Positions 1-35,215 of a stretch of 35,215 nt of DNA are shown one piece after another (positions within the stretch are counted from its first letter, which is position 1; each line of letters begins with the position of its first letter). The notes under the pieces were generated by a model that was not told where the DNA came from, did no database searches, and saw nothing but the letters and a program-made list of their open reading frames with translations. The stretch comes from a virus. The stretch covers positions 1-35,215 of IMG/VR virus record IMGVR_UViG_3300030060_003772. The stretch is one strand, 5' to 3'. A program made the translations under genes and the position numbers.

Positions 1-183
1 GTCCAATACAACGATGGGTCTAACTCGTCAAACCGCTATTGGACCTGGGATCAGTCAACGACATATGCAGACAGTCTGGCGTTGGCTGATCAAATTATCT
101 TTTCAGTCCTCAGGCAGCGAGCGAGCGCAAGCTCGCAAGCTGTCGAGGGTGTGGGAGGGTGGGCCCGAAGGGCTCAAGCATAG
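1..183 (+). CDS. 3' end of an unrecognised gene cut by the window edge
   Basis: The frame is open from base 1 to a TAG at 181-183 and has no start inside the window. The first 35 or so residues look like real protein: YNDGSNSS, then W-T-W-D, then an amphipathic helix with ADSLALADQIIFSVL. After that the reading turns into low-complexity Ala/Ser/Gln where it crosses the CAAGC-type repeats near 128-140, so the repeats seem to have grown into the end of the gene. I do not recognise the family. A competing frame starting at 14 is longer but has an unnatural Arg/Trp-rich composition. The assignment is tentative. Confidence 0.4.
   Translation, partial: VQYNDGSNSSNRYWTWDQSTTYADSLALADQIIFSVLRQRASASSQAVEGVGGWARRAQA
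157..179 (+). repeat. Left copy of a 23-bp imperfect direct repeat
   Basis: The pattern is GGGTGGGCCC, one variable base, AAG, one variable base, GCTCAAGC. It matches 1422-1444 at 21 of 23 positions in the same orientation. The two copies bracket the GC-rich gene cassette. The C-rich/G-rich sequence is foreign to the AT-rich surroundings. Confidence 0.7.
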
Positions 184-206
184 GTTGAAAAAAAATAAAA
201 AAGAAG

Positions 207-234
207 TTGACAGGCGCAACCAGTCTGATAGTAT
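207..234 (+). promoter_or_regulatory. Sigma70-type promoter for the 262 gene
   Basis: A perfect -35 box TTGACA (207-212) is followed by a 16-bp spacer and TAGTAT (229-234, 4 of 6 to the -10 consensus). Transcription would start near 241, about 20 bases before the ATG at 262, leaving room for the GAAAGGA ribosome site. A second TTGACA promoter with a similar flank lies before the gp88-like gene. Confidence 0.55.
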
Positions 235-261
235 GGGATTTTATAACAAAGAAAGGATAAA

Positions 262-465
262 ATGAAATTAAAAGTAAATTTTGAATGGAGAAAAAAAGAA
301 GAGCCGGACCTGACGCCCGAGTTTTTGATTCGCGCAGCTCTGAAGGCAGCCGGTTACCACGTTGGGCACATTGCCGTGCAGGGCGTGTGGGACGAAGACA
401 AACCAGCGAAGCCGCACGGACCGTGGGACGAAGACAGACTGCCTCACGAACTGGTGGCGAAGTGA
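262..465 (+). CDS. Small hypothetical protein with an internal W-D-E-D repeat (67 aa)
   Basis: The start is fixed by a strong ribosome site in the leader AAGAAAGGATAAAATG (249-264), which is repeated exactly before the gp88-like gene at 640. The protein begins with a charged segment (KVNFEWRKKEEPDLTPEF), continues with an Ala-rich helix, and ends in two short GVWDEDK / GPWDEDR units. At DNA level the 14-mer GTGGGACGAAGACA occurs at 387-400 and 423-436, exactly 12 codons apart, so the tail grew by an in-frame duplication. The end overlaps the next gene in a GTGA junction. Base composition is GC-rich compared with the rest of the phage. The family is not recognised. Confidence 0.65.
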   Translation: MKLKVNFEWRKKEEPDLTPEFLIRAALKAAGYHVGHIAVQGVWDEDKPAKPHGPWDEDRLPHELVAK

Positions 466-638
466 AAAGAATTAAGCACAACGACCTGACGCATTACTTC
501 CTGCGGCCGCACTCAGAGCTGCCGCGGGCGTATCTTGCCAGCTGTAACAAATTTTTTAATGGGCTCAGGCGCGCAAGCAAAAAACAGGTTGACAAGCAGA
601 GCTCAAGCGCTTATATAGGAAATTCTAAGAAAGGATAA
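462..638 (+). CDS. Small basic hypothetical protein with GTG start (58 aa)
   Basis: I place the start at GTG 462, which overlaps the TGA of the upstream gene as GTGA, a typical translational-coupling junction. A longer reading from 285 would run entirely inside the 262 gene in another frame and is unlikely. The product begins KRIKHNDLTHYFLRPHSELPRAYLASCNKFFNG, is Arg/Lys-rich, and ends in a Ser/Lys tail. Its last codons contain both a promoter (589-617) and the ribosome site of the next gene: the TAA at 636-638 is part of the AAGAAAGGATAAAATG leader. I do not recognise the family. That the gene is real rests mainly on the overlap logic. Confidence 0.5.
   Translation: MKRIKHNDLTHYFLRPHSELPRAYLASCNKFFNGLRRASKKQVDKQSSSAYIGNSKKG
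589..617 (+). promoter_or_regulatory. Sigma70-type promoter for the gp88-like gene
   Basis: TTGACA (589-594), a 17-bp spacer and TATATA (612-617). It lies inside the end of the 462-638 gene. Transcription starting near 624 would give a leader of about 16 bases carrying the GAAAGGA ribosome site before ATG 640. The flanks resemble those of the promoter at 207-234. Confidence 0.55.
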
Positions 639-639
639 A

Positions 640-1257
640 ATGTTAATTAAAGAAGCAAATAAAATTATTATATCATTAAGCAAGCCAGACAAAATGCCTG
701 GTTTTGCATATGGCCTGCCAGCGTGGGAGTGTAAGACTGGCGCGAAGCTCGCGAAGGTCCCGGGCTCAGTCTGCAGCGGCTGTTATGCTATGAAAGGCAA
801 CTATACAAGATTCCCGGAAATCAAGCGCGCACAGTATAAGAGACTGGCAGCGATCAGGCACCCGCTATGGGTCCGGGCTATGGCTGCGAAGATTAACAGC
901 GAAGCGGTGAGTAAGCATAAATATTTTAGATGGCACGACGCCGGCGACGTTCAGGACTTAAGGCACCTAGCAAAAATTTTTGAAATTTGCAGGAGAACAC
1001 CGGAGATCCAGCACTGGATGCCAACGCGCGAAGCGTGGACAAAGAAGTATATAGACCGTGCACCAGCTAACCTGGTGATCAGGTTCTCTGGCACAATGAT
1101 TGATCAACCGGCCGTGAAGAGCTGGCCGCACACTTCAACCGTGTCGACCGCGCCAGGCAGCAGGACTTGTCCAGCTCCGGACCAGGGCGGCCAGTGTGGC
1201 AGCTGTAGAAATTGCTGGAATAAAGAAATTAAAAATATACAATACGGTAAACATTAA
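640..1257 (+). CDS. gp88-like protein (205 aa)
   Basis: The protein resembles the phage gene product 88 family first named from mycobacteriophages and common in marine phages; its biochemical role is not established. Visible hallmarks are an N-terminal Cys cluster (E-C-K-T-G near residue 31, then VCSGCYAMKGNY near 45), the central FRWHDAGDVQD and HWMPTREAW segments, and a C-terminal cluster CPAPDQGGQCGSCRNCW near 178-194. The paired Cys clusters suggest a bound metal or iron-sulphur centre, which is inference. The start is supported by AAGAAAGGATAAAATG and its own TTGACA promoter. Codons are GC-rich and unlike those of the replication and tail genes, consistent with recent acquisition of the cassette. 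Confidence 0.82.
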   Translation: MLIKEANKIIISLSKPDKMPGFAYGLPAWECKTGAKLAKVPGSVCSGCYAMKGNYTRFPEIKRAQYKRLAAIRHPLWVRAMAAKINSEAVSKHKYFRWHDAGDVQDLRHLAKIFEICRRTPEIQHWMPTREAWTKKYIDRAPANLVIRFSGTMIDQPAVKSWPHTSTVSTAPGSRTCPAPDQGGQCGSCRNCWNKEIKNIQYGKH

Positions 1258-1258
1258 G

Positions 1259-1453
1259 ATGGAAATCAAACATCCAAATTATTATAAGAATTTGCGTAAG
1301 CTAGCTAGGTTACGCAATAGGGACCAGGCTATTAGTCTACAAGCTTCGACGGAAGACGCAGGACGTACGCCTGGGACCGGCCAACAGGCCGACGAGCCTT
1401 CAAGCTCTCAAGCAGGGGGGCGGGTGGGCCCCAAGCGCTCAAGCTCAGTTTAG
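1259..1453 (+). CDS. Small basic hypothetical protein running into repeats (64 aa)
   Basis: The ATG at 1259 lies one base after the gp88-like stop. The first 25 residues (MEIKHPNYYKNLRKLARLRN) look like a natural basic helix-forming segment. From about residue 30 the translation becomes Gly/Ser/Arg/Gln-rich because it crosses the CAAGC-type repeats and the 1422-1444 direct repeat, and the TAG stop lies inside the palindrome at 1449-1465. The true protein may once have been shorter. No family recognised. Confidence 0.4.
   Translation: MEIKHPNYYKNLRKLARLRNRDQAISLQASTEDAGRTPGTGQQADEPSSSQAGGRVGPKRSSSV
1422..1444 (+). repeat. Right copy of the 23-bp imperfect direct repeat
   Basis: Same pattern as 157-179 (GGGTGGGCCC, AAG, GCTCAAGC blocks identical), 21 of 23 matches in direct orientation, 1265 bp away. 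It ends five bases before the palindrome at 1449 and closes the GC-rich cassette. Confidence 0.7.
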
Positions 1454-1465
1454 AATGATTCTAAG
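1449..1465. promoter_or_regulatory. Irr/ICE-like palindrome, copy 1
   Basis: TTTAGAATGATTCTAAG: a 7-3-7 palindrome that occurs again, identical over all 17 bases, at 6448-6464. It matches the alphaproteobacterial iron control element TTTAGAA-N3-TTCTAAA at 13 of 14 fixed positions. It lies between the convergent ends of the plus cassette and the minus nuclease gene. This could be a protein-binding site, a weak RNA hairpin or a recombination site; the sequence alone does not decide. Confidence 0.5.
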
Positions 1466-1476
1466 GTGTCAAGCGC

Positions 1477-1854
1477 TCAGGCGTCAAGCGGTGCGCGGAT
1501 CAAGATTCGTTGGATGTGATCCCAATCATCAATGGCCACAGGCTTCGAGCCGTGGTAGTCTGCAAGCAGATCGAGGATCGCTGAACTCTCATAAAGTTTT
1601 ATAGAGCCAAGACCGGCGTCTTGGGCTATGATGAAATTCCGTTTGGGACGAGTTAAATGGAACAGTTTTTGGTGTGGACTAAAGTGTATTTTCTTACCTC
1701 TTGTGACCTTCATCTCAAGCATAAAAAAACCACAGTTTTCGTGGTATCCCAACAAATCTGGCACACCAAAGGATGCCCAAGATTCGAGTCTAGTCCATTG
1801 AATTTTAGGTGTATTTTTTTTAATTTTTTGCCAAAGTTTTGACTCTGGTTTCAT
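1477..1854 (-). CDS. VRR-NUC / Holliday-junction-resolvase-like PD-(D/E)XK nuclease (125 aa)
   Basis: The protein starts MKPESKLWQKIKKNTPKIQW and carries the core G30-V-P-D33 followed by E47-M-K49, with Q62 in the next helix (SPHQKLF). These are the D, E-x-K and Q positions of small PD-(D/E)XK enzymes of the VRR-NUC type, which cut branched or flapped DNA. Length is normal for a stand-alone phage version. A likely role is processing replication or recombination intermediates, or host DNA. An upstream ATG at 1914 would add 20 residues but would overlap the divergent terminase gene, and neither start has a clear ribosome site; I prefer 1854 because the family usually begins close to this ESKLW segment. 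Confidence 0.75.
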   Translation of the reverse strand: MKPESKLWQKIKKNTPKIQWTRLESWASFGVPDLLGYHENCGFFMLEMKVTRGKKIHFSPHQKLFHLTRPKRNFIIAQDAGLGSIKLYESSAILDLLADYHGSKPVAIDDWDHIQRILIRAPLDA

Positions 1855-1860
1855 AGTACA

Positions 1861-1889
1861 TTGACTTTTATAGTACAAATCTGTATAAG
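1861..1889 (+). promoter_or_regulatory. Promoter of the terminase small subunit gene
   Basis: TTGACT (1861-1866), a 17-bp spacer and TATAAG (1884-1889). The ATG at 1898 is only nine bases from the end of the -10 box, so the predicted transcript would begin at or next to the start codon. No Shine-Dalgarno sequence is visible in the few bases between. Confidence 0.6.
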
Positions 1890-1897
1890 TCAAATTG

Positions 1898-2389
1898 ATG
1901 ACAAGAACACCCATACTTACAGATAGACAAAAGAAATTTGCAGAATTACTAGTGTATAATGAAGGTAAAATGAGCCCAGCAGAGTGTGCTAATGAAGCTG
2001 GCTATAAGACTCGATCAAGACAATCAGCATCAGAACTTAGGAATCCTAGAGTATATCCTTTAGTTGCTAAATACATTGGAGAGTTAAGAGCAGAGGTGCA
2101 AGAGAAGTATGGAATTAACTTTGAAAAACACATTACAGAATTAGCTAAAATTAGAAATGAAGCCTTAAAGAAAAACGCATGGTCTGCGGCAGTCAATGCT
2201 GAAGTTGCGCGAGGCAAAGCCGGAGGACTCTACGTAGACCAAAAATTAATTATGACCGGTAATGTTGATAATTTATCTGCGGATGAAATTAAAGAAAAGC
2301 TACGTAAAATCCTGGACGACAATAAAGAATTGATTAATATTACGCCTGATGAAGTTGAGTTAGATAAAATAGAATTACCAAAAGGATAA
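1898..2389 (+). CDS. terS: Terminase small subunit (163 aa)
   Basis: The terminase small subunit recognises phage DNA and hands it to the large subunit for packaging. The N-terminus (LTDRQKKFAELLVYNEGKMSPAECANEAGYK, about residues 7-37) is the helix-turn-helix opening of the Terminase_2-type small subunits. Next come S-x-x-S-E-L-R-NPRVYPLVAKYI and a long coiled helical region for ring assembly. The acidic C-terminus (DEVELDKIELPKG) is the usual large-subunit contact. A TTG at 1895 is in frame just before the ATG, but ATG 1898 is more likely. The gene has its own near-consensus promoter with almost no leader. The large subunit is not next to it and was not found in the window. Confidence 0.85.
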   Translation: MTRTPILTDRQKKFAELLVYNEGKMSPAECANEAGYKTRSRQSASELRNPRVYPLVAKYIGELRAEVQEKYGINFEKHITELAKIRNEALKKNAWSAAVNAEVARGKAGGLYVDQKLIMTGNVDNLSADEIKEKLRKILDDNKELINITPDEVELDKIELPKG

Positions 2390-2463
2390 GTCCCTGGTGA
2401 CTATTTAATAGACCATTACACTTATTATAAAATCTTCTGATAATATGATAAAATTCTCTAATC

Positions 2464-2586
2464 CTACTTAGGAACATTACTATGTCCCGCAGCTATTTTT
2501 CTTTTCATTCTCTCGTTTACTTCTTCCTTTTTAGGAAACAGCTTTAACCAAAGACTTTTTACTTTGTTTATTAGTTTGTTTAACAT
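2464..2586 (-). CDS. Tiny amphipathic basic protein (40 aa)
   Basis: ATG at 2586 is preceded at ideal distance by AAGGAG. The product starts MLNKLINKVKSLWLKLFPKK, an amphipathic helix with alternating hydrophobic and Lys residues, followed by EEVNERMKRKIAAGHSNVPK. It could sit at a membrane surface, but no function can be named. Its first 56 bases overlap the end of the 2531-2686 gene in a different frame, so the same DNA encodes two proteins there. The strong ribosome site is the main support. Confidence 0.6.
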   Translation of the reverse strand: MLNKLINKVKSLWLKLFPKKEEVNERMKRKIAAGHSNVPK

Positions 2587-2686
2587 TTTTACTCCTTAAT
2601 ACCCCTTGTGGATTAGGCCCACGTACTGGTGGTATTGCCTTCCATTTTACGTTAGGCATATTCTTAGTCAAGGTTTTATTTATCAT
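2531..2686 (-). CDS. Small basic protein with PPVRGPNPQG motif (51 aa)
   Basis: The start ATG 2686 lies inside the last codons of the 97-residue gene upstream. The product reads MINKTLTKNMPNVKWKAIPP, then VRGPNPQGV, then a Lys/Gln/Ser-rich tail. The Pro-Gly core resembles small basic proteins seen in marine podoviruses; that is recognition by memory and not a search result. An alternative start is the inner ATG at codon 10. The end overlaps 2464-2586 out of frame. Function unknown. Confidence 0.55.
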   Translation of the reverse strand: MINKTLTKNMPNVKWKAIPPVRGPNPQGVLRSKNVKQTNKQSKKSLVKAVS

Positions 2687-2969
2687 TTATTTTTTCCATT
2701 TTAATTATACATCCAAGTGGATATACATTTCTATCAGAAAATAACTCATCACCATCTTCATAAGAAGCAAAGGTCCAAAGATTCTTACGGTCTTTTTTAA
2801 ATACATATGCCTGAGTAATCATAGTGCTTGGTGTAAACTTTTCAAATTCTTCTGCCGTAGCATGCCCGGCATCTCCCGTGATGTCACTCCACGTAATTTT
2901 GTAGAAGTAATACTTTTTATTTTTAATAACAGTATGTTTGTATTTAGATTTCTTCGGACGTTTTGGCAT
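2676..2969 (-). CDS. Hypothetical protein (97 aa)
   Basis: A Lys-rich start (MPKRPKKSKYKHTVIKNKKYYFYKI) is followed by a compact beta-rich section with several Tyr and Trp, including TWSDITGDAGHATAEEF and KNLWTFASYEDGDELFSDR, and a short hydrophobic end PLGCIIKM. The shape suggests a small domain that replaces or guards a host factor, but no family is recognised. It is the first gene of its minus-strand group. Its promoter (2976-3003) places the transcript start at the ATG itself, with no visible ribosome site. Confidence 0.7.
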   Translation of the reverse strand: MPKRPKKSKYKHTVIKNKKYYFYKITWSDITGDAGHATAEEFEKFTPSTMITQAYVFKKDRKNLWTFASYEDGDELFSDRNVYPLGCIIKMEKINDK

Positions 2970-2975
2970 AGGAAT

Positions 2976-3003
2976 CTTATACTATAGGGGAGATTTTAGG
3001 CAA
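2976..3003 (-). promoter_or_regulatory. Promoter of the 2969 gene, leaderless geometry
   Basis: On the minus strand: TTGCCT (3003-2998), 16-bp spacer, TATAAG (2981-2976), then six bases and the ATG at 2969. Transcription would begin at the start codon. The same TATAAG box and near-zero leader occur before the terminase gene at 1898. Confidence 0.5.
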
Positions 3004-3051
3004 TTTTTTTCTTATGGAAAATAAAAAGGTCGCGCGCGCCGAGTAGCAGAC

Positions 3052-3272
3052 TGTGCCAAGGCAAAAGTGCAAAAAAGCTAGTAAATACACCATTTGTGCC
3101 AAGCTGTGCCAAGGGGCGTGGCACACTATTATTCGCTAATACCAACACTTCTAAGCCAAAATAGGGGTGTGCCAAGTGTGCCAGAGGTTTTTTCTTATGA
3201 CGAAAAAAAAACATAGGGGCAAAAATTCCACTTATGTTGGCACACTAGTCGTATTTCTTAACAGTTGTGCCA
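3052..3272. repeat. Cluster of TGTGCCA / TGGCACA half-sites
   Basis: TGTGCCAAG at 3052-3060, 3095-3103, 3105-3113 and 3168-3176; TGTGCCAGA at 3177-3185; TGTGCCA at 3266-3272; inverted TGGCACA at 3119-3125 and 3238-3244. Two direct pairs are spaced 10 and 9 bases (one helical turn). The copy at 3105 and the inverted copy at 3119 form a palindrome with a 7-base centre. Nothing similar was noticed elsewhere in the window. Confidence 0.75.
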
Positions 3273-3335
3273 TTTCTAATAATTTTCTTGACACCAGATC
3301 CCAAAATATCAAACGTGGCGTAGGGTTTCCACTGT

Positions 3336-3854
3336 TTACGAATCAGATTTAGTTCTAAAATCAGATTCGACCATTGTTTGGGACTTATGTTTTTCCCTAC
3401 TATATTCACCTTTTTCATAGTCTATACACAATTTACCATCTAAATGGTCCAGTTCGTGTTGAACACATCTGGCCGCTAGATTGTAAAATGTCTTTGTTTG
3501 CTCCTCTCCTTTCTCATCTTGGTAGTTTAGAGTAATTCTAAGGTACCTTTTTACTTCTCCTCTTTTGCCTGGCGCAGATAAACACCCTTCAAAATCAATC
3601 ATAGATTCTTTAGATTTTTTATATAATACAGGATTAATAAATACTTGTGGATTGGTACCACTTCTAGTGCAATCCATTACAAATATTCTACGTTGGTAGC
3701 CTACTTGTACGGCTGCTAGGCCAATACCATGATTTTTATACATCATTTTAATCATCCATTTAATTAATCTTGCGGTTTTATCATCCAAAGGAAACTTAAC
3801 AGGGGACGACACTGTTCTTAAAAATACATCTGGATATGTTACTATATCTGTCAT
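3336..3854 (-). CDS. def: Peptide deformylase (172 aa)
   Basis: The enzyme removes the N-formyl group from new bacterial polypeptides. All three signature motifs are intact: GIGLAAVQ (43-50), EGCLS (89-93, metal-binding Cys91) and QHELDH (132-137, His133 and His137 metal ligands, Glu134 catalytic). Unlike some short phage deformylases it has a C-terminal extension rich in charged residues (DYEKGEYSREKHKSQ). A GTG at 3890 would add 12 Trp/Arg/Lys-rich residues, but ATG 3854 matches the usual MxxIVxYPDxxLR beginning and is preferred. It probably helps mature phage or host proteins during infection. It is the last gene before the repeat-rich region. Confidence 0.92.
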   Translation of the reverse strand: MTDIVTYPDVFLRTVSSPVKFPLDDKTARLIKWMIKMMYKNHGIGLAAVQVGYQRRIFVMDCTRSGTNPQVFINPVLYKKSKESMIDFEGCLSAPGKRGEVKRYLRITLNYQDEKGEEQTKTFYNLAARCVQHELDHLDGKLCIDYEKGEYSREKHKSQTMVESDFRTKSDS

Positions 3855-3903
3855 AATTTTATGGGGCTTCCACTCTCGCTTCCACCCCACTCCCTAGGAA
3901 TTC

Positions 3904-4134
3904 TTAACTCTGCTTAAAAGTAGGGGACATGAATCTTTTCAAAGATTCTGCTTTAAGTACTACTCTTGCAGGCTCCGGTGAATTTATTAATTTACTTTCT
4001 TGTAATTCTATTTTTCTAATTTCTTCTAATCTTCCATCCATTGTTTCTATATAGATTGGACAGTCTGATATAACTGTACCTTTTTCATTTAAGGTAAATT
4101 TACCTAATACTTGTTGAAAATCTCTTACTCTCAT
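3904..4134 (-). CDS. Conserved-looking hypothetical protein (76 aa)
   Basis: A compact acidic/basic mix starting MRVRDFQQVLGKFTLNEKG, then strands around VISDCPIYIETMDGRLEEIRKIEL and ending SPEPARVVLKAESLKRFM. The predicted alternation of strands and helices suggests a small folded domain. It begins inside the end of the 4100-4267 gene (overlap 35 bases) and is followed by deformylase after a 49-base gap to the preferred start. No family recognised. Confidence 0.65.
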   Translation of the reverse strand: MRVRDFQQVLGKFTLNEKGTVISDCPIYIETMDGRLEEIRKIELQESKLINSPEPARVVLKAESLKRFMSPTFKQS

Positions 4135-4267
4135 CTATTTTCCTTCCTATTTGTTTTACTAATTCATACCATTTCTTTTTCCACATTTCTCTCATTTCTC
4201 CACCTGTTTTATGATACATATTTGCTATGTTATCCAGTCTTTTTTGATCTTCCTTGATAGTACTCAT
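4100..4267 (-). CDS. Small charged helical protein (55 aa)
   Basis: ATG 4267 follows a strong AAGGAG ribosome site at good spacing. The product, MSTIKEDQKRLDNIANMYHK then TGGEMREMWKKKWYELVKQIGRKIDES, is almost entirely charged amphipathic helix. It overlaps the exonuclease gene by 38 bases at its start and the 76-residue gene at its end, both out of frame, which is in keeping with the packing in this block. Function unknown; a helper of the exonuclease is possible from position only. Confidence 0.6.
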   Translation of the reverse strand: MSTIKEDQKRLDNIANMYHKTGGEMREMWKKKWYELVKQIGRKIDESKRFSTSIR

Positions 4268-4919
4268 CTACTCTCCTTAAAAAGTTATGTTTATATTTTT
4301 GAAACTCAAGTCCTTCAATAACAAACTCTTGATAAAAATTATCTTTACTACACATCATAATCACACCTTTATCTATTTTAGTTTTATAAATAAAATTATG
4401 AGCCATGGCGTAAGCAGCCAATTGAAGACAATAATCTTCAATCCATTCTCTTTTTTTTGGCTTATTGGTTTGTTTGAAGTCTATTATAGTATCCTTACCT
4501 TTGTGGATACCTACTAAATCTGTTTGCCCTGCGTATAGACCAGGATAATATAAGGTACATTCTGTACCATAAAATTCTGTAACATTACAAAGTCCTTGTT
4601 CAATAACTCTAATTGCCATGTTGTGTGCTTGTTTACCAACTTCTGTTTCATCGAGATATCCTTGTTCTAAAATATATTTTTCAAGAATCTTGTGCATTGC
4701 TGTACCTCTAGCGGCGGCCTCATCCACGATCCGCGTCGCAATCTCCTCTCCCTTCGATGCGCGCCACTTTGCTAACGCTTCAGTCTTCTCGGCTGACTCA
4801 GTCGCTGACAATATAGTCGTGACACTCGGAAGTTTTTCTTTAGTAATAATATAATGACGTTGACCGTCTACCGATTCGCGTACCGTTTTTGGATATCTAT
4901 AACTATTTTTTAATTTCAT
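4230..4919 (-). CDS. PD-(D/E)XK exonuclease, Cas4/RecB-like (229 aa)
   Basis: The layout fits RecB-type nucleases used by phages for replication and recombination. RGTAMHKILEKYI (71-83) gives the conserved His76. E120 lies in the next helix. GQTDLV (D134) and IIDFKQT (D147, K149) form the catalytic D and D-x-K. QLAAYA (166-171) is the motif III Gln-Tyr. It opens with a Thr-Thr-containing segment LPSVTTIL typical of phage members. It likely degrades DNA strands or trims replication intermediates and works with the polymerase, helicase and primase encoded from 9216. The cysteine cluster of true Cas4 is not visible. Confidence 0.82.
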   Translation of the reverse strand: MKLKNSYRYPKTVRESVDGQRHYIITKEKLPSVTTILSATESAEKTEALAKWRASKGEEIATRIVDEAAARGTAMHKILEKYILEQGYLDETEVGKQAHNMAIRVIEQGLCNVTEFYGTECTLYYPGLYAGQTDLVGIHKGKDTIIDFKQTNKPKKREWIEDYCLQLAAYAMAHNFIYKTKIDKGVIMMCSKDNFYQEFVIEGLEFQKYKHNFLRRVDEYYQGRSKKTG

Positions 4920-5143
4920 TTTTTTTTATACAATTCTTTTAATTCTTTTTTATGAACTAAATTATCATATTGTCGGTCCTCTTTTTCTCGAGCGAGTTCA
5001 GCTTTTAAATTTTCTATTTCCTCTTTTAACTTTTCTATTTGTAAAGTTAAATCTCCTTCTCCTCTATCTTCCATAATTTTTTTAGCTTTCATTTTATTTT
5101 TTCGATGTAACTCCGGTATTCCCCATCTAGTTTGGTCCGTCAT
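4916..5143 (-). CDS. Coiled-coil hypothetical protein (75 aa)
   Basis: After a short basic start (MTDQTRWGIPELHRKNKMK) the protein becomes a clear heptad-type coiled coil: LTLQIEKLKEEIENLKAELA, followed by a Lys-rich end. The ribosome site AAAGGAAAGGG precedes ATG 5143. It overlaps the exonuclease start by four bases (ATGA) and the end of the 62-residue gene by 17. It may be an oligomerising partner of its neighbours; no family recognised. Confidence 0.65.
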   Translation of the reverse strand: MTDQTRWGIPELHRKNKMKAKKIMEDRGEGDLTLQIEKLKEEIENLKAELAREKEDRQYDNLVHKKELKELYKKK

Positions 5144-5315
5144 TTTCCCTTTCCTTTTTGTTTCTTAATGATTGTTGATAAGATTCATTTAATTCATCTT
5201 GTTCTCTTTTTCCAAATATTCTATCAAATTCTTTTCGATACAAATCGTTAGAAACCCTTGATTTTCCATCAAATTTTCGACCTTTGGGTCTAAGTTTATT
5301 TTTTAATTTTTCCAT
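5127..5315 (-). CDS. Small basic hypothetical protein (62 aa)
   Basis: The sequence begins MEKLKNKLRPKGRKFDGKSR and contains NDLYRKEFDRIFGKREQDELNESYQQSLRNKK. The pattern PKGRKFDGKSRxSNDxYRxxFDxIF looks familiar from other marine phages, but I cannot name a function. The high Arg/Lys content fits nucleic-acid binding. It overlaps the genes on both sides by about 20 bases, consistent with coupled translation. Confidence 0.65.
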   Translation of the reverse strand: MEKLKNKLRPKGRKFDGKSRVSNDLYRKEFDRIFGKREQDELNESYQQSLRNKKERENDGPN

Positions 5316-5382
5316 ATAACTTTTTTATTTTTTTAAAAATATATAAAGGCAAAAGACCTAGTAATAAAAAATCTCCTATCAT
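5296..5382 (-). CDS. Tiny membrane peptide (28 aa)
   Basis: ATG 5382 overlaps the stop of the homing endonuclease gene as ATGA. The peptide MIGDFLLLGLLPLYIFKKIK plus KLYGKIKK is one hydrophobic stretch followed by a basic tail, the layout of a single-pass membrane peptide. It ends 20 bases inside the next gene. Too short for family assignment; support is the overlap and the membrane-like composition. Confidence 0.5.
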   Translation of the reverse strand: MIGDFLLLGLLPLYIFKKIKKLYGKIKK

Positions 5383-5855
5383 TCTAAATGCATTATCTCC
5401 TTGTACTCTTGTAAACTCACAACCTTATTATTCATTACTCTATTATTCTTATCGGTATAATGGTCTATAACTTTTTGAATTTTAGGTAGTTTTGTATGGG
5501 CGTAGGGAAATAATAAACAACACACGTAGAACGCGTCTCTAAAAGTGCAACGCCATCTGTATTGCATTAAATACTTTGTACCATCTACTCTTTTTCCTTT
5601 ACGTGGTTTTTTAGTCAACGTACCTACACCAAGGATTTGATGAGTCCATTCTAGTACTGATCTATCGGTCATTGTAATTTCCATACTGATACGCATCGAA
5701 TTAGATATTCTATGACCAATTCCTTTATGTTTCTTTTTCTTTTCCGGTCCGCGCTTATAGTGTATCGAACCTTCTCCGTCGAATAGACCAGAAATATAAG
5801 CTAATTCATTATCTTTCATCTTCGTATAAAATTTGTTCCTTTCCATCATAGTCAT
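5379..5855 (-). CDS. LAGLIDADG homing endonuclease, free-standing (158 aa)
   Basis: The motif LAYISGLFDGEGSI (about residues 18-31) is a classic LAGLIDADG helix with its terminal acidic residues. Only one such motif is present, so the enzyme should act as a dimer on a near-palindromic target. The rest fits the alpha-beta fold: ISMEITMTDRSVLEWTHQILGVGTL and a basic loop KKPRKGKRVDGTKY. There is no intron or intein boundary around it, so it is free-standing between two very small genes. Several in-frame ATGs exist (5855, 5849, 5846, 5819); 5819 would cut the overlap with the 52-residue gene to 11 bases. It likely spreads itself between related phage genomes. Confidence 0.85.
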   Translation of the reverse strand: MTMMERNKFYTKMKDNELAYISGLFDGEGSIHYKRGPEKKKKHKGIGHRISNSMRISMEITMTDRSVLEWTHQILGVGTLTKKPRKGKRVDGTKYLMQYRWRCTFRDAFYVCCLLFPYAHTKLPKIQKVIDHYTDKNNRVMNNKVVSLQEYKEIMHLE

Positions 5856-5967
5856 AATAATAACCAGATACTTTTTTCTTTTTTCTATTATATTTCTTTT
5901 TAGATTCTACTCTTCTTTGTTTATATTTAGGCGTTCTCAGGTCTTTGGCTACAACGTTTTTTGTCAT
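5809..5967 (-). CDS. Small highly basic protein with Tyr-rich tail (52 aa)
   Basis: ATG 5967 overlaps the previous stop as ATGA. The product reads MTKNVVAKDLRTPKYKQRRV followed by ESKKKYNRKKKKVSGYYYDYDGK. The N-terminal pattern A-K-D-L-R-TPKY-x-Q-R-x-V-x-x-K-K-x-YNRK is a common small protein of pelagiphage-like genomes; function unknown, perhaps RNA or DNA binding. The gene overlaps the homing endonuclease reading frame by up to 47 bases. Confidence 0.65.
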   Translation of the reverse strand: MTKNVVAKDLRTPKYKQRRVESKKKYNRKKKKVSGYYYDYDGKEQILYEDER

Positions 5968-6146
5968 TGTAGCCTGGCCTGTTTAGTCATCTCTTGTAAT
6001 TCTTCATAGGTTGGCTCTTCTAATGAGAGCTCTCCTTGAGACTTACATTTACCACACTGAACAATCATATCATAAATTTTGATATAACCATTCCCATTAC
6101 ATTTATCACAAATGTATTTGTGATTAGCTGTTTTTATCTTTGCCAT
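5964..6146 (-). CDS. Small zinc-ribbon protein (60 aa)
   Basis: The protein has two Cys pairs, ICDKCNGNGYI and VQCGKCKSQGEL, spaced like half of a DnaJ-type zinc finger (C-x2-C-x-G-x-G, then C-x2-C). I choose ATG 6146 instead of an upstream ATG at 6194 because AAAGGTG lies at the right distance and the longer form would overlap the RHH gene for 71 bases. The acidic tail EEPTYEELQEMTKQARLQ is helical. Likely role: metal-stabilised nucleic-acid or protein binding. Confidence 0.7.
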   Translation of the reverse strand: MAKIKTANHKYICDKCNGNGYIKIYDMIVQCGKCKSQGELSLEEPTYEELQEMTKQARLQ

Positions 6147-6297
6147 TTGTTTTTGCACCTTTGTTGTCTTTAAAAAATCTAATAAGTCTTCCAATCATTT
6201 TAGAGCGAGTTCTATTAGTTTTTTGCGCAAGAATAGTAAGATCTTCCCAGTCTTTTTTAGGTACTGATAAAGATTTATATTTAGCAGGGTCTGCCAT
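6124..6297 (-). CDS. Ribbon-helix-helix DNA-binding protein (57 aa)
   Basis: The sequence KYKSLSVPKKDWEDLTILAQ, then KTNRTRSKMIGRLIRFF has the beta strand, helix A, turn and helix B of CopG/Arc/MetJ-type repressors: alternating K-Y-K-S-L-S-V in the strand and a Ser/Lys-Met helix. A basic tail follows. ATG 6297 has a good AAAGGAAC ribosome site. Such proteins bind operators as dimers and often repress their own operon. Candidate targets in the window are the palindromes at 6448-6464 and 1449-1465 and the repeat cluster at 3052-3272; this is inference. It overlaps the zinc-ribbon gene by 23 bases. Confidence 0.75.
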   Translation of the reverse strand: MADPAKYKSLSVPKKDWEDLTILAQKTNRTRSKMIGRLIRFFKDNKGAKTNGKDKNS

Positions 6298-6358
6298 TTT
6301 GTTCCTTTCTTTTAATTGTTCTTCTCATATATGGGAATTTACAATAAAAAAACAAGTG

Positions 6359-6387
6359 TTGCAAGTATTATTTTTTTAATATATTAT
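6359..6387 (+). promoter_or_regulatory. Possible plus-strand promoter ahead of the hairpin RNA
   Basis: TTGCAA (6359-6364), 17-bp spacer, TATTAT (6382-6387). The region is AT-rich, so chance matches are expected. It matters because a strong plus-strand hairpin begins about 15 bases after the predicted start and no plus-strand gene follows. Confidence 0.3.
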
Positions 6388-6408
6388 TTAGATCTCTTCT
6401 CACACCTT

Positions 6409-6444
6409 TTGTTTGTTCGTCCCTTTCTTGGGACGGACAGACAA
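6409..6444 (+). ncRNA. Strong 15-bp RNA hairpin, candidate plus-strand small RNA
   Basis: Arms 6409-6423 (TTGTTTGTTCGTCCC) and 6430-6444 (GGGACGGACAGACAA) pair over all 15 positions around the loop TTTCTT. Two pairs are G-U if the plus strand is transcribed; on the minus strand the same positions are A-C mismatches. The fold is therefore a plus-strand RNA structure lying in a minus-strand gene block. The Irr-like palindrome follows at 6448-6464 and would add a second short hairpin. There is no long U run, so it is not a standard terminator. Confidence 0.5.
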
Positions 6445-6447
6445 GGA

Positions 6448-6464
6448 TTTAGAATGATTCTAAG
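6448..6464. promoter_or_regulatory. Irr/ICE-like palindrome, copy 2
   Basis: TTTAGAATGATTCTAAG, identical to 1449-1465 and in the same orientation. It overlaps the stop codon of the 6460-6672 gene, as copy 1 overlaps the stop of the 1259-1453 gene. See copy 1 for the match to the iron control element. Confidence 0.5.
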
Positions 6465-6672
6465 TTTCGTGAATTCCAGAACAAGAAAACGTAATAGATA
6501 TTTTATGTTTATTGACCTCAGTAGGACCAATTTCTTTTAATTTTCTAGCGGCTTCTTCGTAGCCAAATATACTACAATCATAAGCCGTATCAAATTGCGT
6601 AGGCCATTGGTATGGTGGTAAACAATTGCCGCTTACATAGCTGCACATTGTTAGTAATAACACAAATTTCAT
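6460..6672 (-). CDS. Small exported Cys-containing protein (70 aa)
   Basis: MKFVLLLTMCSYVSGN is a short signal peptide with likely cleavage after V-S-G. The mature part starts CLPPYQWPTQFDTAYDCSIFGYEEA and ends FSCSGIHET, giving Cys residues suited to disulphides in the periplasm. ATG 6672 overlaps the previous stop as TAATG. The pattern CLPPYxWPxxFDxxYDCxxxGYEEAxxKLxEIG recalls conserved proteins of marine podoviruses. Function unknown; a periplasmic role in superinfection exclusion or lysis is possible. Confidence 0.72.
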   Translation of the reverse strand: MKFVLLLTMCSYVSGNCLPPYQWPTQFDTAYDCSIFGYEEAARKLKEIGPTEVNKHKISITFSCSGIHET

Positions 6673-6800
6673 TATCTCCCTTGACGGTTGTATTTTTTAA
6701 AACTTCTTTTCTCACTTTTTGATAATTTTTTTTTATGACGTCTAGGCCTTTTCGGTGGTTTTTCTCTGGGTATAAAATGAGTAAATTTAACTCGTGCCAT
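6672..6800 (-). CDS. Tiny very basic protein (42 aa)
   Basis: The product MARVKFTHFIPREKPPKRPR then RHKKKLSKSEKRSFKKYNRQGR is about half Lys/Arg. The K-F-T-H-F-(I/V)-P-x-x-K-P-x-K-R-P-x-R-H-K-K pattern is typical of small proteins in pelagiphage-like genomes. It joins the next gene by a TAATG overlap and overlaps the zinc-ribbon gene upstream by 14 bases. A longer frame through the same bases (6590-6814) has no such features. Likely nucleic-acid binding. Confidence 0.68.
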   Translation of the reverse strand: MARVKFTHFIPREKPPKRPRRHKKKLSKSEKRSFKKYNRQGR

Positions 6801-7005
6801 CTTCGTCTCGCCATTCTCTTACAAAGGGTTTAGAACCTTTAGGTACTTGGATGGCTGGCAAATAAGTTATCTTACCATTTATATGTTGTTGTAAGTCTGC
6901 TCCGCAAGTTATACATCTATAAAATTCTTTAGATAATCCTATTAACATAGTGTAGTGATTACACGTTGGGCATTTACCGTTAACAATTTCTGCTGTAACT
7001 TTCAT
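6787..7005 (-). CDS. Zinc-ribbon protein (72 aa)
   Basis: Two CxxC pairs (KCPTCNHYTMLIGL and YRCITCGADLQ, about residues 11-14 and 30-33) make a complete four-Cys zinc ribbon. The rest is a basic/acidic C-terminal arm with VPKGSKPFVREWRDEDG. The start overlaps the preceding stop as TAATG. Zinc ribbons of this size in phages often bind RNA polymerase or nucleic acid; no named family recognised. Confidence 0.7.
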   Translation of the reverse strand: MKVTAEIVNGKCPTCNHYTMLIGLSKEFYRCITCGADLQQHINGKITYLPAIQVPKGSKPFVREWRDEDGTS

Positions 7006-7214
7006 TATTCTAAAATTAATGCTCTAATGTTTTTTCTACCTTGATATATCTCGGTTTCAGCCTTACCCTTATAGCATTTATAAGATATAGATTCACTGTA
7101 CTGTCTCTCCGCCGTACGCTTGCCGCGAAGGCATGCGGCCATCGAGGGTTGAATAAGGTGTTCCTTAATTTCTCCGTTTACGAACATTAGTAGGGCAAAA
7201 ACAATTTCTGTCAT
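7005..7214 (-). CDS. Small exported or membrane-anchored protein (69 aa)
   Basis: MTEIVFALLMFVNGEIKEH is a short hydrophobic N-terminus with an unusually weak charge pattern, followed by QPSMAACLRGKRTAERQYSESISYKCYKGKAETEIY with two Cys that could form a disulphide. The same build (hydrophobic start, paired Cys, E/K-rich end) is common in marine phage accessory genes. It starts one base from the stop of the next gene upstream and ends in a TAATG overlap. Function unknown. Confidence 0.68.
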   Translation of the reverse strand: MTEIVFALLMFVNGEIKEHLIQPSMAACLRGKRTAERQYSESISYKCYKGKAETEIYQGRKNIRALILE

Positions 7215-7215
7215 T

Positions 7216-7539
7216 TTAACAATTCCATTTTCTTAATGATTTAGATAATCTATCATTACCTGTATTATTACTAGGCTTTTGTCTTTTACGCATCCCGGTC
7301 ATCCTCGCGCAAAAGCTTTTTCTACGGTTGGCAGCTTTAGATCCTTTTTTTAATTTAGAAGGTTTAGTTGTTACCGCTGTCTTAAGTTTAGACCCAGGAT
7401 TAGCTGCTCTATAAGAAGCTACGCCTTTTTTGTTTAAGCCTCCTGTTGGATTTTTTCCTTCTTTTCTTTGCCACGCGGGTGTTCTTCCGCCAGAGGCCAT
7501 ATAGGCTCTCCCATATCCTCGTAAAGCAGGTCCTGTCAT
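7216..7539 (-). CDS. Basic DUF6321-like protein (107 aa)
   Basis: The hallmark is TPAWQRKEGKNPTGGLNKKG followed by VASYRAANPGSKLKTAV and RRKSFCARMTGM. This is the (T/P)AWQRxEGKNPxGGLNxKGxxSY signature of a small basic protein family frequent in marine phages, which I believe is DUF6321; role unknown. The N-terminus is Gly-rich (TGPALRGYGRAYMASGG). Overall strongly positive, consistent with DNA binding or packing. Start overlaps the 51-residue gene as TAATG. Confidence 0.75.
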   Translation of the reverse strand: MTGPALRGYGRAYMASGGRTPAWQRKEGKNPTGGLNKKGVASYRAANPGSKLKTAVTTKPSKLKKGSKAANRRKSFCARMTGMRKRQKPSNNTGNDRLSKSLRKWNC

Positions 7540-7694
7540 TAGGCCTTACTTCTTCTAAAAGCACTAGCAGTGGGTGCACCTTTAGCTCCTTTTTTTCTCA
7601 TTTTTTCTCCACGTTTTTTTTTCTGATGAATGTTGTACCACAAACCTTTTTTAGCAGTGCGTCCATCTTTAGTTTTATGGGTTCCTTTTGACAT
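7539..7694 (-). CDS. Small basic protein (51 aa)
   Basis: The product reads MSKGTHKTKDGRTAKKGLWY, NIHQKKKRGEKMRKKGAKGA and PTASAFRRSKA. The KKGL(W/Y)xNIHxKxKR...GEKMRKxGxKGAPTAxAF signature is one of the most repeated small-protein patterns in pelagiphage-like genomes. It lies directly before the DUF6321-like gene with a TAATG junction, and the two usually look like a pair of basic proteins. Function unknown; possibly virion or DNA-associated. Confidence 0.72.
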   Translation of the reverse strand: MSKGTHKTKDGRTAKKGLWYNIHQKKKRGEKMRKKGAKGAPTASAFRRSKA

Positions 7695-8107
7695 TAGTGT
7701 GTACCTCCATTTGTATATTTCATGTCTCTATTTGCATCTTTTAGTTTTTCTATATCTTCTAAAACTTTATCCATTTGTTTTCTTAAAAATTCTATATTAA
7801 CTTTGTTTAAAGCCATTGACTCAATATGTGCATTTAACTTATCCGTGGACTTGTATAAATCCTCGATCATCATAAATTGCTCGGAATCTGCAGGAAGCGA
7901 ACCAAGTTGACCCCGAGGCCATTTGATTCTAAAATCTGTATTCTCAATTAAATCTTTTGACATTAACTCTACTTGAGTTTGAAGTTTGTTTTGTGTCTCA
8001 ATCACACCGAAGTAAGCCCACGTTCCAATTGCAACGAGCGCTATCAAAGACGCTACCGTCTTCATCGGCATTTGTACTGCTGCTTCTTCTGAAATTTTAA
8101 GTGCCAT
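7694..8107 (-). CDS. Single-pass membrane protein with coiled coil (137 aa)
   Basis: MALKISEEAAVQMPMKTVAS precedes one membrane segment (LIALVAIGTWAYFGVIE, about residues 21-37), then a long charged helical region with heptads (VEFLRKQMDKVLEDIEKLKD type) ending in HIESMALNKV and NGGTH. Topology N-in/C-out or the reverse cannot be set. It forms a membrane cluster with the next three genes. A holin or spanin-like role is possible, but the endolysin is 10 kb away. Start is in a TAATG overlap. Confidence 0.7.
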   Translation of the reverse strand: MALKISEEAAVQMPMKTVASLIALVAIGTWAYFGVIETQNKLQTQVELMSKDLIENTDFRIKWPRGQLGSLPADSEQFMMIEDLYKSTDKLNAHIESMALNKVNIEFLRKQMDKVLEDIEKLKDANRDMKYTNGGTH

Positions 8108-8358
8108 TAGTTATAACTATACCCTGTGTTGCCTTGATTTAATTTTTCAAATAATTTTTTATGTTGGTCCATAATTTCTTCATCCATGTCAAACATTTCA
8201 TCCATCTTCTGATCCATTAATGTGATTTGCATTTCAAGTTTCTCAACTTTATTTTGAAGCACAGCTTGACCTGTAGAAAGTTCAAATGTTCTAGATAGAC
8301 TCCAGCCTCCTAAAGCAATTAGAAGTCCTACTAATAAAGTTAAAATTTTTTCCATCAT
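8107..8358 (-). CDS. Small membrane protein with coiled-coil tail (82-83 aa)
   Basis: MEKILTLLVGLLIALGGWSL is a signal-anchor segment; the following part (STGQAVLQNKVEKLEMQITL, then MDQKMDEMFDMDEEIM) is a coiled coil rich in acidic residues. Two consecutive ATGs (8358, 8355) exist, overlapping the stop of the 27-residue peptide upstream. Together with 7694-8107 it could form a hetero-coiled-coil complex at the membrane. Holin-like from layout only. Confidence 0.7.
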   Translation of the reverse strand: MMEKILTLLVGLLIALGGWSLSRTFELSTGQAVLQNKVEKLEMQITLMDQKMDEMFDMDEEIMDQHKKLFEKLNQGNTGYSYN

Positions 8359-8438
8359 TTAGGTAAGTACCCAGGTTCCATAAAGAAAGCCATTAGGACA
8401 AGTAATATAATTAATATTCCAGTGAAATAATAATTCAT
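8355..8438 (-). CDS. Tiny membrane peptide (27 aa)
   Basis: ATG 8438 is preceded by a GGAGG-containing ribosome site. The peptide MNYYFTGILIILLVLMAFFM plus EPGYLPK is a single hydrophobic helix with a short polar end. Its TGA overlaps the start of the next membrane gene as ATGATG. The sequence supports a real small gene through composition, ribosome site and overlap. Confidence 0.6.
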   Translation of the reverse strand: MNYYFTGILIILLVLMAFFMEPGYLPK

Positions 8439-8462
8439 TCCTGGCCCCCTCCATTGTCATAA

Positions 8463-8567
8463 CTAGAATAATATTATTCCAATTACAAAAGCAGTTGTTG
8501 CAGCAAGAACACAAACTTTATGATTGTGCCACACTTCCAAAACTTTATCTTTAATTTCACTTATCAT
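8463..8567 (-). CDS. Tiny membrane peptide with basic head (34 aa)
   Basis: MISEIKDKVLEVWHNHKVCV is a charged amphipathic helix, followed by the membrane segment LAATTAFVIGIILF ending at the C-terminus. The ribosome site GGAGG sits in the end of the 219-residue gene; ATG 8567 has better spacing than ATG 8570. The head-plus-helix build repeats in many marine phages near membrane gene clusters. Function unknown. Confidence 0.6.
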   Translation of the reverse strand: MISEIKDKVLEVWHNHKVCVLAATTAFVIGIILF

Positions 8568-9216
8568 CATTATCCTCCAATGTTTTAAGATCATAGTCGT
8601 ACATACCCTTCTCGTGTTCGTCTGTGATCCATTTCGCAGAATTTTCTACGGAGTATATCTTATCTGTCACTAATCTATTAATCAAGGTTTTGTTTGGGTC
8701 TACTCCCATAGAAGGATCATATATTTTTAGTCTATTATTTGGCTGTATTGCGTAGTTTCCGTCTTCTAATTCTATTACGTGACCACATTTATGTTGATCT
8801 GGTTTTTCAGAATAACCAAAATTTAATTCGTTAAAGTCTCCTGCGCACCAATCTATTGTAAATAAATACTTACCTTTTCTTTTTACATTACGTCTAGATG
8901 TATATTGCATTGTACATCCTGCAATTTCATAAAAAGTTGTAACACTCACATTATAACTAAAACAATCCCACATAACTAATTCATCAAGTGGTAATTCTTT
9001 TACTCCAGGTTTTGTGCAAAAAGCTGAGATAGGTGCTCTCCACCATAGACCACCATCTTCCATTAAAAAATGAAACATAGGTACTCTGTTTGGGATAGAA
9101 CTAAACCCAAATATTCCTACTTCAAAATATTTATCATGTGAGTCTTTTTGATTTCGTAAATAATTACCTCGAACGTAACATTCTATAATTGGTATGTTTG
9201 CATTTAAATAAGCCAC
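8557..9216 (-). CDS. Conserved-looking hypothetical protein (219 aa)
   Basis: A soluble protein beginning MAYLNANIPIIECYVRGNYL, with many aromatic residues: MFHFLMEDGGLWWRAPISAF, VMWDCFSYNVSVTTFYEI, and a Lys-rich FNELNFGYSEKPDQHKCGHV. It looks beta-rich in the middle with a charged end (YDLKTLEDNDDK). It follows DNA polymerase with a TAATG overlap, so it is probably expressed with the replication genes. I do not recognise a functional family. Confidence 0.75.
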   Translation of the reverse strand: MAYLNANIPIIECYVRGNYLRNQKDSHDKYFEVGIFGFSSIPNRVPMFHFLMEDGGLWWRAPISAFCTKPGVKELPLDELVMWDCFSYNVSVTTFYEIAGCTMQYTSRRNVKRKGKYLFTIDWCAGDFNELNFGYSEKPDQHKCGHVIELEDGNYAIQPNNRLKIYDPSMGVDPNKTLINRLVTDKIYSVENSAKWITDEHEKGMYDYDLKTLEDNDDK

Positions 9217-11078
9217 TATTTAATTTCACCCCAGTTAGCCCCCGACTCGTAATCTACTTTGTTAGGAACTTTTAATTCTACCGCAGACTCCATAATTTCT
9301 ATTATGTTTTCTGCTTTTTCATTCGATTCCACTGAAATATCTACTTCATCATGAATTTGAATGTGAGGTATTATACCATTTTCATATAGTGCTACCATAG
9401 ATTTTTTTGTCATATCAGCCGCGCTACCTTGTATTAATTTATTTAAAGCTTTGTATGTAAACGCACGCTTCAATGGTTCATCATATTCTTTTCTAGCTAA
9501 CTCTAAAGGTAAAGGTTTAAACACTCCAAACTGTACTGGCTGCCACAAATCAAAATGACACGCTCTACCTAGTAAAGTTCTAATTTTTCCTCTATCATTT
9601 GCTTTACGAGATACATTATCCATCAATTGTTTTACAAATGGAGCTTTAGTATGGTATTGTCTAATTAATTTCTCTGCCGATTCTTTCATCAATCCTAGTT
9701 CAGCCATTAATTTATTTTTACCCATCCCATACATAAGACCTAAATTAATCGTCTTAGCCTGCTTTCTTTTTATGCCTGCCATATCTGCCACGACTTGATG
9801 GAAATCCGCGTCTCCGGCGTTGTATGCGTCTACAATTTCATCAACTCCCTGCAAATTTTGCAGTTTTGCGTAATGTACCAAAATTCTAGGTTCCTGTTGA
9901 GAGTAGTCAAATGATCCCCATTTAGAGTTTTCTTCAGGAATAAATATAGATCTAATCATTGGACCAAGTTCAGGATGTCTTGCTGGAATCTGTTGTAAGT
10001 TGGGATTGCTCATAGAGAATCTACCTGTTACAGTTCCACCTGCATCTGATCTAATTTGATTTATATCTGCGTGTATTCTTCCATTAACGGCGTGTTTAGT
10101 TATTGAATCAATAAAAGTACTGTGTGCTTTATTTAATTCTCTCGCTTCTGCAATTGCTTGAGGCAATTCATGTGGATGATTCTGTAAAAAGTTTTTAGTA
10201 AAACTAGGTTCTTTACTTTTTTCTGTTCTATCATATGGAAGTTTTAATTTATCAAATGCTTTTGCAATTGATCGCGCTGCCATAATTTCTACATCGACAT
10301 TAGTTAAATCTTTTATTTTTTTAATTAATTTTTTTTCTCTTTCTATTAAGTCTTTTTTTATTTCATCTGCTCTAGTAAGATTTACTCTGACTCCTTTAAA
10401 TCTCATATCAATTAAACAAGGAAATAATTTTGTCTCCAAATTAAATACATCCCAAAGTTCTTGTGCATATAATTCATTCTCTAATCTTTGCCAAAGTCTC
10501 AAAGTAGACTCCGCATCACGCTCCGCGTACTGCCCAACAAAAAGCGCTGGCAATCTCCATAAATCTTTTTTAGCATCCAATCCATACTCTTTAGCTGCCG
10601 CTTGTAAAATTTTTTCATCCTTACCTACACCGGTATAATGTTTAGCAAGTATATCTAATCGATAAGATAATCTGTTTTCATCTATTAATGATGCTGCAAT
10701 CATTGTATCTACAATTTTTCCTTTGATACTTAAACCTGCTGATCTTAACCAGCAGACATCATACATTGCATTGTGAAATATAAAGGTAGTTTCAGTTTGA
10801 TTAAATAAATCTTGAAGCCATGAAAACACCAGTTTTTTGTCCATATTTCCACCGGACTGGTGTTGTATAGGGAAATAGCCTGACCAGCCCTCTACGGCCA
10901 CCGCAACGCCAGCAATGTGGCCTTTTCCAGTGACATTCCCCGATCCAAGCTCAATTAAATGTGGATCATTTGTCTCTAAATCTATGGCAACTTGTTTAGC
11001 GCCACGTAAATCTTTTAGTTCTTCGGGCATAACCCATTCCGTTTCCGGTGTGAATAACGGGATTTGGGTACTCCTCAC
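9216..11078 (-). CDS. Family A DNA polymerase with 3'-5' exonuclease (620 aa)
   Basis: The phage replicative polymerase. Exonuclease motifs: D-L-E in VAIDLETNDP (about 33-35), N-x3-D in FHNAMYD (103-107) and Y-x3-D in YAERDAEST (about 185). Polymerase motifs: A, FDYSQQEPRIL; B, KRKQAKTINLGLMYGMG; C, QIHDEV near the end. The size is between T7 gp5 (704) and shorter marine forms. I choose GTG 11078, because it overlaps the upstream TGA as GTGA and has GAAAGGGA in front; a farther ATG at 11162 would lie wholly inside the DUF3310 gene. In motif B, Leu replaces Phe in the usual N-F-G, as in NLGLMYG; the effect is unknown. Confidence 0.93.
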   Translation of the reverse strand: MRSTQIPLFTPETEWVMPEELKDLRGAKQVAIDLETNDPHLIELGSGNVTGKGHIAGVAVAVEGWSGYFPIQHQSGGNMDKKLVFSWLQDLFNQTETTFIFHNAMYDVCWLRSAGLSIKGKIVDTMIAASLIDENRLSYRLDILAKHYTGVGKDEKILQAAAKEYGLDAKKDLWRLPALFVGQYAERDAESTLRLWQRLENELYAQELWDVFNLETKLFPCLIDMRFKGVRVNLTRADEIKKDLIEREKKLIKKIKDLTNVDVEIMAARSIAKAFDKLKLPYDRTEKSKEPSFTKNFLQNHPHELPQAIAEARELNKAHSTFIDSITKHAVNGRIHADINQIRSDAGGTVTGRFSMSNPNLQQIPARHPELGPMIRSIFIPEENSKWGSFDYSQQEPRILVHYAKLQNLQGVDEIVDAYNAGDADFHQVVADMAGIKRKQAKTINLGLMYGMGKNKLMAELGLMKESAEKLIRQYHTKAPFVKQLMDNVSRKANDRGKIRTLLGRACHFDLWQPVQFGVFKPLPLELARKEYDEPLKRAFTYKALNKLIQGSAADMTKKSMVALYENGIIPHIQIHDEVDISVESNEKAENIIEIMESAVELKVPNKVDYESGANWGEIK

Positions 11079-11314
11079 GAGTAGTCCCTTTCCAATATCA
11101 TTTCTAAATAGTGTATTGCCTTCTTCACATCTTCCTCTTTTCCTTTTATCGCGTGGCGACAAATATACTTTATAGCATTTCCTTCCGCAAACAAGAGTTT
11201 ATTTTCATTTATAAACTCTGCTGGCTGAATCTTCATATTTCGGTAATGCTTCCCTCCGACCTGCTTGTCTAGTGATTCGTAGGTCATTCCTTTAAACATA
11301 TCTTTATTGGTCAT
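11075..11314 (-). CDS. DUF3310 family protein (79 aa)
   Basis: The signature VGGKHYRNMKIQPAEFINEN, followed by EGNAIKYICRHAIKGKEEDV and KKAIHYLEM, is that of the DUF3310 family, which is widespread in phages beside nucleotide or replication genes. Databases sometimes label it a nucleotide kinase, but no kinase P-loop is present here. It begins with an ATGA overlap after the helicase and ends with a GTGA overlap into DNA polymerase, so all three are co-translated. Confidence 0.85.
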   Translation of the reverse strand: MTNKDMFKGMTYESLDKQVGGKHYRNMKIQPAEFINENKLLFAEGNAIKYICRHAIKGKEEDVKKAIHYLEMILERDYS

Positions 11315-12819
11315 AATATATAAGCCTTGTCAAAATCTCTTGGGTCCAGGACATGTAATTCGCGTTTCGCTCTTGTAGCTCCAGTATAAAATAATCTATG
11401 TAATTCATCTGGATCATAACTAAATGTTTCAAGTGCTGCGTTCGTTATGTCTTGCATCAATAAAACTTTGTCGGCCTCTCCTCCTTTCGCTCCATGTATT
11501 GTTGACATTATTATACGAGGATTTTTATTTAACGTTTCACCATTCGCCCTCATGTTACGAATGTAATTCTCAGTAATAGGATCTAGTCCTTCAAAAGACT
11601 CAAACCAAACTCTATCAATGATTAATCCATGATTATCTTCACATTCTTTTAATGTATATTTATCTTCAGAGTGTAATGTTTTACCTTTTCTAAAGCCTTC
11701 TAATACATTAGATCCAAGATACTCATAAATATTTTTTATCTCCAAATGATTTAGTAAGCCACCTTTACGCCAAGCTTCCCAATTATTTAATGCTAATAAT
11801 AATTTTAAAGATATAGAATTACGTCCTTTAAATTGATAATACCATCCTCTTAATTCACACACCTCTTTAACTTGATTTAAAAAATGATTTGCCGAAGATA
11901 AAATTAACCAATTACCTTCACTCATATCTACCTGAGTAATGTCAGAATATCTTTTTAATATACCATGCTCTTCTCTAGGTTTATAATTTTTATCAAATCT
12001 ATTTTGTACCTGTCCGATTATTTTCTGTGACAGTTCGTGTATAGGTCCCCCAGGAATCCTGTAAGATTGATCTAATGTTTGTATATCATCTACTTCTTCT
12101 TTTAATGCAATAAAATGATCCACATCTGCACCAGCCCATTTAAAAATAGCTTGGTCATCGTCACCAGCTATGTAGGTTTTATCTGCGCGACTCCAAATCT
12201 TTCTTACCATTTCCCATTGTAGTAATGACAAGTCTTGTGCTTCATCTATAAACAAAACTTCAAATTTATTTGTAGATTCTTTTAATAAAAAATCTTCTAA
12301 TAAATCATTAAAGTCTTTTAATCCTTTTTCTTTTTTAAATCTTTTAAGTTCTTCAGCTAATAAGAATAAAGTATTTCTTTCAATGTCTAGAATATTTTGT
12401 CTCGAATCATAATATTCTAACAGATCTAATCTCTTCACTGCTGCCGTATTTATTATGGTTAGGTATTCATTATCAGAATTAAATGTACCATCACTCTCAG
12501 AAAACTTTGCAGTCTTAATAGGGATGCCACATTTTTCTCCAAACTCTTTATAATCATCCGGACCCATCATCTTTTCTTTAGTCATTCCTAATTGATTGAA
12601 TGCATAAGAATGAAGAGTTCTAAAAAAAGCTAAATCATTATCTACATCCAGCCCAAATTTTTCCGCAGCCCTAGTCGCCGCTTCTGTAGCAGCTTTTTTA
12701 GTAAAAGAAAAATAACCTATTTGTTTAGGCCTTATTCCTTGCTGGATAAATTGATCCACTAAGTTTAACAAGGTTGTTGTCTTGCCTGTTCCCGGTGGTC
12801 CTAGTATTATTGTTTTCAT
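11311..12819 (-). CDS. Superfamily 1 (UvrD/Dda-like) DNA helicase (502 aa)
   Basis: It unwinds DNA using ATP. Motif I GPPGTGKTT (7-15), Ia-like FSFTKKAATEAATRA (38-52), II VLFIDEAQDLS (188-198), III GDDDQAIFKWAGAD (219-232), IV LDQSYRIP, V MSTIHGAKGGEADKV and VI FYTGATRAKRELHV are all visible. At 502 residues it is shorter than UvrD or Rep (about 700) and nearer in size to T4 Dda. A very AT-rich leader precedes ATG 12819 and no ribosome site stands out, so coupling with the upstream coiled-coil gene is likely. Neighbours are primase, DUF3310 and polymerase, so it is presumably the replication helicase. Confidence 0.92.
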   Translation of the reverse strand: MKTIILGPPGTGKTTTLLNLVDQFIQQGIRPKQIGYFSFTKKAATEAATRAAEKFGLDVDNDLAFFRTLHSYAFNQLGMTKEKMMGPDDYKEFGEKCGIPIKTAKFSESDGTFNSDNEYLTIINTAAVKRLDLLEYYDSRQNILDIERNTLFLLAEELKRFKKEKGLKDFNDLLEDFLLKESTNKFEVLFIDEAQDLSLLQWEMVRKIWSRADKTYIAGDDDQAIFKWAGADVDHFIALKEEVDDIQTLDQSYRIPGGPIHELSQKIIGQVQNRFDKNYKPREEHGILKRYSDITQVDMSEGNWLILSSANHFLNQVKEVCELRGWYYQFKGRNSISLKLLLALNNWEAWRKGGLLNHLEIKNIYEYLGSNVLEGFRKGKTLHSEDKYTLKECEDNHGLIIDRVWFESFEGLDPITENYIRNMRANGETLNKNPRIIMSTIHGAKGGEADKVLLMQDITNAALETFSYDPDELHRLFYTGATRAKRELHVLDPRDFDKAYIL

Positions 12820-12940
12820 ATTTTTTTAATTTTTTAATTAATATTTTGTTATGTGCTTGAGTATCTTCTAGTTTATGTTCCAAATGAGAAATCTTAGCCT
12901 GTAGTCTTGCGTACCAATTAATACCTATTCTAGATTTCAT
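12725..12940 (-). CDS. Small coiled-coil protein overlapping the helicase (71 aa)
   Basis: ATG 12940 overlaps the primase stop as TAATG. The first 45 residues (MKSRIGINWYARLQAKISHL, then EHKLEDTQAHNKILIKKLKK) form a plausible coiled coil. The remaining 26 residues (NNNTRTTGNRQDNNLVKLSG and onwards) are read from bases that also encode the helicase P-loop region in another frame, a 95-base overlap. The second half may simply be read-through tail with no constraint of its own. Function unknown; position suggests a primase-helicase linker or helper. Confidence 0.5.
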   Translation of the reverse strand: MKSRIGINWYARLQAKISHLEHKLEDTQAHNKILIKKLKKYENNNTRTTGNRQDNNLVKLSGSIYPARNKA

Positions 12941-14466
12941 TAGAAATTTTCTTCTTGATAAGGAATTTTAGAAACAGAAGCATCCGTTTGTTTCATTGTT
13001 TTAATTTTAATCAGTCTTGGTTGTTGCTTTTTAATTCTCACTCTCTCTTCACATATAAACCCTTCAAGTCTTTTTAATAAATTTCCGGTATAAGTTTTAT
13101 CTTTTTCCCAATGATTTCTCTTGCAAAAATTATAAAAATCTTCCATTCTAAAATATGTAAATTCTCTTTTTTCATCTGTGTATGGAAGTTTATTAAATAT
13201 ATCATCCATAGTTCTTGCTGATTGTCTATTAGTTGTCCAGTCTTGTAGCAATCCTGTAATTTCATTTTCTGGATTTAAAGATTCTAGAGGTTCTACTTCT
13301 TGTAAATCTTGCATCATTGGTTTTAAAAAATGTTGTTTCCAATCTTTTGGTTTTGGAATTGGTACTACCAAGTTTGCTTGATCCAAGCACGCTAATGCAA
13401 ATAAATTTGGACTATATAGTTGTTCTGTTTTTAATTCGATCCGCGCTTCACCCACATCTAAAAACCATTGTGGTGGCGTTGAAGAATATTTTGTAAGACT
13501 TCCAAGTATTGGCATTTCTTCTTCACCAAATCCTACACCAAATCTTTTTGTTCTACATAAACTCGCTTGACATACAGCGTTAATAGGTGCGTCTTTACAT
13601 CTATACTTGTCATAACCTTTTCGATTTACTGATTTAATTAATTGTTGAACCTCATTATTACTTAAAGGTGGTTCCATATATTGATGATTTGCCTTTACAA
13701 TCTCATCTTCCCAAGAATCTGGTTTAGATTGTTTATAATAAACTGCAATATTAAATAATGCATTGTTTCTTGAGCCCTCCCCAAAACCAATTGTTGCCAA
13801 TTTGTTTAAACAAGGAGGACCACCAGGAAATGCTTCTTCTATTTTTTTCTCTTCTGTTTTGATTGCTTCGACTTGATCTTTTGTGCAAGCCCAAACATCA
13901 TAGAGCTGATAAAATTCCTCAAGTGTACAACCGGCGCCATTATCGTTGATAGCATAACGTAGTCCTTTCATTCCATTATAGTAGGGTAAGTTTAAAAAGT
14001 TTCCAGTGTCCCCACGTTCCACTAAAATTTCTGTTTGTTTTGGAAAAATTTCTGAACCTTCATACCCAAGTATGATTGCTATTTGTTTTAATTTTGATTG
14101 CATCAAAGATGCAGGAATATTTTCTTTTGTAAATAAAAATACGTGAGCCCCGCCAGATTTAGATCGGCAGACTATTAAGGGGAGATTAAGTTTACGAATA
14201 CTTTGTATGAGGCTAAGATGGTCAAAGTTATATTCGTCGATATCAATACACCCCCAACGACAACTATTGTCTTCAGTAATAGGAATGATGCCGAGCGCTG
14301 GGCCTTTGCCTTCGAGGTGGTTTCTCCATAAAGAGTCGGTAACATCCCCCCTAACAATAAAAGCCTTACCTTTTTGTTTTCCGTTTTCTCCTCGCTCACC
14401 GGGTTGGTATTGTCCATAAGCGATTTTTAATCCTAAAAATATTGATTTAAACTTGTCCATTATCAT
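12940..14466 (-). CDS. Archaeo-eukaryotic-type primase with PriCT-like and Cys-cluster regions (508 aa)
   Basis: It makes RNA/DNA primers. The primase core shows WGCIDIDEYN with catalytic D75 and D77, and CRSKSGGAHVFLF with the S-x-H motif (H108). A helical region around 210-285 resembles the primase C-terminal (PriCT) type, followed by a cluster C290-x8-C299-x4-C304 with RTKRFG, as seen in TOTE-like phage primases, likely metal or Fe-S binding. The C-terminal 200 residues (WFLDVGEARIELKTEQLYSP onwards) are helical and not assigned. There is no helicase domain, so it needs the SF1 helicase next to it. Start ATG 14466 or 14460. A hairpin lies 18 bases upstream. Confidence 0.85.
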   Translation of the reverse strand: MIMDKFKSIFLGLKIAYGQYQPGERGENGKQKGKAFIVRGDVTDSLWRNHLEGKGPALGIIPITEDNSCRWGCIDIDEYNFDHLSLIQSIRKLNLPLIVCRSKSGGAHVFLFTKENIPASLMQSKLKQIAIILGYEGSEIFPKQTEILVERGDTGNFLNLPYYNGMKGLRYAINDNGAGCTLEEFYQLYDVWACTKDQVEAIKTEEKKIEEAFPGGPPCLNKLATIGFGEGSRNNALFNIAVYYKQSKPDSWEDEIVKANHQYMEPPLSNNEVQQLIKSVNRKGYDKYRCKDAPINAVCQASLCRTKRFGVGFGEEEMPILGSLTKYSSTPPQWFLDVGEARIELKTEQLYSPNLFALACLDQANLVVPIPKPKDWKQHFLKPMMQDLQEVEPLESLNPENEITGLLQDWTTNRQSARTMDDIFNKLPYTDEKREFTYFRMEDFYNFCKRNHWEKDKTYTGNLLKRLEGFICEERVRIKKQQPRLIKIKTMKQTDASVSKIPYQEENF

Positions 14467-14483
14467 TTCTCAATTCTTTGTAA

Positions 14484-14505
14484 AGGGCGAAGTTGCCTTC
14501 GCCCT
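14484..14505 (-). terminator. Hairpin between the ssDNA-binding candidate and primase genes
   Basis: Read on the minus strand: AGGGCGAAG, loop GCAA, CTTCGCCCT, then TTTAC. Nine GC-rich pairs with a GNRA loop. It follows the TAA at 14515 and ends 18 bases before the primase ATG. The U run is only three long, so partial termination or mRNA end protection is more likely than a full stop. It is the only GC-rich hairpin noticed in the replication block. Confidence 0.5.
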
Positions 14506-14514
14506 CATATTTAT

Positions 14515-15285
14515 TTAGTAAGGAGTTGCTTCGCTTACTTTCTCTTCTACATCAGCTTTTGTTTGAACGCTCCCTTTAGAAACATTTCCCGAAAAATCTT
14601 TTGCACTTAAGTACAAAGACTTATCTTGTTGTCCTAAAATTCTGTCCTGTGTTACAATCCAGCCGTACCAAGAACCTTTATCGTTCTTTTGTAGCGTAGA
14701 TGCTAGATTATAAACCACTCCATGCATAGGAGGGATAGCAAATCCACCCTTGCCATCAGCAATTTGTATGGTTTTCATCATAGAATTCCATTTTTTACTG
14801 ACATTTAATTGAGTTGATTTCATTGTAATCAAAGCAGGTGTATAACCACCAGACTTTGTTTCAATCATCACATAGTAAGATGCTGTCTCTTCTAAATAAT
14901 TACCATTTGGTAATCTAATTTTAGAGCCTTCTCTCTTACCTGTCGCGATTACCGGACTGTTCGGTAGGTGTACAGCCACAGGAGCACCTGGACCATCGCC
15001 TCTATCCGACCATTCTGGATAATCTTTTTTGTAGTAACAAGGAATAGCCTTGATACCTATTTTACCATCGTATAATTCGCTGGTAACAGTATTATAGATC
15101 ATACCAGGTTTGGCACCTTCTATATACTTTGCATCACCTTCAGTTACCTGCGGTGATAGTTGTCCCAAGATTCTGACAAATGGTAACGCCATGTCTTCTT
15201 GCGTCATATTTTCAAAACCTTTGGATATGTCATCACCAAACAATGCTAGTGATGTGTCTTCTTTAGCTTTTATTTCATTAGCCAT
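14515..15285 (-). CDS. Putative ssDNA-binding protein (256 aa)
   Basis: The sequence features ALPFVRILGQLSPQVTEGDA, KYIEGAKPGMIYNTVTSELY and IPCYYKKDYPEWSDRGDGPG, a beta-rich core with Trp, Tyr and Lys, and a negatively charged end (KADVEEKVSEATPY). This pattern is conserved in marine podoviruses next to the primase, where an ssDNA-binding gp2.5-type protein would be expected. The acidic C-terminus fits such a role, but no OB-fold motif can be proved by eye. It starts ATG 15285 with a GGAG site and is followed by a hairpin (14484-14505). Confidence 0.55.
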   Translation of the reverse strand: MANEIKAKEDTSLALFGDDISKGFENMTQEDMALPFVRILGQLSPQVTEGDAKYIEGAKPGMIYNTVTSELYDGKIGIKAIPCYYKKDYPEWSDRGDGPGAPVAVHLPNSPVIATGKREGSKIRLPNGNYLEETASYYVMIETKSGGYTPALITMKSTQLNVSKKWNSMMKTIQIADGKGGFAIPPMHGVVYNLASTLQKNDKGSWYGWIVTQDRILGQQDKSLYLSAKDFSGNVSKGSVQTKADVEEKVSEATPY

Positions 15286-15302
15286 TATACATTCTCCATT
15301 AG

Positions 15303-15866
15303 TTATTTCCGAGTTATTTTAGTTTTGTCTTTAATCCAAGTACTAAAGACATCAGAAGGCATATCGAGCCCGGACTCGATACGCTCCCTGAATAGAGCAG
15401 TTAATGTAGCCCAAGCCACATCAGATTTCTGCTGTGGTTCAAACCCATTCTCTGCCGCAAGGTCCAACAATTGCTGTGCCTTGTTATCTTCTCCTTTTCC
15501 AAAAGTTACAAAAATATTGTTTTTAATAATATCTCCTAACCCTTGGTCACGAAGCCATTTATAAGCCTGCGCTCTTCTATCTTCATCTTTAGGAAGAGTG
15601 CACCTAAATTCTTTTTTAACAGATACTTTCGATCCATCAGCTAATTTAATTTCTGATAAACCTTGTTCTGCTAGTAATTCTGGAATTACACGAGAGCTAA
15701 TATCATCAGCTTCCGCTTTTTTTGCTTTGAGTTGCTCTTCTAAATTAGCAATCTCATCTTCTTTTTGTTTTAACTTTACACATTCATGTGCAACAGTTGT
15801 TACTTCTACATTATCTAAAAGATCTTTTGAATCTTCTAACATCATGTTTCTTACATCTTGACTCAT
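15303..15866 (-). CDS. Coiled-coil protein with conserved C-terminal domain (187 aa)
   Basis: A coiled coil at about residues 25-55 (ECVKLKQKEDEIANLEEQL then KAKKAEADDISSRVIPELLA) leads into DGSKVSVKKEFRCTLPKDED, WLRDQGLGDIIKNNIFVTFG and a helical end FRERIESGLDMPSDVFSTWI. It is strongly built and not a random frame. The position between an early gene and the ssDNA-binding candidate suggests replication or recombination; Gam-like nuclease-inhibitor proteins have a similar coiled-coil start, but I have no motif to confirm it. Ribosome site AGAAAGGATAAAA matches the leaders at 249 and 627. Confidence 0.75.
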   Translation of the reverse strand: MSQDVRNMMLEDSKDLLDNVEVTTVAHECVKLKQKEDEIANLEEQLKAKKAEADDISSRVIPELLAEQGLSEIKLADGSKVSVKKEFRCTLPKDEDRRAQAYKWLRDQGLGDIIKNNIFVTFGKGEDNKAQQLLDLAAENGFEPQQKSDVAWATLTALFRERIESGLDMPSDVFSTWIKDKTKITRK

Positions 15867-15868
15867 TT

Positions 15869-16267
15869 TTATCCTTTCTGATACATATCTACTTCAAGTG
15901 GATAGTATCTATATTCACGTTTGTCCCACTTTAATATATTAAACTGACCGCCTGTTACTTCATGAACTGCTGCAGTAGATATACCTATTATAACAGGATC
16001 ACCCACAGCAAGCAAATAATCTTCCTTTCGAAAGTCTTGTAAATTTTTTTTCATCTTCTGCACATAAGGAGCAGTAGAAAAAATTGCTTGATCCCTGTTG
16101 GGTAAGCATATTACAAGATAACCATAATCAGACGCACTTAATATATTTATGTTAGGCGCTGGTTGTTGAACCACATAAACAAATCTTTCTTTTGGATTTG
16201 CTTTATGAAATTCTAAAAAGCTTGCCAAAGAGTCTGGTTTATATAATTCAAATATTTTATTTTTCAT
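15869..16267 (-). CDS. Conserved-looking hypothetical early protein (132 aa)
   Basis: MKNKIFELYKPDSLASFLEF opens a compact alpha/beta protein with NPKERFVYVVQQPAPNINIL, YLVICLPNRDQAIFSTA and AVGDPVIIGISTAAVHEVTG. It is the first gene of the minus replication operon, directly after the bidirectional promoter (leader about 10 bases, AGAAGTAAGAA in front of the ATG). Position suggests an early regulatory or replication role; family unknown. Confidence 0.72.
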   Translation of the reverse strand: MKNKIFELYKPDSLASFLEFHKANPKERFVYVVQQPAPNINILSASDYGYLVICLPNRDQAIFSTAPYVQKMKKNLQDFRKEDYLLAVGDPVIIGISTAAVHEVTGGQFNILKWDKREYRYYPLEVDMYQKG

Positions 16268-16277
16268 TTCTTACTTC

Positions 16278-16314
16278 TTGACATCTTATATAAGAGTGTT
16301 TATATAATTGTCAA
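16278..16314. promoter_or_regulatory. Near-symmetric bidirectional promoter
   Basis: A TTGACA box lies at each end (16278-16283 plus; 16314-16309 minus), with TTATATAA/TATATAAT blocks inside. Plus: TTGACA, 19 bp, TATAAT (16303-16308) or 17 bp to TATATA (16301). Minus: TTGACA, 18 bp, TATAAG (16290-16285). The -10 box of each direction falls inside the spacer of the other, so polymerase can serve only one side at a time. It separates the 11-gene-scale minus replication block from the plus SNF2 operon. Confidence 0.75.
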
Positions 16315-16334
16315 CTAGAAAGTAGAAAAAAATT

Positions 16335-17768
16335 ATGATGTATAAATTTAAAACAGAGCCTTATGCTCATCAAATTACTGCGTTAGAAAAATCGTGGGAT
16401 AAATTAGTGTATGCGTATTTTATGGAAATGGGTACAGGTAAATCAAAAGTATTAGTAGATAATATGGCTATGCTTTACGATAAAGGTAAAATAAATGGGG
16501 CGTTAATTATAGCACCTAAAGGTGTGTATAGAAACTGGTATTCACAAGAAATACCAAATCATTTAGCTAGTCATATTGATCATAAAACAGTACTATGGAC
16601 TGCTTTAACATCTAAAACAAAGGATAAAGAGTATCAACAATTATTTAAAATAGACTTAGACCTTCACATCCTTATTATGAATGTTGAAGCTTTTTCGACT
16701 AAAAAAGGCCTAGAATTTGCCACAAGATTTCTTAATTGCCATAAATCTTTAATTGCTGTTGATGAATCTACAACTATTAAAACTCCTACTGCAAAAAGAA
16801 CAAAAGCTATTTTAGCGTTAGGTAAACTTGCAAAATATAGACGTATTCTTACCGGCTCACCCGTAACTAAATCTCCTTTAGATTTATATACTCAATGTGC
16901 TTTTTTAGATGAAGAATTATTAGGGTTTGGGTCTTATTATACATTTAGAAATAGATATGCGGTAATGAGAAATGCAAACTTTGGAGGTCGTAGAGTGCAA
17001 CTTATTGCAGGCTATCAAAGACTTGATGAATTATCAAAAATACTTAAACCTTTTTCAGATAGAGTATTAAAAGAGGATTGTTTAGACTTGCCAGAAAAAA
17101 CATATGTAGAAAGAGAAGTAGAATTGACTGATGAACAAAAACAAACATATTCTACCATGAAAGCCGCGGCCCTTGCTTCATTGAATGGCAAGAGAGCTAC
17201 TGCTCCACACGTCTTAACACAGCTTATGCGTTTACATCAAATTACGTGTGGTCATTTAAAAAATGATGATGACACCATTACAGAATTAAAAAGTAATAGA
17301 GTTAGTTCTTTATTAGACCTATTAGAAGAGGTTGAAGGAAAAGTTATTATTTGGGCTAACTATGTATATGATATTAAACACATTGTTGCCGCAATTGCTA
17401 AAAAATATGGAGAAGATTCAATTGTGCAATATTATGGCGCAATTCCGTCAGAAATGAGGCAGAAATATATTGAAACATTTCAAAATCCAGAATCAAAAGC
17501 ACGATTCTTTGTAGGAAATCCGCAAACCGGTGGTTATGGAATTACTTTAACTGCAGCTAATACAGTAGTTTATTATTCTAATGGATATGATTTAGAAAAA
17601 AGGCTACAGTCAGAAGACAGAGCACACAGAATAGGGCAAAAGAAGGCGGTAACATATGTCGATCTTATAACACCAAAAACGGTAGATGAAAAGATAAGAA
17701 AAGCCTTGAGAAAAAAGATTAATATAGCAACGGAGATAATGGGAGAAGAATTAAGAGAATGGATTTAA
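16335..17768 (+). CDS. SNF2/SF2-type helicase-like ATPase (477 aa)
   Basis: A DNA translocase or helicase of the SNF2 kind. HQITALEKSWDKLVYAYFM holds the Q-like motif, EMGTGKSKVL (31-40) is Walker A, LIAVDESTTIKTP (138-150) is Walker B with D-E-S-T in place of D-E-A-H, ILTGSP is motif III, and EDRAHRIGQ (about 427-435) is motif VI. The length is minimal, with no accessory domains. Phage SNF2 proteins are thought to remodel DNA-protein complexes or assist replication. Two adjacent ATGs (16335, 16338). It is driven by the bidirectional promoter and followed by a gene overlapping its stop by 10 bases. Confidence 0.9.
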   Translation: MMYKFKTEPYAHQITALEKSWDKLVYAYFMEMGTGKSKVLVDNMAMLYDKGKINGALIIAPKGVYRNWYSQEIPNHLASHIDHKTVLWTALTSKTKDKEYQQLFKIDLDLHILIMNVEAFSTKKGLEFATRFLNCHKSLIAVDESTTIKTPTAKRTKAILALGKLAKYRRILTGSPVTKSPLDLYTQCAFLDEELLGFGSYYTFRNRYAVMRNANFGGRRVQLIAGYQRLDELSKILKPFSDRVLKEDCLDLPEKTYVEREVELTDEQKQTYSTMKAAALASLNGKRATAPHVLTQLMRLHQITCGHLKNDDDTITELKSNRVSSLLDLLEEVEGKVIIWANYVYDIKHIVAAIAKKYGEDSIVQYYGAIPSEMRQKYIETFQNPESKARFFVGNPQTGGYGITLTAANTVVYYSNGYDLEKRLQSEDRAHRIGQKKAVTYVDLITPKTVDEKIRKALRKKINIATEIMGEELREWI

Positions 17769-17968
17769 TTTTATTAAATGATGGTTTGTATCATCTCGTA
17801 GAGGTAACTAAAGAAATGATGAAAGGAATAGAAATTATGCAAGACGTAGATTGCTTTGATCTATGTGACATACTACGTTTACATCTGACCACGTATCACG
17901 AGCCACCATTTAACGTACATGTTATGAATGATGGGAGTGGTGATTTTTATGGCTGTATATGCAAGTAA
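17759..17968 (+). CDS. Small acidic hypothetical protein (69 aa)
   Basis: It begins in the last codons of the SNF2 gene (10-base overlap) and reads MDLILLNDGLYHLVEVTKEM, MKGIEIMQDVDCFDLCDILR, LHLTTYHEPPFNVHVMNDGS and a final GDFYGCICK. Four Cys and several acidic residues suggest a compact, perhaps metal-binding, fold. Family not recognised. The coupling suggests a partner of the SNF2 ATPase. Confidence 0.65.
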   Translation: MDLILLNDGLYHLVEVTKEMMKGIEIMQDVDCFDLCDILRLHLTTYHEPPFNVHVMNDGSGDFYGCICK

Positions 17969-18129
17969 AAAAGAAACATGGCGGAGCACAACAAGAGTCC
18001 ATGTTAATAAAATATTATGCTGATCAATGGTGTAGAGATAATGGCTATCCATTGCAAAAAAGATATTATAAGACCGTTAGTAGGCGTCCAAGTTCTGCAG
18101 TATTGCGTTCCACTGTACGTCAGCGATGA
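17959..18129 (+). CDS. Small basic hypothetical protein (56 aa)
   Basis: ATG 17959 overlaps the previous gene's end by 10 bases, the same spacing seen at the junction before. The product reads MQVKKKHGGAQQESMLIKYY, ADQWCRDNGYPLQKRYYKTV and SRRPSSAVLRSTVRQR. The first 35 residues look natural; the Ser/Arg end runs into a GC-richer patch. The segment may resemble the start of small VRR-NUC-type proteins, but no catalytic residues are present. Tentative. Confidence 0.5.
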   Translation: MQVKKKHGGAQQESMLIKYYADQWCRDNGYPLQKRYYKTVSRRPSSAVLRSTVRQR

Positions 18130-18151
18130 CCTGAAAGGGTAGCAACGAAAG

Positions 18152-18195
18152 CGGCGCCAGCCACGTTAGTACGTGCACGGAAAGCGTGGGGGCCG
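18152..18195 (+). ncRNA. Possible structured RNA with competing hairpins
   Basis: Between two convergent operons, a GC-rich patch has CACG at 18162-18165 and 18176-18179 and CGTG at 18172-18175 and 18185-18188. These allow either two tandem hairpins (loops TTAGTA and GAAAG) or one long stem where CCACG pairs CGTGG and CGGC (18152-18155) pairs GCCG (18192-18195). No gene, tRNA signature or ribosome site is present. Function unknown. Confidence 0.35.
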
Positions 18196-18224
18196 AATGA
18201 TATATAGGATTTTCTAGGATAAGC

Positions 18225-18243
18225 TAATTTTTCGCAAAAATTA
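18225..18243. terminator. AT-rich hairpin between convergent operons
   Basis: TAATTTTT, loop CGC, AAAAATTA: eight A-T pairs. It lies between the ends of the plus gene at 18129 and the minus speD gene at 18253. The stem has no G-C pairs, so it would be weak, but its position and symmetry fit a bidirectional terminator in an AT-rich phage. Confidence 0.4.
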
Positions 18244-18252
18244 AAAATGAGT

Positions 18253-18630
18253 TTATATGTCTTGTAATCCAGTTTCGCGATTCAAATATTTATATTCAAT
18301 TTTGTGAATATCAAAATCATCCATAATTTTTTTACAGATTTCTGTATGTTTAAATTCTCCACAAGAATAAATATCAAACTGCATTAGTGCTGGGTGTGGT
18401 TCATCCCAAACGTGCATTACAATGTGAGAAGTTTCTATAACAGCAATACCAGTGATGCCTCGGTTACCTTCCATTGAACAATACTTAACGTAAGGACCCA
18501 TCATTACTTTCATATTGATGGAGTCAATAAACTCTTTCATCCACTCTGTTAATTGTTCTTCGTCTGTTGGAGGTCTTACAGCTTCGGCACGAATAATAAG
18601 ATGCTTATGCACCAACAAACTGTTTTGCAT
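18253..18630 (-). CDS. speD: SpeD-like S-adenosylmethionine decarboxylase proenzyme (125 aa)
   Basis: SpeD enzymes self-cleave to form a pyruvoyl group and decarboxylate S-adenosylmethionine for spermidine synthesis. The cleavage region reads GIAVIETSHIVMHVWDE with candidate pyruvoyl Ser68, His73 for processing, and Cys90 in FDIYSCG. In standard SpeD the residue before the Ser is Glu (E-S-H); here it is Thr (T-S-H) with Glu one position earlier. The usual N-terminal G-C-D segment is also absent (HLIIRAEAVRPP). The family link is clear, but the substrate may differ: SpeD homologues acting on ornithine or arginine are known. It lies next to the endolysin. Confidence 0.82.
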   Translation of the reverse strand: MQNSLLVHKHLIIRAEAVRPPTDEEQLTEWMKEFIDSINMKVMMGPYVKYCSMEGNRGITGIAVIETSHIVMHVWDEPHPALMQFDIYSCGEFKHTEICKKIMDDFDIHKIEYKYLNRETGLQDI

Positions 18631-18634
18631 AACA

Positions 18635-19120
18635 CTATCCTACTACTTGTCCGTCTTTCCATTCCATATCTGGAAGGCCGTTTTCATAGCTCTTCCCGTC
18701 GTAAGTTAAAACTTGTTTTCTGTTAGCACCTTTTTCATTGTACGAGACGTGAACCCAGCCACCTGCTGGATCGTCTTTGTTGTAAAACTCGAGTATTAAT
18801 TGGTCAAAATCTACGTTATTAGAAAGCCAGTAAGCAATTTTAATATTTGGAACACCTGCAATCTCGAAATCAACGGCCTGGCCACGTGCATGCTGCGACG
18901 TTTTTTTGCTGCCGATCGCTTCACACAGCGCCTCGGACCTGTAGCCCGATGTTATTGTAATTGGTTTGTCAAAGTGTGCCCGAGCTGGTTCTAATATTTC
19001 ATAGCATACGTTTTCTAAATTTTTTATATCACCAGATCCTGGTGAGTTATCAATACCTTTACGCGTAGCGGTCATTGACTTAGTCATCTCTTCAAGTTTG
19101 AAGTGTTTACTTAATTGCAT
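18635..19120 (-). CDS. Peptidase M15 endolysin (161 aa)
   Basis: A D-Ala-D-Ala-type carboxypeptidase or L-Ala-D-Glu-type endopeptidase that cuts peptidoglycan stem peptides. The M15 zinc site is visible: H77 in SQHARGQ, D84 in AVDFEI and H124 in GWVHVSY, with ITSGYRS (56-62) in front. The N-terminal LSKHFKLEEMTKS is the usual start of phage M15_3 forms. There is no signal peptide, so it should need a holin; the 70-residue membrane gene upstream is the candidate. AAGGAGGG precedes ATG 19120, one of the strongest ribosome sites in the window. Confidence 0.9.
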   Translation of the reverse strand: MQLSKHFKLEEMTKSMTATRKGIDNSPGSGDIKNLENVCYEILEPARAHFDKPITITSGYRSEALCEAIGSKKTSQHARGQAVDFEIAGVPNIKIAYWLSNNVDFDQLILEFYNKDDPAGGWVHVSYNEKGANRKQVLTYDGKSYENGLPDMEWKDGQVVG

Positions 19121-19129
19121 CGTCCCTCC

Positions 19130-19342
19130 TTAAAATATAAATCCTTTTATGTCTAGTATTCTTTCTAATAAAACTAGTGACACAGCCCCCACCGTGCCCA
19201 ATAATACCCAATAGATTTTGTCTATCTTGCCGCCCAATTCGTGAATGCCTTTGTGCATATGATATTGTGATCGTTTAAGCCCTGTGATGTGTCCATACAA
19301 GGAGATGAGATGTTCTCTAGTGCTTTTAGGTTTTATTTCCAT
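19130..19342 (-). CDS. Small membrane protein, holin or XhlA-like (70 aa)
   Basis: The soluble N-terminus STREHLISLYGHITGLKRSQ and YHMHKGIHELGGKIDKIY is followed by a single membrane segment WVLLGTVGAVSLVLLERIL near the C-terminus. This soluble-helix-then-membrane layout is that of XhlA-type haemolysin/holin-associated proteins. The gene is directly upstream of the endolysin (9-base gap) and begins at the stop of the 1352-residue gene in a TAATG overlap. Role as holin or lysis helper is inferred from layout and position. Confidence 0.7.
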   Translation of the reverse strand: MEIKPKSTREHLISLYGHITGLKRSQYHMHKGIHELGGKIDKIYWVLLGTVGAVSLVLLERILDIKGFIF

Positions 19343-22300
19343 TAGGTTAATTTTGTTTGTTTGTTTTGTTGTCTTTGATTTCTTCTATATGCTTTTCCAA
19401 GTGGATCTAAATATACTTCCTCCGATAAAGTTAATCCACTAACAGGGCTTATATTACCAAATCTTGCGTTGTTTGCAAAGGTTTGATTAACAGTTGCTGC
19501 GCCTACAACTGGCGGTAAACCAGCCGTTTGTCCTAGTCCAGGTAAGCTTGGAAGAGGAGAAGTTTTTAATGGGTTAGGAATTTGTGGAAACTCTCCACCT
19601 AATGGTACCATTTCTAGAATAGATTCTATCTTTTCTAAAGTGCTTTCAGCAGCGGCATATGGATTTGGTATTCCTAATTTTACTGCTAAGTCATCAAATA
19701 ATTCTTCAATATTTCTTGAAGGCATAAAAGGTCTAAACTCTCCATCATTAATATACTCAAATGCTGCGCCCGCTCCTCTAGCATCCATACTATCTTCTAA
19801 TTGACTAGTAGACATTCCCAATAGTTTAGCTGCTTCAGCGTCTTTAAATAATTCTCTGTTAACTTCAAAGGTTGCTCTGTTTGCATTGAGATATGCATCT
19901 ACAATTTCTTCCGGTGTTACGGGTCCACCTCTTAAAGTTGCTGATGTAAATAGTTGTCTTGAATCCCTAATACCTTTTTGATATTGGTTTATTTTATATC
20001 TAATAGATTTAGCTGGGTCTACATCTACTCTCCTTAGTCCTGCAATACCTGCTAATTCATTTCCTAATTCATATTCATTTCCTCTCTCATCAAATCTTCC
20101 TTCAGCATCTACTGGGTACATTGCAAGGCCAAGTCTTCCTAATTGTTTCCAATTAAATGGAGCTTGAGCTTCAACTAAGTGCGCAAGTGCCTTCGACATT
20201 TTATCTCCAGGACTATCTTTATCGTTCCAAATTTTTCTACCATCGGAAGTCATACCATCTCTTCCAAGCACAGGAGCGATGTCTTGTAAGGCTTCTGTCC
20301 AGATTGCTTCTGTAAAGAAAGGTGAACCAATTTCTTTTGTCGATTCAATTAAACCTAAAAGAAAGTCATCCATTATTCCATCTTTATCTGTCCGTCCTTC
20401 GTTAACTGCATTTAGAACTGTTTGGATTGGTCTTGTTAAAGTATCGTATGCATTTAAGTGAGAGAAATCTACATAAGATAGTTTACCTTCTTCATCTTTA
20501 AATGGAATTAACGTAGAGTTTTTAGACCAGCTAGGTACATATCTTCTCATTGCATCTATTTCATCTTTACTTACATCGTAGATAGCTTGAGCTGCAGCTA
20601 CTGTTCCTAACGGTAAAGCCGTTGTAGTTAAACCCATACCCATTAATCTTTGTAGTCCTCTGCTTCTTAATGGATTAACATCTATACCATTAATCTTTGT
20701 TGTATAAAAAATTTCATCTAATGCACTCGCTACAATGTTAGTTCCTGTTCTCATTATTTCTGCAGGGAAAGCGACGAAGTTTCCAACAGGAAGTTTTCTT
20801 AATCCCTTAATAAATTCTGATACATATGCATAGTTAGGTACATTGTTCTTAACTATGTCTGCTGCTTCTTCTTTTAACCACTGTTCATTCTCACCAAATC
20901 TTCTTTTAATTCCTTTCATATCTGTAAACTCTTGACCATCTCTTAAGCCAGCATTTCTATATGCATTATATCTTTTTCCTTTTTCACCTAAGTAAGTAAA
21001 GATTTTCCAGAAGTCATCCTCAGCTGTGTAAGCATCTTGTGCAAACTTCTTAGCCTTAGATAATTTTTTTAAGAAACCATTAAGACCTGTTACATTGTTT
21101 AAAGTTGCTCCAAAGTCTACATCTTTTAATAATCTTTTTAGATCTCCTAATTGAACCTGAGTATTAACAACACCTAGATCTAATAGTTCTTGATAGAACT
21201 CATTGTTCTTTCTCATTCCTGGTCCAGATAATTGTAAAGCGTTCCACGCTTTTTTAACATCATCTATCTGACCAAACGGTAAGATACCATTAGCACCAGC
21301 AAAAGCTGCCGCACTAATAAAGTTTCTTGCGTGAGTAAAAGGTGCAAGAATTGTTTTAGCCATCTGAGCTGTCGCTTTAGGATATAAAACTAAATTTTGA
21401 TAAAGTTGTACAGGCATAGATTTTTTAACGCCTTCTTGTACTCCTTTAATAGCATCGACTGTATCATTCAATGCCCACTTCCCTTGAAGCGGATTAAAAA
21501 TTTCTTCACCTACTCTAGCAATTTCTTCACCTGGTGTTAAAGGTTTTAAAGTAGCTGCCGGATCCCAATAACCTTTCATATAAGGCTGCATTCCTTCAAC
21601 TCTTGTAACCCCTTCATCCGTTTCAGTTACTTTTTTTCCAATCATTTGCCAATCCCTACCAGTTCCACCAAAATATTTTTTAGCTTCACCGGGATTGTTA
21701 ACAAAAATAGGAGGTCGAGGAGCTGCTCCAACTCTACCACCTTGAATCCATTGATCATAAAGTGTTTTCATTTCATCAGATTTTTTAACTAAGTTATCCC
21801 AGTACTCATTAGTTCTCACCTGCGTAGATAAATTGTTGGTTCCTTCAACAATAGTTGACATTATGTTTTTACTCTTACCTAAAAGTTTATTAATAATAGG
21901 ACGCGCTACCCCTGTAACCTCAGAAATTAAAAAGTTATTTGCTTTGTTAGGATCTGTTACGTGTTTAGCTACAGAGTCTATTATAAAATCGGGAAAGTTA
22001 GCTCTAACTAAAGCGGTAGAATCATTAAGTTTAAATCCTTTAGGAAGTTCTGCTGAATCTACAATTTCTTCTGTAATTAATTTTGCGTCGGCTAAAGATA
22101 ATTTTAAACCTTTATCGTCAGCAATTTTAATTAATTGCGCAGCTGTTTCATTCATTATAACTTGCGTAGGTCTATAGTTTTCCATTACTATAGTATCATT
22201 AATTCTTGGTTGACCTTGGTTGTTTTTAAATATTTCATAGCCTCTATCCATAGCTTCATTAATTCTTAAAGGTAAAACTCTTTGAAATTCTTTTAAAGAT

Positions 22301-23400
22301 GCTGGAGTAAGTCTGCCTCCCATTGAAGAAAATAATTTTTCCCATTGCAATCTCATTCCATTCATTGCAAGACCTAAACTCTCAATGTCATCATCAGTTG
22401 CTTTGTAAGTAGTTCTTAATAGGTCTTTAAAGTTATTTAATCTTGTTTGATCTAGACTTCCTAATAAAACTTTACCTGCCTCATCAATGCTAGGTTTTAA
22501 TCCTGCACCATCTGCATTAGATAATAAAATGTTATTCATTTCTTCAAGCAACTTATCTTTTTCTCCCTTAGTTGCTTTTCTTCCAATGGTACTTTTTACA
22601 TTCTTAACTAAACGATCAGTAATATTGTCAATAGAAATCATTGCATTCTCTGCAACGTTTGCATCAACACCCATTGCTCTTTCTTTCTTCATTCCTAATT
22701 CAAAAGCTTCAGGAGTTTCAGGTCCTCTTGATCTTAAAGGTCTAGAGATCCATTTATCTACCCACTTATCAAATGGATCAGTAATAGCTTTCCCCGTTCC
22801 TTTAGTGTCTCTTAATTTTTTAATACCAGCAAAGCCTGCTCCTAACGCACCAGTAAAAGCTGCGCCTTCTAAACCAAACTTTAATCTATTTAATAATTCT
22901 GCTTCAGGAGTTTGTGATTCTCTATCTGTTCTAGTAGGACCCCCAAATAAATCTCCAAAAGTTCCTGCGTCTTCTACATCCCCTACAAAAATTCCTTCTG
23001 CTACTCCACCCGACACTGAACCTTTAGCAAATCTTTTAACTTTCTCACCTCTACTTAAATATGTTCCTGCTTCTTTAGCTCTTAATGCAGCTTTAGTTAA
23101 ACCTGATCCAAGTTTAAATGCTACTCCACCAGGAATACCTATGTTAACAATTAGTTCTGTAATTTTACCAGCGGCTGTTGCTTCAGCTGCTTCATCAAAA
23201 GGATTGATCTTTTCAAAATATGCTTCAACTGCTTCTGCTCTATCTTTATCCACACCTAGATCCATTAGGGTTGCTGCTAATGTAGCTGCGCCTTCAGCAA
23301 TTTTAAATAAACCAGAACCTAGTCCGGCTAGCATTGATTGGGCTACCCCAATATCTTTTTTGTCTGTGGAATTATCTTCTCGTCCTGGAATATAGACCAT
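19342..23400 (-). CDS. Very large internal virion / DNA-ejection protein candidate (1352 aa)
   Basis: The largest gene in the window. The N-terminal 200 residues are Ala/Gly-rich with several hydrophobic helices (MLAGLGSGLFKIAEGAATLA, KITELIVNIGIPGGVAFKLG, GAAFTGALGAGFAGIKKL), like ejectosome proteins that form a channel through the cell envelope. A long helical middle follows, another Ala-rich patch (FISAAAFAGANGILPFGQID) and a Pro/Gly-rich end. No transglycosylase catalytic motif was found by eye. The location before lysis genes and after structural genes matches T7 gp15/gp16-type internal proteins. The ribosome site AAGGAG overlaps the stop of the preceding gene. Confidence 0.65.
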   Translation of the reverse strand: MVYIPGREDNSTDKKDIGVAQSMLAGLGSGLFKIAEGAATLAATLMDLGVDKDRAEAVEAYFEKINPFDEAAEATAAGKITELIVNIGIPGGVAFKLGSGLTKAALRAKEAGTYLSRGEKVKRFAKGSVSGGVAEGIFVGDVEDAGTFGDLFGGPTRTDRESQTPEAELLNRLKFGLEGAAFTGALGAGFAGIKKLRDTKGTGKAITDPFDKWVDKWISRPLRSRGPETPEAFELGMKKERAMGVDANVAENAMISIDNITDRLVKNVKSTIGRKATKGEKDKLLEEMNNILLSNADGAGLKPSIDEAGKVLLGSLDQTRLNNFKDLLRTTYKATDDDIESLGLAMNGMRLQWEKLFSSMGGRLTPASLKEFQRVLPLRINEAMDRGYEIFKNNQGQPRINDTIVMENYRPTQVIMNETAAQLIKIADDKGLKLSLADAKLITEEIVDSAELPKGFKLNDSTALVRANFPDFIIDSVAKHVTDPNKANNFLISEVTGVARPIINKLLGKSKNIMSTIVEGTNNLSTQVRTNEYWDNLVKKSDEMKTLYDQWIQGGRVGAAPRPPIFVNNPGEAKKYFGGTGRDWQMIGKKVTETDEGVTRVEGMQPYMKGYWDPAATLKPLTPGEEIARVGEEIFNPLQGKWALNDTVDAIKGVQEGVKKSMPVQLYQNLVLYPKATAQMAKTILAPFTHARNFISAAAFAGANGILPFGQIDDVKKAWNALQLSGPGMRKNNEFYQELLDLGVVNTQVQLGDLKRLLKDVDFGATLNNVTGLNGFLKKLSKAKKFAQDAYTAEDDFWKIFTYLGEKGKRYNAYRNAGLRDGQEFTDMKGIKRRFGENEQWLKEEAADIVKNNVPNYAYVSEFIKGLRKLPVGNFVAFPAEIMRTGTNIVASALDEIFYTTKINGIDVNPLRSRGLQRLMGMGLTTTALPLGTVAAAQAIYDVSKDEIDAMRRYVPSWSKNSTLIPFKDEEGKLSYVDFSHLNAYDTLTRPIQTVLNAVNEGRTDKDGIMDDFLLGLIESTKEIGSPFFTEAIWTEALQDIAPVLGRDGMTSDGRKIWNDKDSPGDKMSKALAHLVEAQAPFNWKQLGRLGLAMYPVDAEGRFDERGNEYELGNELAGIAGLRRVDVDPAKSIRYKINQYQKGIRDSRQLFTSATLRGGPVTPEEIVDAYLNANRATFEVNRELFKDAEAAKLLGMSTSQLEDSMDARGAGAAFEYINDGEFRPFMPSRNIEELFDDLAVKLGIPNPYAAAESTLEKIESILEMVPLGGEFPQIPNPLKTSPLPSLPGLGQTAGLPPVVGAATVNQTFANNARFGNISPVSGLTLSEEVYLDPLGKAYRRNQRQQNKQTKLT

Positions 23401-23410
23401 CTATTACTCC

Positions 23411-24520
23411 TTATCCGCCGTAAATCAGTTGCTTAATACCTTTTACGATTTTAAATACTTCTTTGGTGTCTCTGTTCATAAAGTAAAGACCTTCATTTTC
23501 AGGAGCTTGTAATAATTCAGGCGTTTCTTCATCGGCCTCAATAACGGTTAAACTTTTTCCAGGGTCTGTGTATTGAATAAACAGCTCTGCGGCTGTTTTA
23601 GTTTTTTCTCTATCTTTCAATGTACCTGGTAATCCTGCTTTAATTTCTGCAAAAGATAAAGCTTTTTTAGCTGCTTTAGCTGCGTCAGATTTTTTATCTA
23701 TTTGATAATCAATTATTTTCATTTGTTTCATCAGTGAATCGTAATCTTTTTCACCTGTTAAGTATGCGTTGATAGCAGCTGTTGTTGCTGCATCATCATA
23801 TTTTTTACGTTCACTTGGACGTTTACTTTCTTCTTCAAAGAATTCACCAAAGCCACTTTTAACTGTTGCGTCAGGTTTTAACATTTTACCAGCTATACTT
23901 AAAGCCATTGTCGATGCATCATCAGCTACACCACTTCCATAAGCGTCTTTAAATACTTCTTTATATTCAGCTACTTTTTCTTTAGCGGTTTTTTTAGAGC
24001 CCATCATTTCTTTCATAATTTCCTCTAAAGATTTATTTCCTGCTGCTGCTTTTTCTGCTTCTAATTTTTCTAGTAAAATTGCGTTCTCTTGTTCTTTAAT
24101 TGCTTTAGGTATAGCGCCGGAATCTGTTACAATAGGATCAGGTTCATATTTTTTTTTATACTTGTCTGTAAATGATGCTTCTCCCAATAAAAATTTATTA
24201 TCATATGGAGTTTCTACTCTAGGTATTAAATCTCCATAACCAAATAGTCCAGCTATTGGATTAATAAGGTATTGATTAATTGGGTTTAAGAAAGGATAAA
24301 CTCCATAATCCATTACTCTTTCTCCTCCTCTTACTATAGGAGAACGACTAAATCCACCAGTAGTACTAACACCCGCATAACCACCTGGCCCATCTACTAA
24401 ACCTCTTTTAGGAGTGTTGACTGATCCTCCGTGTTTATATGTAAGACCAGATGCGATCCCCGTTCCACGACTATCGACACGTCCACCTCTAAACATTGGT
24501 CTTCTTAAAATTCTACTCAT
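23411..24520 (-). CDS. Virion-associated structural protein (369 aa)
   Basis: The N-terminus is Gly/Arg-rich (MSRILRRPMFRGGRVDSRGT, then GIASGLTYKHGGSVNTPKRG), followed by VMDYGVYPFLNPINQYLINP and a Lys/Glu/Ala-rich helical half. The FRGGR-x-x-SRGTGI-x-SG and GGSV pieces are shared with virion proteins of marine podoviruses. The helical C-terminal part is rich in KTAAE/KAAKKA segments. It is most likely an internal or minor virion protein acting with its neighbours; exact role unknown. Confidence 0.65.
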   Translation of the reverse strand: MSRILRRPMFRGGRVDSRGTGIASGLTYKHGGSVNTPKRGLVDGPGGYAGVSTTGGFSRSPIVRGGERVMDYGVYPFLNPINQYLINPIAGLFGYGDLIPRVETPYDNKFLLGEASFTDKYKKKYEPDPIVTDSGAIPKAIKEQENAILLEKLEAEKAAAGNKSLEEIMKEMMGSKKTAKEKVAEYKEVFKDAYGSGVADDASTMALSIAGKMLKPDATVKSGFGEFFEEESKRPSERKKYDDAATTAAINAYLTGEKDYDSLMKQMKIIDYQIDKKSDAAKAAKKALSFAEIKAGLPGTLKDREKTKTAAELFIQYTDPGKSLTVIEADEETPELLQAPENEGLYFMNRDTKEVFKIVKGIKQLIYGG

Positions 24521-25266
24521 TATGATCCAAAAATTCCCATTTTACCTAGAATACCACCTGCTCCTGCAGCTCCACCTAAAAAGCTAGCCATTGGACTTGC
24601 CGGTGCGGCGCTTTGTTGATACCCGACCGTTGTAGTCGGAAATGCTCCCGGTTGTATTTGTGCTAATTGTTGACCGATCAAACCAAGTCTTGTGTAAGGT
24701 TCAAATTCTTTTTCTCTTGCAGCCATTGTTGCTGCATCTTTAGTAGCTTGATCGTAAGCTTGTTGTGCTTGACCCATTTGATCCATGTAAGTTCCAAGAC
24801 CTTGTCTGGTTATCATGTCTTGTTGGGCTGCTCCTTGTGCTTGTTGAAATCCTTGATTTAATAATTGAGCTTGTAATCCTGCTCTGTTAGTTGCTCCTTG
24901 ATTCATATATTCAGCTAACTGTACACCTTCTCTGCCACCACCATAAGCTCCCGCTCCAATTGCTGCGTCTCTTAATCCTTGTTGATTAATAGCTTGTTGT
25001 CTGTCAAATTCTGTTAACGTTGCATCCATTACCTCTGTTTGATAAGGCGACATAAAATCTTTATAGGCGTCTGGACCAACTAAAGATCCTAGACCTCCAG
25101 CTGCTGTCATTGCATCTTTTTGTAATTGAGTTCGTGCTGCTACTTGGGGATCATAAACTGAAGTATCAATTTTTTGCCCCATCATTGGTGGGAATTTATC
25201 TACAAAAGCTGATAATGCTTTTGAAAGTATCGGTGCTGGTAATGTTTGTGTTTGTTCTATTGCCAT
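24520..25266 (-). CDS. Ala/Gln-rich virion protein (248 aa)
   Basis: The middle is a long Gln/Ala/Gly helix (QAINQQGLRDAAIGAGAYGG, then LQAQLLNQGFQQAQGAAQQD and DQMGQAQQAYDQATKDAATM) and the end is Gly/Ala-rich (ASPMASFLGGAAGAGGILGK), possibly membrane-active. This composition is typical of phage ejection or internal core proteins such as T7 gp14. It begins and ends in TAATG overlaps with its neighbours, forming a unit with 23411 and 25266 genes. Role inferred. Confidence 0.65.
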   Translation of the reverse strand: MAIEQTQTLPAPILSKALSAFVDKFPPMMGQKIDTSVYDPQVAARTQLQKDAMTAAGGLGSLVGPDAYKDFMSPYQTEVMDATLTEFDRQQAINQQGLRDAAIGAGAYGGGREGVQLAEYMNQGATNRAGLQAQLLNQGFQQAQGAAQQDMITRQGLGTYMDQMGQAQQAYDQATKDAATMAAREKEFEPYTRLGLIGQQLAQIQPGAFPTTTVGYQQSAAPASPMASFLGGAAGAGGILGKMGIFGS

Positions 25267-26336
25267 TATGTTCGTGCCTCTAAGTTATTCATTACATTAT
25301 ACATTCGTTGTGCTCCTTTATTAACATCTCCACCACCTGCTGCTCTGACGGCATCCGCTGTCATTACAAATTCATTTTTAGAAAGTCTAGCTGGTACGTC
25401 ATCAGCTCTTTCTTTTTTACCAATAGGTACAAATCCCCCACCTCTTAAATCCATTTCTCTCCCACCAAAGTTTAACATACCGCCGTGTTTAAGTCCAATA
25501 ATTCCACCTTGCGCTGCTTCTTCAACTGGTGGTTCATAGTATTCACTTAGATTGTTTACTGCTAAAGCTTCTTGAATAGTCTCTTCGTCGTGACCTGCTT
25601 CTCTATAATATCTCATAGTTAAATCTGCTGCTTCTTGATCATTAGCTGTCGTCGTTTCTGCAATTTGTGCTTCTTCTTCAGCTCTTATTCTGTCAGCTTC
25701 ATCTCTATAATCTATTGCCGCTTCTCGAAAAACATCACCTGTACCTTGAGAAATAGTGGGTCCTAATGCAGACAGTGCATCTTTAGCTCCATCTAAACTC
25801 ATTAACTCTGTTGGATTTTTTCCAAAATTTGCTAAAGTTTCTCTAGTGCCTGTTACATAATCACCTAATGAAGCTAATCCTTCTCTTGTTACATTTTCTG
25901 CACCTTGTAAAAATCCTACAGGTGCTCCTTCAGTTGTACCAAATCGAGCCATTGATTCTCCAGGACTCATTCCTTCTGGCAGACCCCCTTCAATACCACT
26001 TCTCATCTTAGTTGCAAATTTATCAGAACCTGTAGCTCCAAGTCCAGTAGCTATTGCTACAGACAATGCATTTAAATCACTAATATCTTCTATAGGTGTT
26101 TCATCAGCTGCAATTTGTCCAGCCATATTCATACCTCCGGCTGCGAGTGCTCTATATAAAGGTCCCATTGTACCTGGTAACATAAGAGTTCCAATACCAG
26201 CAGCATAAGGAGCCATAAATCTTAATTCATTTGGTAAAAGTTTATCACTAACTTTAGAAAAACCTTTAACAAAAGGATTTAATACTTTTTTAGTGGCCTT
26301 TTTACGTGCTCTATTTAAACTTGATAAAATTCCCAT
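25266..26336 (-). CDS. Virion protein with ADDVPARLSKNEF C-terminal domain (356 aa)
   Basis: A basic start (MGILSSLNRARKKATKKVLN) leads to a hydrophobic Gly/Met/Ala segment (YAAGIGTLMLPGTMGPLYRA), a Glu-rich helical part (YRDEADRIRAEEEAQIAETT) and a C-terminal domain GGIIGLKHGGMLNFGGREMD, GFVPIGKKERADDVPARLSK, NEFVMTADAVRAAGGGD. That last domain recurs at the end of virion proteins in many marine phages; its function is not known to me. First gene after a 97-base gap with a possible promoter, so it may start the internal virion group. Confidence 0.65.
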   Translation of the reverse strand: MGILSSLNRARKKATKKVLNPFVKGFSKVSDKLLPNELRFMAPYAAGIGTLMLPGTMGPLYRALAAGGMNMAGQIAADETPIEDISDLNALSVAIATGLGATGSDKFATKMRSGIEGGLPEGMSPGESMARFGTTEGAPVGFLQGAENVTREGLASLGDYVTGTRETLANFGKNPTELMSLDGAKDALSALGPTISQGTGDVFREAAIDYRDEADRIRAEEEAQIAETTTANDQEAADLTMRYYREAGHDEETIQEALAVNNLSEYYEPPVEEAAQGGIIGLKHGGMLNFGGREMDLRGGGFVPIGKKERADDVPARLSKNEFVMTADAVRAAGGGDVNKGAQRMYNVMNNLEART

Positions 26337-26402
26337 AGTTTCTTTTTATATTATTAATGTTAAGGCAAGTGCGCGAGGCTTGTAAAAATGCGCGTAACGT
26401 AC

Positions 26403-26431
26403 AATTTACTAGCTTTTTCACTAACCGTCAA
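26403..26431 (-). promoter_or_regulatory. Possible promoter for the internal virion genes
   Basis: Minus strand: TTGACG (26431-26426), 17-bp spacer, TAAATT (26408-26403). It starts three bases after the stop of the 80-residue gene and would give a leader of about 60 bases before ATG 26336. The gap, large for this genome, supports a regulatory function; the -10 match is only 4 of 6. Confidence 0.4.
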
Positions 26432-26433
26432 TC

Positions 26434-26676
26434 CTATTTACTTGCAGAACCTAAAGGAATTTCTGCTATTCTTAACTCTACATCCCTTTTAATGTGTTCT
26501 TTTTTAGTCGCAGTGTTAGCATTATTTACATCATCATCCGCTTCTTTATCTGATTGGTATTCTTTACCAGTTTCAGTATTCGTCAGAGTAATCCATACTT
26601 CAGGCTTAATGTAAGCTACATCTTTACCATCTAACTTTTCATATTGTACACTTGCTTCTTGTTCTTTAAACGACAT
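26434..26676 (-). CDS. Small acidic hypothetical protein (80 aa)
   Basis: MSFKEQEASVQYEKLDGKDV then AYIKPEVWITLTNTETGKEY and an acidic, Asn/Ala/Thr-rich stretch DKEADDDVNNANTATKKEHI. Two or three beta strands followed by a disordered linker and a short strand (DVELRIAEIPLG). A minor virion or assembly protein by position; family not recognised. A strong GGGAGG site precedes ATG 26676. Confidence 0.7.
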   Translation of the reverse strand: MSFKEQEASVQYEKLDGKDVAYIKPEVWITLTNTETGKEYQSDKEADDDVNNANTATKKEHIKRDVELRIAEIPLGSASK

Positions 26677-26677
26677 A

Positions 26678-27013
26678 TTATTTATCCTCCCTATTAATTT
26701 CTAATAAACTTATTGTTACATCTGGTCCTGTTATATCAGATAATAATTTTAATGTGTCTTGTTCTTCTAATATAAGAACGTTAGTTACAAATTCTTCTTT
26801 ACCTTTTTGAGCTAAAGAAGCAGAATTATCATAAATAAAATCTGTACTACTTGCATAGTCTCCTACAGTAACAGTAATATCCGCGGCCCCCGCGCCGTTA
26901 TTATAGACATGAATAGACTTAACTAAAGCTCTTGAGTTATCAGGAACTGTATAAGCAGTATTAACAGTTGCTGCTACTAAATCAGTATTTATTTTTCTAT
27001 ATACATTAGCCAT
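26678..27013 (-). CDS. Small beta-rich virion protein (111 aa)
   Basis: MANVYRKINTDLVAATVNTA, YTVPDNSRALVKSIHVYNNG, AGAADITVTVGDYASSTDF: alternating Val/Thr/Ile strands as in immunoglobulin-like or jelly-roll decoration or tail-completion proteins of phages. The end LLSDITGPDVTISLLEI repeats the strand pattern. It starts within an overlap with the 54-residue gene (ATGGCTAATG). Role in the neck, tail or capsid decoration cannot be resolved. Confidence 0.7.
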   Translation of the reverse strand: MANVYRKINTDLVAATVNTAYTVPDNSRALVKSIHVYNNGAGAADITVTVGDYASSTDFIYDNSASLAQKGKEEFVTNVLILEEQDTLKLLSDITGPDVTISLLEINREDK

Positions 27014-27170
27014 TAAACCACGTAAACCTTTCTTGATCTTCTTTTAGTTGAGTTAAAAATGTAGAATTTAATTGTTCAACAATTAAACTTATTGATCTAT
27101 TAATTTGTCTTTGATTATCTTCTGTGTATTCTTTTTTAGGTTCTGGTAATCTTACTACAATCTTTGTCAT
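27006..27170 (-). CDS. Small helical protein (54 aa)
   Basis: ATG 27170 overlaps the stop of the large tail gene as TAATG. The product MTKIVVRLPEPKKEYTEDNQ, RQINRSISLIVEQLNSTFLT and QLKEDQERFTWFNG has a strand, then a long amphipathic helix and the aromatic end RFTWFNG. The NSTFLTxLKEDQERFxWF pattern occurs at the end of small virion-cluster proteins in marine podoviruses. Its stop overlaps the following gene by eight bases. A small virion or assembly factor is likely. Confidence 0.65.
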   Translation of the reverse strand: MTKIVVRLPEPKKEYTEDNQRQINRSISLIVEQLNSTFLTQLKEDQERFTWFNG

Positions 27171-29461
27171 TATCTTCTACCGTCTGGTTGTATGTCTACT
27201 TGAAAAGTTCCAAATCTCCAACTTTCTCCAGCATTTATATTTTCTAATTTTAAATTAGCATACCTTCCTCTTGCTCTTGTGTCTACATGAGTAGTGCTTG
27301 GAAGAACAGTAAAAGGACTGTAGGTAGACTCCACTTCATCGGTAGCTGGATAATCAGTTACACCGACTGTTACATCATTACTTCCTGTTAAAACTTTAAA
27401 ATTTGGTAAGAACCTACGCATAGCTAGGAATACTTCACTTTGATCTTTCTGTAAAGAAAAGCTAAAGGATTGAATAAAAGAAGTAAGTTTTGTTGTAGAA
27501 CCATCGGGATTTAATTGATCGGTCCCCGTTTCGTGTTCAAAATAAACGGTTTGACCTAATCCCGATTCTCCAATAATTGATGGAAAAGTTCCAGAAGAAG
27601 CACTATTAAATTGAGTAGCATAAGGTCTAGGATATATTAAAGTATCCATCCAACTTGTTCTATTAAAATTAGTATTAGTATTTGTATACCATGTTCCTAA
27701 AGGAGGTGGGTTAGACTCACCATAATTATATACAACAGATCTATTATTATAAGTTGATCCGGAACTCGGATACCACCAAACAACCTCTGTAAATAAATTA
27801 TTTAATCCTGCACAAATTTGTTGACCTTTAGTGGTGTCTACATCATCAAAAACATAATCTTCAACCGCGCAAGGTAAAGAGTTAACTGTACCATCAAAAG
27901 AAAAGAATCCATTATTAGACATCCAATAAGCAACACCATCAATTTCAATACAAGAATTTTTACCTATTAAACCACAGTTAGTACCTACTTGTTCAAACCC
28001 AAATGTAAATGGAGCACCTACAAATTTCATTGTATACAATGCATTGTCGGTCCAAATTAAAATATTTTCTTTAGCAATTAACGCGCCTACAATTTTTGTT
28101 CCGTCTTGAAGTCTTTGTGTACCTGCTGAGTTAGTAGCTAAAGGTGTATATTGGTTTAATTGTTCTGCGTTAGAAAACCTAACAAACATATCATCTTGTG
28201 TTGATGTATCTCCAATAGTTGTTTCAGTTCCTAAATGAATTAAGTGTCTAGTTGTAGGAGATACTAAACTAATTCTTGACGCCGTAGGATTTCCAGCAGC
28301 CTCATTAGCTTGCGCTCCTAAAGTATTGCCTGAAGTATAAGTTCCTGTTCCTGTCCAATAAGATGAATTTTGTAAAGTACTTGATCCTCCCGACAATGTT
28401 TGTCTTGATGCTTTTACACTTAATCTTGCCGAAGCAGATGAATCCCATGTATAAGTTTTTCCGTTTGCAATTGTTGCAACTAAAACATCACCCCAATTAC
28501 TTAAAGACCAAAGTCCAGGTTCAAGAGTAACGGTTGATGCCTCTACCGCTGATCCCCATCCAGCATAATTAGTAGCGTTAGTAACAGTGCTTCCGTCTGT
28601 ATGAATTGCAGTTGATGTACCATTTGTCGCTCTAGTTTGGCCGGTTAATTCATTTCCAGCTACTCCAGTATAAGTTATTAATTCATTATCAATAGCAATA
28701 GTTCCACCACCTGTGGGAAAACCTGTAGAAGATGCTACTCTAATTTGAACAGCAGATCCATTATTACCATTAGCATCAGCTGCTAATGCACCATCCAAAG
28801 TTGTTTGTAGTGCACCTGAAACTGTACCACCATAATTTCCAACACCAAATCCGTAACCATAAGTTTGTTCAGTTGGACCAATATGAACATAAGGTTTTAC
28901 TGTCATGCTTCCACCTGTTGTAACTGCGGCGCTAGCTTGGTTTAAAGAATTAATAGTAAATGTGGTAGGAGTAGGAACACTTAAAACTTGAAAAAGTTTA
29001 TCTTCAAAATCACTTGCGCTTAAACCTGTTCCTCCTGGTAGAGTAACCGAATCTAATTCAATAATATCACCAGCCGTTAAATTATGATCTGATGTAGTAG
29101 TAATAGTACACGTTTTAACGGTTGTACTATTGGTTGCTAAAGTAGAAGAAGTAAAGGTGACAGGAGCTCCTGCATTATTATCTACATATGGAGTAATGTC
29201 ATAAAGTTGACCTTCAAAATAAATAAGTAAAAATTTATCAGTACCAATAGCCACATATCTATTTCCAGTTTTATCTACAAAAGCATATTGTGCTCTTGCT
29301 ACTCCAACAATGGTATCTGTCAATAAAGAAGACCATCCTCCTACTTTTTCTGGAAGACCATATCTAAATCGAGCTAAATCAGAATCAACCCATCTGCCTT
29401 GTGCTCCCACACTGGTGTCTTGTTTGTCTATTCCAGGAGCAAACTTAATTGTCGTAAGCAT
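27170..29461 (-). CDS. Large tail or neck structural protein (763 aa)
   Basis: The first 90 residues (FAPGIDKQDTSVGAQGRWVD, then ARFRYGLPEKVGGW and YVAIGTDKFLLIYFEGQLYD) match a conserved opening of tail tubular or hub proteins of marine podoviruses. The rest is beta-rich with many Thr/Ser/Gly turns, WSLSNWGDVLVATIANGKTY, FSNAEQLNQY and a C-terminal YANLKLENINAGESWRFGTF that looks like a beta domain. The function is probably analogous to T7 gp12 or P22 gp10 (tail tube nozzle); that is inference from size, position and composition. AAGGAG precedes ATG 29461. Confidence 0.7.
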   Translation of the reverse strand: MLTTIKFAPGIDKQDTSVGAQGRWVDSDLARFRYGLPEKVGGWSSLLTDTIVGVARAQYAFVDKTGNRYVAIGTDKFLLIYFEGQLYDITPYVDNNAGAPVTFTSSTLATNSTTVKTCTITTTSDHNLTAGDIIELDSVTLPGGTGLSASDFEDKLFQVLSVPTPTTFTINSLNQASAAVTTGGSMTVKPYVHIGPTEQTYGYGFGVGNYGGTVSGALQTTLDGALAADANGNNGSAVQIRVASSTGFPTGGGTIAIDNELITYTGVAGNELTGQTRATNGTSTAIHTDGSTVTNATNYAGWGSAVEASTVTLEPGLWSLSNWGDVLVATIANGKTYTWDSSASARLSVKASRQTLSGGSSTLQNSSYWTGTGTYTSGNTLGAQANEAAGNPTASRISLVSPTTRHLIHLGTETTIGDTSTQDDMFVRFSNAEQLNQYTPLATNSAGTQRLQDGTKIVGALIAKENILIWTDNALYTMKFVGAPFTFGFEQVGTNCGLIGKNSCIEIDGVAYWMSNNGFFSFDGTVNSLPCAVEDYVFDDVDTTKGQQICAGLNNLFTEVVWWYPSSGSTYNNRSVVYNYGESNPPPLGTWYTNTNTNFNRTSWMDTLIYPRPYATQFNSASSGTFPSIIGESGLGQTVYFEHETGTDQLNPDGSTTKLTSFIQSFSFSLQKDQSEVFLAMRRFLPNFKVLTGSNDVTVGVTDYPATDEVESTYSPFTVLPSTTHVDTRARGRYANLKLENINAGESWRFGTFQVDIQPDGRR

Positions 29462-29469
29462 TAGACTCC

Positions 29470-30246
29470 TTAATTAGTGTTAGTTTTATATATCCAACCT
29501 TTTGTTGCATTGGAAGTATAGATAAGAGTTACCGATTGGTTGTTATTGGTTAAATCTACATTAGTTGCTGCGCCTAAAATATTAGTACCATTTCTATCGA
29601 CAGTACATTTGTTAGATGCAAATCCTCCAGTACTAGATGTATCCATAATTGTAACTTCATCGCCAGCTGACGGAGTAGCGGGAAGTGTAACTTGAATAGT
29701 TCCACCACCACCTGAGTTTGTAACTCCCATTACTACATCACCATTGACTGCTATATAAGGTGAATTACTTCCATTAGTAACAGTAACATAGCCTTCTTTT
29801 AAAATTCCTAATAATTTCATGGCATTTGAACCTGTACCATCTGTATAAAAAGCGGCGGTCGCACCCACAGGAAGAGGAATAATTCCTGCTCCTGATCCAC
29901 CTACATTTGAAACTCCAATTGTAAAATTAGAAGTTCCTCTTACTGTGCTATCTTTAACTATAAAAATTCTTTCTGCACCTGTTGGCATTGTAATACTTCT
30001 ACTAGCTGCCAAAGTTCCAGTTACTTCAATCATTAAATTTTTACCTGTTGCTGTAGTATCTCCTAAAGCAGAACCATTGTCTAAGTTTAATGTTAAATTT
30101 CCAGCAGCAATACTAACTGTATAGTATCCTGAAGCTGCTAATTCTAAAATTTTTAAATTGTCATTAGTAATACTTCCCCACAAACCAGCTTTTTCGCCGG
30201 TTGTCATTATTTCTAATTGTAAATCATCTGAATAAGTTGATGCCAT
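29470..30246 (-). CDS. Tail fibre-like protein (258 aa)
   Basis: The start MASTYSDDLQLEIMTTGEKA, GLWGSITNDNLKILELAASG is a known opening in phage fibres of marine viruses (TGEKAGLWGxxTN). The remainder consists of short beta repeats (AAGNLTLNLDNGSALGDTTA, RSITMPTGAERIFIVKDSTV and IQVTLPATPSAGDEVTIMD) that would form a trimeric beta-helix shaft. Strong GGAGG ribosome site. It probably connects the tail hub to the distal fibres encoded upstream. Confidence 0.72.
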   Translation of the reverse strand: MASTYSDDLQLEIMTTGEKAGLWGSITNDNLKILELAASGYYTVSIAAGNLTLNLDNGSALGDTTATGKNLMIEVTGTLAASRSITMPTGAERIFIVKDSTVRGTSNFTIGVSNVGGSGAGIIPLPVGATAAFYTDGTGSNAMKLLGILKEGYVTVTNGSNSPYIAVNGDVVMGVTNSGGGGTIQVTLPATPSAGDEVTIMDTSSTGGFASNKCTVDRNGTNILGAATNVDLTNNNQSVTLIYTSNATKGWIYKTNTN

Positions 30247-30247
30247 A

Positions 30248-30706
30248 TTATGGTGTTCCTCCGTACGGTTTTATCTCTTTCCACACATTAGTTGGTCCTG
30301 GTTCTATTGGATTCCACACAATAACTCCAGCACTATTAACTGTAAATGTTAAAGCATTTGCTTCTACATTTACAACTGCAGATCCTGTCACTGTAGGCTG
30401 AGTTGACGCAGTTGTCAAGGCATTAGATGCAGCAGTAATATTTGCATCTCCTGAAATTACTGGCGTGCCTATACTTAAAGTAAGAGGATTTGGATCAGCT
30501 GTAAGATTGACAGTTGTTGTCACTGTCGGCATTACACTTGTAATATCTAATGGATCAGCCGCAACAACTTCAATAATATTGTTAGCAGAAATATTTACAT
30601 TACCAATTGCAAAGGTTAATGCGTTTGCATTAGCCGTAATCTGTGCGTCTAATGGAACAGTAGTTGCAAAAGGTATTTGCGAAAAAGTAGAAGCACCAAA
30701 GAGCAT
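30248..30706 (-). CDS. Repeat-built beta protein, fibre component (152 aa)
   Basis: It is built from about four repeats of 20-25 residues of the form ANALTF-x-(I/V)-x-N..., for example TANANALTFAIGNVNISANN, TADPNPLTLSIGTPVISGDA, TAASNALTTASTQPTVTG and VEANALTFTVNSAGVIVWNP. Such A-(N/D)-x-L-T repeats fit a beta-solenoid or fibre shaft. The C-terminal WNPIEPGPTNVWKEIKPYGG is a conserved-looking end that could attach to the hub. Small enough to be a short fibre adaptor. Confidence 0.65.
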   Translation of the reverse strand: MLFGASTFSQIPFATTVPLDAQITANANALTFAIGNVNISANNIIEVVAADPLDITSVMPTVTTTVNLTADPNPLTLSIGTPVISGDANITAASNALTTASTQPTVTGSAVVNVEANALTFTVNSAGVIVWNPIEPGPTNVWKEIKPYGGTP

Positions 30707-30709
30707 GGT

Positions 30710-30880
30710 TTACGCTCCGTTGTCGATGATGTTATTGCCCTCTATCTTGGCCCATTCTTGAATTTCTTGGTAATCTGTGTTGTCTGGATCTAATGGTACA
30801 AAAGAAGAAACCCCATCTTTTACCATAGTATAATTTTCAAAATCTCCATCTATATAATTTTTTGTTACTGTTTCAATCAT
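30710..30880 (-). CDS. Small acidic protein between fibre genes (56 aa)
   Basis: ATG 30880 overlaps the fibre gene stop as TAATG. The product MIETVTKNYIDGDFENYTMV, KDGVSSFVPLDPDNTDYQEI and QEWAKIEGNNIIDNGA is strongly acidic. The motif PLDPxNxDYQEIQEWxxxEGNxI resembles the C-terminal domain of many phage tail-fibre-assembly or adaptor proteins. It probably assists or caps the fibre next to it. Gap of three bases to the next gene. Confidence 0.65.
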   Translation of the reverse strand: MIETVTKNYIDGDFENYTMVKDGVSSFVPLDPDNTDYQEIQEWAKIEGNNIIDNGA

Positions 30881-31926
30881 TATAACTCCGAATCAAATGT
30901 TGCGCCTGTGTTTAAAGAAGTATCTCCTGAGCCTATACCATTTACATAAACAGTAACATGATTTATGTTTGCATTTTGCGTTCCAGTTCCAGTTCCTGAT
31001 GCTGAAAACGCAACTGTTGCAGTTGGTGTTGCTCTCATTGTATTTTTAAAAACAACTTCACTTCTGGAATTGTTGTTTGTACTATTTATAGCATATAACC
31101 ATTGAGAAGATTTTGTTTTAAAATAATATCTATAGCATCTATTTAAATTTACCTCATAAGGTAAAAATTCAAACTCGGAAGCTGTATCGCCGGCTTCTAA
31201 TTGAATTCCTGTAACCCAGAAATTATTTGATGTACTACTAGCTAAATTAACTTGTCCTACATATCTATTAGCAGTTGTCGTAGTTCCCCATGAAGTAGCT
31301 AAACTACCTGAAGTGTAATCAGTTCCGGCTCCTAAACAAAATTGAACTGTTAAGCTCGCATTATTATCATTAGTGAATGCTCCTGTTGTATCCCCTGGAA
31401 AAGTAAGTGTTTTATATTCCCAAGTTGAAGCTGATGAAATTGTATAGCTTGCGGATATTGATCTTGAATTATCACTGTCTGCTATTTCACAAATATAAGT
31501 TCCTGTTAATACTGATTTTACCCAAAAAGATAAAGTTAGAGGAACTGCATCAGATGTTCCTTTTTTTAAATATTGTACATTTTGACCTTCAACGAATTGT
31601 TGAATAGTAATTAAATCACTAGCTCCTAAACTAGCGTCAGCAGTTGTACAATCCCATTTCATAGAATTAGCAAAACCTGAACCAGTCGGAACATCAGTAT
31701 CTTGCGATTGTGTCCAAGTTCCCGCCGTGACTATTACACATCTATATCTATCTAAAGTGTTATAACCACTGGATGTAAGAGAAGATACAGATGTATTTCT
31801 TTGACTAACAGCCATGTCACCATTAATTACTATATTCTTCGACTGAACGATGTTTGCCATTTTAACATTGGCGATTGAATCATCAGGAATTGTGCTTGCT
31901 ATGTTTGCTATTCTTGTTAGTGCCAT
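30880..31926 (-). CDS. Tail fibre / receptor-binding protein with carbohydrate-binding-type domain (348 aa)
   Basis: A short trimerising N-terminus (MALTRIANIASTIPDDSIAN, VKMANIVQSKN) is followed by IVINGDMAVSQRNTSVSSLT, GYNTLDRYRC and a jelly-roll module: QQFVEGQNVQYLKKGTSDAV, LTLSFWVKSVLTGTYICEI, EYKTLTFPGD, FWVTGIQLEAGDTASEFEFL, YEVNLNRCYRYY. This order is a frequent receptor-binding protein of cyanophages and other marine phages. The C-terminal 90 residues are variable. It most likely binds host surface sugars. Confidence 0.8.
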   Translation of the reverse strand: MALTRIANIASTIPDDSIANVKMANIVQSKNIVINGDMAVSQRNTSVSSLTSSGYNTLDRYRCVIVTAGTWTQSQDTDVPTGSGFANSMKWDCTTADASLGASDLITIQQFVEGQNVQYLKKGTSDAVPLTLSFWVKSVLTGTYICEIADSDNSRSISASYTISSASTWEYKTLTFPGDTTGAFTNDNNASLTVQFCLGAGTDYTSGSLATSWGTTTTANRYVGQVNLASSTSNNFWVTGIQLEAGDTASEFEFLPYEVNLNRCYRYYFKTKSSQWLYAINSTNNNSRSEVVFKNTMRATPTATVAFSASGTGTGTQNANINHVTVYVNGIGSGDTSLNTGATFDSEL

Positions 31927-32228
31927 TATCCGAACAATGCCTCCACTTCAGCATCGGTTAAAGCTTCACCTGTTTTTAGTTTAGCTTTTCCTGAAACTTT
32001 GTTGTTTGCTTTGGCTGTATCAGCATCTTTAATTTCTTGAATCTTTAAATCAACTTCATCTTTAGTAGGTAATGTTGCAGTGTCATCATTTAAAATAATA
32101 TGTTCATATTTCATTCGTTGGTTATTTGGAATTACAGCGCCGCTATCATCTGTTTTTCTCCAGCCATACCATTGAACTTTATCTTTATTAAAATGTGCTA
32201 ATGCTTCTTGTAAATAATCTCTATCCAT
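31926..32228 (-). CDS. Small fibre partner / assembly-like protein (100 aa)
   Basis: The sequence MDRDYLQEALAHFNKDKVQW, YGWRKTDDSGAVIPNNQRMK and YEHIILNDDTATLPTKDEVD suggests a small folded N-terminus; then a Lys/Asp/Ala-rich part ends TGEALTDAEVEALFG. It follows the 207-residue fibre gene with a one-base gap and precedes the receptor-binding gene with a TAATG overlap. Fibre assembly chaperones are often encoded exactly like this, but no family is certain. Confidence 0.62.
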   Translation of the reverse strand: MDRDYLQEALAHFNKDKVQWYGWRKTDDSGAVIPNNQRMKYEHIILNDDTATLPTKDEVDLKIQEIKDADTAKANNKVSGKAKLKTGEALTDAEVEALFG

Positions 32229-32229
32229 T

Positions 32230-32853
32230 TTATGTTTCTCCTAATTTTTTCATAATAACATAAGTTTGATTATTGCTAGTGTTGCCTTTCATTGTTGATC
32301 CATTAAGATTATCAATGTCTAACTTAAATTTTACATTTGCTGTATCAGTTACATCAACAATAACTCTAGCCGCAAAATTAGCTTTAAAATCTCCAGTATC
32401 TCCAGCTTGTGCGTAACAAGCTATAGCCCAAGCACCACCATTGTTTATTGTAATTTGTATTGCACTATTAGCAACTGTATCTCCACCAGTATTAGTTAAA
32501 TGAACTTCAAATTCTACTTCCCAAATACCAGTTGAAGGAAAAGTCCAAACACCAGAACTAGGAGCAGAAAAAGCAGTACCAATTCCAGCAAAATTATTAG
32601 TATCAACTCTTTCCCAATTAGCAGTAATTGGTTGAGCATTAGATGATGTGTCTGCTGTTTGTCTCCACATATCCATTCCAGGAAGTCCAGGATCACCAAA
32701 ACTGTTGGCAGTCCCATTATTTGTAATCGTTGCTCCTGAAGGAATTATAATAGTGTCACCAGATGCACCGATAGTAATAGTATTAGCATTCTCGTTAATA
32801 ATATTATTACCTGCTGCGTCTTGGATTGTGTCTGCTTTTAATATACTAGTCAT
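32230..32853 (-). CDS. Fibre protein with shared ITIGASGDT module and C1q-like head (207 aa)
   Basis: N-terminus ILKADTIQDAAGNNIINENA, then the module TITIGASGDTIIIPSGATIT (about 25-44) that recurs in the neighbouring fibre genes. After a linker (NGTANSFGDPGLPG) comes a jelly-roll of C1q/TNF type: GTAFSAPSSGVWTFPSTGIW, EVEFEVHLTNTGGD and VKFKLDIDNLNG. Such small heads bind receptors as trimers. The AGAGG ribosome site is clear. Probably one of several alternative short fibres. Confidence 0.72.
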   Translation of the reverse strand: MTSILKADTIQDAAGNNIINENANTITIGASGDTIIIPSGATITNNGTANSFGDPGLPGMDMWRQTADTSSNAQPITANWERVDTNNFAGIGTAFSAPSSGVWTFPSTGIWEVEFEVHLTNTGGDTVANSAIQITINNGGAWAIACYAQAGDTGDFKANFAARVIVDVTDTANVKFKLDIDNLNGSTMKGNTSNNQTYVIMKKLGET

Positions 32854-32878
32854 TGTACCTCTTTATCATAAATTTTAA

Positions 32879-33451
32879 TTAAAATCCTACTAATTTAAAA
32901 CCGTTAAACCATGTTTGAGTGGTTTCTCCATTTACTCTAGCCGCTCCACCAGAAACAGTATTAACTGTAGTAAATACTTCTACATAATCAGATGCACCTA
33001 ACTCTATTACCGCTGAACCAGCACATACTTTTCCTCTACCATATCCAGCAGTTCTACTATCTAAGTTGCCAATATAATGAATAATAGTTCCATTTTTTTT
33101 AAAGGTACAATGAGTAGTTTGCATTTCACTATCACTATCTGCTGAATTATAAACACTAGTCGAAACAAAATATTTTCCAGCAACTCCGGGAGTAAATCTG
33201 TAATTAGTGGTATCGTATGTTGAACCACTATCGTAAGTTGCAACATTAAAAGCAACTTTTGCCTGAGTATTATCAGAAAGAGTTTGAGCTACTGTAGACA
33301 TTGCAGCTTGAAAAGCTGGAGTGTTAGCGCCCGCACCAGAAAAAGTTGTTCCTGAAGGAATATTAACAGTCTCTCCAGATTGACCAATAGTAATCGTCCC
33401 TGATCCAGAGCTAGTTTGAATTTGTCCTACTTTTAATATTCCGTCTGCCAT
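32879..33451 (-). CDS. Fibre protein with shared module and C1q-like head (190 aa)
   Basis: N-terminus MADGILKVGQIQTSSGSGTI with the shared module ITIGQSGETVNIPSGTTFSG (about 20-39), then AFQAAMSTVAQTLSDNTQAK and VAFNVATYDSGSTYDTTNYR, the beginning of a C1q/TNF-like jelly-roll (FxA...  YDxGSTYDxTNxRFTPGVAG). It ends TTQTWFNGFKLVGF, the usual buried C-terminal strand of that fold. One of three adjacent paralogous fibres with a common base and different heads. Confidence 0.75.
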   Translation of the reverse strand: MADGILKVGQIQTSSGSGTITIGQSGETVNIPSGTTFSGAGANTPAFQAAMSTVAQTLSDNTQAKVAFNVATYDSGSTYDTTNYRFTPGVAGKYFVSTSVYNSADSDSEMQTTHCTFKKNGTIIHYIGNLDSRTAGYGRGKVCAGSAVIELGASDYVEVFTTVNTVSGGAARVNGETTQTWFNGFKLVGF

Positions 33452-33453
33452 AA

Positions 33454-33750
33454 TTATTTCGGATTATCCGTCCTTACTTTATTATATTTTACTACATATT
33501 CGTCCCATTTTGTAGTGTCACCACCTATTTCTTTTTCTGTATATGCTTCTACAAATTCTAAAATTGATGGGTACTCTGCTTGTCTTTTGTATTTGTATTG
33601 ATCAGGATCAACCCAAGCATTAACTTGAGTCCAATCAATAGTAACCAAACTGTTGTTTTCATCCCAAGCCGTAATAGTTTCTTGAGTATCACCGTTTATG
33701 CCTTTTACATTTGTATGAATATTGTATATCGCTTTATGTAAATCTGCCAT
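33454..33750 (-). CDS. Small fibre-associated protein with YPSIxEFVEAY end (98 aa)
   Basis: The first half MADLHKAIYNIHTNVKGING, DTQETITAWDENNSLVTIDW is beta-rich; the second half has KYKRQAEYPSILEFVEAYTE, GGDTTKWDEYVVKYNKVRTD and ends NPK. The pattern R-x-x-x-YPS...EF...T-x-W...V...NP-K is a short domain found in many cyanophage and marine phage tail genes, and its ending resembles the end of the 116-residue protein at 34808-35158. The role is unknown; it lies between two fibre genes and starts in a TAATG overlap. Confidence 0.7.
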   Translation of the reverse strand: MADLHKAIYNIHTNVKGINGDTQETITAWDENNSLVTIDWTQVNAWVDPDQYKYKRQAEYPSILEFVEAYTEKEIGGDTTKWDEYVVKYNKVRTDNPK

Positions 33751-34337
33751 TATGCTAATACCTCCATAACTGTAATTGTTGAAGCTAATCTTGGTCTATG
33801 TTCATCATCAGTATCATCATAAGTTCTATTTAAATAGGCAGTAGTATTATCGACTTGTCGCCATTGTAACTTATACGTGGTCGCAGAAGTACTCGAGGGT
33901 GAGTCAAGAAAATTCATTGTTCTTTCCATTCTACTGTAAATATCTGGTGGTCTTAGACCAACAGTAATTCTTGATCTACTTCCAGAAGCATCTCCAATAC
34001 AAATGTCTGTTGAATCTCTTACAAGTCTTAAATGAAGATTATAACCTGAATTTGTTGCTACGTTAGCACTAAAAATAACTAAAATTTTACTCGATGTTGC
34101 AGATGGCGTAATCGCTACTGACATTCCTGATATATCTGCATAACTGGCTGATTGAGTAACAGAAGTAGTATCTGTTTTAGTTGTAGAAAGCACTTGGCCA
34201 ATTTTTCCAAAACCTGATGCAGTTCCAGAATTAGAAATCGTTGCGCCAGATGGAATAGTTATTGTATCTCCTGATGCTCCAACTGTTAAAGTTGTTCCTG
34301 TAGCTGGTTGTATTAAATTTGTCTCTAATGTGCTCAT
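33750..34337 (-). CDS. Fibre protein with shared module and beta head (195 aa)
   Basis: N-terminus MSTLETNLIQPATGTTLTVG leads into the shared module ASGDTITIPSGATISNSGTA (about 21-40). The head begins KIGQVLSTTKTDTTSVTQSA and continues with strands such as ISGMSVAITPSATSSKILVI and LHLRLVRDSTDICIGDASG, a TNF/C1q-like or related trimeric fold, ending RPRLASTITVMEVLA. The paralogues at 32230 and 32879 share its base but not its head. Function: alternative host-recognition fibre. Confidence 0.75.
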   Translation of the reverse strand: MSTLETNLIQPATGTTLTVGASGDTITIPSGATISNSGTASGFGKIGQVLSTTKTDTTSVTQSASYADISGMSVAITPSATSSKILVIFSANVATNSGYNLHLRLVRDSTDICIGDASGSRSRITVGLRPPDIYSRMERTMNFLDSPSSTSATTYKLQWRQVDNTTAYLNRTYDDTDDEHRPRLASTITVMEVLA

Positions 34338-34795
34338 TATAATATTGCGAAAGTGCTCCCTGATGGAATAGTGATTGTACCACTTACTGTAACTGGACCA
34401 ACCAATGCTCCGTTGTTAGAACCCGACATAGATATACTCGACCATGTCTGAGCGTTTTTTAAAAAAAATGTTGACGCTAAAGAACCAGCGGTCACCGTCG
34501 CGTCTGTCGGTGTCCCGATGTCATATGTATCACCCAAGACTACACCAAAAAAAGTATCTGATGCAGCAGGATTGCCGGTAAAAGAAATTGTAGACCCTGT
34601 AATAGTAAAGGCTGAAATCGGTTCTTGGATCACAGATGAAACAGAAATAATTACAGATGCTTCGTTTCCTGGAGACACAGCTGTCCCGCCAACCGTTAAG
34701 TTAAACGGTCCTGGTGTTGATCCGGTGAACGATCCTGATATATCGTCCAAAATTTGATACGCACCTGTTTGGGGCGATTTTCCGACGTATGCCAT
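34337..34795 (-). CDS. Fibre-like beta protein ending in the shared module (152 aa)
   Basis: Beginning MAYVGKSPQTGAYQILDDIS, then GSFTGSTPGPFNLTVGGTAV and strands of ISVSSVIQEPISAFTITGST, it ends VGPVTVSGTITIPSGSTFAI plus L. That end is the same (T)-I-T-I-P-S-G-x-T module that opens the next three fibre genes. The N-terminal part recalls conserved fibre proteins (GSFxGxxxxFxLxVxGxxVxP) of cyanophages. AAAGGAAC precedes ATG 34795. Likely the shaft or adaptor to which the modular fibres attach. Confidence 0.72.
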   Translation of the reverse strand: MAYVGKSPQTGAYQILDDISGSFTGSTPGPFNLTVGGTAVSPGNEASVIISVSSVIQEPISAFTITGSTISFTGNPAASDTFFGVVLGDTYDIGTPTDATVTAGSLASTFFLKNAQTWSSISMSGSNNGALVGPVTVSGTITIPSGSTFAIL

Positions 34796-34807
34796 ATGTT
34801 AGTTCCT

Positions 34808-35158
34808 TTACTCTGTTGGGATCGGGTTTGCAGTCTTAACAGCAGCTACATGGTCTTTCCAAGTAGTTGTACCATCAACATTGTCGTGGTACTGCATGTC
34901 GAGCTGTGAGCCCAGATCACCGTAGGCGTTTTTTCTTGTAGCTCTAACTGCATTTTGTCTCTCTTCGAGATCTGCAGCAGAGTCTACAGCGTTCAGTTGA
35001 TCGTCAGTTGGTTGAGCCAAACCAGAAACATTCCAGCTTTTTATGTAAGGGCCTTGACCATTTGAGTCATCCTGAAGCAAAACGTCTGTCATAAAGTCTA
35101 CATTTGCTACGCCGTTATTAGCGCAATAAGTTTTGACCTTGCTTGATAGTGATGCCAT
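34808..35158 (-). CDS. Small tail protein with QLDMQYHD motif (116 aa)
   Basis: MASLSSKVKTYCANNGVANV, DFMTDVLLQDDSNGQGPYIK and SWNVSGLAQPTDDQLNAVDS make up a small N-terminal domain. The C-terminal half has RQNAVRATRKNAYGDLGSQL, DMQYHDNVDGTTTWKDHVAA and VKTANPIPTE, the common R-x-x-x-YG-x-x-x-x-QLDMxYH...TTxWxxxxxxVKxxNP(I/K)P tail-protein motif of marine phages. It is the first gene of the fibre cluster in this window; ribosome site AAAGGAGAAC. Role uncertain, probably tail-fibre connection. Confidence 0.72.
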   Translation of the reverse strand: MASLSSKVKTYCANNGVANVDFMTDVLLQDDSNGQGPYIKSWNVSGLAQPTDDQLNAVDSAADLEERQNAVRATRKNAYGDLGSQLDMQYHDNVDGTTTWKDHVAAVKTANPIPTE

Positions 35159-35178
35159 AGTTTGTTCTCCTTTGTTAT

Positions 35179-35207
35179 CTTATATTATGGTTTTGTTGGA
35201 AATACAA
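35179..35207 (-). promoter_or_regulatory. Possible promoter for the fibre cluster
   Basis: Minus strand: TTGTAT (35207-35202), 17-bp spacer, TATAAG (35184-35179), leader about 14 bases with AAAGGAG before ATG 35158. It uses the same TATAAG -10 box as the promoters at 1884, 2976 and 16285. The window ends soon after, so an upstream operon could also read through. Confidence 0.4.
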
Positions 35208-35215
35208 CAGCATTT

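Follow-up and report, generated by a model that had tools for sequence, protein, structure and literature searches.

CopG, the repressor that accompanies RNAII of plasmid pMV158, is a ribbon-helix-helix (RHH) protein, and the sar gene of phage P22 adjoins arc, an RHH repressor gene. In RNAII of this streptococcal plasmid, a single hairpin with a 6-nt loop follows a single-stranded 5' tail of 17 nt, and this tail is the part essential for binding; the RNA inhibits repB, to which it is antisense, and has a U-rich end (PMC4485353). P22 sar is a phage small RNA of 68/69 nt that pairs with the ant mRNA of its own locus (PMC12197685). PreS of phage lambda and VpdS of phage VP882 are small RNAs encoded by phages; both are bound by Hfq and have host mRNAs as their targets (PMC12197685).

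Here we describe a locus in the IMG/VR virus record IMGVR_UViG_3300030060_003772, the 35,215 bases of which are called the window below. By its sequence it is a small RNA gene, previously undescribed and carried by very many uncultured marine phages that are kin of SAR11 phages. The RNA resembles pMV158 RNAII in being very small, in its 17-nt tail and single hairpin with a 6-nt loop, and in the company of an RHH gene. The anatomy is thus of the CopG/RNAII type, an RHH-like gene beside a tail-plus-hairpin RNA, with an RHH call that lies below the Pfam cut-off. Unlike RNAII, the RNA is divergent from the RHH gene, its stem has 14-15 bp and its tail is near-invariant, and in the window clade it has no U-run in place of RNAII's U-rich end. 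Nor is it antisense to the mRNA of the RHH operon, as in the CopG/RNAII arrangement, and its pairing with the leader of that mRNA was no better than that of controls. Like P22 sar, it is a phage small RNA adjoining an RHH gene; however, no antirepressor gene opposes it (a small Cys protein or another gene is found instead), and the opposing gene faces the RNA with its stop codon, not its start. To PreS and VpdS, which belong to other phages and hosts, the likeness is in the proposed mechanism alone. No family of Rfam 15 matched the locus at the gathering threshold, and a search to E 10 returned chance-level matches only (E 2.5 to 6.1). The RNA is classed here as a new family among phage small RNAs, contained in no Rfam family.

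Anatomy of the small RNA locus

The features of the locus in the window are the following.

5964-6146, minus strand: small zinc-finger-like protein with CxxC motifs, downstream of the RHH gene (start chosen by inspection)
6124-6297, minus strand: 57-aa ribbon-helix-helix (CopG/Arc-like) protein, divergent from the RNA
6336-6341, minus strand: -10 box TAAATT of the divergent minus promoter, which shares the -35 box at 6359-6364; conserved in relatives
6359-6364, plus strand: -35 box TTGCAA, a palindromic hexamer that doubles as the -35 box of the divergent minus promoter
6382-6387, plus strand: -10 box TATTAT, separated from TTGCAA by a 17-nt spacer
6393-6446, plus strand: small RNA (match to covariance model R1, 77.4 bits)
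6393-6415, plus strand: invariant 5' block TCTCTTCTCACACCTTTTGTTTG; 6393-6408 form the single-stranded tail and the remainder opens the stem
6409-6444, plus strand: stem-loop of 15 bp with the 6-nt loop TTTCTT
6460-6672, minus strand: convergent Cys-protein gene (70 aa), with its stop 15 bases beyond the hairpin

The RNA of about 52 nt follows a sigma-70 promoter and comprises the 17-nt single-stranded 5' tail UCUCUUCUCACACCUUU and the 15-bp hairpin. Its 5' end is predicted from the promoter position at about 6392-6393, where the invariant block begins. The functional 3' end is probably at about 6444-6446, as suggested by the hairpin itself and by the opposing stop codon. In relatives the hairpin ends at or near this codon, which bounds the RNA at about 52 nt. 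No U-run and no terminator-like site were found in the window RNA. A U-run intrinsic terminator is common in small RNAs and is not a strict defining feature of them.

A first-pass annotation of the window had placed the hairpin arms at 6409-6423 and 6430-6444 downstream of the two promoter boxes, and these coordinates are correct, as is its observation that the two U-G pairs (6413-6440 and 6417-6436) become A-C on the minus strand. It had missed the 5' tail block (6393-6415), the most conserved part of the locus. The promoter-like TTGCAA-17-TATTAT lies where it had been described, yet as a match on its own it is weak (4 such sites in 600 bp vs. 2.5 expected), and it becomes credible through its conservation in relatives. 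A second short hairpin reported just downstream (TTAGAATGATTCTAA, 6449-6463) exists, but its strict form is present in only 15 of 140 relatives and it is therefore not part of the element. The annotation also saw no plus-strand protein gene; the local plus ORFs are indeed chance frames, and a plus ORF of at least 60 aa starting within 350 nt was found in only 11 relatives.

The plus-strand consensus reads TTG[C/T][A/C]A, 17 nt, TANNNT, about 5 nt, the invariant block, and the upper stem with its loop. Among 55 relatives less than 85% identical, TTG at -34 to -32 relative to the invariant block is conserved at 95-100% and the A at -29 at 96%, and T and A at -11 and -10 at 98% and 96%. All 23 positions of the block are conserved at 98% or more in these 55 relatives, which were largely fetched by its first 19 nt. 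The promoter stands at a fixed distance from the RNA in both clades described below, as judged by conservation.

The RNA is nearly always divergent from a small RHH-like gene, and the two have the -35 box in common; this box is palindromic (TTGCAA or TTGTCAA/TTGACAA). Of 136 window-clade relatives, 88 have a gene of the RHH family in this divergent position. The window protein is a weak RHH match (Pfam RHH_1, E 0.0044, 17.4 bits, under the curated cut-off of 20.5), and the zinc-finger-like protein has weak DnaJ/Anti-TRAP/Q-like matches. The Cys protein (phrog_19893) has a signal-like start and four invariant Cys in an otherwise variable sequence; a member of its family adjoins the RNA at 105 of the 131 window-clade loci, with other genes in this place elsewhere. 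In both clades a conserved CCC immediately follows the -10 box of the minus promoter (6333-6335 in the window; the sister clade reads TATAAT-CCCATA), and the common -35 box together with this CCC (6330-6364) may form a joint switch or a discriminator. A homing-endonuclease-like gene (HNH/LAGLIDADG matches) lies near the locus at 5379-5855.

Distribution among marine phages

The DNA polymerase of the window shares 88% identity with that of phage 023Pt_psg01 (MW574966), and 55% and 51% with its counterparts in the cultured Pelagibacter phages HTVC027P and HTVC023P. From this kinship only we infer that SAR11 is the host of the window phage. The first relatives were loci retrieved through the 57-aa RHH-like gene, among which the same RNA element was seen repeatedly. 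A scan with the most constant 19 nt of the element found it in at least 120 IMG/VR viral contigs. After collapsing, the window-clade set contained 146 unique sites, and among the matches listed 55 were less than 85% identical. The same 19-mer had one match in 84,980 bacterial and archaeal genomes, on a contig (L310) of a Winogradskyella metagenome-assembled genome (MAG). Since this short contig shares the neighbouring genes of the element, it probably comes from a phage of this group, and its assignment to the MAG is likely a binning error.

Because the 19-mer scan itself selects for the 19-mer, we also examined an independent sample of loci picked by their DNA polymerase. The RNA was present in all 13 loci with a polymerase at least 73% identical and at least 3.4 kb of sequence downstream, with 0-1 mismatches in the 19-mer, and 6 further polymerase-anchored loci with shorter flanks carry it too. 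It was not found in the complete genomes of the cultured phages HTVC027P and HTVC023P, hence some related phages can do without it. For HTVC027P, a phage without the RNA, RNA-seq data exist (PRJNA1253180; PMC12753301). In this phage a Cys-protein gene, inverted relative to its usual order, occupies the RNA's place beside the RHH gene (L312, 11295-11820). Scanning with the hairpin pattern alone, which is degenerate and palindromic, gave many chance matches and also recovered true relatives; an alignment of the MKF protein offered no conserved stretch usable for scanning. The covariance-model matches in loci L379 and L380 were rejected, as they lie inside a coding gene and that of L379 has no proper stem; each of these two loci has its own RNA-like element upstream of the RHH gene.

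The same group of phages carries a further RNA. The Rfam Flavobacterium-1 RNA (RF02976) matched the window at 18074-18194 on the plus strand (65 bits), the SAR11 phage isolate HTVC027P (L312, 17753-17873, minus strand, 90 bits) and another record (G001; L474, 5364-5485, minus strand, 102 bits); no match was found in 023Pt_psg01. These three matches place Flavobacterium-1 among the phage RNAs of the group as well.

Structure, covariation and the selected strand

The plus strand at 6359-6490 folds at -36.3 kcal/mol, compared to -21.6 (sd 3.3) in shuffled sequences (z -4.4; 0 of 200 shuffles as good). The stem is freely rewritten among relatives, with 24 different starts in 55 relatives, up to 6 pair types per position and 15% G-U. 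Pairing-breaking changes without compensation in relatives, named in the first-pass annotation as a ground for refutation, would have spoken against the RNA; the comparison did not refute it. In 20 distinct gap-free sequences, 96.1% of 280 pair cells were paired (76.0 in shuffles) and 8 of 14 pairs showed double changes, with 49 double-change cells compared to 11.6 in shuffles. The covariation score of this plus alignment was 0.625 (0.226 for shuffles). When the partners were slid out of register, pairing fell to 39-45%. Reading the same columns as the minus strand lowered pairing to 83.2% and covariation to 0.428, because the G-U pairs become A-C. In addition, the plus fold beat the minus fold in 50 of 55 window-clade relatives (-24.1 vs. 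-17.2 kcal/mol). As the G-U pairs would be A-C on the other strand, selection acts on the plus-strand RNA. This comparison shows a predicted plus-strand RNA structure under selection, with an invariant 5' block ahead of a hairpin whose sequence is freely rewritten.

A sister clade with intrinsic terminators

With a covariance model of the window clade, a diverged copy of the element was found in two loci (L386 and L387) whose polymerase is only 65% identical. At the L386 locus a TTGACA promoter is followed by ACUCUUCACCUUUAUAUG, a stem-loop and six U, and the locus reads as a textbook small RNA with an intrinsic terminator (GTTACCGGCATTTTTT). As in the window, it is divergent from an RHH-like gene that is followed by a zinc-finger-like gene; its opposing gene differs from that of the window. 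A search upstream of RHH homologues yielded a sister set of 58 unique loci, 39 of them less than 85% identical. This set was anchored on TTGACA, and TATT[A/T]T at 16 nt was not imposed; TATT[A/T]T at a fixed spacer of 16 is nearly invariant (95-100% at 5 of 6 positions). The plus strand folds better in 37 of 39 sister members. Their tails are related but variable, around UCUUC[U/A]CACCUU, and differ in length and spacing. The promoter-plus-tail pattern matched 79 contigs, in 76 of which the RHH gene is divergent. A U-run was present in 11 of 37 unique sister RNAs within the bases examined.

The first-pass proposal of a plus-strand small RNA is thus borne out by covariation, strand-specific G-U pairs, a promoter at fixed distance and the intrinsic terminators of the sister clade, and we regard the locus as almost certainly a real small RNA gene.

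Possible partners of the 5' tail

An invariant tail beside a free stem implies that the tail meets a fixed partner, while the stem need only be a stem. Given the likeness to pMV158 RNAII, the tail of which binds and inhibits, we propose a trans-acting RNA that pairs through its tail. A small regulatory RNA with the tail as seed in trans is, in our judgement, the best explanation of the whole and a fairly probable one; action in trans by base pairing is likewise somewhat favoured. Several target searches were carried out. The exact complement of the 19-nt sequence was absent from 84,980 genome representatives, except for the phage-like contig L310, in a search that covers pairing over the full 19 nt. 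Across the whole window and 023Pt_psg01, duplexes were no better than those of shuffled seeds; at phage mRNA starts of eight phage sequences, they were no better than those of shuffled or swapped seeds; and E. coli rRNA offered no target for the tail. In record G002 (L404, about 3300-3350) a small conserved gene (MNKDKKRIANL) has a start region with which the tail pairs strongly, at -24.1 kcal/mol; because the orthologous starts in other phages do not have the sequence, this candidate was rejected and the site was treated as chance.

Other explanations were weighed against this proposal. One of them has no functional RNA at all, the hairpin being a chance or DNA-level inverted repeat (operator or cruciform) in the space that separates two genes. 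This would suit the neighbouring divergent promoter, whose -35 box is palindromic, and RHH proteins bind DNA repeats. We consider this reading very improbable, since the stem is rewritten with compensation, G-U is kept on one strand only, and some relatives have true terminators. The first-pass annotation had suggested an antisense RNA against the minus transcript. In its fuller form the RNA would pair with minus read-through from the upstream gene into the RHH gene and uncouple both; it is fully complementary to any such read-through (-32.7 kcal/mol for the tail), and the 15-bp hairpin adjoins the opposing stop codon. However, this complementarity is automatic and survives any sequence change, so it cannot explain an invariant 23-nt block beside a changing stem. 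Moreover, the opposing gene, which lies upstream of the RHH gene, differs between the clades and in other lineages, and in L237 the Cys-protein gene is on the same strand as the RNA. An antisense function was therefore not retained, and cis-antisense action seems unlikely. This L237 gene (4240-4560) is inverted relative to the usual order and follows the RNA on its strand.

An autogenous pair, in which the RNA would be a seed-bearing antisense regulator of the divergent RHH mRNA leader, is a distinctly unlikely reading. In the window leader, UGAGAAGA is complementary to UCUUCUCA of the tail, and the leaders of the divergent genes have a mean z of -1.57, compared to -0.21 at other phage starts; but 29 of 300 shuffled seeds did equally well on the same leaders, the sister clade's own seeds were no better than swapped ones, and UGAGAA occurs in only 14 of 49 leaders. 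The main rival, which we hold to be rather unlikely, accepts a real RNA and makes its tail a protein-binding site that serves as a decoy or sponge for host S1, Rho or Hfq or for the phage RHH or zinc-finger protein. The tail has no G, is C/U-rich and unstructured, the RNA-target searches found none, and RHH and zinc-finger genes accompany the RNA in both clades. Yet the strict order of 23 nt exceeds the needs of a general pyrimidine binder, and the varying length and spacing of sister tails fit a changing RNA partner as well.

Proposed mechanism

For the trans-acting RNA we propose the following. The host sigma-70 RNA polymerase would transcribe the regulatory RNA of about 52 nt from the phage genome. 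The hairpin would stabilise it and, where it is a terminator in part of the sister clade, also end it. The 17-nt tail would be the seed, acting in trans on one or a few mRNAs by pairing with their purine-rich ribosome-binding region, at a consensus of about AAGGUG-x-GAAGA near start codons. The mRNA would most likely be a host one, and that the target is a host RNA is offered tentatively. Pairing would change the translation or decay of the target mRNA, and the two divergent promoters, which would compete for the shared -35 box, would be balanced by this competition and by the RHH protein. It is conceivable, at a similarly tentative level, that the RNA is a trans-acting riboregulator of an entire lineage of abundant marine phages, its seed frozen on one conserved host RNA and retuned in the sister lineage.

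A family this common, in which a near-invariant block stands next to a stem whose sequence is almost unconstrained, amounts to a clean natural experiment. The partner of the block has to be a fixed one, and the variation of the sister clade offers a route to it, which is to look for matching changes. RNA-level takeover of SAR11 would become testable. If the proposal is true, the phage would reprogram a very abundant ocean bacterium through RNA pairing.
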